Part shown: positions 1-64,000 of the stretch, piece by piece
Numbering within the stretch: the first letter of the stretch is position 1
Layout: the number at the start of each line of letters is the position of its first letter
Position numbers and translations under genes: made by a program
The notes under the pieces: generated by a model
Database searches by the model: none
What the model saw: only the letters and a program-made list of their open reading frames with translations
What the model was told of the DNA's origin: nothing
DNA from: a virus
IMG/VR virus record: IMGVR_UViG_3300042384_000211
Span: 1 to 64,000 of that record
Strand: one strand, 5' to 3'
DNA: 64,000 bases

Positions 1-1706
1 CCTTCTTCTACTCCTTTACTAACAGAATCATGATAGTATTCAGCACTTGCTACTGCTAAACCATTGGCTTCTGCGTACTGTTTAGCACCTTTGTGTGTGC
101 GGAATTTCTTTTTAACTGTTTTAGTTTTTGGATCGTACACATAGAAATCGTTGTTCCACGTAGTACGTGCTTCCACCACACCTTGATTTTGCTTTTTAAT
201 CCATGCATTGGCTTCTTCAGCTGATTTAAATGGACCAGCAACACTTCCGCCTTGACCATCTTTAAATACACGCCAAACACCGTCTTTAGTTTCACGACCA
301 GTGTAGTTTTCTGCTAGGTCTTTTACTAAACGTACATCTTGTTTAAGCACTACTGCTTGCCCACCATCTTCTAAGTCTAGGTCAAGATATACACGATTTC
401 TTAACTTGTCAGTTTTGATCTGACGAACATATCCAGTTTTACCAGCATCACGACCTTTAACGATAGTAACTTTTTTGTGTAGACCTTTGCTAGGACCACG
501 ACCTTCTGCCATGTTACCATGATCTATGTAAAAGCGTTCGTTGCTACTACCATTAGCCGCTGCATTGTCTTTAGCATTGTTTAAATTTTGTACCAATGAC
601 TCAATACTTTTTGGGTTAAGATTGATTTTTCTGTTACCACGTTCATGTTCGTATGATTTACCAGTTTCTAATGTGTAGCCATAGTATTCAATAAGTTCAG
701 CTAACGTACCTGACTTACTACGCTCTCTACCATTTCTTTCTGATGTTATTGAGTAAACATCAGCCGCACCTTCACCAACTTGTGTATAAGGATGTGGATC
801 GTTTTCTTCTTCGTCACGAGTGCGATCGCGCTCTTGTTCGGCATCAGTTGGAACTTCTTTAGGCCAAGGAATTGATTTTCTTTTTTCAGCACGTTGTTTA
901 GCTTGAGATTTGGCAAATTCTTCCATGCCTTCTCCTAATAAATCTTCGTCGTCATCATGATCCCAGCTATCTTCTTCATCTTCGTCATCATACTCTTCTT
1001 CTTCTGCAGGACCGTAGTCCATAACATCTAAACTATCCCAGTCTGGATTTGGAGTATAGTTACCATTGGCTTTAACTGCAAACTCTACAGCTTTATGTGC
1101 TAGATCATCGTAGCCCGTAACTAGACCAATGTATGGCTCTAATTGATCAAAACTGGCCTCGTTAAATTCATCACCGTCGTTATAGTGACGATAAACAATT
1201 TTACTAGACGCACGTAATACTTCACCTTCAATAGTATCTGCTTTACCTTGACTTGGAACTAATTCTGCATATAAAGCATCGTATTCTTTTTGTAATGCGC
1301 CAGTACCACTCCAATATGTATGCGGACTATCTGGTAATGTTACACGGTCATTGCCTGTGTTCCAACCTTCTTCAACTGTAGTATAACGTTTACTTGGTTT
1401 ACCATGTTTAGTATATTCACGACGTGGACGATCACTCTTACGACCTGGACGTTTAGGCTCTACACCAATGTCATCTTCATTAAAGTTAGCATACGCCTCT
1501 GATAAGTCCCACTCTAGGCTCTTTTCTTCTGAGACTTGACTAAGGCCTTTAAGCATATTGTCCTTGCTGTCGCCAACTAGTTGACCTTTAAAAGGATGTT
1601 CTTTGCCACTTTTAGCAACATCAGTTCCCCGAACTTGATCTCCTGCACGTTGTTTAGGTTCGCCGGCAAATTTAGTTACCGCTTCTAATAGTTTACGCAT
1701 ATCCAT
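1..1706 (-). CDS. Partial acidic phage protein with KOW-like segment
   Basis: The frame is open to the window edge, so the C-terminus is missing; at least 568 codons are present. It starts at ATG 1706, whose A is shared with the stop of the preceding small gene (TAATG). A highly acidic D/E stretch lies near residues 229-255, and a KOW-like segment (VTIVKGRDAGKTGYV) lies near residue 412. I do not recognise the family. KOW motifs often contact RNA or proteins, but that is only a hint here. Neighbours are virion-type and hypothetical phage genes, so a structural or assembly role is possible. Confidence 0.85.
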   Translation of the reverse strand, partial: MDMRKLLEAVTKFAGEPKQRAGDQVRGTDVAKSGKEHPFKGQLVGDSKDNMLKGLSQVSEEKSLEWDLSEAYANFNEDDIGVEPKRPGRKSDRPRREYTKHGKPSKRYTTVEEGWNTGNDRVTLPDSPHTYWSGTGALQKEYDALYAELVPSQGKADTIEGEVLRASSKIVYRHYNDGDEFNEASFDQLEPYIGLVTGYDDLAHKAVEFAVKANGNYTPNPDWDSLDVMDYGPAEEEEYDDEDEEDSWDHDDDEDLLGEGMEEFAKSQAKQRAEKRKSIPWPKEVPTDAEQERDRTRDEEENDPHPYTQVGEGAADVYSITSERNGRERSKSGTLAELIEYYGYTLETGKSYEHERGNRKINLNPKSIESLVQNLNNAKDNAAANGSSNERFYIDHGNMAEGRGPSKGLHKKVTIVKGRDAGKTGYVRQIKTDKLRNRVYLDLDLEDGGQAVVLKQDVRLVKDLAENYTGRETKDGVWRVFKDGQGGSVAGPFKSAEEANAWIKKQNQGVVEARTTWNNDFYVYDPKTKTVKKKFRTHKGAKQYAEANGLAVASAEYYHDSVSKGVEE

Positions 1707-1876
1707 TATTGTTTTCTCTTTTTCTTTGTAGGGGTAGGGTTACGTTTCATAAAAATACTGTTGCCAAAGCCGGCTCCGCTACCAGGCATACTTGTAGCTA
1801 CCGCTCCAGATGCTGTGGCACCTACGCTGGCATTTTCTGCAACTGATTGTTTTTGTGTAACTTCTGTAATTTTCAT
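1706..1876 (-). CDS. Small Gly/Ala/Ser-rich protein with basic tail (56 aa)
   Basis: ATG at 1876 opens 56 codons and the stop overlaps the next start by one base, as in many gene pairs here. The middle is rich in small residues (Gly, Ala, Ser) and the C-terminus is strongly basic (TKKKRKQ). No family is recognised. A TATAAATA-like box with one mismatch lies a few bases upstream. The coupling to the large acidic gene suggests co-translation. Confidence 0.65.
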   Translation of the reverse strand: MKITEVTQKQSVAENASVGATASGAVATSMPGSGAGFGNSIFMKRNPTPTKKKRKQ

Positions 1877-1884
1877 ATGTATAT

Positions 1885-2223
1885 TTATGCAACTTTGAAA
1901 CTTATCTCTGTCGGAGTGGTACTTACTGTAGTTAGGCTGTAGTTGACTGACTCTATTGATTGCAGGCTAAACTCGGCTTGTTCGGGTATATGGGTTACTG
2001 ATTCTAACTTTAAGGTATGTGTTGGCATACTATCAATACTAATCCATAAATTTTCTTGAAGAAAAGTAGAATCATCCCATATCCATGTACGCTCGATAAC
2101 CAACTCATCATCAATGTAAAGCCTATATCTGCTGTCACGATATTTTTCTTCCCAATGCTGTTTGGCCCAAGTAGGACGAACGCAGTGGACCTCTACTGTT
2201 ATATGTGTAGTAATATCAGACAT
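1885..2223 (-). CDS. Hypothetical beta-rich protein (112 aa)
   Basis: The protein has alternating hydrophobic strands and no cysteine cluster, signal peptide or membrane segment. Its pattern (ligand-like strand with YIDDELV, then a hydrophobic strand near THTLKLESV) resembles the protein at 2968-3417, suggesting two related beta-sandwich proteins. The next gene downstream begins within a few bases. Function unknown; the location among virion-type genes makes a structural or binding role plausible. Confidence 0.75.
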   Translation of the reverse strand: MSDITTHITVEVHCVRPTWAKQHWEEKYRDSRYRLYIDDELVIERTWIWDDSTFLQENLWISIDSMPTHTLKLESVTHIPEQAEFSLQSIESVNYSLTTVSTTPTEISFKVA

Positions 2224-2937
2224 CTAAATCAAACCAAGTGCCTTCATGTTCTTGTTAGGAGTATCCGGATGTACATCAACAGTAAGCGCATTTGACCAAC
2301 GTGGATCTTTGGCTTCTTTCTTATTCTTTGGAATGTAACCACTGCACTCTAACAACATGCCTTTGCGTACAGCAAGGTATAATGGTTCAGCTAGTTTACC
2401 AGCACCTGTTGCCTGCGCAAATGCAGACAAATCGCCTGCTTTGGCTGCTTCACGAGCCAAACTAGCACTAACACCGACTATACCGTCTGCGTCGGGATCG
2501 CGATCGCCGCTACTAACAAAGTTAATAGAGTCAAACTTGTACATACCAGCAGGTCCTTCTACCCCATTATATTTGGTTAGTAATTCTTTGAAGTTTTCTA
2601 AACGATCACTACCTGCAATAAATGTAACTTTACGATAGCCTTTACTGTATAACCAAGCTGCAACCTGCATGATAGTTTTTAATTGGGTGTCTTCTACTAC
2701 GTGATCTGCGTGTTTAGCAAACATAGCTTTGACAAATTTAATTTTTGTCTGATAGTCTAGGGGATTCTTTTTACTGTCTTGTGTTTGACTAACAAATACA
2801 AAGTAGTCACCACCAGCTGCGGCGTTGGCCACAGTGTTGATCAGTTGTTCGTGCCCAATGGTAGGAGGATTCATGCGGCCAAAGCAAAATGCCGCATGTT
2901 TTTTGTCTATTGCTTCAAATAATTGCTGTAAAAACAT
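2224..2937 (-). CDS. Nucleotidyltransferase-fold protein (NadM/CoaD-like)
   Basis: Residues 17-32 carry the nucleotidyltransferase signature FGRMNPPTIGH, a variant of the (H/T)xGH nucleotide-binding motif, and IAGSDRLENF later in the chain fits the second conserved region. The superfamily moves a nucleotidyl group from ATP or CTP onto a phosphorylated substrate such as NMN or phosphopantetheine. Length (237 aa) is longer than minimal NadM/CoaD enzymes; the C-terminal ~60 residues (YIPKNKKEAKDPRWSNAL) look like a phage-specific extension. The gene abuts its neighbours and is probably co-transcribed. The substrate cannot be assigned; an NAD-related role is one option. Confidence 0.8.
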   Translation of the reverse strand: MFLQQLFEAIDKKHAAFCFGRMNPPTIGHEQLINTVANAAAGGDYFVFVSQTQDSKKNPLDYQTKIKFVKAMFAKHADHVVEDTQLKTIMQVAAWLYSKGYRKVTFIAGSDRLENFKELLTKYNGVEGPAGMYKFDSINFVSSGDRDPDADGIVGVSASLAREAAKAGDLSAFAQATGAGKLAEPLYLAVRKGMLLECSGYIPKNKKEAKDPRWSNALTVDVHPDTPNKNMKALGLI

Positions 2938-2967
2938 AGTAAACCTAAAGTGTATACTATATTTAGT

Positions 2968-3417
2968 TTATAGTTTTTCTAACAGCCAAATGTAAAATGG
3001 AGTTGAAAATTTTAGTATATAAGTACCATTCCACCCAAGATTTACACATTGATCTAAATGATTAATAGTTTCGCCTTGGAATTCATGTGGTTTGTCTAAA
3101 ATATAAGTAGCATCCCAACATAGGCTGCCTAAACTTATGTCATCAATGATAATGTCTTCAATGTTGAGCAACATGTCTTTGATCACTTCGTCGTCAACTA
3201 CCTTGGTGTCTTGATCTGTTTTATTTTCTAAACGTACCTTTAGTTGATGACTACCTTCATCTAGTTCACGTTTGAAACTAATAGGTTGCGGTACATTAGG
3301 TTCAGCTATTTCAGACTGCACTACAACATGATCGTCTACCCAAACAGAAAACTGGGGCTTTTTGTCCCAGTATGTTCCGCTTAATACTACTTCAAAGGTA
3401 AGCCTTTCTTGTGACAT
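2968..3417 (-). CDS. Hypothetical beta-sandwich protein, possibly carbohydrate-binding
   Basis: The 149-residue protein has strand-like segments and an Asp-rich central loop. The pattern FEVVLSG, VWVDDHVV, HQLKVRLENKTDQD and IIIDDISLG resembles calcium-binding carbohydrate-binding modules, but this is a weak likeness. Its stop overlaps nothing, while its start overlaps the stop of the glycosyltransferase gene by one base. It looks related to the 1885-2223 protein. A glycan-binding or virion role is inferred only. Confidence 0.7.
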   Translation of the reverse strand: MSQERLTFEVVLSGTYWDKKPQFSVWVDDHVVVQSEIAEPNVPQPISFKRELDEGSHQLKVRLENKTDQDTKVVDDEVIKDMLLNIEDIIIDDISLGSLCWDATYILDKPHEFQGETINHLDQCVNLGWNGTYILKFSTPFYIWLLEKL

Positions 3418-4220
3418 TATTTTGGTTGATGTGCGTTAGGATGTTCTGCTTGTTTTTTACCAATTAATACGTCTAGGTCACCAGCAAATTCATAGTGTCC
3501 GCTGTGATTTAACAGAACTTTACTATGTGCGTAGATTTCGCCACCAATAGCTGCCCAGCGGCGACAGAATAACCAATCTTCACTTAGATAGTGACCTTTC
3601 TCATCAATAGCAGTGTCAAAAATACTATACATGTGTGGCTCATATTGTTTACCTAGGCCCACATCATCTACGTATTTTGTTTCTGGATGTGCAGCAATTA
3701 GTTTTTCGTATACATGGCGTTTGAACAACATAAAGCCAGTACCCATAGTGTCTACTGGAAAAATGTCATTGATAATTTGTGTGCCTGGTTTAACATTAAT
3801 TACATAACTAATTGGCAGAGCTTTTTTAGGATACAACCCACCGATAACATCTTTTTCAGTAGTTAACATTTGAAAAATACTTTCTGGTTGAAATCTGATG
3901 TCAGCATCAATAAACATAAAATGAGTGGCTTTATCATTGGTCATCATTTTAGCCATTAAGTTATTACGAGCACGAGTAACTAAACTTTCGTTAACCATAG
4001 TGTCTAAACTCCACTGTAGGCCCATACGCGACGCCAAGAGAATAAAACGTAAAAAACTAGTAAAACATGGTTCTGTAATTTGTCCGCCATAGCAGGGAAT
4101 ACCAAAGTGTACATGGTATTTGCTAAAGTCGTGTTGTTGCGGTTGACCTTGTTGTGGTGCATTTTGTGGGTTAATCATAGGTACTGAATTGGGTTTGATG
4201 CGTTTAGACTGTTTAGCCAT
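3417..4220 (-). CDS. Glycosyltransferase (GT-A-like)
   Basis: After a Gln/Pro-rich N-terminus the protein has a GT-A type core: a nucleotide-sugar region, a DxD metal-binding motif at residues 105-107 (FMFIDADIRF), and a following QMLTTEKDVIGGLYP segment common to phage and giant-virus glycosyltransferases. Such enzymes move sugars from nucleotide-sugar donors onto DNA, protein or glycan; the acceptor here is unknown. The ATG at 4220 has an AGAGAG ribosome-binding site. It ends in a one-base overlap with the next gene. Confidence 0.8.
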   Translation of the reverse strand: MAKQSKRIKPNSVPMINPQNAPQQGQPQQHDFSKYHVHFGIPCYGGQITEPCFTSFLRFILLASRMGLQWSLDTMVNESLVTRARNNLMAKMMTNDKATHFMFIDADIRFQPESIFQMLTTEKDVIGGLYPKKALPISYVINVKPGTQIINDIFPVDTMGTGFMLFKRHVYEKLIAAHPETKYVDDVGLGKQYEPHMYSIFDTAIDEKGHYLSEDWLFCRRWAAIGGEIYAHSKVLLNHSGHYEFAGDLDVLIGKKQAEHPNAHQPK

Positions 4221-4244
4221 TGAAAATCTCTCTTTTAAATTGAA

Positions 4245-4409
4245 TTATGCTCTTTCGATTTCTACAAGTGTGCCAACACCTGCAAGTTCTTGTACTACTG
4301 CTTCTAAACTTTGCAACACGTCATTACTGACAATTTCTGCTGTAGTTTCACTGTCTTTTAACAGTTTACTTACTTTGATTACTAACACTTCTTCTTGTAA
4401 CTTTGCCAT
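4245..4409 (-). CDS. Small acidic phage protein (54 aa)
   Basis: A 54-codon frame begins at ATG 4409 behind a good AGGAG site and ends at TAA 4245. The product is acidic with a heptad-like Leu/Val spacing (VLVIKVSKLLKD, VLQSLEAVVQEL), so a helical, possibly coiled-coil fold is likely. A T4-type late promoter box lies 29 nt upstream. No family recognised. Confidence 0.75.
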   Translation of the reverse strand: MAKLQEEVLVIKVSKLLKDSETTAEIVSNDVLQSLEAVVQELAGVGTLVEIERA

Positions 4410-4437
4410 ATCAGACTCCTTAATAATATACTACTAT

Positions 4438-4445
4438 TATTTATA
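4438..4445 (-). promoter_or_regulatory. T4-type late promoter box
   Basis: The minus strand reads TATAAATA, the T4 late promoter consensus, about 29 nt before the start of the 54-aa gene, in an intergenic gap. It would drive the small gene and probably the glycosyltransferase downstream. Confidence 0.6.
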
Positions 4446-4470
4446 GGAGTCATTCATGGTGTTAAAATTA

Positions 4471-6780
4471 TTATAATACAATATAACCGTGTTCGTCAAC
4501 TGTTTTATCTTCTAACAACTCCACAGTCACCGGTGGAATAACAATAAATTTTACCTGTTCATCGGCCCAGTCTACAGTAACAACACTGCCTTGGACCATA
4601 TGTTCAAACAACATTTTCTTACTTAACGGAACTTTAATAAGCTCATTGATCTTACGTGACAGCGGACGTGCGCCCATTGCAGGTTCGAAACCGACTTCTG
4701 TTAGATGATCAATCAATGATTCGGTAGCACGTAGTTTGATAGATTTTTCAGCTAACAGTAAGTTAAGTTCATTGATAAACTTAACAACAATTTTTTTCAT
4801 TGAAATTTTGTTTAGGCTATTAAACTTAACCACAGCATCTAAACGATTACGGAACTCTGGGCGGAAGAATTTCTTAACAGCTTCATCGTCTTCACCCGTT
4901 TTGGCCAGATCACGACCAAAGCCAATGTTGTTACGCTCATTGTCTGCAGCACCTAAGTTTGACGTTAAGATTAAGATTGCGTTACGGCAGTCTGCTTTCT
5001 TACCATTGGAACCTGTGATAGTACCTTCATCCATGATCTGTAACAGCAAGTTACTGATATCTGGGTGAGCCTTTTCGATTTCATCTAGCAAGATAATTGA
5101 GTGTGGATTACGTTCAACTTCACTGATTAGTAAGCCGCCGCCTAAGTTGCCATCTTCGTAGCCTACATAGCCCGGAGGAGCACCAATAAGTTTAGCCATG
5201 GCATGTTTTTCTTGATACTCACTCATGTCAAAGCGGATTAGTTTCATACTAAGATTTTCACTTAGTAGTTTACATAGTTCTGTTTTACCAGTACCTGTTG
5301 GGCCTAAGAACAAGAAGTTGCCTACAGGTTTGTTATGTGCTTTCATTCCAGCCTTGGCTACATAGATCTTTTCTAATACTTCTTCGACTGCTGAGTCTTG
5401 CCCATACAAACGATCTTTGATAGTTGATTCTAAGTTAATCAAGTTCTCGCTGGCTTTTTCGCTGACCAAGTTCTCTTTAGGGATCTTAGTGGCTTTAGCA
5501 ATGGTGTCAACAATAGCATCTTTGTCCACAATAAAGTCAGCATTCTTAATTTTTAATCTAGCGCAGCTCATGTCAATTAGGTCAATGGCTTTGTCTGGTA
5601 ATCGTTTGTCTGTTTGATAGCGCATACTTAAATCTACAGCAGCTTCGATAGCTTCGTCTGCAATGGTACCACCGTGGAATTTTTCAAAGTGCTCACGTAG
5701 GCCTGTTAAGATTTCTTTGGCAATGTCTGCGCTTGGTTCGTCAATGTTTAGTTTGTAGAAACGACGCATTAGAGCACGATCTTTTTCAAAGCTCTGAGTG
5801 TATTCTTCGTAGGTAGTTGAGGCAATAACTTTGATTGTGCCGCGGCTTAGAGCTGGTTTAATCATGTTGGCAAAATCTACACTACTTGAATTACCAGAAC
5901 CTGCACCCTGCATTTGATGTGCTTCGTCGATGAATAAGATAGTTTTGCCTTTTTCAGCTAGTGCAGCTAATATATCTTTGAGTTTTTCTTCAAACTCACC
6001 GCGATACTTACTGCCAGCTAACAAATTGCCTATTTCTAAATTGTAGACTGTGTATTCTTTAAGATACTCAGGAACTAGACCGTGAACAATTTTGTGTGCA
6101 AGACCTTCTGCAATAGCAGTTTTACCTACGCCTGGATCGCCAATCATTAGCACATTTGATTTATGACGGCGTGCCAAGACCTGCGCGATTTCTTCAAGTT
6201 CGTATTCGCGTCCAATGACTGGATCTATCTTGCCTTCATTGACCTGCGTGTTAAGATTAGTGCAATATTCGTCTAATATTTGCTCTGATCGATCTTTCTT
6301 AGGTCTATTAGATTCTTTTTTAGTAGCAGACACTAATCTATCTTTATTTTCTTCAGCATAGTATTCTATAAATTGCTTACGATTAATACCATATTTTACT
6401 AAAAAGTATGCCGCGTAACTATTAGTTTCTTGACTAATACTTAGATATAAATCAACAGGCTCCATTTGATCACGAGCACTAAACAGTACCTGAGTAAAAG
6501 CTCGATTAAATACTCTTTCTAAACTGTGTGTTCGTTGTGGTGCAAGATCTTCTTTTTCTGTATTAATTAGATGTTCTTGTTTTCCTAGGTAATCATAAAG
6601 ATCACGTAAAAGATCTTCGACCTCAATACCATAATCGTTTAATGCTTTATTGAAATTTCTAAATTCAACCAATGCTATTAACAAATGTTCAAGAGTTACA
6701 TACTCGTGTTTGTAATCTTTGGCAATGGTACTTGCTGTTTCAATGATATGTTGTATTTCAGGATTTTGATTTAATGACAC
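4471..6780 (-). CDS. clpA: ClpA/ClpC-like AAA+ unfoldase
   Basis: The 769-residue protein matches ClpA in size (E. coli 758 aa) and order: an N-domain with two Clp_N-like repeats (about 1-145), a first AAA+ module with Walker A GDPGVGKT at 214-221 and Walker B ILFIDEAH at 281-288, and a second with Walker A GPTGTGKT at 493-500 and Walker B ILLDEIE near 563-569. Residues 619-621 read IGF, the ClpP-docking tripeptide of ClpX (IGL in ClpA), so it should dock to ClpP; a ClpP gene lies at 62.3-62.9 kb. It would unfold proteins for degradation in the cytoplasm. The start is GTG at 6780 with AAGGA seven bases upstream. A T4-type late promoter precedes it. Confidence 0.93.
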   Translation of the reverse strand: MSLNQNPEIQHIIETASTIAKDYKHEYVTLEHLLIALVEFRNFNKALNDYGIEVEDLLRDLYDYLGKQEHLINTEKEDLAPQRTHSLERVFNRAFTQVLFSARDQMEPVDLYLSISQETNSYAAYFLVKYGINRKQFIEYYAEENKDRLVSATKKESNRPKKDRSEQILDEYCTNLNTQVNEGKIDPVIGREYELEEIAQVLARRHKSNVLMIGDPGVGKTAIAEGLAHKIVHGLVPEYLKEYTVYNLEIGNLLAGSKYRGEFEEKLKDILAALAEKGKTILFIDEAHQMQGAGSGNSSSVDFANMIKPALSRGTIKVIASTTYEEYTQSFEKDRALMRRFYKLNIDEPSADIAKEILTGLREHFEKFHGGTIADEAIEAAVDLSMRYQTDKRLPDKAIDLIDMSCARLKIKNADFIVDKDAIVDTIAKATKIPKENLVSEKASENLINLESTIKDRLYGQDSAVEEVLEKIYVAKAGMKAHNKPVGNFLFLGPTGTGKTELCKLLSENLSMKLIRFDMSEYQEKHAMAKLIGAPPGYVGYEDGNLGGGLLISEVERNPHSIILLDEIEKAHPDISNLLLQIMDEGTITGSNGKKADCRNAILILTSNLGAADNERNNIGFGRDLAKTGEDDEAVKKFFRPEFRNRLDAVVKFNSLNKISMKKIVVKFINELNLLLAEKSIKLRATESLIDHLTEVGFEPAMGARPLSRKINELIKVPLSKKMLFEHMVQGSVVTVDWADEQVKFIVIPPVTVELLEDKTVDEHGYIVL

Positions 6781-6807
6781 TATATGATCCTTTTGGATAT
6801 GTTAAAA

Positions 6808-6815
6808 TATTTATA
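6808..6815 (-). promoter_or_regulatory. T4-type late promoter box upstream of clpA
   Basis: The minus strand reads TATAAATA about 28 nt before the GTG start of the ClpA-like gene and overlaps the end of dnaJ. This predicts separate late expression of the unfoldase. Confidence 0.55.
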
Positions 6816-7641
6816 AGTTAGGTTTGATCGTTTTAAGTATGTTTAATTGATCTGCATCTAGTGTTGGAATTTTTATATGTACTGCTACTATCAAATCACC
6901 TCGGACATTGGTATTCATGTAATATAATCCTTGTCCTGCAAGTCCAAATTTAGCATTATACTGGCACGCCTGAGGTATTTTAACTGAAAATTCTTTGCCG
7001 TCAATGCCTTGAATTGTTCGATCGGCTCCAAGCATAGCATCAATTGCATCTATCTCAATGTTAGCAATTAAGTTGTTGCCATTAATTTCAAATCGTTGAT
7101 CGTGTATTACAGTAATAATAACATATAAATCGCCTCTAGTCAATGTCTCAAACATGTTATCTCCCATACCACTGTATTTGATAGTAGTGCCGTTACCGAC
7201 ACCTCGTGGAATGTTAACATCTATGGTGAATCTATCACCTTTGGTAGTTTGTACACTAATTGTGCGTTTTTGGTCGTTTAGGGTATCGCTTAATTGAATT
7301 GAAAGTTGTACCCGTAGGTCTTTGTTTCTGCGTGGCTGACGCTGTTGTTGCTTATGACCAAATCCCTGCTGGAAGAACTGGCCAAAAATATCATGTACGT
7401 CTCCACCGCCAAAGTGATACTCAAATCCACTGCCTTGATTGCCAAACGGGTTGGGATTATCGTGTTGTTGTCGCTTAACAGGATCAGTTAAGGTTTCGTA
7501 TGCACTTTGAATTTCTTGAAACTTAGCAGTATCGCCACCTTTGTCAGGGTGGTGTTTACTGGCCATAGCTCTATAGGCCTTTTTAATTTCTACTTCTGTG
7601 GCGTTTTTTCCTACGCCAAGGGTTTCATATGCGTCTGTCAT
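6811..7641 (-). CDS. dnaJ: DnaJ/CbpA-like J-domain co-chaperone
   Basis: The J domain occupies residues 1-65 with the HPD motif at 31-33, which stimulates DnaK ATPase activity. A Gly/Phe-rich linker with FGGGDVHDIFGQFF follows, then two C-terminal beta domains. There is no CxxCxGxG zinc finger, so it is a CbpA/type B protein (276 aa). The start at ATG 7641 fits the J-domain N-terminus (MTDAYETLG) and lies only seven bases below a TATAAT box, so the mRNA is predicted to be leaderless. It probably supplies substrates to host DnaK. Confidence 0.92.
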   Translation of the reverse strand: MTDAYETLGVGKNATEVEIKKAYRAMASKHHPDKGGDTAKFQEIQSAYETLTDPVKRQQHDNPNPFGNQGSGFEYHFGGGDVHDIFGQFFQQGFGHKQQQRQPRRNKDLRVQLSIQLSDTLNDQKRTISVQTTKGDRFTIDVNIPRGVGNGTTIKYSGMGDNMFETLTRGDLYVIITVIHDQRFEINGNNLIANIEIDAIDAMLGADRTIQGIDGKEFSVKIPQACQYNAKFGLAGQGLYYMNTNVRGDLIVAVHIKIPTLDADQLNILKTIKPNL

Positions 7642-7648
7642 AGTAAGT

Positions 7649-7677
7649 ATTATACAATAAAAAAGGAGAACTGTCAA
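7649..7677 (-). promoter_or_regulatory. Consensus sigma70 promoter of dnaJ (leaderless)
   Basis: The minus strand has TTGACA (7672-7677), a 17-nt spacer and TATAAT (7649-7654), all consensus. The -10 box ends seven bases before the dnaJ ATG, so transcription should start at or next to the initiation codon. The -35 box lies in the loop and 3' arm of a terminator-like hairpin. Confidence 0.8.
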
Positions 7678-7687
7678 GCTCTCCTTT
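7659..7687 (-). terminator. Terminator after the holin gene, overlapping the dnaJ promoter
   Basis: An 8-bp stem (AAAGGAGA / TCTCCTTT) with a 10-nt loop is followed by a U-rich run. It lies just past the end of the holin -1 frame (7714) and shares sequence with the dnaJ promoter. Confidence 0.7.
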
Positions 7688-7713
7688 ATATTTACTATCA
7701 AATCGATCTGATG

Positions 7714-7947
7714 TTAAGTTTTCTTTCTACGTAACGGTCTATTTGGATCTACAGCTACTGGTTCAGGTGTAACTTCTGCTTCTTGTGGTATTTCTACCAT
7801 TTCCTGACCAACTGCTATTTCCTGTACTTCGTTAACCACTTCTGGTTGATCTGCCGCAACAGGTACGTTATACTCTGGTGCACTTTGACTTAACCATACA
7901 GGCTCTGTTGAAGAACTTAATACCGGGGCGTCTTCAAACCCTGTTAC
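7714..7947 (-). CDS. -1 frame extension of the holin (77 codons, no own start)
   Basis: This frame stays open from the holin stop to TAA 7714 but has no usable ATG, GTG or TTG near its beginning; a stop in the same frame lies just upstream. Codon use looks protein-like and the product is rich in Pro, Glu and Val with a basic end (PLRRKKT). Read through a -1 shift at 7947-7953 it would add 77 residues to the 96-residue holin. It has no membrane segment and would form a soluble tail. Without frameshifting the stretch would be an unexplained ~230-base gap in an otherwise packed genome. Confidence 0.65.
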   Translation of the reverse strand, partial: VTGFEDAPVLSSSTEPVWLSQSAPEYNVPVAADQPEVVNEVQEIAVGQEMVEIPQEAEVTPEPVAVDPNRPLRRKKT

Positions 7948-8234
7948 TTTCCCGAGTCACCTGCTTCGATAGTTGCTACTTTTTCTTTACCACGTGTCCA
8001 AGCTGCAATACCTAAGATAGCACCCATGGAGATATGGTATAAACCACCGCCCTGTAATGTTAACGGTACCCACATACCTACTGCCTGTCCTGGATTCCAG
8101 TATTGAAGTAAGTTGAATAAGATTGGACCTACAATAAAGTCAAACCAAATTGTTGCCATATATGTTACGGCCATTAGTGGACGCCATTTACTGGTCATCC
8201 AATCTTCTGATTTTTTTTCTGCTGCTGTTGCCAT
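7944..8234 (-). CDS. Phage holin (3TM-type), 0-frame product
   Basis: The 96-residue protein begins at ATG 8234 after an AGGAG site. EDWMTSKWRPLMAVTYMATIWFDFIVGPIL is typical of a holin family of marine and freshwater phages, and two or three hydrophobic segments (about 20-45 and 55-80) fit a membrane protein. Holins open the inner membrane at lysis so that the endolysin reaches peptidoglycan. It closes the lysis cassette downstream of the endolysin and spanin genes. The last codons are GGA AAG TAA, inside a GGGAAAG slippery heptamer, so a longer -1 product is probable. Confidence 0.8.
   Translation of the reverse strand: MATAAEKKSEDWMTSKWRPLMAVTYMATIWFDFIVGPILFNLLQYWNPGQAVGMWVPLTLQGGGLYHISMGAILGIAAWTRGKEKVATIEAGDSGK
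7947..7953 (-). promoter_or_regulatory. Probable -1 ribosomal frameshift site (GGGAAAG)
   Basis: The heptamer is phased as G GGA AAG in the holin frame, immediately followed by the TAA stop. The same heptamer is used in the lambda G/GT tail-chaperone frameshift. An AGGTGA element lies three bases upstream and could act as an internal Shine-Dalgarno. I did not see a clear downstream pseudoknot. Confidence 0.6.
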
Positions 8235-8280
8235 ATCATGCTCCTAATTATTATTGTTATTATTATTTATTAGTTTATTG

Positions 8281-8490
8281 TTAACTTACTGCACTGGCTA
8301 CATCAATTAAATCATTGATTATTTCGTTTAACTGACTTAATTTTGCTAAATCGCCAGCTGCCGCTTCGATAACTTTGGTACTTTGTAAATCTTTAAGTAA
8401 TTCTTTATATTCAGTTAACGATAGCTTACCAGCGTTAAATTCTGCTGCTAATGCATGTACTTCCATTACTACATTGTCTACGCTACTCAT
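8281..8490 (-). CDS. Small helical protein of lysis region (69 aa)
   Basis: The 69-residue product is acidic and mostly helical, with no membrane segment or cysteine. It overlaps the preceding lipoprotein gene by four bases (ATGA), so it is translated with the lysis cassette. No family recognised; a lysis-control role is only a positional guess. Confidence 0.7.
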   Translation of the reverse strand: MSSVDNVVMEVHALAAEFNAGKLSLTEYKELLKDLQSTKVIEAAAGDLAKLSQLNEIINDLIDVASAVS

Positions 8491-8900
8491 CTTGGTTTGG
8501 CTCCTATTACTGTTTTCATTGTACCTGAACTGTTTTCAATGTTGTTAAATTTAAGTTCGCAGTATTTTTGACTAACTTCGTCACCGCTATCATAACGATC
8601 TTTAAGACCTTTGGTAATGACAGCAAGTTCTGTGGTCATTGTTATTGTAGCTTTGTTCTCAGGAATACTTGCTGAATAGTTACGAAGTTCTATACTCTTA
8701 ACATAAACAGTGTCTACATAGGCTAACACTTCTTTAGTACCGCATTTAGTTACGCCCACTTGTGCTTGTGTATGGATTTGATTAACTAGACTATATTCGT
8801 TGCTGTCAAACTTAGCCATACGGTACGCATCAATTATTGTACTAATACTAGCACAACCTGATAATAGGACTACTAGACTAACTAAGGCCAAGCGTCTCAT
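8487..8900 (-). CDS. Lipoprotein of lysis cassette (137 aa)
   Basis: A short basic N-terminus and hydrophobic segment lead to the lipobox LLSGC with Cys16, so the mature protein should be acylated and anchored in the envelope. The rest is soluble and helical. It overlaps both neighbours by four bases. Position next to a second lipoprotein and a spanin-like protein suggests an envelope role in lysis or superinfection control, not proven. Confidence 0.78.
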   Translation of the reverse strand: MRRLALVSLVVLLSGCASISTIIDAYRMAKFDSNEYSLVNQIHTQAQVGVTKCGTKEVLAYVDTVYVKSIELRNYSASIPENKATITMTTELAVITKGLKDRYDSGDEVSQKYCELKFNNIENSSGTMKTVIGAKPR

Positions 8901-9157
8901 TTAACTTCCTCGTAGATACGACGTTGTTCTTTATACCAAATGCCCCATGCTTCGTGTTTGGCCTGGCATTCATAGTAGGTGCTGTAGTTTTCACTTACAT
9001 TGCTCACAACATCACTTAGTTTGCTAGTGTCAGTTGGTAGCTGGGTAAGAACTGGACAATCTATAGCAAGTTCACTAGGAACGTCCGGAAACGGTGCTCG
9101 AACAGGCACCAGAGTTGAACAACCTGAGAGCAATAATACCGCTATTAGATATCTCAT
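8897..9157 (-). CDS. Outer-membrane spanin-like lipoprotein (Rz1-like)
   Basis: The 86-residue protein has a lipobox LLSGC with Cys13, followed by a Pro-rich stretch (VPVRAPFPDVPSE) typical of o-spanins, and a periplasmic helix. The gene directly follows the inner-membrane coiled-coil protein and overlaps it by four bases, the usual i-spanin/o-spanin order. O-spanins pair with i-spanins to fuse inner and outer membranes, which implies a Gram-negative host. Confidence 0.72.
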   Translation of the reverse strand: MRYLIAVLLLSGCSTLVPVRAPFPDVPSELAIDCPVLTQLPTDTSKLSDVVSNVSENYSTYYECQAKHEAWGIWYKEQRRIYEEVK

Positions 9158-9606
9158 TTAGTTTCCTCCTTGCTAGGACCTTCTGCGGCTTTGTTTAGTA
9201 TTTCAATAGCTTCTTTAGGCACTACACATTCACCGTTGATAATCTTTTCTTTCTCTACAATTTCTTTCTGTAGTTGGACCTGTACTTCTTTAATTTTTTT
9301 GATCTTAGTAACTACTTTAGTTTTGATCACTGTGTTTGTTTCTTGGCTTTTAACCACGGCCGCATCTACTTTGGCCTGTAATTCTGCGGCACGAGCACGC
9401 CACTGCATTTCAACTTCGTAGCCGCCTTTAAAATATACACCTGCCACTAACAGCATAATACCCACAACTTGTACTATTAATCGATAGGGTCTAAGGTAAC
9501 TAAAATTGAATACAAAGCCCAATAACGAAGCAATAACGCCAGCATAGAATACACAGTTAACAAACCCGTGTATAATACTATCTGGAATAAATGTCAATAA
9601 CCACAT
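9154..9606 (-). CDS. Inner-membrane spanin-like protein (Rz-like)
   Basis: Residues about 12-35 and 42-62 are hydrophobic membrane segments; the remainder is a Lys/Glu/Val-rich coiled coil (about 70-135) with a single Cys (GECVVP). This build, and its place between the endolysin and a small lipoprotein, fits an i-spanin. Two N-terminal segments instead of one is unusual. The gene starts one base after the endolysin stop region in the same transcript. Confidence 0.65.
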   Translation of the reverse strand: MWLLTFIPDSIIHGFVNCVFYAGVIASLLGFVFNFSYLRPYRLIVQVVGIMLLVAGVYFKGGYEVEMQWRARAAELQAKVDAAVVKSQETNTVIKTKVVTKIKKIKEVQVQLQKEIVEKEKIINGECVVPKEAIEILNKAAEGPSKEETK

Positions 9607-9607
9607 G

Positions 9608-10453
9608 TTATTCTCCTAGCATCTTACGAATAGTTGCCGGACCTACAATACCATCTGCTGTTAGGCCGTGTGCTGTTTGCCACGCTTTAACTGCCTTCTC
9701 TGTACCCGGACCAAACTTACCATCTGCTGTTTGTCCTAGAGCCTTTTGTACTGCTTTAACTGTGTCGTTATTGCTACCTACACGCACTGTTACGTACTCT
9801 GTAGCTGTAGCAGGTGCAGCATGCGACTCTGCTACGTGTCCGCCACCTAGTAAGTGTTTAGCTTCTTTGTAGTGCGTTGTACGGTCTTCTAAGCCAATTG
9901 TACCACCGTTAATACGTTTGGTCATCTTAACAATATCATCTGTGTCGCAGATAGCGTTTAAGCCATTTGTTTTCCAGAACCAGCATGCTGACTCGATAGC
10001 ACCATCTAATGTTTCTAAGTCTGCCACTGCTTCTTCTACAGTTAAGCCTACTGATTTAGCAAATTTAGTATAGTTGTCACGTCCTGTTAGTTGAATAGCA
10101 CCACGACCACAGAATTTAAATCCATCACCACTAGACTCTGGACCATTGCCCATACGTCCACCGTAGACTTTGTTAGCAATCTTTTCTGGTTGACGATGAT
10201 ATGGTTGAGCACTTGCTAGTGTAGGGAAGTATTTTTTAAAGATTTTGTTTAAACCCTCTGCTGAGTAGTTTAAGTTTTCTTTTAAGATTGTAAAGCCTGC
10301 CGACTCATGTCCGCATTGTGCTAGGAAACCTGCAGCACGATTAACTGTATTAATCTCGTACTTTTCAAATTGCTCTGTAAGTACTTCTGCTAGGTCTTCT
10401 GGATGCTTGTACTTTGGAAATATTGCTTTGATTATACCTGCTGTAATTTTCAT
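9608..10453 (-). CDS. Endolysin: GH19 muramidase/chitinase-like domain plus peptidoglycan-binding domain
   Basis: Residues 1-200 form a GH19-type catalytic domain: the QCGHESAGF motif puts the likely general-acid Glu at residue 50, and KFCGRGAIQLTGRDNY is the conserved substrate-cleft motif. Residues about 215-280 form a PG_binding_1 domain (VKAVQKALGQTADGKFGPGTEKAVKAWQ). Enzymes of this design cleave the glycan strands of peptidoglycan and end infection. There is no signal peptide, so release depends on the holin at 7944-8234. It opens the lysis cassette. Confidence 0.93.
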   Translation of the reverse strand: MKITAGIIKAIFPKYKHPEDLAEVLTEQFEKYEINTVNRAAGFLAQCGHESAGFTILKENLNYSAEGLNKIFKKYFPTLASAQPYHRQPEKIANKVYGGRMGNGPESSGDGFKFCGRGAIQLTGRDNYTKFAKSVGLTVEEAVADLETLDGAIESACWFWKTNGLNAICDTDDIVKMTKRINGGTIGLEDRTTHYKEAKHLLGGGHVAESHAAPATATEYVTVRVGSNNDTVKAVQKALGQTADGKFGPGTEKAVKAWQTAHGLTADGIVGPATIRKMLGE

Positions 10454-10474
10454 TGTTGAAGGTCCTTTAATTTA

Positions 10475-11032
10475 TTATCTTAATCCTGCTGCTATTCTTA
10501 AACTTTCAGTAAATTCATTCTTAGGTGCAGTTGTAGTGACTTCCACACCTGCGGCTGTTTTAAGAGCATCCAATTCCTCTGTGTCTTTTTGGTATTTTCT
10601 ATTGTATGCTTCTGGAGTCAAAGGAATAACTCTTGCCAGCGTTTCTTTGGTTAAATCATAATCGGTAAGACTTTTTTGATACCTAACACGCCAATCGGTT
10701 AGTTCTTGCTTAGTTAAGTTCATTAGATCCTGCATAATTTCAATGATATATTCAGGTAATTCAGGAGTACGATCTAATTCAACAAATACCAAATAGTCTC
10801 CGCCTTCTTTTTCGCCTGAGCTAACATCAGCATCTAATACATAATCATAACCTTTTTCGACAAAACTTACCAGATCTAGACTGGGTTCTTTACCAGATAC
10901 CTTAAAGCTAATCACTGCTACATCAGCATCATCACCCATCTTACTTTTATATTCGTCGATGTGTAGTTCTGCATGTACTAGGCGATTTAGATCGCCCATT
11001 TCTAAATTTTCGTTAAGCTGTGGTTTGTTCAT
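10475..11032 (-). CDS. Hypothetical phage protein (185 aa)
   Basis: I place the start at MNKPQLNENLEMG (ATG 11032), since upstream in-frame ATGs lie inside the preceding gene and lack a ribosome-binding site. The product has an acidic mid-section and a helical C-terminus, with no membrane segment. It overlaps the preceding gene by 20 bases. No family recognised; conserved hypothetical of this phage type. Confidence 0.7.
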   Translation of the reverse strand: MNKPQLNENLEMGDLNRLVHAELHIDEYKSKMGDDADVAVISFKVSGKEPSLDLVSFVEKGYDYVLDADVSSGEKEGGDYLVFVELDRTPELPEYIIEIMQDLMNLTKQELTDWRVRYQKSLTDYDLTKETLARVIPLTPEAYNRKYQKDTEELDALKTAAGVEVTTTAPKNEFTESLRIAAGLR

Positions 11033-11543
11033 TTTCTTGCTCTGAATCATAATTTGCTGTATCATCGGTGCCTTCTTCGTAGGCCTGTTCAATATCTTCT
11101 AAATCAAGTGTAGCACTTTCTAATTCTAAACTACCTTGTTGAATTTCTTGCATTAATTTTTTAGGCATAACAATTTTAACTAACCAAACTGGCTTTTTAG
11201 CCATCTTAGGCATTTTAGTTCCATCTTCAAAGTCATCTGGACTTTTAATGTCAACTGGATATTCAAGGGTATCTTTGCTGTAATATACTTCACAGTCATA
11301 ACTAAGCAAACGTTCTCCGCCTCGGGGATCAGGCATAAGTTTATAAGGCCACATAAACGTACAGTTTACAAAATATTTTTCGTAAATTGGGCCTTCTACT
11401 AGTTCGCCCTCTTTCCAGTGGGCAAATACATATAAGTCTAATTCGTCTAATACACGTTCAAAGTCTAGTAGAGAGTCAAGACTACTATCCGCCATGAATA
11501 TGTCTTTGGTATTGTTAATAATATCTGAAATTGGTTTTGCCAT
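11013..11543 (-). CDS. Hypothetical phage protein with acidic tail (176 aa)
   Basis: The N-terminal two-thirds is a mixed alpha/beta fold with aromatic strands (NCTFMWPYKLMPDPRGG); the last 35 residues are almost wholly acidic. The tail overlaps the next gene's start. No motif identifies a function. It is soluble and cysteine-poor. Confidence 0.72.
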   Translation of the reverse strand: MAKPISDIINNTKDIFMADSSLDSLLDFERVLDELDLYVFAHWKEGELVEGPIYEKYFVNCTFMWPYKLMPDPRGGERLLSYDCEVYYSKDTLEYPVDIKSPDDFEDGTKMPKMAKKPVWLVKIVMPKKLMQEIQQGSLELESATLDLEDIEQAYEEGTDDTANYDSEQENEQTTA

Positions 11544-11572
11544 AGTTTTAGGTTCTTTATGTTATTTATCTA

Positions 11573-12307
11573 TTAGATGTACAGTCTAGCTTTCAAAAAA
11601 TCAGCAAGATAGTCTGCTACTATATTAGTTCCTTGTGGAGTAGTATGATGGCGAGTAAAAAGATCATCGTGTTCTTGCCAAACTCTCATCTTTTTCTGTG
11701 TTTGTGCGATAATTTCTAGCACAACACTAGGAACATCTTTATAATTTTTATTATTTTTTGTTAAGAACCTAACAACCCATGCAATATATGTGTCATCAAA
11801 ATAATAACAATCTTGATAATCGGGTACTAAAATTTCCGTCGAACTTTTTTTAGTATATATTAAATTAAATTCTTCAGCTAACTGAGTGTTGAGTTTACTG
11901 CAACCACCATGCAATATTATTTTTGCATTTGTCTGATTATTTAATTCTTTTAATTTAGTATAATGATTTATTAGTAGGTAGTGATAGATCTGTGCCATAT
12001 CCATGGTGGTATCGAGAGTTAATTGATTATCATCAATTTTTTGACTTTTATTTCGATGCCACGGAACAAATACGTTTCTTAACGGGTCTGTCTGCAGAAC
12101 AATAACAATATCATCGCTAGACAGTTCTTTTAATTTACTATGTAGGTTATTTAAAATTGTAAAGTTACTAAGTCCACGTTCACAGTGATTTATTACAGTT
12201 GTTTGAATTCTATTGGATAGATAACCTGCCAGATCGACCCCATCGAACTCATCCCGCACTGCGCATTTGTAACTATAGCCCCAACTATCACCAAAAATAT
12301 GAATCAT
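11573..12307 (-). CDS. SGNH/GDSL-like hydrolase
   Basis: The N-terminus reads MIHIFGDSWGYS, with the block I GDS motif (Ser8). GLSN near residue 56 fits block II, and a late D-x-x-x-x-H arrangement (DLFTRHHTTPQG) fits the catalytic Asp/His block. The SGNH family comprises esterases and acyltransferases on carbohydrate or lipid; no substrate can be given. It overlaps the first of three P-loop genes by four bases, so a shared job in glycan or surface modification is likely. Confidence 0.72.
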   Translation of the reverse strand: MIHIFGDSWGYSYKCAVRDEFDGVDLAGYLSNRIQTTVINHCERGLSNFTILNNLHSKLKELSSDDIVIVLQTDPLRNVFVPWHRNKSQKIDDNQLTLDTTMDMAQIYHYLLINHYTKLKELNNQTNAKIILHGGCSKLNTQLAEEFNLIYTKKSSTEILVPDYQDCYYFDDTYIAWVVRFLTKNNKNYKDVPSVVLEIIAQTQKKMRVWQEHDDLFTRHHTTPQGTNIVADYLADFLKARLYI

Positions 12308-12954
12308 TTAAGTCCTCTAGAACTCTTGGGTTGTATACCATGCCATACCTGCTGGTCTAACCAATATTCATCTACATGTTTAACATACTTGCTATTAGGG
12401 TCTTCCGTAATAAATTTAAGTATAGTGGGATTGTTGTAGTCTACGGGGAATTTTAGTAGATTACTGGCCCATTTTAAATAGTGATGTTTATGTAGGAAAA
12501 ATGCTTCATTATCTAAGAAATGCACCGGAAAATCGCTGGTTAGTAGGTGATTATAGTAGTATTCTTGTGCTATCGGTAAGGTCACTTCCTTACGTACACG
12601 TAACTGTTGTTCTACTTGAATATTTTGATCACGAACAATAATAGCAATCGTAACTTCTACTCCTAGTGACCTGGCTTGTTGAGCCATTTCTAAGATTTTA
12701 GGAGTTTGTCTAACTCCGTCATAGACAAATGGAACACTGACATTGGCCAACCAGTAATCATATCCGTCAAATGCAGCTGCTGTCAATCGTTCAGGATATA
12801 CCCAATACTCGGCAAACGGTTCTAAATCACTAGGCACCCAATATTCATCTAATAGTTGTTTCCAACCTCCCACTTGCGGATGTGTACTAAACACCCGACT
12901 AAACAAATGATTGCCCGATCCTTGCGGGCCTGTAATAATTAAAAGTTTTTTCAT
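12304..12954 (-). CDS. P-loop sulfotransferase-like protein, paralogue 1
   Basis: Residues 9-16 form a P-loop (GPQGSGNH) matching the 5'-phosphosulfate loop of sulfotransferases, and IVRDQNIQVEQQLRVR resembles the 3'-phosphate-binding motif that contacts PAPS. The protein (216 aa) is one of three tandem paralogues; this copy is the most diverged. It overlaps the second copy by four bases. The acceptor is unknown; virion, host or glycan sulfation is possible, and a kinase-like role is not excluded. Confidence 0.7.
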   Translation of the reverse strand: MKKLLIITGPQGSGNHLFSRVFSTHPQVGGWKQLLDEYWVPSDLEPFAEYWVYPERLTAAAFDGYDYWLANVSVPFVYDGVRQTPKILEMAQQARSLGVEVTIAIIVRDQNIQVEQQLRVRKEVTLPIAQEYYYNHLLTSDFPVHFLDNEAFFLHKHHYLKWASNLLKFPVDYNNPTILKFITEDPNSKYVKHVDEYWLDQQVWHGIQPKSSRGLK

Positions 12955-13586
12955 GGTTTGGTTTTGAATGTCACTCCTAACTTGTTTCCATTATCTAATT
13001 CGTTGTGTTCTATGCCATGTATATATTTGGCATTAGCATCGTCTTCGAGTATGCTATCTAATCCGGGATCATTCCATGCAACAGGAATACTAAACGACAG
13101 AGTTTTAAGATAATCACAACGATACAAATACAGCAATTCATAACTTAGGAACGTTGGATTGGGTATAGTCTTTAATTGTTCTAAAAACATAAGCAATGTC
13201 GACTGTGTACGAATACGTGTTTGTTGATTATATAAGATAGTTTGATCGCGACCTATCACAGCAAATTCTACATCGACTCCACAGTCCTTTACTGCATTAG
13301 CAAAAGACATGACATTAGGGTTCCATACAGGATTTACGCCACTACCAATAATACCCAATGGACAGCTAATACTAGTAAAGTAGTAGTCACTTTGTTGCCA
13401 ATTAAATTCTTTTAATAAACTAGGATCACGCCAATACTGTGCAAAGGGTTCCGCAAAACGATGTGCTTCCCAATAATTTTCTAATAGTGTTTTCCACCCG
13501 TATACTTCCGGATGTAAGCTGAATATTTTACTCCATAAATGGTTGCCACTACCTTGTGGTCCTGTAATAATTAATAATTTCTTCAT
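12951..13586 (-). CDS. P-loop sulfotransferase-like protein, paralogue 2
   Basis: It shares with paralogue 3 the segments GPQGSGNHLWSKIFSLHP and QQSDYYFTSIS and the 3'-phosphate-like motif VIGRDQTILYNQQTRIR. At the DNA level it shares a run of over 30 bases with paralogue 3, implying recent duplication or gene conversion. Same inferred PAPS-dependent activity; it overlaps both neighbouring genes by four bases. Confidence 0.72.
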   Translation of the reverse strand: MKKLLIITGPQGSGNHLWSKIFSLHPEVYGWKTLLENYWEAHRFAEPFAQYWRDPSLLKEFNWQQSDYYFTSISCPLGIIGSGVNPVWNPNVMSFANAVKDCGVDVEFAVIGRDQTILYNQQTRIRTQSTLLMFLEQLKTIPNPTFLSYELLYLYRCDYLKTLSFSIPVAWNDPGLDSILEDDANAKYIHGIEHNELDNGNKLGVTFKTKP

Positions 13587-14227
13587 GGTTTTTTCGTAAA
13601 TGTTACACCTAATTTATTGCCATTGTCTAATTCATTGTATTCGATACTATGTATATATTTCTCGTTAGCATCATCAGCAAGAATTTCACCAAGTCTAAGA
13701 TCATCCCAGGCTATGGGTATATTTAATTTTAAACTTTTTAAATATTCTTGTTTATATAAGTATAATAATTCATAACTTAGAAATGTTGGGTTTTGTAGTG
13801 TAGGTAACTGAGACAAAAATATAGATAATGTAGTTTCTTCACGAACACGATTTTGTTGATGTTGTAATATATTTTGATCACGCCCTATTACTGCAATTTC
13901 AACTTCTACACCTTGTTCTAATACAGTTCTGGTAAATCCCATGATATCAGCAGTCCACTGAACCCGATCGTTATCTTCAGTGAATCGATATCCTATTGGT
14001 AAACTAATACTAGTAAAGTAGTAGTCACTTTGTTGCCAATCAAACTCTTTAAGTAATTCATGATTACGCCACTGCGTACGGAATGGTTCCGAATGACGAT
14101 GTGACTCCCAATAGTTGTCTAATAGAGTTTTCCACCCGTAGACCGCTGGGTGTAGACTAAAAATTTTACTCCATAAATGGTTGCCAGAGCCTTGCGGACC
14201 AGTCAATATTAACATCTTCTTAGCCAT
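13583..14227 (-). CDS. P-loop sulfotransferase-like protein, paralogue 3
   Basis: The P-loop is at residues 10-17 (GPQGSGNH), and VIGRDQNILQHQQNRVR is the likely second phosphate-binding motif. C-terminal sequence (KYIHSIEYNELDNGNKLGVTF) is nearly the same as in paralogue 2, supporting a recent tandem duplication. It overlaps the amidotransferase gene by eight bases. Confidence 0.72.
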   Translation of the reverse strand: MAKKMLILTGPQGSGNHLWSKIFSLHPAVYGWKTLLDNYWESHRHSEPFRTQWRNHELLKEFDWQQSDYYFTSISLPIGYRFTEDNDRVQWTADIMGFTRTVLEQGVEVEIAVIGRDQNILQHQQNRVREETTLSIFLSQLPTLQNPTFLSYELLYLYKQEYLKSLKLNIPIAWDDLRLGEILADDANEKYIHSIEYNELDNGNKLGVTFTKKP

Positions 14228-14759
14228 ATAATACCTTTGCTAGATCGTCCAGCAATATTCCCTCAGTCCGCTCCGGATGCCACACCAAGCCCCATATAGG
14301 TAAGTGACTGTGTTTAAATGCTTCAATAGTGCCATCGTGTGGACAAGTTGCCACGGGCATTAAGTCAATTCCTAATTTGCCAATACTATTAGTATGATGA
14401 CTGTTTACGTAGTTTATATTACCGTCGATTTCAATTTCGTGTGCAGTATTGTCGTGCCCATCAATAGGCAGGTTGATGCCGCTATGAAATTCATTAATGA
14501 AAAATGCACCGTGACATACTCCTAGTATGGGTATTCCCTTCAATAGGGCAATATTATAGTACATTGTTTCTGTATGTGTACGGTTTGGGGTTGCATCGCC
14601 ACCCGACAGAATTAACATGTCGAAATCAAGAGGAATATTCGATACATTGGGTATAGGCTCTATATCGCAGTGATTTAATAACCCATACCAACCATGTTCT
14701 AAACAGTCATAGGTGATGTTATTGTGTACTATTTCACGTTGTGAGATTGCTATTTTCAT
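14220..14759 (-). CDS. Class I glutamine amidotransferase-like protein
   Basis: The nucleophile elbow GVCHGAFF holds the catalytic Cys, and VWHPERTEG near the C-terminus supplies the His and Glu of the GATase triad. The length (179 aa) fits a free-standing class I/C26-type domain, which hydrolyses glutamine or gamma-glutamyl bonds. No synthase partner is adjacent, so it may donate ammonia to an unseen enzyme or act as a gamma-glutamyl hydrolase. It overlaps the membrane gene upstream by four bases. Confidence 0.82.
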   Translation of the reverse strand: MKIAISQREIVHNNITYDCLEHGWYGLLNHCDIEPIPNVSNIPLDFDMLILSGGDATPNRTHTETMYYNIALLKGIPILGVCHGAFFINEFHSGINLPIDGHDNTAHEIEIDGNINYVNSHHTNSIGKLGIDLMPVATCPHDGTIEAFKHSHLPIWGLVWHPERTEGILLDDLAKVLYG

Positions 14760-14986
14760 TTGTAATAAGCGAAGTAGATTAATCCAGCAATAATCATAAA
14801 GATCTGCGGCAGAAAATTAGTGATTAAACTTTTTTCGTTCCACTTAAATCCTACGTAGACCCAACCGCAGGCACCAACAATTTGTAATAAGCTGTTCCAA
14901 GGAGTAATACCTAAAATATGCAAGGGCATAGCACATAAAATCATTGTTGCTGAAAACCATTTGACTATCTTTGTATAATCTTTCAT
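14756..14986 (-). CDS. Small membrane protein (76 aa)
   Basis: Three hydrophobic stretches (about 9-27, 32-47 and 57-74) suggest a compact inner-membrane protein. No motif is recognised. It starts downstream of the ferritin-like gene's terminator and overlaps the amidotransferase gene by four bases. Confidence 0.7.
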   Translation of the reverse strand: MKDYTKIVKWFSATMILCAMPLHILGITPWNSLLQIVGACGWVYVGFKWNEKSLITNFLPQIFMIIAGLIYFAYYK

Positions 14987-15002
14987 TAAAATCCTAGAGG
15001 TA

Positions 15003-15024
15003 AAAAAAGGGACCTAAGTCCCTT
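15003..15024 (-). terminator. Intrinsic terminator after the ferritin-like gene
   Basis: The minus strand forms AAAGGGAC-TTAG-GTCCCTTT followed by a T run, a clear Rho-independent terminator between the diiron gene and the small membrane gene. Confidence 0.85.
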
Positions 15025-15053
15025 TAGTTTGAAACTTATACAATTAATTATGC

Positions 15054-15743
15054 TTAGTGAGCAGCATCCATTAATTTTACAGCTTCTGGTGTAGCAGTTG
15101 TGTTCATGCAAGAAATAGCAAACAAATCCATACGCATTGTACGTGCAATTTCTTCAATGCGAGCTTGTGTATCAGCATCAGTTGCTAACAACTCTAATGC
15201 ATGACGACCAATGTTGCTGTGGAAGCCTTCATCTTTAGCAATCTTAGCGTAGGTTGTTGAAATATATTCATCTTTAATACATTCAGCCATTTTGTTCCAT
15301 ACACGTTCCGCACGACCTTCAGCAATGAATTGGTAAGCAGCTAGTGCTAGTGGATCGTTTTGTGCTTCGTACTTAGCTAATAGAGCAGCACCTTTAGCTG
15401 TTGGTTTAGCCGCTTCTGCAGCAATTGCAGCTTCAACGTCAACTTTCTCGCCAGTGATGTGTTCAATAACTTCTTTAACCATACGGAAGTGATTAGCTTC
15501 GTCTAATGCTTGTTTACTTAATAGTGCTAGTGTTTCTACTGATGTATCAGCAGGTGCATTAGCAACTTTAGTTGAGATTTCAACCATGTTCATACGTTCG
15601 TTAACCATACGACCAGTAAAGTGTTCTACTAGAGCTTCTTGGCTAGGATTACTAGCAAAGTATGCTTCAACGTTCATTTCACTTGCTTGAAATAGTGCTT
15701 CATTGTCTTGTGCTAGTTTAGCAACAAATTGTTTTGAGTTCAT
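15054..15743 (-). CDS. Ferritin-like diiron protein
   Basis: The 229-residue all-helical protein carries the diiron pattern: a Glu in helix 1 (HFTGRMVNERMNMVE), E82-x-x-H85 in helix 2, a Glu near 142-146 in helix 3, and E172-x-x-H175 in helix 4. This is the ligand set of ferritin-like oxidases and oxygenases. Length exceeds ferritin and suits an oxygenase or reductase-type protein; the substrate is unknown. It is a single-gene unit with its own terminator. An iron-storage role is a weaker alternative. Confidence 0.72.
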   Translation of the reverse strand: MNSKQFVAKLAQDNEALFQASEMNVEAYFASNPSQEALVEHFTGRMVNERMNMVEISTKVANAPADTSVETLALLSKQALDEANHFRMVKEVIEHITGEKVDVEAAIAAEAAKPTAKGAALLAKYEAQNDPLALAAYQFIAEGRAERVWNKMAECIKDEYISTTYAKIAKDEGFHSNIGRHALELLATDADTQARIEEIARTMRMDLFAISCMNTTATPEAVKLMDAAH

Positions 15744-15764
15744 TATATTTTCCTTTTAATAACG

Positions 15765-16349
15765 TTATTTTTTAATCAATGTAACTAGTATATCTGGCCA
15801 GACGTTAGTTACCTTGACATCTGCGTCGAAGTTTTCTTTAACCCACCCGGATGTAAAGTACTCCCACTTACAGTTATTTATCATTGCAAATTCTAATATG
15901 GCTTTGTTCTGTGCTGAAATTTCAGCCAACATACCCACGCTGTCCTTATACGCATCGTAACAAGGATACTTAATCTGAAATCCGCCAGCTTCGTGCCACC
16001 AAGCAAAACTGCTCATGTCTGGTCGATAAACTAACATAATCCAAATATCTTTTATCATACTAACATTATTTAATTGATATGCCCAGTCGTGGCTTTTAAC
16101 TAATTTGCATCCGCCGGGCTCAGTCCATGCAGTGTCGATATAGTCTGTATCTAAAATGGTGCTGAATTCCATATTGCGACCAAAATATGCACCTTTATGT
16201 CCTGTATAACTATGATGGTCATACTCTCGAGCAGGAGTTCGATCACTAGTATTCATTCCGGGTATGGTTTCGATAATCTGCGCTATGCCGCTCCATCGAC
16301 TTCCGGGCACCCCGGTAAAAAATATATAATTAGGTAAGAGTGTTGACAT
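15765..16349 (-). CDS. Sulfotransferase-like P-loop protein (194 aa)
   Basis: FFTGVPGSRWSGIAQII is a 5'-phosphosulfate-loop-like motif, and IMLVYRPDMSSFAWW resembles the 3'-phosphate motif (RxDxxxS) of sulfotransferases. It differs in sequence from the three paralogues at 12.3-14.2 kb but belongs to the same broad group. It overlaps the next upstream gene by 20 bases. Acceptor unknown. Confidence 0.6.
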   Translation of the reverse strand: MSTLLPNYIFFTGVPGSRWSGIAQIIETIPGMNTSDRTPAREYDHHSYTGHKGAYFGRNMEFSTILDTDYIDTAWTEPGGCKLVKSHDWAYQLNNVSMIKDIWIMLVYRPDMSSFAWWHEAGGFQIKYPCYDAYKDSVGMLAEISAQNKAILEFAMINNCKWEYFTSGWVKENFDADVKVTNVWPDILVTLIKK

Positions 16350-17220
16350 ATAATTTTTTTAAATCTTCTGTATTTATTGGAAATACGTTTAAGTTGTAAC
16401 ATCGAAGTTCTATATTGTGTAATCTTAAAAAATACTGTACAAGTGCTTCGTCGGCAAGGGTTAAATTTTTATCATGCCAGCTATAAAATCTGTTATTTAA
16501 AAGACTATCAATAATTTTAAAAATTAAATCATCCTTAAATATATGATGTTGATTTTCTAACCAAGTAGAATGTATATAATCAAGAGTTTCAATTCTAATA
16601 GGAGTAATTTCGCAATAATTTAATAAACTGCAAATAGTATTATTGAAATTATTTTTAAAGTCTTCTAAAGTTATTATATGTAGTACATTATTTAAATTTT
16701 CATAATTATCAAGAATATCTTCTAAATCAACTTCTGCTAAATGTTGTTCGTACATAAAAAACGATAAAAATTCTCTGAATTCCCACCTATCTAATTGATC
16801 ATAACTATCACACGACTTCCATTTTCTAATGTTTTTATTCATTTGATCATCGGTTGTAATAGACCAAAAACGGTCGCCCCATATTTTTTCTAATTTGTTA
16901 TTTATATTCCAAGCAAATGTATCTTTAGTTGGAATTATAAGTACAGTTTTTTTAAAGTGGCGACTAATTAATTTTAAATTATCTACCACATTTTCCTGAG
17001 CAAGCATTTTAGGATGACATCTAACAAATGAAAATTCTTTATCAGAATGTATGTATTCTAACCAGCATTCAACAAGGTGATTGCCGTTGAATAAATGAGC
17101 ACTTCCTACTTTTGTAAAAGGTAAGTCTGTGGGAAAGGAAGGGTCACTAAAATAATTTAAACACCATTCTGTAAAGGTGCCATAACAACCGCCGCTAAAT
17201 ACAATACAAAGATTTTTCAT
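16330..17220 (-). CDS. Hypothetical protein, possible sulfotransferase-like fold (296 aa)
   Basis: I choose ATG 17220 (MKNLCIVFSGGCYGTF): an upstream in-frame start would run into the divergent methyltransferase gene. The N-terminal strand and Gly-rich loop (FSGGCYGTFTEWC) followed by LIIPTKDTFAWN fit a P-loop-like fold of the neighbouring sulfotransferase-like protein. The rest is helical and Asn-rich. The start lies 14 bases from the divergent gene's ATG. Function unproven. Confidence 0.6.
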   Translation of the reverse strand: MKNLCIVFSGGCYGTFTEWCLNYFSDPSFPTDLPFTKVGSAHLFNGNHLVECWLEYIHSDKEFSFVRCHPKMLAQENVVDNLKLISRHFKKTVLIIPTKDTFAWNINNKLEKIWGDRFWSITTDDQMNKNIRKWKSCDSYDQLDRWEFREFLSFFMYEQHLAEVDLEDILDNYENLNNVLHIITLEDFKNNFNNTICSLLNYCEITPIRIETLDYIHSTWLENQHHIFKDDLIFKIIDSLLNNRFYSWHDKNLTLADEALVQYFLRLHNIELRCYNLNVFPINTEDLKKLYVNTLT

Positions 17221-17234
17221 AATATAATGTATAT

Positions 17235-17762
17235 ATGCCTCAACCTCAATTAAACAAATATTTTTCAACATTCTGGCAGAGTAATTTTGATCGCTACATT
17301 TATTCTGGGTGGGCATTAGTAGACAAGATTGTTCCCGGAGAAGCAGTTTTAGATGTTGGATGTGGATTTAATGAGTTTAAAAATAGTATTGTTAATCTTA
17401 TAGGCATTGATCCAGCAAACGATCAAGCCGATATTAAAGTGCCTATTGAAGAATATAAATCTACAAATAAATTTGATGTAGCTTTTTGTTTAGGTAGCAT
17501 TAATTTTGGCAACGAAGAAACAATACTAAATCAAATTAACTGCGTGGTCGATTGTCTCAAACCCAATGCACGTATCTATTGGCGATGTAATCCGGGATTA
17601 GCAGATCACAACAATAAAGAATGCAACAATATAGACTTTTATCCCTGGACTATTGCTAAACATGCAGAGTTTGCTGAAAAGTTTGGGTTTAGGGTAAATG
17701 TTGCACGTTGGGATACCCATAATAGGATCTATGCAGAGTGGTGCAGACAGTCTAATACTTAG
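17235..17762 (+). CDS. SAM-dependent methyltransferase (class I, small)
   Basis: VLDVGCGFNEFKNSIVNLIGIDP is SAM-binding motif I plus the acidic end of strand 2, and FDVAFCLGSINFG fits motif IV/post-I. Length (175 aa) is that of a minimal Rossmann methyltransferase. It is one of four plus-strand genes in the window and is transcribed away from the sulfotransferase-like block. Substrate unknown. Confidence 0.82.
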   Translation: MPQPQLNKYFSTFWQSNFDRYIYSGWALVDKIVPGEAVLDVGCGFNEFKNSIVNLIGIDPANDQADIKVPIEEYKSTNKFDVAFCLGSINFGNEETILNQINCVVDCLKPNARIYWRCNPGLADHNNKECNNIDFYPWTIAKHAEFAEKFGFRVNVARWDTHNRIYAEWCRQSNT

Positions 17763-17823
17763 CCTAGATCTTTTCGACTTAACTGCTCACTTTCAAAACT
17801 TTTTTTGCTCTTAAATATTTGTG

Positions 17824-17842
17824 TAGATGCTTATAATCTACA
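17824..17842 (+). promoter_or_regulatory. Palindrome over a TATAAT box upstream of phoH
   Basis: The sequence GTAGAT-GCTTATA-ATCTAC is a perfect 6-bp inverted repeat overlapping a TATAAT, about 25-40 bases before the phoH start. The -35 region is poor, so the palindrome may be an operator for an activator or repressor; this is inference. Confidence 0.4.
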
Positions 17843-17865
17843 ACACACTTTAAAGGAGCATTAAC

Positions 17866-18618
17866 TTGTCAAGACATCGCAGATCGGCAGCACGTAGCAA
17901 TAACGTAAACTCATTCGCAACACAACAAGATAATACAGTAGTAAGTTTTAACAATTATGTACAAAGACAAAAAACAGTTCATCTAATACCAAAAAGCATT
18001 AACCAAGAAGCATATATTGACCTATTGACCGACGATTCTAAGTGTATCGTTTTCGCCACAGGTCCTGCCGGCACCGGCAAAACAATGTTAGCTATGTTAG
18101 CTGGCATTAAAGCATTTAAAGAAGGACAAGTAAGTAAATTAATTCTAACACGTCCAGCGGTAGGAGTGGACGACGAAAAGCATGGCTTCCTACCAGGTGA
18201 TATTAATGCTAAGATGGAACCATGGACTAGGCCGCTATTTGATGTCATAGCGGAATACTATAGTCCAAAAGAAGTAGCACGTATGCTAGAAGAACAGGTG
18301 ATTGAGATAGCTCCACTAGCATTTATGAGAGGTCGTACATTTAAGGGCTGTTGGATAGTAGCAGATGAAATGCAAAACGCCACCCCTGGACAGATTAAGA
18401 TGCTCCTTACACGACTCGGCGAAGGTTCTAAAATAGTAGTAACAGGCGACACACGTCAAGCAGATAGACGAGACCCGGATAATGGCTTATTAGACTTCAA
18501 ACGTTTGTTTGATGGTTTTAAGAATAGCAAATATATTGCAGGTGTTGAGTTTGCGACTAAAGACATAGCACGCCATCCAGCTGTTGCGGAGGTGCTACGC
18601 CTATACGGAGAAGATTAA
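17866..18618 (+). CDS. phoH: PhoH-like ATPase
   Basis: The 250-residue protein has Walker A GPAGTGKT at residues 66-73 and Walker B-like WIVADEMQNATPGQIKMLLTR, with the PhoH hallmark RxxxxGxxxxFLPGD region (VGVDDEKHGFLPGDINAK). PhoH proteins are cytoplasmic NTPases widespread in marine and freshwater phages, with a proposed role in RNA metabolism or phosphate stress. The start is TTG, supported by AAAGGAG seven bases upstream. It is on the plus strand. Confidence 0.93.
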   Translation: MSRHRRSAARSNNVNSFATQQDNTVVSFNNYVQRQKTVHLIPKSINQEAYIDLLTDDSKCIVFATGPAGTGKTMLAMLAGIKAFKEGQVSKLILTRPAVGVDDEKHGFLPGDINAKMEPWTRPLFDVIAEYYSPKEVARMLEEQVIEIAPLAFMRGRTFKGCWIVADEMQNATPGQIKMLLTRLGEGSKIVVTGDTRQADRRDPDNGLLDFKRLFDGFKNSKYIAGVEFATKDIARHPAVAEVLRLYGED

Positions 18619-18621
18619 CAC

Positions 18622-18942
18622 TTATAACATAAACTTATCTGAGGGGATACTTGGGGTCTTGATAGTTACGATTTGAGTGTCCTCCAGATATTCAATCTGA
18701 CTAATGTCGCCTGGTTCTAATATACAAATATCACCAGCCGAAAATATTTCACCATTGCAGACTTGACGTCCGCTGATAACCAATGTAATTTCTGTAACTA
18801 TTTTGTGTATATGTGTAGCAGGTTTACCGCGAGGATTGTGCTGATAGCAGACTTCAAAGTCTTTAGTTTGATGCACAGCTGATTCAAAGTCTCCTATGAA
18901 CCAACCTCGGGCACCTGCATCACTTAGTTTGTAACGCTTCAT
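18622..18942 (-). CDS. Cupin-domain protein
   Basis: The 106-residue beta-barrel protein shows the cupin pattern: H-x-H in motif 1 (THIHKIVTEITLVISG) and the G-x-x-x-x-P-G-D-x-x-x motif 2 (FSAGDICILEPGD). Metal-binding His residues are present in motif 1 but the motif 2 His is absent. Cupins have many activities, often on sugars or small molecules. It overlaps the preceding gene by 23 bases. Confidence 0.75.
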   Translation of the reverse strand: MKRYKLSDAGARGWFIGDFESAVHQTKDFEVCYQHNPRGKPATHIHKIVTEITLVISGRQVCNGEIFSAGDICILEPGDISQIEYLEDTQIVTIKTPSIPSDKFML

Positions 18943-19234
18943 TTAATGTGTTTACACAATCATCAATATATTCAGCATAACCCTCGTAGTAGTGAGTAAA
19001 TATTTCTTCGAAATTACTGCCTGAATTGAAGTTGTTTTTGACGATTTTTTCTTCGGTTAGGTTCAAAATTACTTGATTTTGAAGGTCTTTGTCTCGGAGT
19101 CCTCGAGAGATGTATACTTGTTCTTCGTATTGTATATTATTAGGATCCTTCATATATCCTGGCCTAACAGTCTGCTTTGGATCTTTAGGTTGCCCTGTGT
19201 ACTTTGCTATTAAATAGATATTATTATTTGCCAT
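18920..19234 (-). CDS. Hypothetical protein (104 aa)
   Basis: The gene follows the clamp loader by one base and overlaps the cupin gene. In T4 the clamp-loader small subunit gp62 occupies this place, but gp62 is longer (187 aa) and no likeness is visible. The product has a charged N-terminus and a helical C-terminus. Function unknown. Confidence 0.65.
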   Translation of the reverse strand: MANNNIYLIAKYTGQPKDPKQTVRPGYMKDPNNIQYEEQVYISRGLRDKDLQNQVILNLTEEKIVKNNFNSGSNFEEIFTHYYEGYAEYIDDCVNTLNEALQTK

Positions 19235-19235
19235 A

Positions 19236-20159
19236 TTATTTTCCTATTTGAGCAAGTTCAACTAAGCAAGCTGCAAGATTGATCTCTTGATCAGCAACCA
19301 ACGGGGCATTTACTACTGCTTTACGAATAACAAGGATAGCTTCATCTTGGCCTTCTTCTGAAGCACTCCACATAGACAGGTTATCATATAACCAACGGAA
19401 GATTTCTTCCATTTCTTCTGGGCGAGCCTGCTCGCATAATAGTTTGCGTGCTTCACGGATTTTACCATTCTTAAACAGGTCAACCATGGCCAATTTATAA
19501 TCAGCAGTGCCTTGTCCTGTTTCGTTTGGTGCTTTTAATTTACCATCGACGCTGTTCATCTGTAGCAAGTTTAAACACTTACGCAGATCCGGATAGGTTG
19601 CTTTAACATAAGAATCTAATGTGTCTAAGTCAAAGTCTACACCTTCTGTGACTAACACAGTGGCCGCACGTGCTGTAAACTCTGTGTGGTCAACTTTTTC
19701 AATGTGGAAACCTTGACAACGACTGTGCAGTGCTGGAATAATCTTGTGTGGATAATTACAGGTTAAGATAAAACGTGCAGATTCACTGTAGCTTTCCATG
19801 ACACCACGTAGGGCTGCCTGCGCATTAGGGCTTAGATAATCAGCTTCATCTAATAGGACAACTTTGAAACTACCAAAGGGCATAGTCTGCACAAAGTTAG
19901 TAATACGATCACGAACAGTATCAACATTGTTTTCACGTGACGCATTGATCTCTAATACATCATACTCGTCAATGCCTAATTGATTGATAAGGATCTTAGC
20001 CAAGGTAGTTTTACCAATACCTGCTGCTCCTGAGAACAGTAAGTGTGGGATACTACCTTCTTTAATCCATTGTTTGACCTGTGTGCGCTGTGCTTCATCG
20101 CGAAACACATAACCGTCTACATCACTTGGTCTAAATTTTTCTACCCATAATTGTTTCAT
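19236..20159 (-). CDS. Sliding-clamp loader ATPase (T4 gp44-like)
   Basis: The 307-residue AAA+ protein has Walker A GAAGIGKT at residues 44-51, Walker B VVLLDEADYLS, and the SRC motif (LHSRCQ) carrying the arginine finger, in the order of RFC/gp44 proteins. It loads the replicative sliding clamp at primer-template junctions. MWVEKFRPSDVDGYV-like N-terminus is typical. The start overlaps the upstream small gene (ATGA). Confidence 0.93.
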   Translation of the reverse strand: MKQLWVEKFRPSDVDGYVFRDEAQRTQVKQWIKEGSIPHLLFSGAAGIGKTTLAKILINQLGIDEYDVLEINASRENNVDTVRDRITNFVQTMPFGSFKVVLLDEADYLSPNAQAALRGVMESYSESARFILTCNYPHKIIPALHSRCQGFHIEKVDHTEFTARAATVLVTEGVDFDLDTLDSYVKATYPDLRKCLNLLQMNSVDGKLKAPNETGQGTADYKLAMVDLFKNGKIREARKLLCEQARPEEMEEIFRWLYDNLSMWSASEEGQDEAILVIRKAVVNAPLVADQEINLAACLVELAQIGK

Positions 20160-20320
20160 TGATCGCCTTTGGCTGTTGATGGTTTAAGTGGACTGTTAAG
20201 TGTGGCCAATTTGTCAGCTATTCTTCGCATTTCTACAGTAAGTTTACATTGCCCGAACGCTTCTTCTACTCGACGTGCAAGATTATGTTGTTCAATAATT
20301 ACTTGATCTAAATCGTTCAC
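20156..20320 (-). CDS. Small helical protein (54 aa), GTG start
   Basis: The frame starts at GTG 20320, inside the GTGTGA that also ends the upstream gene, with AGAGGA upstream, and ends in an ATGA overlap with the clamp loader. The product looks like an amphipathic helix pair (LDQVIIEQHNLARRVEEAF) and may be a DNA-replication accessory by position only. Confidence 0.65.
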   Translation of the reverse strand: MNDLDQVIIEQHNLARRVEEAFGQCKLTVEMRRIADKLATLNSPLKPSTAKGDQ

Positions 20321-20475
20321 ACAAGTTCCTCTACAATCCCTAATATTTCAGCTAGGATAAACAATACCCCAGCACTTACTAGTATATTAGCACAAAGAAA
20401 GCCACCTGCCAAGATACGTAAGGCACTTTTGGCAAAACTTACTACTTGATGACGCCACGGGTCTGGATGTCGCAT
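20317..20475 (-). CDS. Small membrane protein (52 aa)
   Basis: One long hydrophobic segment (about residues 17-46, ALRILAGGFLCANILVSAGVLFILAEI) makes a membrane-spanning protein. Its ATG overlaps the stop of the GroES-like gene (TAATG), and its stop overlaps the next gene's GTG. No family recognised. Confidence 0.65.
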   Translation of the reverse strand: MRHPDPWRHQVVSFAKSALRILAGGFLCANILVSAGVLFILAEILGIVEELV

Positions 20476-20831
20476 TATAGCCCCCTTCCTATTGTTTCAT
20501 CTTGCACAGGCTCATCACTAACCAACAGAATATCATTTTGATCAATTCTACGTAGAGTATGCCGTTGACCTGCATCATCTTCAATTTCGACTCCGCGAGT
20601 CCAACGTCCGTGTTTAACCAGTACATATTGCCCAACGGTAATGTCTTTTTGTCGACTACCAATAGCATACACTCGAGCCCAACGTGGATGAATGCCTTCT
20701 AACTTACCATCACTGTGGGGAATAACAATACCACCATGGCTGATTTTTTCTTTAAAATTCATATCAGTAATTAAGACATGATCTTGTAATGCTTTAATTG
20801 ATTTAATTTTTCGAGGGTCAAATGAACTCAT
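20475..20831 (-). CDS. GroES-fold co-chaperonin (second copy, gp31-like)
   Basis: The protein (118 aa) shows the GroES order: DHVLI at the N-terminal strand, a mobile-loop-like ISHGGIVIP, then VYAIGSRQKDITVGQYVLVKHG and a C-terminal NDILLV. Sequence differs from the GroES at 58.3 kb, so the phage has two co-chaperonin-type proteins. T4 gp31 replaces GroES to fold the capsid protein; this may be the equivalent. The middle insert with RWTRGVEIEDDAG is larger than GroES. Confidence 0.8.
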   Translation of the reverse strand: MSSFDPRKIKSIKALQDHVLITDMNFKEKISHGGIVIPHSDGKLEGIHPRWARVYAIGSRQKDITVGQYVLVKHGRWTRGVEIEDDAGQRHTLRRIDQNDILLVSDEPVQDETIGRGL

Positions 20832-20838
20832 AATTTTC

Positions 20839-21261
20839 CTAAATGCGTTTAATGCCGGTTGATTTGTTACTGCCAGTTAATGATGTGGGATCAAGCAACT
20901 CAGTTTTTACTTCAGTTTCACTAGCCACAGCTTCTGCAAAACTACCTCGAGGTTTAACATAATTAGAACTTTCTGCTACGGGTATATCTTCAGCTGTAGG
21001 TTGCAGCAGAGGTACCTGCAATTGATTTACTACACCGGCACTTTCTGCTACAGCAGTATCATTATCTGCTACAGGTGTGTTAAGTTTATAATATTCTTGT
21101 TGTAGCTGTGCTCGAGTTTTGATTACTTTACCGCCAGGCCCAAGTTGATCGCCTCTAGCATTAGTTCTTGTATTACCAATAGCGATAGTATTTTCGTTTG
21201 ATAGTCGTAAACGATCTATATCAATAGCACCACCCATTGCAGTTCTTCTAACGTTTGCCAT
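20839..21261 (-). CDS. Hypothetical protein (140 aa)
   Basis: The product is hydrophilic with Ala/Thr/Glu-rich stretches and no clear domain; much of it is probably disordered. It lies seven bases upstream of the GroES-like gene and could be co-expressed. No function is recognised. Confidence 0.6.
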   Translation of the reverse strand: MANVRRTAMGGAIDIDRLRLSNENTIAIGNTRTNARGDQLGPGGKVIKTRAQLQQEYYKLNTPVADNDTAVAESAGVVNQLQVPLLQPTAEDIPVAESSNYVKPRGSFAEAVASETEVKTELLDPTSLTGSNKSTGIKRI

Positions 21262-21286
21262 TTTGTTTCTCCTATTATATGCGTAT

Positions 21287-21802
21287 TTATTTCAAAAATT
21301 CTTCAATATCTAAAGAATAGAATATACTATTAATTTTATGTACCCCTAATAAAAACAATACATAACTTGCTACACTACTTCCTCTACCTACACCCCAAAC
21401 TAGATTATTTTTACGTAGGGTATCTACTAGATATTTTAAGTAACGCAGTAGATTAAATAGTTCACGTTCTTGGTACAGTAATAATTCTTGCCCTACACGT
21501 TGTAGCTCATAGTCTTCTCGGCACAAACTTAAAATATATGCTGCAATATCTAATTCTGCATACTCTTTAGGCATACGCCAGTGTGTTTGCATAGCAAGAT
21601 CAAATTCGTCAACGTTTATGCCTGTTTGTGCAATATACGGCATTACTGGTTCAAGTTCAGCGTGCAGTTTAGCTATGCTGATATTAAACTCATTGGGATC
21701 CTCAACTTGAAATAAATTAATACTTAAATCAGGTTTAGCATACAACAGATCACACAGCTCGGCTGTGGTTGTGTAGGCCTGTCCATATAGGTCATATTTC
21801 AA
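21287..21802 (-). CDS. Fragment-like protein related to DNA polymerase III alpha (DnaE)
   Basis: The C-terminal 70 residues match the DnaE segment around the PGRGS motif: NNLVWGVGRGSSVASYVLFLLGVHKINSIFYSLDIEEFLK aligns with the family's [27 protein letters not shown]...FERFLN. The downstream catalytic region (PDFDIDF with its Asp residues) is absent and the protein ends right after EEFLK, so it cannot be an active polymerase alone. It may be a remnant, or a domain reused for another job. It overlaps its upstream neighbour by four bases. Confidence 0.68.
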   Translation of the reverse strand: MKYDLYGQAYTTTAELCDLLYAKPDLSINLFQVEDPNEFNISIAKLHAELEPVMPYIAQTGINVDEFDLAMQTHWRMPKEYAELDIAAYILSLCREDYELQRVGQELLLYQERELFNLLRYLKYLVDTLRKNNLVWGVGRGSSVASYVLFLLGVHKINSIFYSLDIEEFLK

Positions 21803-22047
21803 TTTGTAATGTCTTTTGCTGAGTTATCGTTGTTGTTTATTCGCCCGCTTTTCTGCGCCTGATCTAACATTAACTGATTCCGTCTTTCAACTTCCATAGC
21901 GTAATCTTGTAGTAATAGTTGCAGTTGACCTACCATATCTGCACTGCCAAATTTATATGCCTGACTCATTCGAGTCTGTAACTCACCTCGTTTAGTGTGA
22001 AGTTCATCATCAGTTAATTTACTTAGGTCTGGAGCTAGAGGGTGCAT
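21799..22047 (-). CDS. Small helical protein (82 aa)
   Basis: The sequence is a Leu/Gln-rich helical pair (DDELHTKRGELQTRMSQAYK and LQLLLQDYAMEVERRNQL), a type common among T4-like phage hypotheticals, followed by a short polar tail. It overlaps both neighbours (ATGA and TAATG), so it is part of one translated block with MazG and the DnaE-like gene. No function recognised. Confidence 0.65.
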   Translation of the reverse strand: MHPLAPDLSKLTDDELHTKRGELQTRMSQAYKFGSADMVGQLQLLLQDYAMEVERRNQLMLDQAQKSGRINNNDNSAKDITN

Positions 22048-22454
22048 TATAAATCTCCGTCTTGACGATACTCGCTGTAGTGTGCGTCAAACTTACCGCC
22101 CGGGTAACGACTTTCTAACTTGCGCACATTTTCAGCAATAACATCATTTGGGTCTAGATTAAGTGCGCGACAAGCGTTGATCCAATACCACATGATATCA
22201 CCTAGCTCACGCTTCATGTGAAAGATGTTTTCTTCGTTTACTGGTTTACCTTGAAATATAATCTTCTTAGGAATCTCGACAAACTCACCTCCTTCTGCAG
22301 CTAACCCCATTGCGGCTGTTAATAACAGTGCTGGATTAATGGTTGTAGTGTCGTTGATTTCTTTAATTCTAGATATAAAATCGTCTGGATAGTTTGATTC
22401 TTTGCTGGTTACTTCACGGACAAAGTTTTGATATTTGTTTAAGTCAATTTGCAT
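22047..22454 (-). CDS. mazG: MazG-like nucleotide pyrophosphohydrolase
   Basis: The 135-residue protein has the MazG pattern: AEGGEFVE (ExxE-type metal ligands) in the central helix and ELGDIMWYW (ExxD) in the next, with KIIFQGKP between. Phage MazG proteins hydrolyse NTPs or ppGpp-like nucleotides and recycle nucleotides. The start, ATG 22454, follows an SD that lies in the arm of a hairpin. A promoter overlaps that hairpin. Confidence 0.85.
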   Translation of the reverse strand: MQIDLNKYQNFVREVTSKESNYPDDFISRIKEINDTTTINPALLLTAAMGLAAEGGEFVEIPKKIIFQGKPVNEENIFHMKRELGDIMWYWINACRALNLDPNDVIAENVRKLESRYPGGKFDAHYSEYRQDGDL

Positions 22455-22465
22455 AAAAGAAAACT

Positions 22466-22508
22466 CCTTGTATTACTAACTATACATTAGTTTTTACAAG
22501 GAGTCAAT
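22466..22508 (-). promoter_or_regulatory. Hairpin with embedded promoter upstream of mazG
   Basis: The minus strand has a 10-bp inverted repeat, ACTCCTTGTA and TACAAGGAGT, whose second arm contains the AAGGAG ribosome-binding site of mazG, followed by TTTTCTTTT. TTGACT lies at the start of the first arm and TATAGT 17 nt later. Transcripts from this promoter lack the first arm, whereas read-through transcripts contain both arms and could be terminated or masked. Confidence 0.55.
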
Positions 22509-22521
22509 GATTTTGGTATTA

Positions 22522-23412
22522 TTAACCTTGTCTATACCATTTGTTTGTTGATGTTTTGTAGATATACTTAGCTGGAGTAGTTACACCAGCGGTAGTTAGT
22601 CCGCCTAATACTGTTGCACCATTACCAAATAGCGTAAGTGCGGTAATTGTTGCACCAAAAGCAAAACTAATAGTTTGCCCATCACTAACAGTAGTATTGC
22701 CTGGCAATGAAATATTAGCTATAGCAATAGTACCTGCTGGGTCTACTACTACTGTAGAAACAGTAGGACTAACATTTGATAGTGAAGCATTGGCTGGTGT
22801 TAAGTATTGATAGTCAACAACACGCAGGCTACGATTACGTGTCAATTCTTGTGCAAATATAGTCGCTCCACTGTTGAATGTACTAAATTCAAATATAGTC
22901 ACTCCAGTAGTTGGCGGAGTATATACTAATCCATTCATACCAAGAATAGAAGACAACCCAACGCTGACAGCACTAGGAAAAGTAATAGTTGAAGCAGCAT
23001 TAGCAACTAACACTTCTAAACGTAGTTTTGTATGTAGTTCAGCCCCAGGCCATCCAGTAAAACTTAATGTTAGATTAGTATCACTTAAGAATAAACGTTG
23101 ATGATTTCCATCCTCCCAACTAATAGTTGGAGTTGCAGTACTTGGTACTGTATTAGCTGTTCTTTCAACAGTTCTTGTCAGCTGTGCTTCTGCTAATATT
23201 TCATAGTTTAAGATATTAGTAGTTGCTGTTTGTCCTGCTGTACCTAACGGCGCTTTTAACACAGCTTTTTGTTGTAGATCAGCAAGCTCGGCCTGTGCAA
23301 ATGTTAGATTGTTTTTAATATTGGTAAAATTATCGCGGAACCCTTGGCTGTCATTGTCTTGACCTGCAATAGGATATGCGCCGTCGATGTTGTTGGGATT
23401 AATGCTGCTCAT
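22522..23412 (-). CDS. Virion/tail structural protein (296 aa)
   Basis: The N-terminus (INPNNIDGAYPIAGQDNDSQGFRDNFTNIKNNLTFAQAEL) is typical of short phage tail or fibre-base proteins, including the NFTNI segment also seen at 27.1-27.4 kb. The remaining two-thirds is beta-rich and Thr/Ser-rich. It overlaps the 1237-aa gene by one base and probably assembles with it. Confidence 0.68.
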   Translation of the reverse strand: MSSINPNNIDGAYPIAGQDNDSQGFRDNFTNIKNNLTFAQAELADLQQKAVLKAPLGTAGQTATTNILNYEILAEAQLTRTVERTANTVPSTATPTISWEDGNHQRLFLSDTNLTLSFTGWPGAELHTKLRLEVLVANAASTITFPSAVSVGLSSILGMNGLVYTPPTTGVTIFEFSTFNSGATIFAQELTRNRSLRVVDYQYLTPANASLSNVSPTVSTVVVDPAGTIAIANISLPGNTTVSDGQTISFAFGATITALTLFGNGATVLGGLTTAGVTTPAKYIYKTSTNKWYRQG

Positions 23413-26400
23413 TATGTAAATACTCCAGTTTTGGCAAATTTTATATATTTATCACCTGATTGCGGTGTAGTGTACTCATCTCGATTACTGATAAATCTTG
23501 TTCCGTTTCCGTCAAATATTGTACCTCGTATATCAACTTGTTCAGGAATAATACTATAGTTAGGTATTAAGTTTCTAGGTTTAACTGCGGGATCATAGAA
23601 TATGTTAGTTCTACCAAAGGTAAACCCTCTGCGCACAAAAAGTCTATTATAGAAGCTGACAGTTCGTTCAAAAATCAAAGTCACAATACCTGCATTGTCG
23701 ATATTGATTCGCCATATACCAATACGTCTATTGTCTACAGTAGGATTCAATAAGTTTTCATTATATCCTGGCACATAGGAACTAAAGTCCCAAGGATCAG
23801 AATCCCATGCTAGACCCGGAGTTGGGTCTAAATTTGGATCTGAAGTGTCATTATCGGACACATCAGTGTTTTTAGCCCACAATGTACGAACATCAGTCCA
23901 TCCTTGATTATAGGTATCACCTACACTAATACCTGTTCTAAACTCTTGCTGAGCAAATACAATAGTCTCACCGTTTGCAAAATTGGTAATACTATCTAAT
24001 CCCCCGAGTGCATTAATATCTGCAATAGATCGATTGTTGATACTTTCATACGGAATACGTACTGCATAATCCACAGTACCTATAGTTGCAAAAATTAAAC
24101 TGGCTGGAGGGTATCGATCGTACGTAGTTTCTTCGCCGCCGATAAATTCTTCCTCTGCAATATTGTAATTGTCAGTGTATATATTATCAAGTTGATATCT
24201 ATCAACGGTAAAATCTAGTGCAGTTAAATTAAATCTACGTTGGCCAAAGCGCCAAGCTACTGCTTCACCTGCTCCAGGTATAGTGTAGGCTAATACTACT
24301 GCACGTTTGAATCCTAATACAGTACCATTCGGTTGTAGTGAAGTCATCCAGTCCGGCAATGCTCCTTTGTTGGCATATCCCAATTGTAAAACTATTTTTG
24401 TCTGCATGTTACTAAAGGCATTAGGATATGCTATGCTGTAACTATTGCCGTTCTCGTCAAGGTATGGATTAACAAGCTGACTGGTTAAATCAATTGTGCT
24501 TGCTGGTCCAAATGAGCCTGAGGAATTTGAAATAGTATTATCGTCGTTGATTTCAACATATACTACTTCATACTTGATCTGTTCTTCAGTTAATTGTGTA
24601 CCAACTGGAATATTAGTATCTGCAGTATACCCGGAATTAAGATCCGACGGAGCGAATCCAATTTCATCCTCAAAAGTACCAATTATCTGACCAGTACCAA
24701 TCTCAGCAACATCATATGCTCTACTTCTAACCACAGCCGTTTTTACCTGGCCGAATGTAATACGTTTATTAAAGTGATTAGTTTCGACAGCTGCAGCATA
24801 TTCACTTAAAAAGCTAGGGTTAATGCCGGCTAAAAATAAGGCTTTAACATCAGAAGTAACACCATAATACGGATCTTCGATTCGATATATCAATTCAGTA
24901 GGAAATACTGTAGGATCCTGCACTATGTCCTGGAATTGACTACGTTGCTCTAAAGACAGCGCAGCTTTTAAATATAAGTTCTCATAAGGGCTTGTATTAC
25001 GCTCATTTACTCTGATAGTGAACTCTCTAGTTGCACTAACACTTCCATCGTAGGTATAAGCAGTTATACTAAACGAATAGGTATCATCGAACGTAGTAGA
25101 TCCCCCATCAATGGTTGTTAATCCTTGATCTAGCGTAAACAATTGGAAACTAACTCGACCTGAAATAAGTCCGTTGCTTAGTAATAATAGTCCCTGCGGT
25201 AATCTTTTAAATACATTTGGAGTTAGCTCGTAGTACAATGCTTTGCCTTTGCTGCTAACTGCTTTAACATACAAATCACTAACCTTGCCATTGTCGATTG
25301 ATCCGAGATAACTTGGAGTTAACCAAGAAACGCTGTTATCTAAATCGCCTAATACTGTTAGAGTGAAAATTCTACTTGTGGCATAAATTGGTTCATCTCG
25401 TTTGAATACACTAATTTCGAATTCGTAATTGGTAGTGTTATCAGTGAGTTCTGGCAGAAATCCTGTAATCCATCCGCTGTTAGCGTCAATAACGCTGGTT
25501 TGCCCACTTAGTAGGGTTAGAGGTAATATCAAGATACCTTGATCAAATTTTCCTTCGTCGTATCCTACTGCAGCGGGTGCAGTAGTTTGATCAACTACTG
25601 CTCCTATATTAACTCCTACACTGGTAATAGTTAACGGTCTTGAATTTGTACTGATTCCAGCAATATTTGCTATGCCTGTTGGAGCTACGGTATTAAATGT
25701 AAATGTATTAGCATTGTTATATACACAACCTATATCAGTAAAGTAACTGGCCGATACTGGAGATGCGTTGGCATTAACACCGTTGACAAAAATATTACCA
25801 CCTGTCGAACTAAATGTACCTGTCAGGTGTATTACTTGTACAGACGAAGTATAAACTGATGTAGCTGTTACTACAGCATTTGCTGAGCCTTGAGTAACGA
25901 AAGCTCCCACATTAGCCAACACTAGATTGCCGACTAATGTAATAGTTCCGAAAGTTGAACTAATATTACTAATTGTAGCGTTCGCGCCACTGAGTTGTTG
26001 CGTTAAAAAATCACCAACATTACCAGTTACTGGTGAATTACCGAAAAGTCTCACTGTGGTAAAATTACTAATACTAGCACTATACCAAGTGACCTCATTA
26101 GTGGTTAATGGGCTAGAATATAATACTTGAACCTGGTCACCAGGAATTAGTGCTGGTTTTGATGTTGAGGTTGGTGAAGTTATTCCTACGTATAGATTAC
26201 CGTCATCGACAATTTGATTGACATAAGGTAAATCATTATTATTAACGTGTTCATCAAATGCCCCAGTAGATACTGCCGGCATTGCATATTGCAATATGTC
26301 GCCGTTAAGATCAATGGCTTCGATTTGAAATGCATAGTATCCGCCTTGGCGTTCTACAACCATGTCAGCTTGCGTAGTAAGTATAATTGGAAAATGTTTA

Positions 26401-27125
26401 GGTAGTACGTTGATATTGACAAAACTATTGTCGGCAGTTAATGAATCTGTTGACGCAATCAAAGACCGTCTAGGATATACATCTAAGATATATGTACTAG
26501 CATCAGTATTTGCACCATCAGTGACTTCTATAGTAAATGTAAATAATTTTCTAACAGAGCCAACTAGGAAGTCCCACCCTAATAAATCCCATGGGGTATC
26601 ATCCCAATCAGGATCACTGCCTGGACCTATAACAGGTGTTGGTCGTATAAAACCTGATAATAATCCGTCTTGACTAAGTGAAATGCCCGGAGGAAGTTCA
26701 CCACTTTTTAAACTCCAAACTAGATTATCTTCTACTACGAATTCTATAGCCTCAAGTTGAATATTAACTGTACTACCATCATAGAACAGTCCTAGATTAA
26801 CGTTTCGAGGAATAATAATAGGAGGTGCAACATTGGTAATAGTCAGCGAAAATGTTCGATCTGCTACACTACCAGTAGTGGTATTGGTAACTCGTATAGT
26901 GAATGTATATGTTTGGTTAGTATCCGGAACTGCTTCACTTATAGGAACTCCTTGCAATACCCCAGTACGCACAACCTGAATACCTGGAGGTAGTCTTCCG
27001 GAAACTCTATTGTAAACTAAGGTTCCGCCACTGGCATCACTGGCCTGTAGAGGAAGCTGATAAAATTCCAGTGCAGGTACAACACCTAGATTTCCTGCTG
27101 GGGTTGCCCACTTAGGTACGGCCAT
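23412..27125 (-). CDS. Giant virion protein with Ig-like domains (1237 aa)
   Basis: The N-terminal half contains repeated cadherin/Ig-like (He_PIG-type) modules, for example GGTLVYNRVSGRLPPGIQV and TFTIRVTNTTTGSVADRTFSLTIT, with a third SLKSGELPPGISLSQDGLLSG. The C-terminal half is mixed and Tyr/Asp-rich. Such proteins decorate tails or baseplates and bind glycans or other virion parts. No signal peptide or enzymatic motif. The gene stands between smaller structural genes. Confidence 0.75.
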   Translation of the reverse strand: MAVPKWATPAGNLGVVPALEFYQLPLQASDASGGTLVYNRVSGRLPPGIQVVRTGVLQGVPISEAVPDTNQTYTFTIRVTNTTTGSVADRTFSLTITNVAPPIIIPRNVNLGLFYDGSTVNIQLEAIEFVVEDNLVWSLKSGELPPGISLSQDGLLSGFIRPTPVIGPGSDPDWDDTPWDLLGWDFLVGSVRKLFTFTIEVTDGANTDASTYILDVYPRRSLIASTDSLTADNSFVNINVLPKHFPIILTTQADMVVERQGGYYAFQIEAIDLNGDILQYAMPAVSTGAFDEHVNNNDLPYVNQIVDDGNLYVGITSPTSTSKPALIPGDQVQVLYSSPLTTNEVTWYSASISNFTTVRLFGNSPVTGNVGDFLTQQLSGANATISNISSTFGTITLVGNLVLANVGAFVTQGSANAVVTATSVYTSSVQVIHLTGTFSSTGGNIFVNGVNANASPVSASYFTDIGCVYNNANTFTFNTVAPTGIANIAGISTNSRPLTITSVGVNIGAVVDQTTAPAAVGYDEGKFDQGILILPLTLLSGQTSVIDANSGWITGFLPELTDNTTNYEFEISVFKRDEPIYATSRIFTLTVLGDLDNSVSWLTPSYLGSIDNGKVSDLYVKAVSSKGKALYYELTPNVFKRLPQGLLLLSNGLISGRVSFQLFTLDQGLTTIDGGSTTFDDTYSFSITAYTYDGSVSATREFTIRVNERNTSPYENLYLKAALSLEQRSQFQDIVQDPTVFPTELIYRIEDPYYGVTSDVKALFLAGINPSFLSEYAAAVETNHFNKRITFGQVKTAVVRSRAYDVAEIGTGQIIGTFEDEIGFAPSDLNSGYTADTNIPVGTQLTEEQIKYEVVYVEINDDNTISNSSGSFGPASTIDLTSQLVNPYLDENGNSYSIAYPNAFSNMQTKIVLQLGYANKGALPDWMTSLQPNGTVLGFKRAVVLAYTIPGAGEAVAWRFGQRRFNLTALDFTVDRYQLDNIYTDNYNIAEEEFIGGEETTYDRYPPASLIFATIGTVDYAVRIPYESINNRSIADINALGGLDSITNFANGETIVFAQQEFRTGISVGDTYNQGWTDVRTLWAKNTDVSDNDTSDPNLDPTPGLAWDSDPWDFSSYVPGYNENLLNPTVDNRRIGIWRINIDNAGIVTLIFERTVSFYNRLFVRRGFTFGRTNIFYDPAVKPRNLIPNYSIIPEQVDIRGTIFDGNGTRFISNRDEYTTPQSGDKYIKFAKTGVFT

Positions 27126-27137
27126 CGATTATTCCTA

Positions 27138-27437
27138 TTACCATGCCACTAAATTGGCACGTTTCCAAGTATTTGTTGCAATGCATACGTAAAGATAGTC
27201 GCTATCCCAGGTTAATTGTCCGATGCTGCCTGTACTATTTGCAAGAGTGGGTACATTTGTACTAGATATGCCTAATCTGTTGGTAATTACAACATTTGGA
27301 AAACTAATTCCTGTTGATACTATATTACTAAAGTTATTATTTACTGTAACAAATGCCGAACGAAGGTCGTCCCCTGTGCCGTCATTGGCACTTGATCCGA
27401 CATTTACATTTGCAAAACCTGCTGTTGTGATAGTCAT
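27138..27437 (-). CDS. Small virion-type protein (99 aa)
   Basis: NVGSSANDGTGDDLRSAFVTVNNNFSNI is a motif recurring in tail-associated proteins of T4-like phages, and the C-terminus has a TDYLYVCIATNTWKRA strand (as in surface proteins). It precedes the 1237-aa gene by 12 bases. The role is probably structural. Confidence 0.68.
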   Translation of the reverse strand: MTITTAGFANVNVGSSANDGTGDDLRSAFVTVNNNFSNIVSTGISFPNVVITNRLGISSTNVPTLANSTGSIGQLTWDSDYLYVCIATNTWKRANLVAW

Positions 27438-27499
27438 AGTTGCTCTCTAAATACTTACTTCAAGTATTTATCTAGAGTGCAACTAAATGAATTGAATGA

Positions 27500-27823
27500 T
27501 TAGGCTGAGAAGCTACTTCCGCAACCACACGTAGTTGTGGCCTGTGGATTTTTGATACTAAAGTTACTACCTGCTAGAGTTTCGACGTAGTCAACTTCGG
27601 CACCTTGTAGATATTGACTGCTCATAGCATCAACTAATAGGTGTACACCATCGAATTCTAAGTCAAAATCATCTTCGTTAACAGTTTCATCAAAGGTAAA
27701 ACCGTATTGAAATCCACTGCATCCGCCACCTTGAACAAACATACGCAGTTTTAGATTAGGATCATTCTCTTCTAATAGTAGTTCTTTGACTTTTTTTACA
27801 GCGTTAGGTAATACAGTAACCAT
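27500..27823 (-). CDS. iscA: IscA/ErpA-type iron-sulfur carrier
   Basis: Three conserved Cys ligands are visible: C35 in GGGCSG and C99/C101 in CGCGSS, with the [14 protein letters not shown] motif typical of A-type carriers. These proteins bind and deliver [2Fe-2S] or [4Fe-4S] clusters. At 107 aa it is full length. It ends upstream of IF-1 in the same operon direction. It may support host or phage Fe-S enzymes. Confidence 0.92.
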
Positions 27824-27825
27824 CT

Positions 27826-28041
27826 TTATCTCCGATAGACAATCCGTGCTTTACTAAGATCATAAGGAGACATTTCAATATCTACTCGATCACCTTGAAT
27901 AATTTTGATAGTAAACTTACGTAACTTTCCACCAATATACGCTGTTACCATGTGGTTGTTTTCTAATTTAACCCTGAACATGGAATTGCCTAATACTTCT
28001 TCAACAACACCTGCCATTTTTATTACTTCTTCTTTTGCCAA
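27826..28041 (-). CDS. infA: Translation initiation factor IF-1
   Basis: The 71-residue OB-fold protein aligns end to end with bacterial IF-1 (E. coli IF-1 is 72 aa), including [28 protein letters not shown] and the [13 protein letters not shown] end. IF-1 binds the 30S A site and helps start translation. TTG at 28041 gives an N-terminus MAKEE matching the family; the next ATG would remove eight residues. GAGGAAGGG lies just upstream. Phage-encoded IF-1 is rare but reported in some large phages. Confidence 0.93.
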
Positions 28042-28059
28042 AACCCTTCCTCTAATACA

Positions 28060-28329
28060 CTATTTAGTTGCTAGTGTATTCCACATTAACCATTGTTTGA
28101 ATGCTGTATACACTTGTTCTGCTTCTTTGGCATCTGCGTCTACTTTTACTCCTCGCACGTAGAACCCGTCTTGAGCTATACGTAGCATTTCACTATTTTC
28201 GCCAGCACCGCTGTTAAATGTAATAATGTCATTGTACGTAGTTTTAGTATTGTAGAATGCTTCATCCCATTCATCTTTGACTATGGTTTTATATTCATCT
28301 TCCCAATACCATTGCTGTTCTTCACCCAT
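28060..28329 (-). CDS. Hypothetical protein (89 aa)
   Basis: I place the start at ATG 28329 (MGEEQQWYWED) after a GGAGAG site; a longer frame upstream would overlap the preceding gene. The product is acidic with many aromatic residues and no recognisable motif. Confidence 0.6.
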   Translation of the reverse strand: MGEEQQWYWEDEYKTIVKDEWDEAFYNTKTTYNDIITFNSGAGENSEMLRIAQDGFYVRGVKVDADAKEAEQVYTAFKQWLMWNTLATK

Positions 28330-28507
28330 TAGTTTCTCTCCACGGACCATTGGCACCGGCCCAATCTTGTATGTCATAACTCCAGACCATCAACCGATTA
28401 TACACAGGATATAACCACCACCAATCAATATAGTGCATAGGTTTACTCACTAGATCACCTAACCAGTATAGTACCCAACTTACTACATAACCTATAAACT
28501 TTTTCAT
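28322..28507 (-). CDS. Small membrane-associated aromatic protein (61 aa)
   Basis: The N-terminal half is hydrophobic and Trp/Tyr-rich (FIGYVVSWVLYWLGDLV, WWWLYPVYNRLMVW), consistent with a membrane-inserted or interfacial peptide. It overlaps both neighbouring genes. No family recognised. Confidence 0.6.
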   Translation of the reverse strand: MKKFIGYVVSWVLYWLGDLVSKPMHYIDWWWLYPVYNRLMVWSYDIQDWAGANGPWRETNG

Positions 28508-28902
28508 TATCCACGTCTCATTTTACTAATATCAATAGCATCTTCCTGACGGAATACAGGAATACCATTTGACTTATGTAAGACACTTACACCTAACATA
28601 GCATCACCTGTGTAGACTTTGTCTGCTGGACGAGCCGCTAGACCTTGCCCAGTATCCAAGCTAGGAATATGGCGGGTACTGCGCTTAGGATCATTGAAAG
28701 GAGAATAACCACTAGTTGTAGCCACTCGGGCAGTTGGTCGTACTTTGGTAACTTCATCTTTTATCTCGTATTTGTCTAACAGTGCTCTCCACGATTCAGC
28801 ATTCTGACGTGCCTTATTTGCTGCAGCAGCGGTACGATGTTTCTGTTTACCTTTACGTTTACCTGTGGTAGTAAGATAAGGACCAACCATATGCATTGTC
28901 AT
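28507..28902 (-). CDS. Basic hypothetical protein (131 aa)
   Basis: The N-terminal third is strongly basic (KRKGKQKHRTAAAANKARQNAE) and may bind nucleic acid; the C-terminus has the motif GVSVLHKSNGIPVFRQEDAIDIS seen in phage proteins of unknown role. It overlaps the next gene by one base. Function not recognised. Confidence 0.62.
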   Translation of the reverse strand: MTMHMVGPYLTTTGKRKGKQKHRTAAAANKARQNAESWRALLDKYEIKDEVTKVRPTARVATTSGYSPFNDPKRSTRHIPSLDTGQGLAARPADKVYTGDAMLGVSVLHKSNGIPVFRQEDAIDISKMRRG

Positions 28903-28924
28903 ATTTTTTCCTTGCTACCTAATA

Positions 28925-29113
28925 TTATTCTTCTATATCTTCGTCGTCGGTTAATTGATCAACCATATCACACATTGAACTAAAACACCACGGACAAAAC
29001 GCAACAGGCAACATACCAAAGTGACCTAACACTCCACCTTCGTCATCTGTGAATTCGCTTGAACAAACATTACACTTATGTTCTTCACCAACATGATCAA
29101 ATCCAACTATCAT
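28925..29113 (-). CDS. Small zinc-finger-like protein (62 aa)
   Basis: Two Cys pairs, HKCNVCSSEF and FCPWCFSSMC, flank a Gly-rich turn, a spacing that fits a zinc-ribbon. It overlaps the upstream gene by four bases. No target is known; a nucleic-acid or protein-binding role is likely for such folds. Confidence 0.66.
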   Translation of the reverse strand: MIVGFDHVGEEHKCNVCSSEFTDDEGGVLGHFGMLPVAFCPWCFSSMCDMVDQLTDDEDIEE

Positions 29114-29307
29114 ACGTTAGTACCTGCGGTTGCAATTAAGTCTCGCTTAATCATGTTGTATGCAGTGCGCTCTTGTTTGTCCAAGTCATCCCAATTCTTT
29201 TCCATGCTGTCTAACGCACCCCAAAGATTGCGCTGTCCGTATGCTTCGCCTGCCCACTGTACAATGCTGTATGCTTGTTCAATATCCATATACACAGGTG
29301 TGCTCAT
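29110..29307 (-). CDS. Hypothetical protein (65 aa)
   Basis: The product is helical (MDIEQAYSIVQWAGEAYGQRNLWGALDSMEKNW). ATG 29307 follows a GAAAGG-type ribosome-binding site and a consensus promoter is 33-61 bases upstream. It leads a small operon with the zinc-ribbon gene. Function unknown. Confidence 0.65.
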   Translation of the reverse strand: MSTPVYMDIEQAYSIVQWAGEAYGQRNLWGALDSMEKNWDDLDKQERTAYNMIKRDLIATAGTNV

Positions 29308-29339
29308 AATTAGTACCTTTCTTAATTATCAATACAAGT

Positions 29340-29368
29340 ATTATACAGTAAAATCAGTTAGTTGTCAA
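29340..29368 (-). promoter_or_regulatory. Consensus sigma70 promoter (29.3 kb)
   Basis: TTGACA (29363-29368), 17-nt spacer and TATAAT (29340-29345) are all consensus. The -35 overlaps the stop of the preceding gene. A leader of about 30 bases with a ribosome-binding site follows. Confidence 0.8.
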
Positions 29369-29676
29369 GTGTTAATATAGCGTAGTAATGACTTGCCAGG
29401 AAACATTGCTTCAGCTGTGGTCCATAGTGCTTCTTCTGTGTCGGCTTGGCAGATAAATGCATGTGTTACAGCATCATACATCATCACCCGATCCTCTACA
29501 ACTTCAACACTGACTAATTTAACTGTTGAAATATCGGGTTGGGTCGAAGGTTTAATTTTAGCAACTTCTTTTCGATAGTTAGAATAAAATTTAACAATAA
29601 AGAATGTTGTAAACAGTACACAAAATGTAATATATCCTGTTATTATTATATTAAGTATTGATATTATTAAGTCCAT
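29365..29676 (-). CDS. Membrane-anchored hypothetical protein (103 aa)
   Basis: Residues about 3-28 are one membrane helix (IISILNIIITGYITFCVLFTTFFIV), followed by a soluble domain of about 60 residues. It overlaps the upstream 275-aa gene by ten bases. The soluble part has a mixed strand/helix pattern but no motif. Confidence 0.62.
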   Translation of the reverse strand: MDLIISILNIIITGYITFCVLFTTFFIVKFYSNYRKEVAKIKPSTQPDISTVKLVSVEVVEDRVMMYDAVTHAFICQADTEEALWTTAEAMFPGKSLLRYINT

Positions 29677-30494
29677 AACGATTTCCTTAATTTAACTAAC
29701 CGAATTAACATAGCTTCATCTTCTGAATCGTACTGTTTTTCAAGACGATCCATGGCATCTAAGATAGCTTTACTACGTTTTTTATCTTTCTTACTTTCAT
29801 TACCAAAGATCCAATCTTCCCCTTCTTTGACTCTAGTGTCTTCACAGTATTGTGTCCAACCACAGTAGTCATAGGCATCAGCACGTTGTGGACGAACATG
29901 TTTCCACCAGTAGTATAATTCCCATTTTTCTTTAGCGGCTTCTGCTTGCGGTGTGGGTTTACCGTATAATGGATCTTTCTTCTTTGTCCATTCGTCGTTG
30001 TACTTAAGAGTCATTTCCCACTCTAAGTGCGCAATAGATGCTTCTGGACAGCGCCACTCTGCAAACCAACGAGTGTACCACTGTGCTCTCCACCATGGCA
30101 TACGATATTTTGCACGTTCTTCTTTACTGCCCCAACACACATGACTCCATGCTGTTTCAATTTCGATAAAGTCAACAAAACTGTCAAAAGATGAATGTAG
30201 TAAGCGTTCTTCAAACTCGTGCCATTGCCCACGTTTAAGTCTGCTGGTAAGTGCGTGTGTTCGAGTAGTGTAGCGATTGTTTAGGTAGTAGCGTACATCG
30301 TTAATACGTTCTGGAATATAGCACCAAACATCTTGCGCCCGGCTCAATGCTGTTTCTACTAACCAATAGCGAAATGGATGGGTAGTTTTGGCTAACTTTG
30401 TCCAAGCATTCCATTCTTCGCCTGTGCCACTGTCGATACTTTTTGTGCCGCGAAGCCAATCCGCAAACTTCCCAATTGTCCAATAATTTCTCAT
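29667..30494 (-). CDS. Conserved hypothetical protein, Trp-rich (275 aa)
   Basis: The product has an unusually high Trp/Tyr content (for example MPWWRAQWYTRWFAEW and ELYYWWKHVRPQR) and many charged residues, with no enzyme motif that I can name. The phage lineage seems to conserve this gene as a long reading frame, since the alternative frames are only shadows. Role unknown. Confidence 0.65.
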   Translation of the reverse strand: MRNYWTIGKFADWLRGTKSIDSGTGEEWNAWTKLAKTTHPFRYWLVETALSRAQDVWCYIPERINDVRYYLNNRYTTRTHALTSRLKRGQWHEFEERLLHSSFDSFVDFIEIETAWSHVCWGSKEERAKYRMPWWRAQWYTRWFAEWRCPEASIAHLEWEMTLKYNDEWTKKKDPLYGKPTPQAEAAKEKWELYYWWKHVRPQRADAYDYCGWTQYCEDTRVKEGEDWIFGNESKKDKKRSKAILDAMDRLEKQYDSEDEAMLIRLVKLRKSLWT

Positions 30495-30501
30495 ATTATT
30501 C

Positions 30502-30681
30502 CTAGTGTGCTAACACTGCCATTAAATGTATCTGCGGATCGTTAAATTCAAATTTATAATGTAGTGGACTCATCGACAACATTTTTAAATTCCACTCATT
30601 GTTATTTAAGTTTTTTTGACACCAATCAATACATTTGGCAGTACGGGCAACATCACTGTATATATCAATCTTGTGAGTCAT
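30502..30681 (-). CDS. Hypothetical protein (59 aa)
   Basis: Start is placed at ATG 30681 (MTHKIDIYSDVART); the longer frame would run into the preceding gene. It has two Cys (CIDWCQ) and a beta-strand C-terminus. Overlap with the upstream stop is 17 bases. Confidence 0.55.
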   Translation of the reverse strand: MTHKIDIYSDVARTAKCIDWCQKNLNNNEWNLKMLSMSPLHYKFEFNDPQIHLMAVLAH

Positions 30682-31054
30682 TTTCGGTACCGTGTAGTAA
30701 TGCTTCGAGTGTTTTGTAGTGATCGAATGCCTGCTGTAATGCTTCATACTTGGCTAACAATTCAGGTTTAGGTTCAAGTATGCTAAGACGTTGCTCTACT
30801 TTCTGCATCCATGTTACCATACTTTTATCACCAATCACAATATCTGGCTCAAATCCCTCTAGATGCAGCTGACCGTTGGTAGTTATTTTGGATGATGTTG
30901 AGTTAGCCCAATTAGTACTAGCACCACCGGACATTAACCCACTACTTGAATTACCTGCGCCGGCTACACTAACAGTACTAGTGCCAGCGCCTAATGTTAC
31001 ATTGCTGTAACTACCTGCGCCCGAAGTACTGCTAGCCGGAATATAAACTGCCAC
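30665..31054 (-). CDS. Hypothetical Ser/Gly-rich protein (129 aa)
   Basis: The N-terminus is Ser/Thr/Gly-rich and low-complexity, then a folded C-terminus with a coiled-coil-like segment (MQKVEQRLSILEPKPELLAKYEALQQAFDHY). It may be a small virion component, but no family is recognised. It begins one base after the preceding stop region. Confidence 0.6.
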   Translation of the reverse strand: MAVYIPASSTSGAGSYSNVTLGAGTSTVSVAGAGNSSSGLMSGGASTNWANSTSSKITTNGQLHLEGFEPDIVIGDKSMVTWMQKVEQRLSILEPKPELLAKYEALQQAFDHYKTLEALLHGTENDSQD

Positions 31055-31209
31055 TAGTTTTTACCTTTGCAATCACAGTTACGGCCTTGATTACAGTTGC
31101 CCGTACAATTAGTGTCAACCTCGCTGCCGTGTGGCCCAAACACCATATAAACTAAACCTAAACCAATTGCCGCAAGTACAGCCATCGCTAATATTAAGTA
31201 TTCTAACAT
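31054..31209 (-). CDS. Small membrane protein with Cys-rich tail (51 aa)
   Basis: I place the start at ATG 31209 (MLEYLILAMAVL). One membrane helix (residues 1-25) is followed by a Cys cluster, NCTGNCNQGRNCDCKG, which could bind a metal or form disulfides in the periplasm. The motif is recurrent in phage membrane peptides. It follows the acidic 234-aa gene by one base. Confidence 0.65.
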   Translation of the reverse strand: MLEYLILAMAVLAAIGLGLVYMVFGPHGSEVDTNCTGNCNQGRNCDCKGKN

Positions 31210-31210
31210 A

Positions 31211-31915
31211 TTAATCTTCCTCCTCGTCATCATTGTAGTCATCTTCGTCACGTTCTTCGCCTTGATAGACTGGTTCTCCACCTACGATAATCCATTTGTT
31301 CTCACTCCACTTACCGTTGGTATCGTAGTCATTACCATCAATGTCTTCACCATCATATTGCACACCACTAGTAAGTTCCCAGCCATCCATGTCTTCATAT
31401 AATACACGTAGTTTACTAGGATCAAACGGAGCTTTGAGCTCAAATTCATTACCGAAGAACGTGCCCTTTTCACCCTGAGCACCCCAGAATACCACAGTAC
31501 CCGCAGGATAATCATTGATATACTTTTCATCAATACAATCACTTTCGGCTCCGTTGTCACTTAATGCACTACCTAGTGGACTAGTCCAAACCTCAGCACC
31601 AGTTTCATCATAGACTGTAATGTTGCTAGAGTCATCGAATGTAGCACCAGCCGTGTGCCCATCGCGATCACATTCATCCGGACTACCCGGGTCGAATGGA
31701 CGCATATCAAATGGAACATCGTCCCACATACGCTCTTCCCAACTACCAGCATACTGTTCAATGTCGATCTCTTTAGATTTGAAGAAATCGTAAATTTTAC
31801 GGTCAACACTGCCCCAATAGACTTCACCACCACGGCCCCAAATTTCCACACGATAGTTGCGTGGTGTAAATTTAAGTGTCTGCAATAACTCTTCTTTTTC
31901 TTGTTCAGTTGCCAT
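31211..31915 (-). CDS. Conserved acidic hypothetical protein (234 aa)
   Basis: The protein is strongly acidic, especially at the C-terminus (ERDEDDYNDDEEED), with Trp-containing strands (VWTSPLGS, KWIIVGGEPVYQG). It has no enzyme motif and no signal peptide. It may mimic nucleic acid or bind a basic partner; that is speculative. It sits in the 31-33 kb operon. Confidence 0.65.
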   Translation of the reverse strand: MATEQEKEELLQTLKFTPRNYRVEIWGRGGEVYWGSVDRKIYDFFKSKEIDIEQYAGSWEERMWDDVPFDMRPFDPGSPDECDRDGHTAGATFDDSSNITVYDETGAEVWTSPLGSALSDNGAESDCIDEKYINDYPAGTVVFWGAQGEKGTFFGNEFELKAPFDPSKLRVLYEDMDGWELTSGVQYDGEDIDGNDYDTNGKWSENKWIIVGGEPVYQGEERDEDDYNDDEEED

Positions 31916-31918
31916 TGT

Positions 31919-32173
31919 CTACTCCTTAAATTGATACTTAATTAAGCCATTATCATCACTGCCATATTTCTTATTGGCTTTTTGCAGGGCATTGATACCA
32001 CCTACAAGATCTTGCAGATATTCGCTGTCGATGTGAAACTCTTGATCATCTTCACAGTCAATTAGTCCTTGATCAATAAATGAACGTAGACTTTCTATCA
32101 AGTTTACCATATCTTCCTTGTCAAGGTGTTCTTGAACTAATCGGTCAAATACAAATATAACGCGATTTCCCAT
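31919..32173 (-). CDS. Hypothetical acidic protein (84 aa)
   Basis: The product is helical and acidic (HLDKEDMVNLIESLRSFIDQG) and is preceded directly by another small gene (one-base overlap). No domain is recognised. Confidence 0.6.
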   Translation of the reverse strand: MGNRVIFVFDRLVQEHLDKEDMVNLIESLRSFIDQGLIDCEDDQEFHIDSEYLQDLVGGINALQKANKKYGSDDNGLIKYQFKE

Positions 32174-32403
32174 TATACTGTCTTTCCTAAAACGCTGTAG
32201 ATCAGCTGATTTACTAATTGATCGTAAGGTTGACCGCGCACATGTTTAGCCAAATAAATTTCATTAACTAAATCAACAGCGTTCGCTGAGTCAACGTGAG
32301 CAGGCATCGATTCTTTGCGACTTTTAAGCTCTTCAACTAAATCTTCAGTGTTAAAATCATCTAAGTCAACCCAACCACTTTCTTCAATAGTTACATATGG
32401 CAT
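32173..32403 (-). CDS. Hypothetical acidic protein (76 aa)
   Basis: The N-terminus contains an acidic loop (EESGWVDLDDFNTEDLVEELKS) of a type found in phage and plasmid small proteins. It overlaps the following gene by one base (TAATG). Function unknown. Confidence 0.6.
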   Translation of the reverse strand: MPYVTIEESGWVDLDDFNTEDLVEELKSRKESMPAHVDSANAVDLVNEIYLAKHVRGQPYDQLVNQLIYSVLGKTV

Positions 32404-32417
32404 GATAACTCCTTAAA

Positions 32418-32771
32418 TTATTTAACTCGATTATAAATATCTACAGGAAAACAATTATTACTACTAGTATCAACTACTATAGATAGACCGCTGTTAGTTA
32501 CTTTAAGCTGGTAATCAGTTCCAAAAAATTCGTTTCCTGTAGCTGAAATAGTAGGAACATTTTCATTTTTTATACAAAGACTTGATACAAATACGTCTTC
32601 GCCGCGATGCCCTACGGTCTTAAAAATGTAGTTATTAGTTTTAGATTTCCACACACCATCATAAATTCCTCTAACAACAAATTCTTTAGGAATAGGTTGA
32701 TAGTCAGCTGAATAGGCTTGTCCTATTACAATAGTTAAAATCGTTAACGAAAATAATATACGCTTTAACAT
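32418..32771 (-). CDS. Exported small protein with signal peptide (117 aa)
   Basis: Starting at ATG 32771, six bases from a TATAAT box, the N-terminus MLKRILFSLTILTIVIGQAYSAD is a classical signal peptide with an AYSA cleavage site. The mature ~95 residues contain two Cys (CIKN and NCFP), possibly a disulfide. The upstream in-frame ATG at 32786 would spoil the signal peptide. It is probably periplasmic or secreted; function unknown. Confidence 0.72.
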   Translation of the reverse strand: MLKRILFSLTILTIVIGQAYSADYQPIPKEFVVRGIYDGVWKSKTNNYIFKTVGHRGEDVFVSSLCIKNENVPTISATGNEFFGTDYQLKVTNSGLSIVVDTSSNNCFPVDIYNRVK

Positions 32772-32777
32772 AAACAT

Positions 32778-32806
32778 ATTATACACTAAAACATTTCTTC
32801 TGTCAA
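32778..32806 (-). promoter_or_regulatory. Consensus sigma70 promoter, leaderless start
   Basis: TTGACA (32801-32806), 17-nt spacer, TATAAT (32778-32783), then only six bases to the ATG at 32771. The -35 lies inside the end of the GGCT-like gene. An mRNA starting seven bases below the -10 would begin at the ATG. Confidence 0.78.
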
Positions 32807-33223
32807 GTACTCAGCGTATACACGATCAACAGCATCGTTCAATTGGTCCAAACTAATGCCGTGTTCTTCATAACCATCTGCTACCATATTGTAGTAGCTA
32901 TTACTTGGTAAGCTAAGTTGCTCATCTGGATACATTAAGTAGGTCATAGCAGTATGAGTCACACCATCAATTAATACTGTGACCAACTGTTTAGTGTAGA
33001 ACTTTGGAAATCCTTCTAAACGGTCTAATGCCTGTTCGCAGTCTTTGGTAATTTCCCAACCCACACCTAAGGTAAAATTGCCCGTATCAGGAACCACAGT
33101 GGCAAACTGCTTAAACTCAAAGCGAAAGTCTGGTAACACCGCGGCACCTAAACTTTGAGCTTTAGGGCAACGAAATCTCATCTCTTCTAAATTGGTATTC
33201 ATACCATATGCTAGATATTTCAT
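32786..33223 (-). CDS. Gamma-glutamylcyclotransferase-like (GGCT/AIG2-like) protein
   Basis: YLAYGMNTNLEEM is the GGCT YGSN-like substrate-loop motif, and ALDRLEGFPKFY supplies the acidic catalytic-loop Glu. The family makes 5-oxoproline from gamma-glutamyl peptides and is common in large phages, where the substrate is unknown. At 145 aa it is full length. It overlaps the SleB-type gene by four bases. Confidence 0.8.
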   Translation of the reverse strand: MKYLAYGMNTNLEEMRFRCPKAQSLGAAVLPDFRFEFKQFATVVPDTGNFTLGVGWEITKDCEQALDRLEGFPKFYTKQLVTVLIDGVTHTAMTYLMYPDEQLSLPSNSYYNMVADGYEEHGISLDQLNDAVDRVYAEYLTEEMF

Positions 33224-33810
33224 AATTTAAGTGTACCGCCTTTTGCCTGTGTGTAAAAAATATGACGTCCTACTTTGGTAGTGCGTTTTGTATGGTCTGC
33301 CCAATATGGGTCTTTGATATAGTCTGCATGGTAGAATAAACTGGTTTTAAGTGTTGGAATTCTAATGCCTTGATCTAATACCTCTGCTGCTACCTGCCGA
33401 CTTTCGACCCAATTAGCACCAGTATTCTGCAACCAAGCACGTCGTTTGACTCGAGTCCATGAAAACTGTGCAGGAGCATAAACTACTTTACAAATATCTC
33501 GCCCCCAATAGCCAGTGCGCGAACGATTTAGTGTAACCTGTGCTACTGCTATTTTACCTAACTTATCCTCTACTCCGGCTTCATAGTAGATGTTGCGTGC
33601 TAAACAGTCAAACTCCTGTTTAGAGTATTTAATTACTGCACGATCTTGTTCTACAATCACTGCTTGTTTAATATCTTGAACATCTTCTGCGATGGCCACT
33701 ACTGCATCTTCTATCACTGCTATGCGCTCATCAGTGATCCATTGATGATATAGAACCTGTGCTACAAATATTGCCACTCCTGCTGCTAAATACTTTTGAT
33801 TTAATGTCAT
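33220..33810 (-). CDS. SleB-type cell wall hydrolase (Hydrolase_2)
   Basis: The C-terminal domain has LARNIYYEAGVEDKLGKIAVAQVTLNR, the SleB/CwlJ catalytic motif with Glu in YYEA, and VVYAPAQFSWTR and SLFYHADYI of the same family. Residues about 5-20 are one hydrophobic N-terminal segment that could anchor or export the enzyme (SAR-like). The enzyme cleaves peptidoglycan; it is separate from the GH19 endolysin and may act at infection or in envelope remodelling. Confidence 0.85.
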   Translation of the reverse strand: MTLNQKYLAAGVAIFVAQVLYHQWITDERIAVIEDAVVAIAEDVQDIKQAVIVEQDRAVIKYSKQEFDCLARNIYYEAGVEDKLGKIAVAQVTLNRSRTGYWGRDICKVVYAPAQFSWTRVKRRAWLQNTGANWVESRQVAAEVLDQGIRIPTLKTSLFYHADYIKDPYWADHTKRTTKVGRHIFYTQAKGGTLKL

Positions 33811-33843
33811 TATTAGCTTTCTTAACTGTTTAAGACAAGTACT

Positions 33844-33872
33844 ATTATACTATCGTGTTATCAAAAAGTCAA
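33844..33872 (-). promoter_or_regulatory. sigma70-type promoter for the SleB gene
   Basis: TTGACT (33867-33872), 17-nt spacer and TATAAT (33844-33849). A leader of about 30 bases with AGAAAG then precedes ATG 33810. It is back to back with the plus-strand gene at 33910. Confidence 0.7.
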
Positions 33873-33909
33873 TCAAATTTGATAAATATTTGATATAGGA
33901 ACAAACAAG

Positions 33910-34365
33910 ATGTCAGCAAAAATTATACAAACTATGGTCAGACCTAATTTGGAAAGTATATTTTTTAGAGAATTACGTGACGATTTTCTATTAAACAAAA
34001 ATATAGATTTTCAGGACGATAGATTATTTGTTCAACCAGAATTACGTGAGTGGCTTGAGGAAATTTCATTAGATGAGATTTATCTTCGACAAGATGAACT
34101 AAGACCGGATTTACGATTAATAATTGCAGATATCAAAAATAATGAAAATTTCGATGAGTTAGTTCCTGACTTCAATCCCTTTTCGTTAACTGACACAAGA
34201 ATACAACTATTTAATTCAGAATCTGATATGCGACTATCGGGACGAATACTTAAATGCATTCCGATAATATCGGAATGCATCGATGACATAAGAAAATTAG
34301 AAAATACTATAACGTTACAATTTTTTATCGACGATCAATTAATAGAAACTATTGAGTTTAAATAA
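33910..34365 (+). CDS. Hypothetical protein on plus strand (151 aa)
   Basis: The protein is acidic and helix-rich with many Asp/Ile residues (RDDFLLNKNIDFQDD) and no recognised motif. It is isolated, with its own bidirectional terminator downstream. ATG 33910 has a weak AGGAACA ribosome-binding site. Confidence 0.68.
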   Translation: MSAKIIQTMVRPNLESIFFRELRDDFLLNKNIDFQDDRLFVQPELREWLEEISLDEIYLRQDELRPDLRLIIADIKNNENFDELVPDFNPFSLTDTRIQLFNSESDMRLSGRILKCIPIISECIDDIRKLENTITLQFFIDDQLIETIEFK

Positions 34366-34388
34366 AAAAGCCCCGCAAGGGGCTTTTT
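34364..34388. terminator. Bidirectional intrinsic terminator
   Basis: AAAAAGCCCC-GCAA-GGGGCTTTTT works in both directions, between the plus-strand 33910 gene and the minus-strand 34413 gene. Confidence 0.88.
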
Positions 34389-34412
34389 ATGGGTCTGTAG
34401 ACTTACTGCTGA

Positions 34413-34661
34413 TTAAGCAATAAATGCGCGAGCACGTGAACCGTTAACATCACGAGCAGTCACAGTGTACGCAGTTTTACCTGTTGTGTTCACTGTAGTT
34501 TTAACATTCAAACCACATTTACGGAACTCTGACATACGAGCTGGTAAGTTTTTAATACCATAGTTAGCCGACGCTTGAGCTGCAGTTAAAGTCTTACCTG
34601 TACCACGTAAATACTTTTCTAAGAATGCTACTTGATTTGTTACTTTAGCTAAATTTGCCAT
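34413..34661 (-). CDS. Winged-helix/HTH-like small protein (82 aa)
   Basis: ASANYGIKNLPARMSEFRKCGLNV has a helix-turn-helix pattern, followed by a beta-wing (TVNTTGKTAYTVTARD). Phages carry many such basic 80-residue DNA-binding proteins; target unknown. It stands alone between a terminator and a consensus promoter, so it may be an early regulator. Confidence 0.7.
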   Translation of the reverse strand: MANLAKVTNQVAFLEKYLRGTGKTLTAAQASANYGIKNLPARMSEFRKCGLNVKTTVNTTGKTAYTVTARDVNGSRARAFIA

Positions 34662-34718
34662 TAGTTATTTCTCCATAACGATTAATAAAAGTTTTGCTTA
34701 AACCTTAAGCATGTGTAC

Positions 34719-34747
34719 ATTATATACTCAGATAATGACTTTGTCAA
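34719..34747 (-). promoter_or_regulatory. Consensus sigma70 promoter of the HTH gene
   Basis: TTGACA (34742-34747), 17-nt spacer and TATAAT (34719-34724). The leader has a 6-bp hairpin (GCTTAA-GGT-TTAAGC) before the GGAG ribosome-binding site. Confidence 0.8.
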
Positions 34748-34754
34748 CCACTTT

Positions 34755-35789
34755 TTAATCAAAATTTAACTTAAATTGATCTCGAAATTCTTGGCTTAAA
34801 AAGTATTCAGAATTTTGTTTTAATCTAGGTTTAATGCAATTGTATAATTCTACTAGATCCATCTCAACCAAACGATCCACTTGGATTAATGCTAATTGAA
34901 TGCGTTGTCGTGTATTCAATACTGAATCATAACCATGATCAATAATATCATCAAATGTATCTATACCAATATTTCTAAGAAATTGCACCGCACCTGGACT
35001 AGCAATTAACACAAATAGTTGTCCTGTTACAATAGGCTTAAATGTCTTTTCACTAAGCATACAGACATTATTGCTAATTGTAGTTTCTGTAACTAAATTT
35101 ACATATGATTCTAAGAATGCTGGGTGATTGACACTGATGTCAATTCCTTTAGTAGCATCTTCTGCTACGAAACTAACATTATCAGGTAAAGACTTATACG
35201 CTTCACGTTCTTCGTTGGTTAGTAATTCTCTAACGTGATGGTGAGGGTATGGGCGGTTACCAAAAGAAAATACTAGGTCTTTAAAATAAGGTTTATCTTT
35301 GAGATATAGATATGTTAATATTCTATGTTCATTTGTAGTACCATTTAAGCAACTAATTTTATGTTTTTTTATTTTGTTTGAAAATTGATGCCAAAACAAT
35401 TTAGGGTCATAAGAAAACGCCGTTGTATTTGGTGAACTTGTCCAGACCGCCCAAAAAGGAAAAAATCTAATCATAGGATCACATTGTGAATTTTTAAAAT
35501 AACTATAATCGCTAGTAATTACAAATGTTTTTTTAGATAGATTTAATTTCTTAATTTCTTCTAAAGCATTATCCGCTTTAAAAGTATTAACAGCACAATC
35601 AACTATTACATTAGTGATTTGAGGGTTGTTCTGAAGTATTTTTTCTAAATTTAAATCTTGATATGCAACATCTGAATTAAGTATAACTAAACTGTTATCA
35701 GGCAGAAATCTCATCCACAAATATTCTACATAATCAGTTTTTATGTCAATTATTGTGTGTATATTTTGTGTATCTAAACAATAGATCAT
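34755..35789 (-). CDS. Glycosyltransferase-like protein (fucosyltransferase-type C-terminus)
   Basis: The C-terminal segment ETTISNNVCMLSEKTFKPIVTGQLFVLIASPGAVQFLRNIGIDTFDDIIDHGYD matches the donor-binding region of fucosyltransferase-like/GT families found in marine phages and giant viruses (EKTFKPI, LF...GFxTF). The N-terminal half is an unrelated domain. At 344 aa it is full length for the group. It overlaps the next gene by four bases. Acceptor unknown. Confidence 0.72.
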   Translation of the reverse strand: MIYCLDTQNIHTIIDIKTDYVEYLWMRFLPDNSLVILNSDVAYQDLNLEKILQNNPQITNVIVDCAVNTFKADNALEEIKKLNLSKKTFVITSDYSYFKNSQCDPMIRFFPFWAVWTSSPNTTAFSYDPKLFWHQFSNKIKKHKISCLNGTTNEHRILTYLYLKDKPYFKDLVFSFGNRPYPHHHVRELLTNEEREAYKSLPDNVSFVAEDATKGIDISVNHPAFLESYVNLVTETTISNNVCMLSEKTFKPIVTGQLFVLIASPGAVQFLRNIGIDTFDDIIDHGYDSVLNTRQRIQLALIQVDRLVEMDLVELYNCIKPRLKQNSEYFLSQEFRDQFKLNFD

Positions 35790-36061
35790 ACTGTGGTGGG
35801 CATACCTATCTGAATATTAATCTCAGTTACACTATCTACACGGAAACTGCGCCAAGCCTGTTTGTCTATACACCATACGCTAAGTGTAGCAGATTCCTTT
35901 TCAGTAGCTTCTTTAACCGGTGTTTTACGCTCATACGCAGGCACAAGGTCTGCTCTAAGGGTACAGGGCATAGTACGCACCTCACCGTTTACTTTGGTGA
36001 ATGTTACTTCGCATACACGGTCTCTTAATTTTCCTAACAATTCTTCTTTAGTCAGTTTCAT
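35786..36061 (-). CDS. SH3-fold phage protein (DUF2693-like)
   Basis: From ATG 36061 (MKLTKEELLGKLRDRVC) with AAAGGAAT upstream, the protein has the WCIDKQAWRSFRVDSVTEI strand pattern of DUF2693-type SH3-barrel phage proteins. Function unknown. An in-frame ATG further upstream lacks a ribosome-binding site. Confidence 0.72.
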   Translation of the reverse strand: MKLTKEELLGKLRDRVCEVTFTKVNGEVRTMPCTLRADLVPAYERKTPVKEATEKESATLSVWCIDKQAWRSFRVDSVTEINIQIGMPTTV

Positions 36062-36114
36062 ACGATTCCTTTCGATTGATTTGGTAAATGCACCCATGCC
36101 CCATCCTAATAACA

Positions 36115-36564
36115 TTATTCTGCCGTTCCTTTCAACGTCTCAAATGTAATTTCTTTGGCACGCTCGTCTAATGCTTTGCGTTCTAGTTCGGCTACAGTAC
36201 GCAATAGGTCCTGCATTAGATCAACAATAACCTCGCGGCCATCTGCTGTTAAATGACAATATTCACGCCCGACTGGACTACTGTGCCATAGTTTGGAGTT
36301 GGTAATTAATCCCTGTAATGCACCGTACACAACATCTTTATTAGCCTGCTGGGCTAGTTTGTAATTCTTTGTCATAATTGCGTCCTTAAACTTTAAATTA
36401 TACAAATCAAGTGACTTAGTTGGTTTTCTCAGTCGCTGGAGTCGTTGCCATAGTCGCACATATCGCCATAGTTTATCTAATAGTATCATGCTTACCCACA
36501 TAACACTTAATCCAACTGCTGTTACTAGAATTAGCCCCAATGTCGACCATAATCCACTGTACAT
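36115..36564 (-). CDS. Membrane-anchored hypothetical protein (149 aa)
   Basis: One N-terminal membrane helix (residues about 6-30, STLGLILVTAVGLSVMWVSMILL) is followed by a basic segment and a mainly helical cytoplasmic domain. No motif recognised. It lies between the SH3-like protein and DNA ligase. Confidence 0.65.
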   Translation of the reverse strand: MYSGLWSTLGLILVTAVGLSVMWVSMILLDKLWRYVRLWQRLQRLRKPTKSLDLYNLKFKDAIMTKNYKLAQQANKDVVYGALQGLITNSKLWHSSPVGREYCHLTADGREVIVDLMQDLLRTVAELERKALDERAKEITFETLKGTAE

Positions 36565-36594
36565 AATGTTCTCCTACATTACATTAATATACTA

Positions 36595-37941
36595 TCATTT
36601 AATGGCATTGTCAAATTGTTCGATAACTTTTGCTAAATCATCTGCTACTTTCTTGTCTGTTCTAAATTCAGCAAAGCGTGGTAGGAATAATGAATATTTT
36701 GTGTTGTTACCCGTTGGGGGCATAATGCTGTTGCCTTTAACTGTGACAATCGTACCTATTAATTTATCACGATTGTTATGTACTTCTAAACGTACTTCAT
36801 CTGTAAAGCCACTGATGTTTACTTCAAGTAAACCATCGCTTGATTGGCAAACAATAGAACCAAACGTTGCTTCGTTTTTACCATTGCCAGCATTAAATCC
36901 CATTATAACCAAATCAACGTCGATATCAAGTTTCATTTTAACTTGGTCTTTGCTGGTGGTATCTTTCCAAATACCTGTAGCATTTTTAATAATTGTACCT
37001 TCCATGCCAAGGTCTAACATTTCACGATAGTGAGCAAGTGCTTCTTCCATGTTGTGTACAATACGTGTGTCGATAAGCTCAATACATTCTGCTCGTAATG
37101 TTTGTATCGCTAATTCAGCAAAGCGAAGTTGATAAGGTACATTATAAGTACCTTTAGAAACTACTGAAGTTAGAGCTATTTGGTCCCATACTAGGTATAC
37201 AATCTCATCGTTTGACCCAATATCGCCACCTTTTTGTACCTTATTTAAGATACCATTGCCAATTTGACGTGGTAGAACTACACCATCACGTTTAACTAAC
37301 AATTCACCGTGTGACTGTGTACCTACTGGGAATGTTTTTTGTACGTCAGCAATTAAATGTGCAAAGTGTTGCTGTGGAAATAATGAACCTGCACGACTTA
37401 GAATTTGTACTTCGCCATCTGCTGTGTGATTTACATTGGCAAACATACCATCTGCTTTAAGCTGACTATAAACGCCATTTGCCCAACTAAACTCATCTAA
37501 CTTGGCAGCTTTTGGTAGTGCGCAACGCATATACGGAAACTCTGGAATTAAATTCTTCCATACTTTATTGGCTGTTGACTCACCGAAGCCAGCACGCAGG
37601 TCACGATCCACAACCTTAGCAATTACTTTTGCATTGTCTGCTGATACACATTCGAGTATAAGTTTAAGCTGATTAATACCAGCGGTGCCAGTAATTTGGC
37701 GTGTGCTTAACGTTTCTAATAACGAAAATGCTTCTGACATGGTCATGAAGTCAATGCGCATTTTAGTTTCGTACGGGGGGATTTTCTTAATGTAGAAGTT
37801 TACAGTTGGGTCGTAGGCAAGGCGAACAACTTCTTGTAATTCTCGATTGTCTTTATGCTGTGTAAGGATAGCAATTTTTGCATTCTTACTAGGTTCGTTA
37901 GCAACTTCTTCTAAAATAGCGTTTATCATGTATACACTCAT
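36595..37941 (-). CDS. lig: ATP-dependent DNA ligase (T4 gp30-like)
   Basis: The nucleotidyltransferase core has motif I LKADGMF with the adenylated Lys162, close to T4 ligase K159, then motif III-like ELLVKRD, IV MEGTIIKNA and V VKMKLDIDVDLV. The 448-residue length matches gp30 (487 aa) closely. It seals nicks in DNA using ATP. It has its own consensus promoter immediately upstream. First ATG at 37941, with a second at residue 5. Confidence 0.93.
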   Translation of the reverse strand: MSVYMINAILEEVANEPSKNAKIAILTQHKDNRELQEVVRLAYDPTVNFYIKKIPPYETKMRIDFMTMSEAFSLLETLSTRQITGTAGINQLKLILECVSADNAKVIAKVVDRDLRAGFGESTANKVWKNLIPEFPYMRCALPKAAKLDEFSWANGVYSQLKADGMFANVNHTADGEVQILSRAGSLFPQQHFAHLIADVQKTFPVGTQSHGELLVKRDGVVLPRQIGNGILNKVQKGGDIGSNDEIVYLVWDQIALTSVVSKGTYNVPYQLRFAELAIQTLRAECIELIDTRIVHNMEEALAHYREMLDLGMEGTIIKNATGIWKDTTSKDQVKMKLDIDVDLVIMGFNAGNGKNEATFGSIVCQSSDGLLEVNISGFTDEVRLEVHNNRDKLIGTIVTVKGNSIMPPTGNNTKYSLFLPRFAEFRTDKKVADDLAKVIEQFDNAIK

Positions 37942-37959
37942 TTATTAATTTATAAGTGT

Positions 37960-37988
37960 ATTATACAGCCATTTTGCCATCTTGTCAA
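37960..37988 (-). promoter_or_regulatory. Consensus sigma70 promoter of DNA ligase
   Basis: TTGACA (37983-37988), 17-nt spacer, TATAAT (37960-37965), about 19 bases before ATG 37941. The spacer shares AATGG with other promoters in the window. Confidence 0.8.
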
Positions 37989-37989
37989 C

Positions 37990-38166
37990 CTAAGATTTGC
38001 CCCAGTTGACCTGTAACCATATACGTTCCATTACGTAATGAAGTGCCGCTAACACTATATGAATTGCAATTGCTTGCCCGAGTCCTGTCCACAATGCTGT
38101 AATTGCCAAAGCCGCAAATCGATAACTTAGTGTGCGAGCAAGGGTTCGTATATGTGTTTCTGTCAT
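37990..38166 (-). CDS. DUF2061-like small membrane protein (58 aa)
   Basis: The sequence has the DUF2061 layout: ETHIRTLARTLSYRFAAL at the N-terminus, a central membrane helix, and a C-terminal YVMERIWLQVNWG equivalent to the YYLHERVWNRIRWG of the family. It overlaps the halogenase gene by four bases (ATGA). Function of DUF2061 proteins is unknown. Confidence 0.75.
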   Translation of the reverse strand: MTETHIRTLARTLSYRFAALAITALWTGLGQAIAIHIVLAALHYVMERIWLQVNWGKS

Positions 38167-39767
38167 TTATATATTGTGCTTTTTAGAAATGCGTAATGTG
38201 TAGGTAATGCATCGACAACTTTAACAGTTTGTGCTCGGTGTTCGCGCCATGTGTTCCATGTATTAGTAGCCATATCAACGGGTTCGCTGTACTGATTATT
38301 ATTAAAATCTACTCTGCTACTATCAATAACGTTGTGCCCCATGCCTGCAATGATATATGCTATTCCGCCCATGTCGTTGCCTACTACACGCGACCTATGA
38401 AGTCGATATGCAATGTCATTGTATGAACCTAATACGCCAGCTTTAAAATCATACATCTGTTGTGAATATGTAGTTTCTTCACTAACATGATTCCAGTATG
38501 CACTATCATTACGCATAGACAAGGCATAGTGCTGACTGATAAAGTCTTTAAATCCTGTAATTTGTTCACGAAATGCAAAATTAAATGCATCAACATCAAA
38601 CCGCGTAACTCTGCCATTGCGCATTTTGAGTAGATTTACCATCTTAATAATACATTCATGTGTAAGCATTAAACCAGTTGATTCAAGTGGCTCAATGAAT
38701 CCATTTGATAGACCTATACCAATAACATTCTTTTCCCAGGTACGTTCATGTACACCATGTTTAATAGCAATATGTCGAACTTCCATTGCGTCAACACGTG
38801 CAACATCTTGTACTGTCATTCTATTAGATTTTAAATGATTTTTAAATTGTTCTTCTGCTTGTTCTTTTGTTGCAAATTTACTTGAGTAAACATACCCCGT
38901 GCCAAGTCTATCCCACAAAGGGATATTCCAAACCCATCCTGCTTCAATTGCAGTACAACTTGTAACGCACTCCATTTCTTTATCTTTATCGATATATGGA
39001 ATAACACCTGCTACTGCGCTATCATTTAATAGTGTGTCATGGAATGATATGAATGGAACTTTTAATGTTTGTTCGAGTAACAGTGATCTAAAACCCGTAC
39101 AGTCAATAAACAAATCTGCTGTTAGCTCACCATTCTTTTCAGTTACAATAGTATCAATGTGTCCTTTTGCATCCATTGTTGCGGTTAACACGTTATCTAG
39201 AATATGTGTCATACCCACCGGCAAACATAAATGGTCACGTAGATAATTACCAAATAGAGTTGCATCCATATGATATGCTGTGTCGGATTTAAAATTAAAT
39301 CCACGTATTAGATGATCCTCATTCTTTGTCATTTTATTTGCATCAGTCATTATAACCTGATCGTGATAAAATTCTGCAAATGAATATGGATCAATATTAG
39401 GTAGTGTTGCGGCACCAATAAACCATTCCATTAGACCTCTGGGCTTATCAGTAAAGTCATATCTACCAAACGGGTAATGAAATACTTGTGGCTTTTCTGT
39501 TGGGTTTTCTCTAAAATCGATAAACTTAATTGATGTCTTATATGTTGCGTTACAGTGCTTCATCCAATCTTCATCTTTAAGACCAAGATAGTGAAGGAAT
39601 TCGTTTATCTGTCCGATTGTACTTTCGCCTACTCCAATTGTTGGGATATTGGGCGACTCGATTAGAGTAAGTTTAACGTGTGGTAATTGTTTTGATATAG
39701 CAGCCGCTGTCATCCATCCCGAACTGCCACCACCTACAATAGTTATTCTTTCAATTTTGTTTCTCAT
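38163..39767 (-). CDS. Flavin-dependent tryptophan-halogenase-like protein
   Basis: The N-terminus has the FAD dinucleotide-binding GGGSSGWMTAAAIS (residues 12-25), GVGESTIGQINEFL and CNATYKTSIKF with Lys77 matching PrnA Lys79 (the chloramine/active-site Lys). WVWNIPLWDRLGTGYVYSSKF matches the WxWxIP halogenase motif, and IEPLESTGL the active-site Glu loop. Halogenases add Cl or Br to Trp or related compounds using FADH2 and O2; no FAD reductase is seen here. The substrate is unknown. It overlaps the U32-like gene by four bases. Confidence 0.88.
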   Translation of the reverse strand: MRNKIERITIVGGGSSGWMTAAAISKQLPHVKLTLIESPNIPTIGVGESTIGQINEFLHYLGLKDEDWMKHCNATYKTSIKFIDFRENPTEKPQVFHYPFGRYDFTDKPRGLMEWFIGAATLPNIDPYSFAEFYHDQVIMTDANKMTKNEDHLIRGFNFKSDTAYHMDATLFGNYLRDHLCLPVGMTHILDNVLTATMDAKGHIDTIVTEKNGELTADLFIDCTGFRSLLLEQTLKVPFISFHDTLLNDSAVAGVIPYIDKDKEMECVTSCTAIEAGWVWNIPLWDRLGTGYVYSSKFATKEQAEEQFKNHLKSNRMTVQDVARVDAMEVRHIAIKHGVHERTWEKNVIGIGLSNGFIEPLESTGLMLTHECIIKMVNLLKMRNGRVTRFDVDAFNFAFREQITGFKDFISQHYALSMRNDSAYWNHVSEETTYSQQMYDFKAGVLGSYNDIAYRLHRSRVVGNDMGGIAYIIAGMGHNVIDSSRVDFNNNQYSEPVDMATNTWNTWREHRAQTVKVVDALPTHYAFLKSTIYK

Positions 39768-40993
39768 ACTACTTTCCTTAGTTGCAATGCAGAATCGATA
39801 TCATCTGTACCAAATGTACGTTCGCATTGATGACAATCCCAACACTGATTTCTACACGTTGTTAATAGTTTCTCTAACTTCTTACCCGGAGCAGTCGACC
39901 ATATGCCAGTATAAATTGTGTAAGTTGTTTTATAATCTTCTTTAGTAAATCGTGTATCAATCCAACCAGGAATCCAATCGTGTAACGGTGCAAGATTATT
40001 ATCGACTATATCTTTATAGTTATCTGCGTATACTGTGTTGCCAATATTTGTGTTCTGTTGATCTAGTTTTTGTGTCTTATAAAACCATACTGCTTTAGCA
40101 TACTTGGCATCTTTAGCAAGGAATGGTGCTTGAGTTAATCGTCCGGAGAATTTAAATATATCAACTAGATCTAAAAATTGATTTAATGTTTTTGCATCAA
40201 CAGCAACTAAGTCAATGCCCACTCGCGGTAATTGTTTAAATGCTTCCGAACCACGCCAGCCATTACACGAAAGATTGGCGGCATCTCTAAAATACTCAGT
40301 GCTTATAACTTCGCCTACGCTATCGTGTTCTTTCTTAAACGGGCAATGGTAAACACATGCTTCGGCAATCAGCAATGATGTTAGTAATTTCTTTTGGGGG
40401 TTTTTGCCATTAAGATAGTCCTGTGCCTTCTTAATCTTTTTAAGTTCTTTAATGTTTCTATTTAAACTTCTGTCTAATAAAATAGTATTGTATCCAAGAT
40501 ACGCATAGTCAATAAATTGCTGTGCGTCGGATACAATTTGATTTACTGTGCTTTTCCATCGCATATCAGGGCAGCGTGTTTGTAACTCACCTGTACGCAA
40601 TATGTGTTCGCTTGACATAGTACAACTACGTAATCCACGATCATAATATGAACCAATCCATTGCACAAACTGTTGTCTAATTTCGTAATTGAATATTACT
40701 TCGTGCGGTACTTCAACAGTGTTAAATGTAAGTGATATTTCAACACCAAGTTCTTCTTGTATTTTAAATAGGTAATCAATGTGAGTGTCCGATGCTTCGA
40801 CTCCCATTGGATTTCCACATCGTTTATCTACACCATTGTAATTATAGTAAAAGTATTTGCCAAAGTAGATATCGTGAATATTGTCTAAAAATTCAGGACT
40901 TGCATTCTTAAACATTGTATAATAAGCATCAGCATGTTCTTCTGAGAGTCTATCCCAGTGTGCCATTGAAAATCGTTTCGAGTATGTGGTCAT
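39764..40993 (-). CDS. U32-peptidase-like Fe-S protein
   Basis: Starting at ATG 40993 (MTTYSKRFSMAHWD), six bases below a TATAAT box. DRSLNRNIKELKKIKKAQDYL and the Cys-bearing SLLIAEACVYHCPFKKEHDS resemble the U32 family, and a C-terminal cluster (RNQCWDCHQCERTFG) could bind an Fe-S cluster. U32 members include hydroxylases of tRNA or quinone pathways (TrhP, UbiU/V). The family call is tentative. It is transcribed with the halogenase. Confidence 0.62.
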   Translation of the reverse strand: MTTYSKRFSMAHWDRLSEEHADAYYTMFKNASPEFLDNIHDIYFGKYFYYNYNGVDKRCGNPMGVEASDTHIDYLFKIQEELGVEISLTFNTVEVPHEVIFNYEIRQQFVQWIGSYYDRGLRSCTMSSEHILRTGELQTRCPDMRWKSTVNQIVSDAQQFIDYAYLGYNTILLDRSLNRNIKELKKIKKAQDYLNGKNPQKKLLTSLLIAEACVYHCPFKKEHDSVGEVISTEYFRDAANLSCNGWRGSEAFKQLPRVGIDLVAVDAKTLNQFLDLVDIFKFSGRLTQAPFLAKDAKYAKAVWFYKTQKLDQQNTNIGNTVYADNYKDIVDNNLAPLHDWIPGWIDTRFTKEDYKTTYTIYTGIWSTAPGKKLEKLLTTCRNQCWDCHQCERTFGTDDIDSALQLRKVV

Positions 40994-40999
40994 ACTAAT

Positions 41000-41028
41000 A
41001 TTATACACGAAACGATTGTGTATTACAA
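41000..41028 (-). promoter_or_regulatory. sigma70-type promoter of the U32/halogenase operon, leaderless
   Basis: TTGTAA (41023-41028), 17-nt spacer, TATAAT (41000-41005), then six bases to ATG 40993. The mRNA is predicted to start at or next to the ATG. Confidence 0.7.
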
Positions 41029-41029
41029 C

Positions 41030-41437
41030 CTATTGCGGGTTATTTGCTTGCACCTGTGCAATATTCCACGCTAGTACTGCGGCAGGATCATCTTTTGGTA
41101 TTGCACCTTTAACTGCTGTTATGTGTGTTGACCACGGACCAACATTGCTAATTGTACCCGTTGCTTGCAATTCTTTATATAACATATCCAATTGATTACC
41201 AATGTCTGTATATGCAATCGAACGTGCAATTTTATATGCATTTTCAGTAAACCCCGGCATTGATAACATATCAAATGCTTTAAATGTCTGTGTGTCTGCA
41301 TCATAGGTGTGCGATGATGTTGTATCGTCTGGGCAATCAATCCAACTAAAATCTGGGGATACTTCAAATTCACTACCAATCTCTACTACGTCACAAACTC
41401 TACCTAATTCTGCACTATGTATTAATGCTCTTTTCAT
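41030..41437 (-). CDS. Tail-fibre-associated protein (135 aa)
   Basis: IAYTDIGNQLDMLYKELQATGTISNVGPWSTHITAVKGAIPKDDPAAVLAWN resembles the C-terminal helical repeat of short phage tail or fibre-assembly proteins in which GDQLDMLY recurs. The rest is unassigned. It closes the adhesin block on its 3' side. Role structural or assembly-related, inferred. Confidence 0.65.
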   Translation of the reverse strand: MKRALIHSAELGRVCDVVEIGSEFEVSPDFSWIDCPDDTTSSHTYDADTQTFKAFDMLSMPGFTENAYKIARSIAYTDIGNQLDMLYKELQATGTISNVGPWSTHITAVKGAIPKDDPAAVLAWNIAQVQANNPQ

Positions 41438-41451
41438 TTTACTGCACTCCT

Positions 41452-42114
41452 TTATTTATATTCCCATACAACTACTAGCCCATTCATCCCACCTTGGCCA
41501 CCTAAATTTTCGTTTGTAACACCGCCTGTACCACCTGCTCCAGGTGCCGCTGTTCTTGTTCCACCAGGATTTTGATGTCGTCCAGTTAAATTAGAATTTC
41601 CGCCCCAATAACTAGGGCCGCCTTTACCTATTGCTCCGTTGCCCATAGAATTACCATGACCGGTTCCGGATCCACCGTATAGATTAATATCGCCGCCAGA
41701 TCCAACACCACCAAACCCACCTGTATGACCAAGATTCTGATTAGATCCATATCCACCAGTGGCAGAACAGTATGCACCAAATGAACTTGTACCACCAGCG
41801 TTGCCGCCAGAATAAGCTGCTAATAGGCCGCCGCCACCTACTGTAACTGCAACAGTAGAAACTGCGGTTACATCCAGCCTCTTTTCACTAAATCCACCAC
41901 CACCACCACTTTCACAGTATGATGACCCACCACCACCACCACCAACAACTTTAACTACAATATTCGTACAGCCAGATGGTTTAGTCCATGTGCCTGATGC
42001 TGTAAAGGTCGATATAGATAATAACTTACCTGTACTAATCGAGCTGTCAAAATTAGATAATTGTATCGAATTATCTGAAAAAGTAATACCATTCATACCT
42101 AATGTGATTGCCAT
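41452..42114 (-). CDS. Glycine-rich adhesin, paralogue 1 (220 aa)
   Basis: A conserved N-terminal domain (TLGMNGITFSDNSIQLSNFD) is followed by a beta domain starting FTASGTWTKPSGCTNIVVKVVGGGGGG and a large Gly-rich C-terminal part with GGSGTGHGNSMGNG loops. This organisation is like gp38/gp37-type distal tail adhesins of T4-like phages, whose Gly-rich loops bind receptors. Two Cys lie in the domain. It is the shortest of three tandem paralogues. Confidence 0.78.
   Translation of the reverse strand: MAITLGMNGITFSDNSIQLSNFDSSISTGKLLSISTFTASGTWTKPSGCTNIVVKVVGGGGGGSSYCESGGGGGFSEKRLDVTAVSTVAVTVGGGGLLAAYSGGNAGGTSSFGAYCSATGGYGSNQNLGHTGGFGGVGSGGDINLYGGSGTGHGNSMGNGAIGKGGPSYWGGNSNLTGRHQNPGGTRTAAPGAGGTGGVTNENLGGQGGMNGLVVVWEYK
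41453..41460 (-). promoter_or_regulatory. T4-type late promoter box (41.4 kb)
   Basis: TATAAATA on the minus strand, followed by AAGGAGTGC and ATG 41437. It lies at the end of the first adhesin frame and would drive the 135-aa gene downstream of it. Confidence 0.55.
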
Positions 42115-42123
42115 GTTATTCCC

Positions 42124-42795
42124 TCAACTATATGCATAAACGATAACAAGACCGGACTCGCCATTTGCAATACCAGCGCCGCCGCTGCCATCATTTGTTC
42201 TACCACCAGGCCCGCCTGTTCCTGGTGATCCGTTATATAATTTATTACTTGTGGTGGCTCGATTTACTGTGCCACTCGACCCAAAGAATGTTCCGCCGCC
42301 TTGACCACCAGGGAAATGGCCACCACTATTTGTGTGACCTGTTCCGACTCCGCCATATAGATTTATACTTCCGCCACTGCCTAATCCCGGGTTGCCGCCA
42401 CAGTGAGAACCTCCTGTATTTGCACCATCACCACCAGTTGCAGAACAGTATGCACCAAATGAACTTGTACCACCAGCTGCGCCAGCTGCGTAGTAACTAA
42501 CCGAGGAACCACCACCGCCTACTGTAACTGCAACTGTGGCAACTGCTGTGACATCAATAACCTTTTCCGAATAACCGCCACCGCCACCACTTTCGCAATA
42601 CCCAGCGGCGCCACCGCCACCGCCCACAAGTTTAACTAACACAGACGTACACCCAGCAGGTTTGGTCCAAGTACCCGTTGTAGTAAATGAAGTTATATTA
42701 ATAATTCTACCCTCATCTATCGTACTGTCAAATTTGGTACTTTGACTCGTAGAATCAGGAAAAGTGATTCCTGTTGCGGTTAATGTAATTGCCAT
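42124..42795 (-). CDS. Glycine-rich adhesin, paralogue 2 (223 aa)
   Basis: Same order of parts as paralogue 1, with ITFPDSTSQSTKFDST N-terminally and FTTTGTWTKPAGCTSVLVKLVGGGGGAAGYCESGGGGG. It shares a 37-base identical stretch with paralogue 1. Distal binding loops differ. Likely receptor-binding. Confidence 0.78.
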   Translation of the reverse strand: MAITLTATGITFPDSTSQSTKFDSTIDEGRIINITSFTTTGTWTKPAGCTSVLVKLVGGGGGAAGYCESGGGGGYSEKVIDVTAVATVAVTVGGGGSSVSYYAAGAAGGTSSFGAYCSATGGDGANTGGSHCGGNPGLGSGGSINLYGGVGTGHTNSGGHFPGGQGGGTFFGSSGTVNRATTSNKLYNGSPGTGGPGGRTNDGSGGAGIANGESGLVIVYAYS

Positions 42796-42804
42796 GATAA
42801 TTCC

Positions 42805-44124
42805 TTATCTATATTCATATACAACAACTAATCCCGAGGCACCTGCACTGCCTACCCATCCTTGCATTGCTCCGCCACATCCACCAGCGCCAGGCGCTGA
42901 ATAGCCAACATCAGCATTAGTGGAATGTGATGCTCTTTTTCCGCCACCCCAATAACCCGCTCCGCCGGTGCCAACTGCTTCTCTGCCGCCAGTATCTCCG
43001 TGGCCAGTCCCTGTGCCACCTAGAAAGTTGACATCACCACTAGAACCAACCCCACCGTGGCCACCTGTATGACTTGCATGTTGGTTTGCTCCATACCCGC
43101 CGGTGGCGGAGCAGTAAGACCCAAATGAACTTGTACCACCGTTTCCACCTGCTGCGTAGTAACCAACAGCACTCCCACCGCCGCCTACTGTAACTGCAAC
43201 AGTAGATATTTGTGCAACATCTATTACTTTTTCTGAGTAACCACCGGCGCCGCCACTTTCGCAGTATGATGCTGCGCCGCCACCGGCGCCGACTACTTTA
43301 ACAATAATTCGAGTACACGCCGGTGGTTTAATCCAGGTACCTGAACTCGTAAATGTTGTAGTAGACATTAGTTTTCCGGCATCTTTTGCACTGTCAAAAT
43401 TAGTACTTTGACTCGTAGAATCAGGAAAAGTAATTCGTTCCGAATCAGATGGATTAGACAATAACCTCTGCATTGACGGGTGTGTTCCGTCAATGCAGTC
43501 GATCCTCGGATAGAAAAATTCAAGATGGGTAGTAGCCTCTGCACAATAGTAATGATATGTTCGATGCACCGCAGTAGTTGTTCCTGCTACCCACCTACAA
43601 TCGTTTGGTACATTACCTGCATTCCACCCAACTCTTCCTGAGGTGGTATAATATCCACTGTCGTCGTGTGGCAACCGACTATAATATGTTGCTGGATAAC
43701 AATGACCCACAAAAAGATACCATTGATTTTGTGTTAACGCAGAAGTTCCGCGATAATCAAAATATGGGTTGGTATTTACAACATCATTATCTAATCCTAC
43801 TGTAGAACCCGAACTGCTTTGTAGACCAAAGTAGAATGTTCCGCCGCCAGTTGCTGATGTTCGTTTAACCCAGACAGAAAATCTATATAATTTAGATGAA
43901 TCGATAGATACTCCACTAGTGTTCCATCCGCCGTCGGCTCCACTATTGCCCGATGGAACTGATTGCCAAACCATTGCAGCATTGCCCCAGGGATCCGTGC
44001 CAATATATCTGTTTTGTTCTCCAGTATCACCATTTGCAGAAAATATACCAACACTGCCAGATCCAGCAGTCCAAGATGATGGGTCTAATAGATTATAGTT
44101 AGAAGTAGTTAAGCTAACTGCCAC
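42805..44124 (-). CDS. Glycine-rich adhesin, paralogue 3, with extra N-terminal domain (439 aa)
   Basis: The C-terminal 210 residues repeat the paralogue layout (ITFPDSTSQSTNFDSAKD, then FTSSGTWIKPPACTRIIVKVVGAGGGAASYC). The N-terminal ~220 residues form a separate beta-rich domain (SVWVKRTSATGGGTFYFGLQSSSG) with Tyr/Trp strands, probably a carbohydrate-binding module. It may be the main tip adhesin or an evolved receptor-binding variant. Confidence 0.78.
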   Translation of the reverse strand: MAVSLTTSNYNLLDPSSWTAGSGSVGIFSANGDTGEQNRYIGTDPWGNAAMVWQSVPSGNSGADGGWNTSGVSIDSSKLYRFSVWVKRTSATGGGTFYFGLQSSSGSTVGLDNDVVNTNPYFDYRGTSALTQNQWYLFVGHCYPATYYSRLPHDDSGYYTTSGRVGWNAGNVPNDCRWVAGTTTAVHRTYHYYCAEATTHLEFFYPRIDCIDGTHPSMQRLLSNPSDSERITFPDSTSQSTNFDSAKDAGKLMSTTTFTSSGTWIKPPACTRIIVKVVGAGGGAASYCESGGAGGYSEKVIDVAQISTVAVTVGGGGSAVGYYAAGGNGGTSSFGSYCSATGGYGANQHASHTGGHGGVGSSGDVNFLGGTGTGHGDTGGREAVGTGGAGYWGGGKRASHSTNADVGYSAPGAGGCGGAMQGWVGSAGASGLVVVYEYR

Positions 44125-44125
44125 G

Positions 44126-44884
44126 TTAAAGTCCTTTTAACTGATTTACTTCAGCCCTTAATTCTTTAATTGCTTCGATTAATAACGGAATTAATTTTTC
44201 GTATTGTACAGTAAGGTAGTTTTCGCCCGAACTACTTGTACCATCTTCAGCAATATCAAATGGAGCAGGTTTGACTGCTTCTGGTTGTACTTGTTGTACA
44301 TCTTGTGCAAACACGCCAACTTGTTGTGAGTAATCATTATACCCAAACTGTTCAGCTAATGCATTTTGTGTGTACATTAGTCCAGTAAGTTGATCTACTT
44401 TGTCTAATGGGTTTTCAATTGTTTTGAAATTTGTTTTTAATCGTTTGTCTGAATAAAATGCTGTAATGGCATTTGTTGCACGTATCTCACCTGTTATTCC
44501 ACTTGCAGCAGTACCTATACCAAGTGACTGCACTTGCGTTGTACCTGATGCCACTATTGTTGCTGTAGATAAAGATGCGGCTGTTGCAGCGGCAAGCGAC
44601 GAAGTTGTACTAACTGTAAGCGTAGTTACTCCTAATGTAGCAATGTTTATTGCTCCAGCAACATATAAATTACCGCCAATGCCCACACCGCCTGTTACTA
44701 TTAAGGCACCCGAGGCCGAACTAGTACTTGCTGTACTATTTGTAACTGCTAAACTTGCCGCTGTTAAGTTTGTACCAGCTGTAGTATTGCGCACCCAAGC
44801 TGTTTTGGTACTATTATAAGTGTATGTAATTCCATTTGCTGTTACTTGTTGCCCATTGGTTGGACCAGTTGGAAATCCTGCCAT
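44126..44884 (-). CDS. Tail fibre with S74 intramolecular chaperone domain
   Basis: The C-terminus has FYSDKRLKTNFKTIENPLDKVDQLTGLMY and QVGVFAQDVQQVQPEAV, the peptidase S74/endosialidase chaperone domain that folds trimeric fibres and then self-cleaves at its Ser. The N-terminal part is a repetitive beta-fibre (TNSTASTSSASGALIVTGGVGIGGN). It is 252 aa. Fibre for host recognition or a fibre base. Confidence 0.9.
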   Translation of the reverse strand: MAGFPTGPTNGQQVTANGITYTYNSTKTAWVRNTTAGTNLTAASLAVTNSTASTSSASGALIVTGGVGIGGNLYVAGAINIATLGVTTLTVSTTSSLAAATAASLSTATIVASGTTQVQSLGIGTAASGITGEIRATNAITAFYSDKRLKTNFKTIENPLDKVDQLTGLMYTQNALAEQFGYNDYSQQVGVFAQDVQQVQPEAVKPAPFDIAEDGTSSSGENYLTVQYEKLIPLLIEAIKELRAEVNQLKGL

Positions 44885-44886
44885 GA

Positions 44887-47733
44887 TTAAAATCTTCCTA
44901 TTGCTACTTCAATTAATTTAATTTCGTTAGTTTCGATTGTTTCTAAGCTCTTACCTATTATACAACCCGGAGTATATTCACTCATACTTAATCGTTGTGC
45001 TGTACCATGAGTGCTACTGGAAACTAATCTATCACCTTTATTTACCGGCCCCTTTACTTGACATGGTACTCTTCCGGTTAGTGCAACTGCTACTCCGATA
45101 ATATCATTATTCATTAGATATGCAGGATTTGTAGTTACGACCCCAGCAACCGTAGGATCATGCGAGTTGGTTGATATTGTAACTTCCTGTAATCCTCCAA
45201 ATATTAAAACAGTACCTGGGTTATACTCATTATCTGATGTATATTTTTCTGCCAAATCGGCATATTGAGCCGAAGTTGATTTTGCAAATATAGTATTAAA
45301 TGTAGCACCACTAGCTCCGATATTCCCTACTCCATTTGTACCACCATTAATAATGGCAGTAGTAGGACTACCAGTAATAGTATGTGCTCCAGAACTAAAT
45401 GTAGTACCTATAGATCCGGCGCCCGAAATACTTAACGTGGTTCCGGTTACCGTAGATACTGCAACATTTAGCGGAGTTGATGTTATATCAACCCATTGGC
45501 TACTATCGCCATCATTTACATATGAGAATGTTATATCTGTTGCAGTATCGTACCATACATCATTTGATTTTGGGCTACTTGGAGCAGTGATACCAGCAGT
45601 ATAGACAGGTATTGCGGCATTGGCACCAGTAACTGAATTAGTAACTGTGGTAATTGCGGCATCAGTATAACCTTTAAGTGCTGTGTTAGCAGTAACTATA
45701 GCAGCATTGGCACCTGCTATTTGATTTGACTGTATAGTATTAGCCGCATCAACATATCCTTTCATGTTGGTGTTGGCTGTGGTTACTGATGAACTAGTAG
45801 TCGATATCTGACCATCAACATAACCCTTCATGTTGGTGTTTGCTGTAGTGACATTTGCCTGTACGTTGCCAATCATTGATGTCAGTGATGCACTTAAATT
45901 AGCATCATTACCTAATGCAGCTGCCAGTTCATTTAATGTGTCTAATGTGCTCGGAGCGCCATTAACTAAACTAGTAATCTGGCCGTCAACATAACCTTTC
46001 ATGTTAGTGTTGGCAGTGATTATTTGACCGTTTTGAGTTGCAGCATTTGAGGTTAATGTGGTATTGATAGCATCAATATAACCTTTCATGTTGGTATTAG
46101 CAGTTGTGATTGCACTCGAAGTAGTTGATATCTGTTCGTCAACATAACCTTTCATGTTGGTGTTAGCAGTGGTCGTGGTACTTATTTGTCCGTCAACATA
46201 CCCTTTCATGTTAGTATTAGCTGTGGTAACTAAATTATCAGTATAGCCTTTGAGATTGGTATTAGCAGTTGTGATTGCACTCGAAGTAGTTGATATCTGT
46301 TCGTCAACATAACCTTTCATGTTGGTGTTAGCAGTGGTCGTGGTACTTATTTGTCCGTCAACATACCCTTTCATGTTAGTATTAGCTGTGGTAACTAAAT
46401 TATCAGTATAGCCTTTGAGATTGGTATTAGCAGTTGTAATACTTGAGTTTACTGTAGTAATCTGCCCATCAGTATAACCTTTTAAATTAGTATTAGCTGT
46501 GGTAAATGCTGTTGACAGTGTGGTGATTATAGAAACGCCGTTAGCGTAATTATGCGCATCTGAATATAGTGCACCTGCAAATATATTACCAGCTACACCT
46601 ATGCCACCAACTATCTGCATAGTGCCCGTAGCAGTGCTTGTACTAGCAACTTCGGCGTTGGCTAAAACTACACCATTACCTGAGAAATAACGTAAACTCG
46701 CTGCACCGCCAAACGCAGAAGAATTGTTAAATTGTATTTGTGAATCTGCTCCCCCTGGAGTGCCGCCGCCAGCAGCTAAGTTAGTACCTACACCTGCACT
46801 TAATCCTGATAGATCAAAATATCCGCCGCGAGCTGTTCCGCCTCCTTCGAAAATTCTTAATCTATTTTGGAATACATCAATAACAACATTGCCAGCTAAA
46901 GTAGTATTGGTCGCTGACGGAGCTAGGTTAAGTTGTCCACCCTCGTCACCACCCGGGGATGTAACAAATAATTCTGTAGTCGTAACTGGTCCGGAGAATG
47001 TTGCACCACTCAGATTTGCCTTAGTTGTATTCAGCGATGCTATTGATGCAGACTGTGCTCCGGCATTAGCAAACAATGTGGCTATGTCACCTGCTTGTAC
47101 AGCGGCATTTGATGTGAGTGTTGTTAGTGACCCTGCTTGCACACCTGCATTAGCAAATAATGTAGCAATATCTCCTGATTGAACAGCCGCATTTGATGTT
47201 AATGTAGCTAATGATCCGCTTACTGTACCTAGGTTAGAAGTTAGGGTAGAATTAATTGCATCAACATACCCTTTCATTGCTGTGTTGGCTGTGGTGACGT
47301 TTGATTGGACATTAGAAATTAATGATGTTAATGTAACACTTAAATTGGCATCACTACCGAGAGCATTAGCAATTTCATTTAATGTATCTAAGGTTGCGGG
47401 AGCACCGTTAACTAGATTAGTAATTTGTCCGTCAATATAACCTTTTAATGCAGTGTTGGCAGTTACTATTTGCCCACTTAATGCTCCTGCATTAGCTATA
47501 ACCCCTGCTAATATACTAACACCATTGGCATAATTGTAATTTGCTGCTGATATATTACCAGTTACAACCAGCGAGCTTAATGTACCCACAGAAGTAATAT
47601 TACCCTGCGTATTTGCTGACAAATTACCAGATACTGTAGGGGTACTAGTTGATCCATCGGATACTACCTGCCCTGCAATAGATATTTTCTTTGATACATT
47701 GTCAAATTTAAATGAACGTATACGTGACGACAT
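44887..47733 (-). CDS. Large repetitive tail-fibre protein (948 aa)
   Basis: The middle is built from a repeating unit of the type TTANTNMKGYVDGQIST, suggesting a trimeric beta-helix or coiled-coil shaft. Two 165-bp copies are identical (46091-46420). The C-terminus (TSAQYADLAEKYTSDNEYNPGTVLIFGG, then VALTGRVPCQVKGPVNKGDRLVSSS) is a fibre C-domain shared with the 54.8 kb protein. The N-terminus starts after the smaller structural gene by one base. Confidence 0.82.
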   Translation of the reverse strand: MSSRIRSFKFDNVSKKISIAGQVVSDGSTSTPTVSGNLSANTQGNITSVGTLSSLVVTGNISAANYNYANGVSILAGVIANAGALSGQIVTANTALKGYIDGQITNLVNGAPATLDTLNEIANALGSDANLSVTLTSLISNVQSNVTTANTAMKGYVDAINSTLTSNLGTVSGSLATLTSNAAVQSGDIATLFANAGVQAGSLTTLTSNAAVQAGDIATLFANAGAQSASIASLNTTKANLSGATFSGPVTTTELFVTSPGGDEGGQLNLAPSATNTTLAGNVVIDVFQNRLRIFEGGGTARGGYFDLSGLSAGVGTNLAAGGGTPGGADSQIQFNNSSAFGGAASLRYFSGNGVVLANAEVASTSTATGTMQIVGGIGVAGNIFAGALYSDAHNYANGVSIITTLSTAFTTANTNLKGYTDGQITTVNSSITTANTNLKGYTDNLVTTANTNMKGYVDGQISTTTTANTNMKGYVDEQISTTSSAITTANTNLKGYTDNLVTTANTNMKGYVDGQISTTTTANTNMKGYVDEQISTTSSAITTANTNMKGYIDAINTTLTSNAATQNGQIITANTNMKGYVDGQITSLVNGAPSTLDTLNELAAALGNDANLSASLTSMIGNVQANVTTANTNMKGYVDGQISTTSSSVTTANTNMKGYVDAANTIQSNQIAGANAAIVTANTALKGYTDAAITTVTNSVTGANAAIPVYTAGITAPSSPKSNDVWYDTATDITFSYVNDGDSSQWVDITSTPLNVAVSTVTGTTLSISGAGSIGTTFSSGAHTITGSPTTAIINGGTNGVGNIGASGATFNTIFAKSTSAQYADLAEKYTSDNEYNPGTVLIFGGLQEVTISTNSHDPTVAGVVTTNPAYLMNNDIIGVAVALTGRVPCQVKGPVNKGDRLVSSSTHGTAQRLSMSEYTPGCIIGKSLETIETNEIKLIEVAIGRF
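46091..46437. repeat. Tandem 165-bp repeat within fibre gene
   Basis: Two identical 165-base units (46091-46255 and 46256-46420) plus a 17-base partial third copy. Each codes for 55 residues, so copy number can change in frame and alter fibre length. Confidence 0.88.
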
Positions 47734-48698
47734 TATTCTGCTACCTCAATTGTTTTAACCACTGCGGTCCAGCGGATTGTTTTATTTGCTGCACCTGTAA
47801 CATACAAGTTTATACTATTATTTGTGTCGTCTGCTCTAGCATCAACATCCCACGTTGCATCATCTTGTGCTACAACAATTTCGTACACATCGCCAACGTC
47901 AGCTACTGTACCTGAAAAATTATCCGCACAGCCTTCTAATTCCCATGCGGCAGATTCACCGGTGGCATCAGTTCTTCTTGCTACGATATGTATATCATAC
48001 AGTACCGTGGTATTTGTATTTACAGGCATTCTTGTACCTGCACCTACTGTTAGTATCTCTGTTTCTGTAGCATTAGTTGTTGTGCCGTGTAGGACATATT
48101 GACGTGTTACATACGTTCCTGTTCCCTGTGACACAAACCCAGTGACATTAATACTACCTGCGGTAACTGCACCAGAAACGTTTGCATTGGGCGGATTGAA
48201 ATCATTATTTTTACCTAACTCTACAGTGGTTCCATCACTGGTAAACATCCATTTACCATTGGTGTCTACACTGATAGATTCACTACCGATGTGGATTGTA
48301 CTACCGCTAAACCACCCCTCACGCCAACGTTGGGTTGGGCTGCCTAGATCAAACGTGACATTTGCTGCAGGTAGCAGACTGCCAGTAACATAGACATTAC
48401 TTAATGTACTTCCGCCGCCAATGTTACCAAATATTGTACCTGCTTTAATATTAGCATATTCACTAATTGTAATATTAGCATCAGTTCTACCCGAATTCGT
48501 AGTAAATGCTGTAGCAAAAGTATTAGCACTTTCATCCCAAAATAGTGCTATATTAGCCACTGTACCATTGGTACGATTCATTACAAAACCAATATCAATA
48601 TTTGCCTCAGTGCTGTTTTTATTCAACACGGTGATGGGATCTGAAATCGTGGTAACGACTGTGTTAATTTGATCTAAGCGCGGTCTGGTTAATGCCAT
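47733..48698 (-). CDS. Virion protein (321 aa)
   Basis: The beta-rich sequence contains ITISEYANIKAGTIFGNIGGGSTLSNVYVTGSLLPAANVTFDLGSPTQRWREGWF, a pattern seen in phage fibre/baseplate proteins. It overlaps the fibre gene by one base and starts after the late-type promoter at 48.7 kb. No enzymatic motif. Confidence 0.68.
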   Translation of the reverse strand: MALTRPRLDQINTVVTTISDPITVLNKNSTEANIDIGFVMNRTNGTVANIALFWDESANTFATAFTTNSGRTDANITISEYANIKAGTIFGNIGGGSTLSNVYVTGSLLPAANVTFDLGSPTQRWREGWFSGSTIHIGSESISVDTNGKWMFTSDGTTVELGKNNDFNPPNANVSGAVTAGSINVTGFVSQGTGTYVTRQYVLHGTTTNATETEILTVGAGTRMPVNTNTTVLYDIHIVARRTDATGESAAWELEGCADNFSGTVADVGDVYEIVVAQDDATWDVDARADDTNNSINLYVTGAANKTIRWTAVVKTIEVAE

Positions 48699-48724
48699 TG
48701 TATATGCTCTTTATCTTATTGTAG

Positions 48725-48732
48725 TATTTATA
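48725..48732 (-). promoter_or_regulatory. T4-type late promoter box (48.7 kb)
   Basis: TATAAATA on the minus strand, about 27 bases before ATG 48698 of the 321-aa virion gene. The hairpin at 48737-48758 directly precedes it. Confidence 0.65.
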
Positions 48733-48736
48733 CGAG

Positions 48737-48758
48737 AATAGGACCCGAAGGTCCTATT
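48737..48758 (-). terminator. Hairpin terminator after the 1222-aa gene
   Basis: AATAGGACC-TTCG-GGTCCTATT forms a strong tetraloop hairpin. Its T-run is weak (TATTCTCG), so termination may be partial. It separates the large virion gene from the next late transcription unit. Confidence 0.65.
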
Positions 48759-48777
48759 GTCTATAACAATATTACTA

Positions 48778-51700
48778 TTACGCTTGTGATTCTGTAAACG
48801 AAATTTGAATTTCTCCGCTGGCTGCAGTAGCAGTAATTGATGTAATGTTAATAGCCAATATCTCTGGACCATCTGGATAAACACCATTACCTGGAATTGC
48901 CGAAGTAACTAATTGTTTAACACGACTTAAATCCAGCACCCCAGAGTTCGTTTGGTTAACCGGAATAGCAAACAAACGTTCACCACCCGAGGCATACGTA
49001 CCACTTATGTACGACGGACTAGTTGAAAATTGAGTGAAACTTGGTTGAAATCCATTTGCCGCAGTATTTAAGTTAATCCATGTTGTTGCAGTAGCAGTAA
49101 TATTAGTTGGATTTAGAATACCTTCAATTAAGAAACGTGCGTTAGTACCAGTGTAGTTAACAACCATATCATTTAACTCTAATTGCGCACGATTAATTAA
49201 GTCACGTGTACCTAAGTCACCAATAATTGTATTACTTACACTAGGTGTTAAACGCATCAAGAATGCTGTTTTAACTCCGTTAGTTGTTGCTGGGAATGTA
49301 TAGTTCTGCGCACTGTAAGTAAATGAATAGCCTCGATCTTCATCAAATCCACCATCCATAATTACTGCAGAACCCCAGTGGTTTAACGTTGGTGCTGAGG
49401 TACAACTTAATACAGTTACCCCAGTACCCTCAGTATGACTTTCAGCAGTACCCATAGTAAATGATTTACTACTACCATCTTGCCATAGTGTAAATGCCGA
49501 TGCGCGAGTTAAATTGCCTAATCGATTTAAACTATAATCAATTGATGAATATTTAATAACTTCATTATCAACTACTACGTATACTGGATATGCCACTGAT
49601 GCTGGCGGAAATTGTGTTGCATCAACTAAATCCATTGATGTATCACCTGCAGAAATTGTAGCAATTAATTTATCTGTTGCGCTTTCATTATTTGCTGCAT
49701 AACGTACCGGTAAATTACCGGAACGCATATATGCTTCGTCATTCACGTTATTGTTTTTAATACGATGAACCATGATAAATGCACCATTCGGCCCACGTAA
49801 ACCATACTCAACAAAACCAGCACCGTACCACGCATATTGAATCATTAACATCTGCATCTTTGTTATATCGAGTTGGAAACCACTCGGACCAGTACCATCA
49901 ATTTTATCTAAATTAAACTGAGATTGTGGAATACGGAATTCATTTACTAATGCCATTTTAACACGAATTTGATTAGATGCGCCACGCCACGGTGGACTAA
50001 CTGTCATAGTATTGTTATCTGTGATGCTTGTAACAATATGACCCATGCCACGAATAACTACGCGACTATATTTGGTTAATTGTTCTGCAAAACGACATGT
50101 GCCATCACCAACAATTAAATTACTGCCAACTTCTGTAGTAACAAATCCGCAAAGTTGTAATGTGGCTGAACGTAATACTACATTTAAATTAGTACCAGTG
50201 TATTCCCAATATGCACCATTTTGATCATCATATATACCAGCACGTACAGTAGCCCCGTGCCAGCTAGCTAAATTAACTTTTGGTTGTACATCCATTTTTG
50301 GAGTTGCTGATCCTAACGTTTCTTGAGCAGTAACAGTAAATGAAGAATCACTTGTGATACTAGTTACACGATAATAATTATCATATCCACTTGTTGCAAT
50401 ATTGTTTAATTTAATATTAGCACCGATTTGTAAATAATGTTCATTTTCTGTAGTAATAGTAATAGTACTACTTAATGCAGTTGTACCATCGGCTGATATG
50501 TTGGCTACATCAAAGTTAGTTGATAATAGTGTACCTGAGCTCCAAAATAATCCCTTGCCAGATTGATAACGGAAGTATTTTTTACTTTGTCTTGCAGCCA
50601 TTGCGCCATGATGTGGAGTACCTGAACCAATATTTACACCGCCATCAAACGGTCTATGAATAAAGAAAGCACTTGCTTTAATATAGATTTTAGCAGTTAA
50701 ACTACCAGACACAGCAGCTCCGGATTTTCCTTGATATGTAAATGTAGTTGGAGTAGGGATACTTAAGATTGTAAATGAGCCATCACCCCATGCTACGTTA
50801 GTACCAGATAATAAATCAACGTTGATTGGTGTACCTGGACTCATACCGTGCGCATATGGTGTTGTGACTGTAATTGTACTCGGTGTTGCTTCATCACTAA
50901 CAATAGTTGATAATGGAATTGCAGCACCAGTAAATAATGCCGCCTTACGAATTTGTGTATCGTAACGATTCAATTGATAACCGATATTTAAATTAGTTGT
51001 TCTACGTGGATAATAGAACATATGATTAGTCTCAGCTGTCTGAAGTTGATACATCCCTTCCGTGTTAGCATTACTATGATTTGTTGTACTTATAAATGAA
51101 TGACTAACACCACCGTGTGCATTAACATTCATTCCAATTTGTGGAACGTATGTGCTACCAGCTTGATATAAACCAGTCATTCGTATAGCAATACTTCCTA
51201 CTGGAGCTGCCGAAATAGCAGTAGTTCCTACAGTACCACGACTAATTGTGGCGGCATTGGCTACTGCTGTTCCGATTGTAGTAGCTTTAACAATTTCAAC
51301 GTTTGATCCAGATCCTGTTAATGCATCAAAGTTAAGTTTTTGGATTACTGATCCTGATAATAAATTATCAGCACCTACAGTATTCATCCAACTACGATTT
51401 ATTGACATGTTAACATTACTTTCGATACTTGTAATAATACCAACTTCAACATTGCTTATTAAACGTACACTTTGACCACTTGTAATGTTAACATTACCGG
51501 AGTTTGTATTTAAACGTCGACGGGTAACTGTTAAATTTGTTGATGTACCGCCAGCAGTTACAGTCATCAATTCCCATAGGTCAGTAGTATCGGTTTGAAC
51601 CATAATAGTCGCACCTGTGGCAATAGCTGTACCGGATCCAACTACCAATGTAGTTGTAGCACCAGACGAAATTGTAGTTGTTACTGTTGTTGTATCAGCG

Positions 51701-52446
51701 AGACCCAGATATGCTAATAATAGTTGATCGTTTACAGCAAATCCAGCAGTATTAGCTACTGTTAGACTACGTTGATTACTATTAATTACGTTAGCTGTAG
51801 TATATGTTTGAACGTTTGCGCCTGCTACATATGGATTAACAATTAACATGTAATCATTTTGTGTCCAGTTTGGTGACGCAACACCGGTTTGATTCATTAA
51901 CGTAATACTTGTTGTACCAGTACTTGTAATTGGAGTTTGTCCAATAAATGTTACATACCCTGCGGTATTAGAAGTAAGTTCACTACCCGGTAATTCATAT
52001 AAACTTGGAATATCGTTATTTAAAAATATCGATTGCCATTTAGTATTTTGTAACCCATACTCAAAGTCAGCATCGATTAATGATTTTGGGTTTGATACCC
52101 GCATCCGTTCAATAGCATCAGTACCAAATGGCCATGGTCGTATTGTTTGACTTTCTGCTTCGACGTATACACCTAGACTATCAGCTGCACTCATCGTGGC
52201 GGTACTGGTTGTAAATATTAGGGTAGTGACACCATCTTGCCCTTGCGGGAAATCTGCATCATATGCCGCTGACCATGTTACTACGCCGCCTAATAATGGA
52301 TCAGCAAAGTTATATATAAAAGTTTGATCTGTAGCATTTAATATTGTTAAAATATCTGAAATATCATAATTGCCTGATATTTTAACTTTTCCAACTCCTG
52401 CGCCACCTGGTGTAAATACGTAATTTTTAATTTGTTGTCTTGCCAT
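48778..52446 (-). CDS. Giant virion protein (1222 aa)
   Basis: No enzymatic or membrane motif; the chain is beta-rich with repeated Thr/Ser/Val segments. The N-terminus (MARQQIKNYVFTPGGAGVGKVKISGNYDISDILTIL) and the overall style are those of T4-like cyanophage structural proteins, likely a baseplate or tail-fibre-like component. It leads the block just below the 52.4-52.9 kb gene. Confidence 0.75.
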   Translation of the reverse strand: MARQQIKNYVFTPGGAGVGKVKISGNYDISDILTILNATDQTFIYNFADPLLGGVVTWSAAYDADFPQGQDGVTTLIFTTSTATMSAADSLGVYVEAESQTIRPWPFGTDAIERMRVSNPKSLIDADFEYGLQNTKWQSIFLNNDIPSLYELPGSELTSNTAGYVTFIGQTPITSTGTTSITLMNQTGVASPNWTQNDYMLIVNPYVAGANVQTYTTANVINSNQRSLTVANTAGFAVNDQLLLAYLGLADTTTVTTTISSGATTTLVVGSGTAIATGATIMVQTDTTDLWELMTVTAGGTSTNLTVTRRRLNTNSGNVNITSGQSVRLISNVEVGIITSIESNVNMSINRSWMNTVGADNLLSGSVIQKLNFDALTGSGSNVEIVKATTIGTAVANAATISRGTVGTTAISAAPVGSIAIRMTGLYQAGSTYVPQIGMNVNAHGGVSHSFISTTNHSNANTEGMYQLQTAETNHMFYYPRRTTNLNIGYQLNRYDTQIRKAALFTGAAIPLSTIVSDEATPSTITVTTPYAHGMSPGTPINVDLLSGTNVAWGDGSFTILSIPTPTTFTYQGKSGAAVSGSLTAKIYIKASAFFIHRPFDGGVNIGSGTPHHGAMAARQSKKYFRYQSGKGLFWSSGTLLSTNFDVANISADGTTALSSTITITTENEHYLQIGANIKLNNIATSGYDNYYRVTSITSDSSFTVTAQETLGSATPKMDVQPKVNLASWHGATVRAGIYDDQNGAYWEYTGTNLNVVLRSATLQLCGFVTTEVGSNLIVGDGTCRFAEQLTKYSRVVIRGMGHIVTSITDNNTMTVSPPWRGASNQIRVKMALVNEFRIPQSQFNLDKIDGTGPSGFQLDITKMQMLMIQYAWYGAGFVEYGLRGPNGAFIMVHRIKNNNVNDEAYMRSGNLPVRYAANNESATDKLIATISAGDTSMDLVDATQFPPASVAYPVYVVVDNEVIKYSSIDYSLNRLGNLTRASAFTLWQDGSSKSFTMGTAESHTEGTGVTVLSCTSAPTLNHWGSAVIMDGGFDEDRGYSFTYSAQNYTFPATTNGVKTAFLMRLTPSVSNTIIGDLGTRDLINRAQLELNDMVVNYTGTNARFLIEGILNPTNITATATTWINLNTAANGFQPSFTQFSTSPSYISGTYASGGERLFAIPVNQTNSGVLDLSRVKQLVTSAIPGNGVYPDGPEILAINITSITATAASGEIQISFTESQA

Positions 52447-52448
52447 TT

Positions 52449-52853
52449 TTATGTCCCGAAAATAATAGAATTTGCTAACAATCTAGCTTTTAATGTTGCT
52501 GATAATTTATCGTACTGTAATGTTGAATCTGTTAATTTAGCATTTGTGATAGTTCCGTCACTTGGTATTCCAGAATCTAATACATCACCATATACTATCA
52601 CGTGCCATGTATTTAACCATGCACTCGTTGGTGCTGTATTAAATACGATGGTGGCATTATTGAAATAATAATCTACCCCAGGAATTAATACGTTGCCTAC
52701 TGCCACTGCAATAGTAGCATTGGGATTACTAACTGTGTATGCTTGTCCGGATACAGTAGTGTTAAATGTTGATAAATTTCCATTAAATTGAGAAGAAATA
52801 TTATCTAACTTAACAAAATTTCCTACCTGTGGTGTTTGACCTATGTAAGCCAT
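52449..52853 (-). CDS. Virion/tail protein (134 aa)
   Basis: The N-terminus MAYIGQTPQVGNFVKLDNIS is nearly the same as the start of the 54.8 kb fibre (MAYIGLQPQQ), a motif that recurs in tail-fibre N-termini of T4-like phages. The remainder is beta-rich with DYYFNNATIVFN. It likely joins fibres to the baseplate. It ends two bases before the 1222-aa gene. Confidence 0.7.
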   Translation of the reverse strand: MAYIGQTPQVGNFVKLDNISSQFNGNLSTFNTTVSGQAYTVSNPNATIAVAVGNVLIPGVDYYFNNATIVFNTAPTSAWLNTWHVIVYGDVLDSGIPSDGTITNAKLTDSTLQYDKLSATLKARLLANSIIFGT

Positions 52854-52861
52854 ATATTCTC

Positions 52862-54793
52862 CTAAACTCTACCAACAACTACTTCAATTACGCCTTCCGG
52901 GCCATCAAAGTTTTCTAATGCTTTACCAATTACTGATCCAACATGTGGATTGGCTTCTGCTCTTGCTCGGCCATTGCCTGCACTTACCATCATGTCACCT
53001 TTGCGCACAGTACCTTGTACTAGGCATGGAACACGACCTGTTAATGCTAGTGCCACTACATTATCACCCACTAATCCAGTGTTCATTAAGTGCGCTGGTG
53101 CAGTAGATACTACTCCTGCAACACGTGAGCACATGTCTGTGTCACATTGTAAAACTTCAAACTCTCCACCAAAGTGTAATACTGTACCCGGAGCATAGGC
53201 TGCATCTGCTTGATAATTTTCTGCCAAGTCAGCGTATTGTGCTGATGTTGCTCGAGCATGCACAGTGTTAAATGTCGACCCAACTGCACCAATATTACCT
53301 ACACCAGTTGTGCCGCTTTTAACGATTGCTGGAGTAGTAATTTGAGTAGTAAATGTTGGGCTTGTACCAAATACTAACGCACCTGTACCAGTTTCATCTG
53401 TTACAGCAGCTAATAAGTTAGCACTTGATGGAGTTCCTAAGAACGTTGCTATACCTGTACCAAAGCTAGTAATACCAGTACCACCACTTGCAACCGGTAA
53501 TGTGCCTGTGGTCAATGCACTTGTACTTGTTGCGTATACTGCGCCACCATTTGTAAATGATGTTAAACCAGTGCCGCCTTGTGCTGTGCCTACTGCGGTA
53601 AATCCTGTGCCTAATGCACCACCTGTTAATGTGCCAACACTTGTAATGTTAGTTTGTGCAGCTGTTTGTAATGTACCTGTTAAGTTTGTTGTGAAGATAT
53701 TACCTGCATATACATTACCTACAACACCCACGCCACCTTTAACCTGCAATGCACCTGTGGTAGTCGACGTTGACGTAATTGTACTGTATACAAAATTAAT
53801 GCCATAGCTAGATATCGTAGTTTGTACACTTAGGTTAGCTAAGTTACCAACTGTAGTAATACTAGTACCACCAGCAATTGTACCAAAAATATTATCAGCA
53901 GTAATATTACCAACTATTAGATTGGCATAGTTAAAACTAACATTGCCAGTATCAATAACCGTAGTTGGTTGTACAGTTAAATTATCAAATAATTTATAGT
54001 CACCATCTGTAATATCACGGAACAAACCTGTGTATCGTTGTGTACCATCATTGTATGTACTTGTGAATCCAGTATCTAAGCTATCACCTAAGTTGTTATT
54101 GGCCAAGAACACAAACGGAGTATCAATAATTAAACTATCAGATGATGTAGTATTAAATGCACCAGCTACTGTAAACGCACCAGCTACATCTAAACTGCCA
54201 CCAACAAATATATCTTTTGTAACACCAACACCGCCACCAACTATTAATGCTCCGGTAGTAGTATTGGTTGATTGAGTTGTACCTGTTGCATGTATAGTAC
54301 CACCAACATGCAATGCCTGACTAATACCTGCGCCGCCGGTGACTACTATTGCACCAGTTGTAGTTGATGTTGACGTTGGGCTGTCTGTTACTTTTAATCT
54401 AGTATTGCCCGATACAGTAAGTCCTAGTGTAGTTGTACTCGGCCAGTATATACCTGTTGATGGTGCATCAGCTGCACGAATTGACGGATCAACTGTAGTA
54501 CCTACAGGGAAAGAATTTGACGTAAGATTAATTGTAGTTAATGCACCAGCTTTATAACTAATATTAATATTGTTTGTGCCACTAGCTGGAGCAGAAACAA
54601 ATAATAAAGTTTTATTCTGCGCTGTGTAATCAACTTCTGGAACCTGCACAGTACTGCCAACAAATACTAGTATATCTGCGGCTTTACTAACTGCACGATT
54701 TAACGTAAATTCAAGGTCAGAGGCATTCCCGCTAAGTTGTTGGGTACTGGTAGCAACCGTAGATTGCTGAGGTTGTAAACCAATATAAGCCAT
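52862..54793 (-). CDS. Tail-fibre protein (643 aa)
   Basis: N-terminal MAYIGLQPQQSTVATSTQQLSGNASDLEF fits a tail attachment domain. The middle has repeating beta-shaft segments (TTTGALQVKGGVGVVGNVYAGNIF). The C-terminal TSAQYADLAENYQADAAYAPGTVLHFGGEFEVLQ, RVPCLVQGTVRKGDMMVSAG is the same domain as in the 948-aa fibre, where it may trimerise or self-process. Confidence 0.82.
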   Translation of the reverse strand: MAYIGLQPQQSTVATSTQQLSGNASDLEFTLNRAVSKAADILVFVGSTVQVPEVDYTAQNKTLLFVSAPASGTNNINISYKAGALTTINLTSNSFPVGTTVDPSIRAADAPSTGIYWPSTTTLGLTVSGNTRLKVTDSPTSTSTTTGAIVVTGGAGISQALHVGGTIHATGTTQSTNTTTGALIVGGGVGVTKDIFVGGSLDVAGAFTVAGAFNTTSSDSLIIDTPFVFLANNNLGDSLDTGFTSTYNDGTQRYTGLFRDITDGDYKLFDNLTVQPTTVIDTGNVSFNYANLIVGNITADNIFGTIAGGTSITTVGNLANLSVQTTISSYGINFVYSTITSTSTTTGALQVKGGVGVVGNVYAGNIFTTNLTGTLQTAAQTNITSVGTLTGGALGTGFTAVGTAQGGTGLTSFTNGGAVYATSTSALTTGTLPVASGGTGITSFGTGIATFLGTPSSANLLAAVTDETGTGALVFGTSPTFTTQITTPAIVKSGTTGVGNIGAVGSTFNTVHARATSAQYADLAENYQADAAYAPGTVLHFGGEFEVLQCDTDMCSRVAGVVSTAPAHLMNTGLVGDNVVALALTGRVPCLVQGTVRKGDMMVSAGNGRARAEANPHVGSVIGKALENFDGPEGVIEVVVGRV

Positions 54794-54794
54794 A

Positions 54795-55127
54795 TTATGT
54801 TATCTCCATGATGCTCAAAACTGCGTCAAGTGATGATGCCGAATCACTTTTAATTTTAACTGAATCACCTTCAGCTAAAATAATTTTTTGTTCGCCGCCA
54901 ATCGGCACTAACGCACCACCCGCGGATATCGGAGCAGCTTTAACAACGTAATGTTCGTTTGTTCCGTCATTTACTGTAATATCAACTGCTACCGTAGCAC
55001 CCGATGTATTACAAACAGTTAGCCCAACTATTACCGCAGTGGTATCTGCTGCAACAGTGTAGCCGCCAATTGCCGTTAATGATGTACCTACGTTTCTACT
55101 TAATTTTCTATAAAATGTATTTGCCAT
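54795..55127 (-). CDS. Small virion/fibre protein (110 aa)
   Basis: The beta-sandwich pattern (TVCNTSGATVAVDITVNDGTNEHYVVKAAPISAGGALVPIGGEQKIIL) is typical of small phage virion decorators. No cysteine or enzyme motif. It lies between two fibre genes and is probably structural. Confidence 0.7.
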   Translation of the reverse strand: MANTFYRKLSRNVGTSLTAIGGYTVAADTTAVIVGLTVCNTSGATVAVDITVNDGTNEHYVVKAAPISAGGALVPIGGEQKIILAEGDSVKIKSDSASSLDAVLSIMEIT

Positions 55128-55131
55128 ATAA

Positions 55132-56592
55132 TTATCCTAATGCGATCGCTAAAGCGGTTGCGTCATCCGTTGTTGCTACTATTGCTCCACCTACTGTAAT
55201 TTGGTTTGTAGTGTCGTTAAAAGTTAAATTTGCGCTACCACCAAAATCGTTTCCGTTATTATATTGTATGTATGAATCCGAACCAGCTACAATAGCAGCT
55301 TTTGTTTGTGTGCCACCGCCACCAAATGTAATCTCTGGTGCATTTATAGTACCGGTGCCATTTAAATTAAAATCTATATTACCGTCTGTGCTTGCTGACA
55401 ATGTAATAGTTGCACGACCTAAATCTCTATTAGTAGATAATACTAAATTGTATGCACCAAAACTTGAAATATTAGCTGCTGTACTACCATCACCTACATA
55501 AAGATGTGATAGTGCAGTAACAACGCCTATTCCGCTTGGGTTAAGTTCAATGTTACCATCATCACTTTGTACTAATGTAATTTTTGGAGCATTTGCACCT
55601 GTGTCATTGGTAGTTAACGTTAAATCATAACTACCTTTAGATGTAACTACGCCAGCGGCACTACCACTACCAACAGTAACATTTCCTGTAACTGCAAGTG
55701 CTGTTAATGTGCCCACGGCGGTAATTGCTGTTTGACTTGCAGTTTGTATATTACCAGTTAAATTAGTTGCATAGACTTCAGCCCATTTCTGATCGGCGCT
55801 ACCTAACTGATAAGTTGAATCTGTATTCGGAATAACATTGCTGTTTACATCTGCACCAAATACAACATTATCTGTATTACTATCACCAAGTGTTAGTGTG
55901 CCACCGTTGAGTGTGCTTAAACCATGTACAGTTAAATTACCTTGTACTGTTGCATCACCAGCAACACTTAATGATGTTAAGTTACCAACTGTGGTAATAT
56001 TTGTTTGACTTGCTGTTTGAATTGTGCCTGTTAGATTAGTAGCAAACACATTGGCCCATTTCTGTCCCGAGCTGCCTAAATGATAAGTTGCATCCGTGTT
56101 TGGAATAATACTACTATTAATATCAGCACCAAATACAACATTATCAGTATCAGTATCACCAAGGGTTAGTGTCCCACCGTTGAGAGTAGTTAGACCTTGT
56201 ACTGTTAGGTTGCCAAAGACTGTAGCAGCACCTGCAACACTCAATGATGTTAAGTTACCAACTGTGGTTAAACTTGAATTTACCACTGCTGCACCAAGTG
56301 TGGTTGCATTTAGAACTGATGTACCGTTAATGGCGTATCTATTACCTGCGGCTAAACTAACACCATCTGCGTCAACTGTATGTTCAGTCGTGCCATCCAC
56401 AACAATATAAACTGTTGACCCACTGCCAGTGTCGTTGATAGAAATACTGCTGTCGTTTTTTGTAATCTGACTAACGCCAACACTACCTGAGATGTTTACG
56501 TTACCGGATGTATTGATATCGCCTGTTGCGGCATCGATTGTTAGGGCACCGACCGTGAGTCCGTTGTGGACCACGAAGTTTTTGTTAGCCAT
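55132..56592 (-). CDS. Tail-fibre/structural protein with parallel beta repeats (486 aa)
   Basis: I choose ATG 56592 (MANKNFVVHNGLTVGALTID); an upstream frame lacks support. The middle contains tandem units such as LTSLSVAGAATVFGNLTVQGLTTLNGGTLTLGDTDTDNVVFGADINSSIIPNT, repeated twice with small changes, giving a beta-helix-like shaft. A late-type promoter box precedes it. Likely a fibre. Confidence 0.78.
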   Translation of the reverse strand: MANKNFVVHNGLTVGALTIDAATGDINTSGNVNISGSVGVSQITKNDSSISINDTGSGSTVYIVVDGTTEHTVDADGVSLAAGNRYAINGTSVLNATTLGAAVVNSSLTTVGNLTSLSVAGAATVFGNLTVQGLTTLNGGTLTLGDTDTDNVVFGADINSSIIPNTDATYHLGSSGQKWANVFATNLTGTIQTASQTNITTVGNLTSLSVAGDATVQGNLTVHGLSTLNGGTLTLGDSNTDNVVFGADVNSNVIPNTDSTYQLGSADQKWAEVYATNLTGNIQTASQTAITAVGTLTALAVTGNVTVGSGSAAGVVTSKGSYDLTLTTNDTGANAPKITLVQSDDGNIELNPSGIGVVTALSHLYVGDGSTAANISSFGAYNLVLSTNRDLGRATITLSASTDGNIDFNLNGTGTINAPEITFGGGGTQTKAAIVAGSDSYIQYNNGNDFGGSANLTFNDTTNQITVGGAIVATTDDATALAIALG

Positions 56593-56630
56593 TGTTCCAT
56601 ATCTCCCAAATGTGCTATTTGCTTTATAGT

Positions 56631-56638
56631 TATTTATA
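56631..56638 (-). promoter_or_regulatory. T4-type late promoter box (56.6 kb)
   Basis: TATAAATA about 39 bases before ATG 56592, just past the groEL terminator. It would drive the fibre genes of 55-56.6 kb as a late unit. Confidence 0.65.
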
Positions 56639-56666
56639 CAAATCAACAAAGTAATAGAGGTCAAAA

Positions 56667-56690
56667 AAATAGCACCCGAAGGTGCTATTT
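56667..56690 (-). terminator. Intrinsic terminator after groEL
   Basis: AAATAGCACC-TTCG-GGTGCTATTTTTTT is a strong hairpin with T run, 26 bases after the groEL stop, separating the chaperonin operon from the fibre genes. Confidence 0.88.
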
Positions 56691-56715
56691 TAAGAACAAT
56701 TAACTAGTCAGTTAA

Positions 56716-58631
<1,916 letters not shown>

Positions 58632-58694
58632 TTCTTACTCCTTTATTAAGCAAATAAAATTTTCGTTCCGCCCTATTATAGGCACGAAACAACT

Positions 58695-58723
58695 AGTATA
58701 TACTAGAAAAATATTTATGTCAA
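58695..58723 (-). promoter_or_regulatory. sigma70-type promoter of groES-groEL
   Basis: TTGACA (58718-58723), 17-nt spacer and TATACT (58695-58700). A leader of about 60 bases follows. No heat-shock element (CIRCE or sigma32 type) is visible. Confidence 0.7.
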
Positions 58724-59223
58724 CTGTTTTTGATTAATTTATAATTAGAAAACTGTCCAACAATCAACGGTAATATTTCGTCAGCGTGTTCATCGGTTAA
58801 GTTGCTTAAGATACGATTTAAGTAAGCAGGCAACACCTGAAAATTGTCTGGATGGTTAATTTGAGCATCAGTCCAACCAAGTGCCTTGGCTCTAGATTTA
58901 GGAACAATATGATCCAATTGCGGCTCATGCCATTCCCATTCGCAACCGGTTTCTACTTTGTTGTCGCCGCGACCCCAATCATACAATCGAATAATTCCTG
59001 TACCACTGGTCCAAGTATCTGGTGCCTTTTGGTACATAAGTTCTGTTTCGGCATCTGTCCAGCGATACTTAGATTTATAGTATCCAAATATCACTACACG
59101 TTTCAAATCACGAGTCTCGCAAAATTCATTAAACAGATCGATTGTATAATACGTACTGTCGTCAAAACTTGTACAAGGCTCGCGATTTACAATGCTCTCA
59201 TTGATTATATCGTGCTGTTTCAT
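58720..59223 (-). CDS. HNH endonuclease-like protein
   Basis: LDHIVPKSRAKALGWTDAQINHPDNFQVLPAYLNRILSN is an HNH core with DH at 104-105 and later Asn (N127, N136). HNH enzymes nick or cut DNA or RNA. The rest of the 167 residues is an unfamiliar N-terminal part with Trp residues (WTSGTGIIRLYDWGRG). It follows the ParB-like gene by one base in the same operon; the two may form a functional pair. Confidence 0.75.
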   Translation of the reverse strand: MKQHDIINESIVNREPCTSFDDSTYYTIDLFNEFCETRDLKRVVIFGYYKSKYRWTDAETELMYQKAPDTWTSGTGIIRLYDWGRGDNKVETGCEWEWHEPQLDHIVPKSRAKALGWTDAQINHPDNFQVLPAYLNRILSNLTDEHADEILPLIVGQFSNYKLIKNS

Positions 59224-59224
59224 A

Positions 59225-60427
59225 TTAGACCAATGCTAGTTTAAACTGTTTAAATCCAGTTGGCCAAGTTGGTTCTGTCCAATTAATTTCTGGAGCATAT
59301 TTCTTACAAACTTGCCAAATGCCGTGCGCAATAATCATTTCCTCTGGAACACGGCTGTTATTATAATCACTCCAAGTTTGATGTTTGTAAGCATCTTTGA
59401 TATTTTTGTGTAACTGGTTACCCATGTTATTTTTCTGCCAACGTTTACGTAATGCATTCATTAACGCATAATCAACGACATCATCTGTTTCAACAATTCG
59501 TTGGTATTTAAGAAATTCACTAATACCCCAAGTATTAGCAGTTTGGAACTTGCTAGTTGGAAATAACTGCGCATTTAATGTTGTAGCACGTGTAAAATGA
59601 TCTTGGCCATACCTGATACGATAATTAATCATGTTACCGATGCCAGTAAGTACTAGTGCAAAGCTACCCGTACTCTTGTCTGTTTTTTCAGTAACAGTTA
59701 CTCCTAAATTAGCAAACAATTCGCTAAGTTCATAACTAATTGCATCTTCTGCTTCACTAGGCATGCCTGCATCACGTGCAGCTTGCTCACGTTGCACACG
59801 GATACGATAGCGGTCAAACTCACTAGCAACCAAGCTGTGAATGTTAATAGCTGCGTACTGTGCTACGTCCCAAAACTCATCATCACTTTCAATATAGCTG
59901 ATAGGCACTTGCTCAATACCTAATATAATACAAGCCAAAATACGGTGTTGAGCATCGTTAACAAACAAACGGCCGTTACTGTCTAACCGACCAACGCCAG
60001 GTAATACCAGCCCTGGATTAAAACGGAAGATAATATCACCAAAGATATGACGCAAGAATACGTCACGTTGTTTTTCAGCATTTTTAACTAGAATTACAAT
60101 ATCATGCAAACTAGTTGGATCATAGTTAAGTGGTTTTGTTTCAAGTTTTTTAGCCGCATCTGCTAGGCTGTTGTACTCCGGCAAATCAATGCCCAGTAAT
60201 GGATTGTCGGTACCCATCAGTACTAACTTATTAAGTGAAAAGATTACTACTTCTACAAGAGTAGGACGCTTTCCTAGCGACCGAGTATTAACATACTCCG
60301 GAATACGTGCTAGACGAGCTTTTTGTTCTGTTAAGGTCAACGAGTTCCATGGCACACGGTTTGCTTTTGGGCCAAGTACTTTGAATAAGTCCGCACCGAA
60401 TTGTGCTGAGATTTTTGGATGGTACAT
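59225..60427 (-). CDS. ParB/sulfiredoxin-like (DGQHR-type) protein
   Basis: LFVNDAQHRILACIILGIEQVPISYIE carries a variant DGQHR motif (NDAQHR, residues 157-162), used in ParB/Srx and DndB-type domains. At 400 aa the rest includes helical C-terminal domains. DGQHR proteins occur in phosphorothioation and modification systems and in phage homologues. It is next to an HNH gene. Exact function unknown. Confidence 0.68.
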   Translation of the reverse strand: MYHPKISAQFGADLFKVLGPKANRVPWNSLTLTEQKARLARIPEYVNTRSLGKRPTLVEVVIFSLNKLVLMGTDNPLLGIDLPEYNSLADAAKKLETKPLNYDPTSLHDIVILVKNAEKQRDVFLRHIFGDIIFRFNPGLVLPGVGRLDSNGRLFVNDAQHRILACIILGIEQVPISYIESDDEFWDVAQYAAINIHSLVASEFDRYRIRVQREQAARDAGMPSEAEDAISYELSELFANLGVTVTEKTDKSTGSFALVLTGIGNMINYRIRYGQDHFTRATTLNAQLFPTSKFQTANTWGISEFLKYQRIVETDDVVDYALMNALRKRWQKNNMGNQLHKNIKDAYKHQTWSDYNNSRVPEEMIIAHGIWQVCKKYAPEINWTEPTWPTGFKQFKLALV

Positions 60428-60517
60428 ATAATTTCCTTTATATAAAAGTACGCTTGATCAACAATGCGTATTACTGCAATTAAAAATAAAGTGTTTGATA
60501 TCACAAACACAAATACA

Positions 60518-60545
60518 ATTATACACGATTTTGCATAATTGTCAA
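60518..60545 (-). promoter_or_regulatory. sigma70-type promoter of the ParB-like gene
   Basis: TTGACA (60540-60545), 16-nt spacer and TATAAT (60518-60523). A leader of about 80 bases leads to ATG 60427. It starts right after the tmRNA terminator. Confidence 0.72.
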
Positions 60546-60560
60546 CCTCTTTTTGGTCGT

Positions 60561-60583
60561 AAAAAACCCGCCGAAGCGGGTTT
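60561..60583 (-). terminator. Intrinsic terminator of the tmRNA gene
   Basis: AAACCCGC-TTCG-GCGGGTTTTTT, a strong Rho-independent terminator at the end of the coding piece of the tmRNA. Confidence 0.92.
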
Positions 60584-60627
60584 GGTTATTTCTGTTGCCA
60601 GGTAAGTCCTACCCCGGTTGTTTTAGA

Positions 60628-60735
60628 CTAAGCTAAAACAGCAGCATCAGTACGTGAACCGAAGCGGAAGCCACGACCCATAGATACTTTTGCTACACCA
60701 TTTGTATTTGCTTTTTCTGCATTTACGATTTTTGC
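60628..60735 (-). other. tmRNA tag reading frame (30 or 35 codons)
   Basis: After the pk1-like hairpin the frame runs to TAG at 60628-60630. Resume codon GCA at 60735 (after TTAAAT) gives 35 residues beginning AKIVNAEK, and a second TAAAT-GCA at 60720 gives 30 beginning AEKANTNG. The tag has a basic Arg/Gly segment (MGRGFRFGSR) and ends TDAAVLA, a protease-recognition type of ending. Ordinary tags are about 8-20 residues, so this is long. Other frames end early or do not give a hydrophobic Ala-ended tail. Confidence 0.75.
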
Positions 60736-60802
60736 ATTTAACGTGACCCCACGTGTTGCCCTTTATCCTATCTCACGCTGTCGAAACCTGGTCAGGCCCA
60801 TT

Positions 60803-60901
60803 AGTAAGTACATTAACCCGTTTGCGCTACGGTAACCCGCGGAAGGTCGTCATCTAGAATGACTCCGCATATATTGATTAAGTGGCATTAATGTACTTAC
60901 T
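60803..60901 (-). repeat. Inverted repeat closing the tmRNA intervening segment
   Basis: AGTAAGTACATTAA (60803-60816) and its exact reverse complement (60888-60901) give a 14-bp helix just beyond the acceptor stem. Extending the stem this way fits the permuted precursor before it is cut into two pieces. Confidence 0.85.
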
Positions 60902-60968
60902 GGTGGACCTGGGCGGAATCGAACCGCCGTCCAACATGCCTTACTTTAAGAGTTATACAACAATTTCT

Positions 60969-61211
60969 TTAATCAGTTGCCTTTTCCATGTAAGGAAGTT
61001 TACCCAACATGTGTAAACGCAACATTTGATGTTTTTTGTCAACCGCCACTTCTTCTGTTACACTAGCACCTTCGAGAACTTCTTTATCTTTAACAGGTGC
61101 CGCATATGAACGTTTGGCTAGTTGCTGTTGATTAACAACATTGCTCTGTTCATCTGCCTGTGCTACACCTACTGCTAATAGTGCTACGAATACTAAACTA
61201 CGTGCTAACAT
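60969..61211 (-). CDS. Secreted small protein (80 aa)
   Basis: The N-terminus MLARSLVFVALLAVGVAQADEQ is a classical signal peptide with AQA cleavage. The mature part (about 60 residues) is charged and lacks Cys. It is followed at its stop by the tmRNA acceptor piece within about ten bases, so it may be co-transcribed with the tmRNA. Start ATG 61211 is preceded by a GAGGAG ribosome-binding site. Role unknown. Confidence 0.72.
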   Translation of the reverse strand: MLARSLVFVALLAVGVAQADEQSNVVNQQQLAKRSYAAPVKDKEVLEGASVTEEVAVDKKHQMLRLHMLGKLPYMEKATD

Positions 61212-61223
61212 TTCAACTTCTCC

Positions 61224-61251
61224 TCTGTGTATACTATTAATTATACACAGA
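61224..61251. promoter_or_regulatory. Palindrome upstream of the secreted-protein gene
   Basis: TCTGTGTATA-CTATTAAT-TATACACAGA is a perfect 10-bp inverted repeat. On the minus strand it overlaps a TATAAT box, so it may be an operator for the secreted-protein/tmRNA unit. The -35 is not consensus. Confidence 0.45.
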
Positions 61252-61311
61252 CGAGGCCGAAAATCATGTGTTAGCTAACATACATCAGTATATGCTACTC
61301 AGCATACTAGA

Positions 61312-61383
61312 TTACTTAGCACAAATAGGACAGGTACACTCTAGCTTATGCCATAACCAAAATTTGGTCTGTTTAGATTTCAT
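61312..61383 (-). CDS. Tiny Cys-rich peptide (23 aa)
   Basis: ATG 61383 overlaps the stop of the preceding tiny frame (ATGA). The product ends ECTCPICAK, a possible metal-binding CxCxxC. The length is too short for a confident call, but overlap and start order match the genes around it. Confidence 0.45.
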   Translation of the reverse strand: MKSKQTKFWLWHKLECTCPICAK

Positions 61384-61445
61384 TTACTCTTTCTACGTGC
61401 AGTAGCACGAATACTTCTTGGGTGATGCGCTCTGAATTTAGCCAT
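61380..61445 (-). CDS. Tiny basic peptide (21 aa)
   Basis: ATG 61445 follows a GGGAGA ribosome-binding site; the 21-residue product is very basic (MAKFRAHHPRSIRATARRKSK). It could bind nucleic acid. It is coupled to the Cys-rich peptide by a four-base overlap. Confidence 0.45.
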   Translation of the reverse strand: MAKFRAHHPRSIRATARRKSK

Positions 61446-61477
61446 GTCAATCTCCCGGATTATAAAACTATTTAGTA

Positions 61478-61789
61478 TTAACTAGTGATGCCAGCACGGG
61501 CTTTAATAGCTGCCAAACTTAAGTTTGGTTTGGTTAACTTAACAGCATAGTTAAGATTGTATTTCTCATCTGCTAGAGTAATAGCTTCTGCAAATTTAGG
61601 ATTCTGCATTAACTCAGTTGTTTTAAGATAGGTCACAGCATCGGCCTTAGACATTGCTTCTGGAAGTTCCATAAGCTCAATATCGGTATGCCCAGCTTTA
61701 ATTAACATCTTAACACGGCTTACAAAGTCATTAGCAAAACGTACTTTAGTAAGACCATCTTGAGTTGAAACACCTGTTACTTTAAACAT
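61478..61789 (-). CDS. Hypothetical protein (103 aa)
   Basis: The product is helical and basic to neutral, with IELMELPEAMSKADAVTYLK and a C-terminal LSLAAIKARAGI. No motif recognised. It is part of a small-gene operon with 61801-61989 and 62000-62194. Confidence 0.65.
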   Translation of the reverse strand: MFKVTGVSTQDGLTKVRFANDFVSRVKMLIKAGHTDIELMELPEAMSKADAVTYLKTTELMQNPKFAEAITLADEKYNLNYAVKLTKPNLSLAAIKARAGITS

Positions 61790-61800
61790 AATTACTCCTA

Positions 61801-61989
61801 TTAATTAAGGTCCATCGTGTTATATTCTTTGATTAGGGCCACTAACTCATCTTCAGTATTACACATGACTTTAGCAGTTTTCCAATCTTCTTTTTTGTCG
61901 TTACCACTGACTTCTACCATCCAACCGTTGTCATAACGATAAACAGTAAAACTGTCATTTACCTTTGCTAACTTAGTTAATTTTGCCAT
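61801..61989 (-). CDS. Hypothetical small protein (62 aa)
   Basis: The sequence has a short beta-hairpin (SFTVYRYDNGWMVEVSG) and a helical C-terminus. It is closely packed between two other small genes. Function unknown. Confidence 0.62.
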   Translation of the reverse strand: MAKLTKLAKVNDSFTVYRYDNGWMVEVSGNDKKEDWKTAKVMCNTEDELVALIKEYNTMDLN

Positions 61990-61999
61990 TTACTTTTCC

Positions 62000-62194
62000 T
62001 TAGTTAATTTGAACTGCACGTTGAACATGGCAGTGATTTGCACCACCATTCATGTTTTTAACCAATTGTTCGGCCGCACCTTGATAAGGAGCATCTACCA
62101 CAGTGGTATAGTTACTAGGACCCGAACTCATCCAAGCACCACCTTCATTAATATTATTAGTAAGAACTTTATATGTAACTTCAAATCTTGGCAT
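62000..62194 (-). CDS. Hypothetical small protein (64 aa)
   Basis: The product is beta-rich with a Cys/His end (NHCHVQ). ATG 62194 has an AGGAGAT ribosome-binding site, and a consensus promoter (62230-62258) lies about 35 bases above. It heads the small-gene operon. Confidence 0.62.
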   Translation of the reverse strand: MPRFEVTYKVLTNNINEGGAWMSSGPSNYTTVVDAPYQGAAEQLVKNMNGGANHCHVQRAVQIN

Positions 62195-62229
62195 TTTTAT
62201 CTCCTGTTGTTTAATTAACTTACAAACCT

Positions 62230-62258
62230 ATTATACAATCATTTAACCATTTTGTCAA
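62230..62258 (-). promoter_or_regulatory. Consensus sigma70 promoter (62.2 kb)
   Basis: TTGACA (62253-62258), 17-nt spacer, TATAAT (62230-62235). The spacer (AAATGGTTAAATGATTG) is almost the same as at 63630-63658. Confidence 0.82.
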
Positions 62259-62264
62259 CCAAAA

Positions 62265-62885
62265 TTAGCGTTTAGTAATAACCTCATCTGCTAGACCATA
62301 TGCTACTGCTTCGTCGGCACTTAAGAACGTATCAAACTTCATTGCTTCGTAAAGTTCATCATATGTTTTGCCAGCCGTGTTATGACGTGCATATAGTTCT
62401 GTTAAGCGTTTGTTAATGCGCACTGACTCTTCAAAGCTACGTTTAGCATCTTCAAACTGTAGATCTTGTACGTGTACTGAACCACGTGTGCCCGGAGTAC
62501 CCGAACTAACACGGTGAATCATTGTACGTGCTTCTGGCAATACAATACGCTTGCCTGCGGCTCCTGCTTGAGCTAAGAAACTACCCATTGAACATGCTTG
62601 TCCAAGTACAATAGTTGATACATCACATTTAATAAACTGCATTGTATCATAAATTGCTAAGCCAGCAGTTACGCTACCACCCGGGCTATTGATGTAAAAC
62701 AAAATGTCTTTCTCTGGGCTTTCGCTTTCTAAGAACAGCATCTGCGCTACAATTAAACTAGCAGTATGCTCGTTAACATCAGTATCCAACATGATGATAC
62801 GATCTTTAAGTAAGCGTGAATAAATGTCGTAGCTACGTTCGCCTTGACTTGTACGTTCTACTACCATTGGGACTAAAGTTGACAT
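62265..62885 (-). CDS. clpP: ATP-dependent Clp protease proteolytic subunit ClpP
   Basis: The 206-residue protein has the ClpP triad: Ser99 in GQACSMGS, His124 in RTMIHRV and Asp185 in KFDTFLS. Full-length ClpP subunits are about 200 residues. It forms tetradecamers that degrade proteins unfolded by ClpA/ClpX partners; the ClpA-like unfoldase at 4.5-6.8 kb has a fitting IGF loop. It may also work with the tmRNA tags. A tiny basic gene overlaps its start by 13 bases. Confidence 0.95.
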
Positions 62886-62995
62886 GTAATTCCTTTTGTT
62901 GAAATAAATCTACCATTGGTATCTCTTGGACGCATCCGTGCCCAAAACGATTTTGGTGATAGTGACATTAATTTTTTATAATCACTTAATAACAT
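62873..62995 (-). CDS. Tiny basic protein overlapping clpP (40 aa)
   Basis: ATG 62995 with GGAGC opens a 40-residue frame, ending within the clpP start region (13-base overlap). The product is basic ([16 protein letters not shown]). Translational coupling to clpP is likely; function unknown. Confidence 0.55.
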
Positions 62996-63008
62996 ATTGC
63001 TCCTTTAT

Positions 63009-63260
63009 TTAATGACGTTCCTGACGCTCTTTACAAAAAACACAAAGACGCACACCTGGAATTGCAAGACGTCGTGCTAGCGGAATCTCATCACCGCATT
63101 CTTCACACTCTTCTGCACTGGGTTCTGCGGCTTGTTTAGCCAATTGACGTCGAACATTAGCAATAGCATTCATGTTATTATGAATAGCATGAAGTTGTCC
63201 CATTTCTGCTTCTTCTTCATTATTATACGAGAAATCGTCTTGCAAGTCTAGTTCTTTCAT
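63009..63260 (-). CDS. DksA/TraR-type zinc finger protein
   Basis: The C-terminal CEECGDEIPLARRLAIPGVRLCVFC has the C4 zinc-finger spacing of DksA/TraR (C52, C55, C73, C76) with the conserved IPxARRL-type motif. The N-terminal helix is shorter than in full DksA, like TraR and phage homologues. Such proteins bind the RNA polymerase secondary channel and change promoter use, so it may shift host transcription during infection. Confidence 0.9.
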   Translation of the reverse strand: MKELDLQDDFSYNNEEEAEMGQLHAIHNNMNAIANVRRQLAKQAAEPSAEECEECGDEIPLARRLAIPGVRLCVFCKERQERH

Positions 63261-63275
63261 TTACTTTCCTTCTAA

Positions 63276-63596
63276 TTAGTCGGCACGTGAACCAGCATAA
63301 GCACGGAAGCCATATTTAGTTAATACGTCCGCATAAGCACGTGCACCTTCTTCTAACACATCCATACTTTGACCATGGTAGTTACCTGGGCTCCACAAGT
63401 TCAAACATTTAGGACGATAGTCTTTCTTAAAACCAACACCAAGTAAGCCTTTAGCTTCTGTTGAGTTAGTACGGTCTACGTACACGTTAACCCAAGCAAA
63501 ACCACAGTAGGCCATTTCGCCGTGTGTTTTAAGAAAAGCGTTTTGAGCGTTAGTTGCTGCTGTTTGTGCTTCGTTGTGAATAGCTTGAAAGTTCAT
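63276..63596 (-). CDS. Conserved hypothetical phage protein (106 aa)
   Basis: The mixed alpha/beta protein contains AYCGFAWVNVYVDR and GLLGVGFKKDYRPKCLNLWSPGNYHGQSMDVLEEGARAYADVL, a type met in many phages as a DNA-metabolism or virion accessory of unknown role. It has its own consensus promoter upstream. Function unknown. Confidence 0.65.
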   Translation of the reverse strand: MNFQAIHNEAQTAATNAQNAFLKTHGEMAYCGFAWVNVYVDRTNSTEAKGLLGVGFKKDYRPKCLNLWSPGNYHGQSMDVLEEGARAYADVLTKYGFRAYAGSRAD

Positions 63597-63629
63597 TTAT
63601 TGCTCCTGTGTTGTTAGTGTATGTGTAAC

Positions 63630-63658
63630 ATTATACATTCATTTAACCAAAATGTCAA
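63630..63658 (-). promoter_or_regulatory. Consensus sigma70 promoter (63.6 kb)
   Basis: TTGACA (63653-63658), 17-nt spacer, TATAAT (63630-63635). A leader of about 30 bases follows, with AGGAG before ATG 63596. Confidence 0.82.
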
Positions 63659-63702
63659 CCAAAATCTTACATACTCCAATATGTTCAGTTGTATAAAATT
63701 TG

Positions 63703-63710
63703 TATAAATA
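63703..63710 (+). promoter_or_regulatory. T4-type late promoter box, plus strand
   Basis: TATAAATA on the plus strand, 20 bases before ATG 63730 of the GIY-YIG-like gene, with AAAGGAG between. This is the only late-type box in the window facing right. Confidence 0.6.
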
Positions 63711-63729
63711 ATACTACAAAGGAGTCAAA

Positions 63730-64000
63730 ATGTCAACTATTCCGTTCAGTTATTATCTCTATCATAGACTAACAGGTCTAAAATATTATGGCATTAAACA
63801 TGCTAATGGTTGTAATCCATCTGATCTGTGGACTAAATATTTTTCTTCTTCAATCAGAGTAAAACAATTAATTACAGAATACGGCAAAGATTCGTTTGAT
63901 GTAAAGATACGCAAAACATTTAACTCGTCGCATGACGCATTGATTTGGGAACATAAAGTTTTACGTAGACTCAACGCATCACAAAACCCTACATGGATTA
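63730..64000 (+). CDS. Partial GIY-YIG-like endonuclease
   Basis: The frame from ATG 63730 is open to the end of the window, so the C-terminus is missing. The N-terminus PFSYYLYHRLTGLKYYGIKH fits the GIY-YIG two-strand signature (Y-x-Y ... Y-Y-G), and IWEHKVLRRLN continues as in phage Seg-like GIY-YIG proteins. Such proteins can be homing endonucleases; its lone plus-strand setting suits a mobile gene. It could also be a non-mobile nuclease. Confidence 0.65.
   Translation, partial: MSTIPFSYYLYHRLTGLKYYGIKHANGCNPSDLWTKYFSSSIRVKQLITEYGKDSFDVKIRKTFNSSHDALIWEHKVLRRLNASQNPTWI

Follow-up and report, generated by a model that had tools for sequence, protein, structure and literature searches.

The permuted tmRNA gene and its carrier

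The stretch of DNA analysed here (the window) comprises 64,000 nucleotides, positions 1 to 64,000 of the IMG/VR record IMGVR_UViG_3300042384_000211, a virus contig of 140,799 bases. On its minus strand, from 60962 to 60584, a complete circularly permuted (two-piece) tmRNA gene could be identified with Rfam and ARAGORN, consisting of an acceptor piece, an intervening segment and a coding piece. A cmscan of the whole window against Rfam assigned 60962..60688(-) to RF04321 (tmRNA_permuted; 97.2 bits against a gathering score of 47, E 1.2e-17) and 61006..60655(-) to RF01850 (beta_tmRNA; 95.3 bits against 84, E 1.3e-27), and no Rfam family other than the tmRNA ones reached its threshold in the window. 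ARAGORN called a permuted tmRNA at 60537-60993(-) with the tag AEKANTNGVAKVSMGRGFRFGSRTDAAVLA. The RNA encoded by such genes releases stalled ribosomes and marks the incomplete protein for degradation. The original prediction of a permuted two-piece tmRNA gene carried by a phage is borne out by the agreement of both Rfam models and ARAGORN on this contig of 140.8 kb, the Infernal search being a check which it had itself proposed. It contained nothing on the length or sequence of the tag, on the RNA cassette between the two pieces or on the neighbouring Clp and chaperonin genes.

The 3' tRNA-like half precedes the 5' half, in the swapped order that had been predicted. The acceptor 3' strand, the T arm and the encoded CCA occupy 60939-60901 (-), where the T arm is canonical (GGCGG-TTCGATT-CCGCC) and the CCA ends at 60901. 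The coding piece begins at 60799 (-) with a 5' GGG (GGGCCTGACCAGGTTTCGACAGCGTGA / GGGCCTGACC), and its 5' acceptor strand and D arm lie at 60773-60799 (-). The two halves form a 7-bp acceptor stem across the swap (G-C, G-C, G3-U70, C-G, C-G, U-A, G-C), in which all seven pairs, including the previously claimed G3:U70, could be read from the sequence; the G3.U70 pair is read here as the alanine identity pair. The resume codon is GCA, and both the tag ORF and its stop in H5 are intact. The H5 hairpin containing the stop codon (GTTTTAG-CTTAGT-CTAAAAC) is found at 60620-60639 (-), and the gene is followed by a predicted intrinsic terminator at 60561-60583 (-), with an 8-pair stem at 60564-60583 which the scan placed on the plus strand and a TTTTTT on the minus strand. 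The sequence gives strong evidence that the two-piece tmRNA gene is intact. Two more IMG/VR contigs, L006 and L007, which come from other samples, carry the same 6 kb, and with it the gene, at 100% identity.

The genes of the window encode virion structural, tail-fibre, clamp-loader and ligase proteins. The nearest matches of one structural protein in the phage collection are mostly from Synechococcus phages, which suggests that the carrier is a T4-type myovirus. A perfect TTGACA-17-TATAAT at 62230-62258 (-) may be the promoter of the operon whose last gene is the tmRNA, and a perfect TTGACA-16-TATAAT is located downstream of the terminator (60518-60545, -). Near-perfect TTGACA-17-TATAAT sites occur 12 times in the window against 1.25 expected, all on the minus strand (e.g. 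62230-62258, 63630-63658 and 37960-37988), and some of them are overlapped by a repeat of 36-76 nt that recurs elsewhere in the phage genome. The window also contains a tryptophan halogenase gene (38163-39767, -; phrog_2928, 496 bits).

The tag peptide

The tag ORF encodes 30 residues (60720-60631, followed by a UAG stop, thus 60628-60720 on the minus strand; ARAGORN and reading of the sequence), not about ten, which is the commonest length of tmRNA tags (PMC11915505), and it ends in AAVLA, not in the canonical ALAA. Its core KVSMGRGFRF (60661-60690, -) is kept across a phage tag family with about 29 related VKV...GFRFG tags; in the window an A replaces the first V of the VKV motif. A DNA pattern for V-S-M-G-R-G-F-R-F, which permitted T for S-type codons, was found in 25 viral contigs and is part of a tmRNA tag in all of them except L139. 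The exact K-V-S-M-G-R-G-F-R-F pattern had no match in 84,980 bacterial and archaeal genomes, and a bacterial origin of the tag was rejected on that count. A phage protein as its source was also discarded, since tblastn searches of the phage collection, PDB and the 140.8 kb of the phage itself brought up no convincing match; the whole tag had a chance-level match or none in INPHARED and PDB.

A scan that was blind to the tag and used the neighbouring gene p103 instead brought up divergent tags, e.g. AKASTLGTVKVAMNKGFRFGSRASEAVAA, AKANTQSGVKVTVGKGFRFGGSKSARTEAAFA and AKASTSGSFKFSGKGVKLASARREAVLA. Two pattern scans of IMG/VR yielded about 100 loci with permuted tmRNAs, although the patterns bias which tmRNAs turned up and the contigs are mostly fragments. 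The tags at these loci are mostly 8-15 residues long and have 26-31 residues in about 30 of them, duplicates included; these counts are not independent, since identical phages recur in several samples and the loci are related. The bacterial permuted tmRNAs sampled in Burkholderiales mostly have tags of 10-12 residues. One Burkholderiales genome contains a permuted tmRNA (L187, G259:C1:892401-892640) with a tag of 28 residues, GNQPSNLQVMQQFDVPTPANGDQYLNVA, which may belong to a prophage or another element. A second long-tag family of phages, ANADTFDFSAMSFTGNTVSGKSKVALAA (L032, L052, L067, L076, L082, L121 and L127), has a pN/pS of 0.33 and a covarying hairpin.

Clp and chaperonin genes in the neighbourhood

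Upstream of the tmRNA a ClpP peptidase of 206 residues is encoded (62265-62885, -; NF001368 256.5 bits with a cut-off of 249, CLP_protease 218 bits, PDB 8r05 E 2.6e-65). The aligned Ser-His-Asp positions are present as judged by eye, and the score lies below the stricter TIGR00493 cut-off of 308.6. Its assignment as a head-maturation protease was rejected (86 bits against 256 and 240 for ClpP models). Between ClpP and the tmRNA lies p103 (61478-61789, -), a conserved phage protein which serves as a marker of the phage group, and upstream of ClpP a syntenic DksA/TraR zinc-finger protein is found (63009-63260, -; PF01258, 47.5 bits). On the other side of the tmRNA GroES (58338-58631, -; PF00166, 106 bits) and GroEL (56716-58335, -; TIGR02348, 807 bits, cut-off 582) are encoded. 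The order DksA-ClpP-p103-tmRNA-GroES-GroEL is kept in all ten phage regions with a VKV tag that were examined besides the window, with about 60-80% amino acid identity of GroES/GroEL.

A further gene encodes a full-length unfoldase of 769 residues (4471-6780, -), which is called ClpA-like since its 834.8 bits with TIGR02639 stay below the equivalog cut-off of 993 although all motifs are present (PDB ClpA 1ksf, E 7e-188). It contains two Walker A motifs, KYRG, GYVG and an IGF loop, and the motifs are intact in all copies read; KYRG and GYVG we take to be the pore motifs and the IGF loop to be of the kind that docks ClpP. Next to it a DnaJ-like co-chaperone is encoded (6811-7701, -; Pfam DnaJ and DnaJ_C; TIGR02349 200 bits, below the cut-off of 377), and DnaJ adjoins ClpA in every ClpA region read.

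ClpP (>210 bits) was found in 19 of 20 records with the VKV tag, the exception being a fragment of 37 kb, and ClpA in all 11 such records above 105 kb. Neither ClpA nor a strong ClpP was found in any of 14 other phage records that bear a tmRNA (50-214 kb). This association stood at 11/11 against 0/14 at first and is given at the level of the clade after the tag-blind sample of the wider group had revealed exceptions: L307 and L308 have ClpAP together with a 14-residue tag, and in L303 and L312 ClpAP is present and no tmRNA was detected in the stretch examined. The link between tag type and ClpAP is therefore one with the clade; it appears to follow phage kinship and does not prove function. 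Acinetobacter phage MD-2021a, which looks like host contamination (tig-clpP-clpX), was dropped. The protein p400 is mosaic and a poor marker of the clade, as relatives that share it at 72-78% showed no tmRNA in the stretch examined.

The intervening segment and the mosaic structure of the gene

The two pieces are separated by an intervening segment of 101 nt (60800-60900, -), which is predicted to be removed and is closed by the stem GTAAGTACATTAA/TTAATGTACTTAC. It contains an RNA cassette, M1 (60830-60886, -), whose core hardly varies among 10 aligned copies and whose closing stem shows compensatory changes and covariation in the same copies. None of the records searched has more than one copy of M1, which lies within or just downstream of a tmRNA; M2 and further cassettes alternate with it. 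M1 has no Rfam match at gathering score, and with E up to 1 the cassettes of six loci gave no credible match. The mosaic extends to the remaining gene: acceptor piece and intervening segment match L033, whose tag is ANDSTYALAA, with 95%, and the coding piece matches L138, whose T arm and segment differ, with 90%. From these comparisons, the segment between the pieces is best described as an exchangeable structured RNA cassette and the tmRNA gene as a mosaic.

Of 67 distinct segments, 8 contain an ORF that has an ATG and a Shine-Dalgarno-like site; some of these ORFs extend into the coding piece, and not all need be genes. Such segment ORFs were seen in L030, L042, L052, L077, L079, L103, L118 and L137, also in L144, and several apparently encode membrane peptides. 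Three loci (L057, L090 and L106) have two structured cassettes in tandem in one segment, with a mini acceptor-like hairpin between them that ends in ACCA or TCA. M1 and another module were found just downstream of the tmRNA, not inside it, at L030:622-725, L070:2634-2736 and L079:2232-2325. L138, L131, L132 and L130 have non-canonical T loops (e.g. GGCAGAA) and altered D loops, AGATTCGA replacing GGTTTCGA, which possibly form a co-varying elbow.

Selection on the tag: peptide or RNA hairpin

Among 25 distinct coding sequences pN/pS is 0.43 for the tag core and 0.95 for its flanks, and the third codon positions are the most variable (0.60 against 0.30 and 0.26), which indicates that the tag core is under selection at the protein level. 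Within the tag ORF RNAalifold predicts a hairpin from 16 tag sequences (60649-60688, -), with some compensatory changes. Because the tag region folds in this way, RNA and peptide may both be constrained.

The position of this hairpin inside the ORF would also fit a long tag that is a by-product, i.e. a hairpin inserted into the coding piece for the sake of RNA structure and merely translated. In L105 a synonymous double change from A-U to G-C preserves a hairpin pair, and the second tag family (FDF..SFTGN) likewise has a covarying hairpin. Against this stand the low pN/pS of the core and the excess of changes at third positions. In divergent members the shape of the hairpin varies and the V/F, K/R and GF(R/K)F classes stay, and in the second family the peptide FTGN.V.G stays in L127 and L121 although some hairpin pairs break. 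We therefore regard the by-product as unlikely. Selection on the peptide maintains the core, and therefore VKV...GFRFG probably has a role beyond that of a plain degron.

Proposed function

We consider it likely that the gene encodes a working trans-translation RNA of the phage which uses host SmpB; the proteins it tags are probably removed by a Clp protease. The tmRNA would be transcribed together with the genes in front of it as one precursor, from which RNase P and 3' processing would excise the 101-nt intervening segment, and the two pieces would remain paired. Host AlaRS would charge the phage tmRNA, and host SmpB (none was found in the phage contig) would bring it to ribosomes that have stalled on broken mRNA and are expected to be common during infection. 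The ribosome would then move to the phage ORF and append the tag of 30 residues with its small hydrophobic tail, and the tagged fragments would be degraded by a Clp protease of the host or of the phage, which encodes ClpA and ClpP. The simplest option would be that the core is recognised by ClpA of the phage itself or by another of the phage's factors; this is a guess that draws on the co-occurrence of tag and ClpAP. The use of host SmpB in trans-translation, as proposed here, follows from known tmRNA biology and from conservation; the delivery of tagged products to a Clp protease we infer. An extended form, in which the tmRNA writes a phage-only address (VKV...GFRFG) on stalled products and the phage's own ClpA-ClpP reads it, would give the phage control of destruction independent of the host; it is rather speculative, and we would not expect it to hold.

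The phage tmRNA could instead compete with or block that of the host. There is precedent for blocking, as the tag-less RNA of phage DS6A is thought to titrate SmpB (PMC4131195; PMC11915505). A decoy, however, requires neither tag ORF nor resume site, stop or H5, all of which are intact here, nor a conserved tag. The intact ORF, the conserved tag and the lack of SmpB, which was not found in any of the 8 phage records checked, favour a working host-SmpB-dependent tmRNA over a decoy, which appears very improbable. Still less probable is a functionless copy of a host gene passively captured by the phage. Related permuted genes do exist in Cupriavidus and other Burkholderiales, but the exact tag core is missing from the 84,980 genomes, and synteny and purifying selection within the phage clade speak against a passive copy as well. 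The gene might also be chiefly a carrier, from which tRNA processing would free the intervening segment as payload; this would be a small structured RNA here and a small protein in other phages. The nearly invariant, single-copy M1, its location, the alternation of cassettes and the segments with putative ORFs would agree with a carrier; however, the tmRNA body and the tag are conserved too and several intervening segments have merely 24-60 nt, so that we regard it as improbable, if less so than decoy or passive copy.

With a lineage-specific, selected tag that is linked to ClpP and chaperonins of the phage itself, the question why phages carry tmRNAs becomes testable. Proteins tagged by the phage and by the host can be distinguished by mass spectrometry, and phage ClpAP and host ClpXP can be compared on the same tag. 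A possible yield is a tag-protease pair distinct from ssrA/ClpXP.

Comparison with known systems

The betaproteobacterial permuted tmRNAs (RF01850; Cupriavidus and other Burkholderiales) share the gene order and the acceptor domain with the window, and that of Cupriavidus also the end stem of the intervening segment. They differ in their short segments and in their tags, mostly ANDExxALAA-like with 10-12 residues, the few longer ones being odd or misread. In one strain, Cupriavidus pinatubonensis HN-2, permuted tmRNAs are present several times, on the chromosomes and on a plasmid (L149, L152, L155 and L157).

Whether permuted tmRNAs of phages had been described was left open by the original prediction. 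They are already published and not new: the OM43 phage Melnitz has a two-piece ssrA, and 53 of 133 distinct phage tmRNAs were called two-piece by ARAGORN (PMC9004378). Melnitz and related marine phages resemble the window in having a permuted tmRNA in a myophage, which in the Melnitz group is common and not universal (PMC9004378). Unlike the window, the tmRNA gene of Melnitz is described with a glutamine riboswitch, and the consulted parts are silent on a family of long tags and on neighbouring Clp or chaperonin genes (PMC9004378).

Clp genes are phage-borne in isolates as well, ClpA/ClpP in PA5oct and Atu_ph07 and ClpAP together with a tmRNA in Phosso. The PA5oct-like Pseudomonas phages (MK797984) have ClpP and ClpA with 64% and 41% identity, ClpS and a gene annotated as chaperonin; neither Rfam model detected a tmRNA above cut-off in PA5oct. 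ClpP, ClpS and ClpA of jumbo phages have been discussed without tmRNA (PMC7824862), and for the Sinorhizobium jumbo phage AP-J-162 a tmRNA, ClpX and DnaJ were reported (PMC11242549). The Sinorhizobium jumbo phage Phosso (PV764938) has ClpA, ClpP and a permuted tmRNA (113 bits) like the window, but an ordinary tag, ANDNVSTKVALAA as read by hand, and its tmRNA and clp genes are far apart. Among open-access papers no literature on the long tag family or its Clp/chaperonin linkage was found. What is unusual here is the long tag, which recurs across a group of large phages beside the phage's Clp and chaperonin genes.
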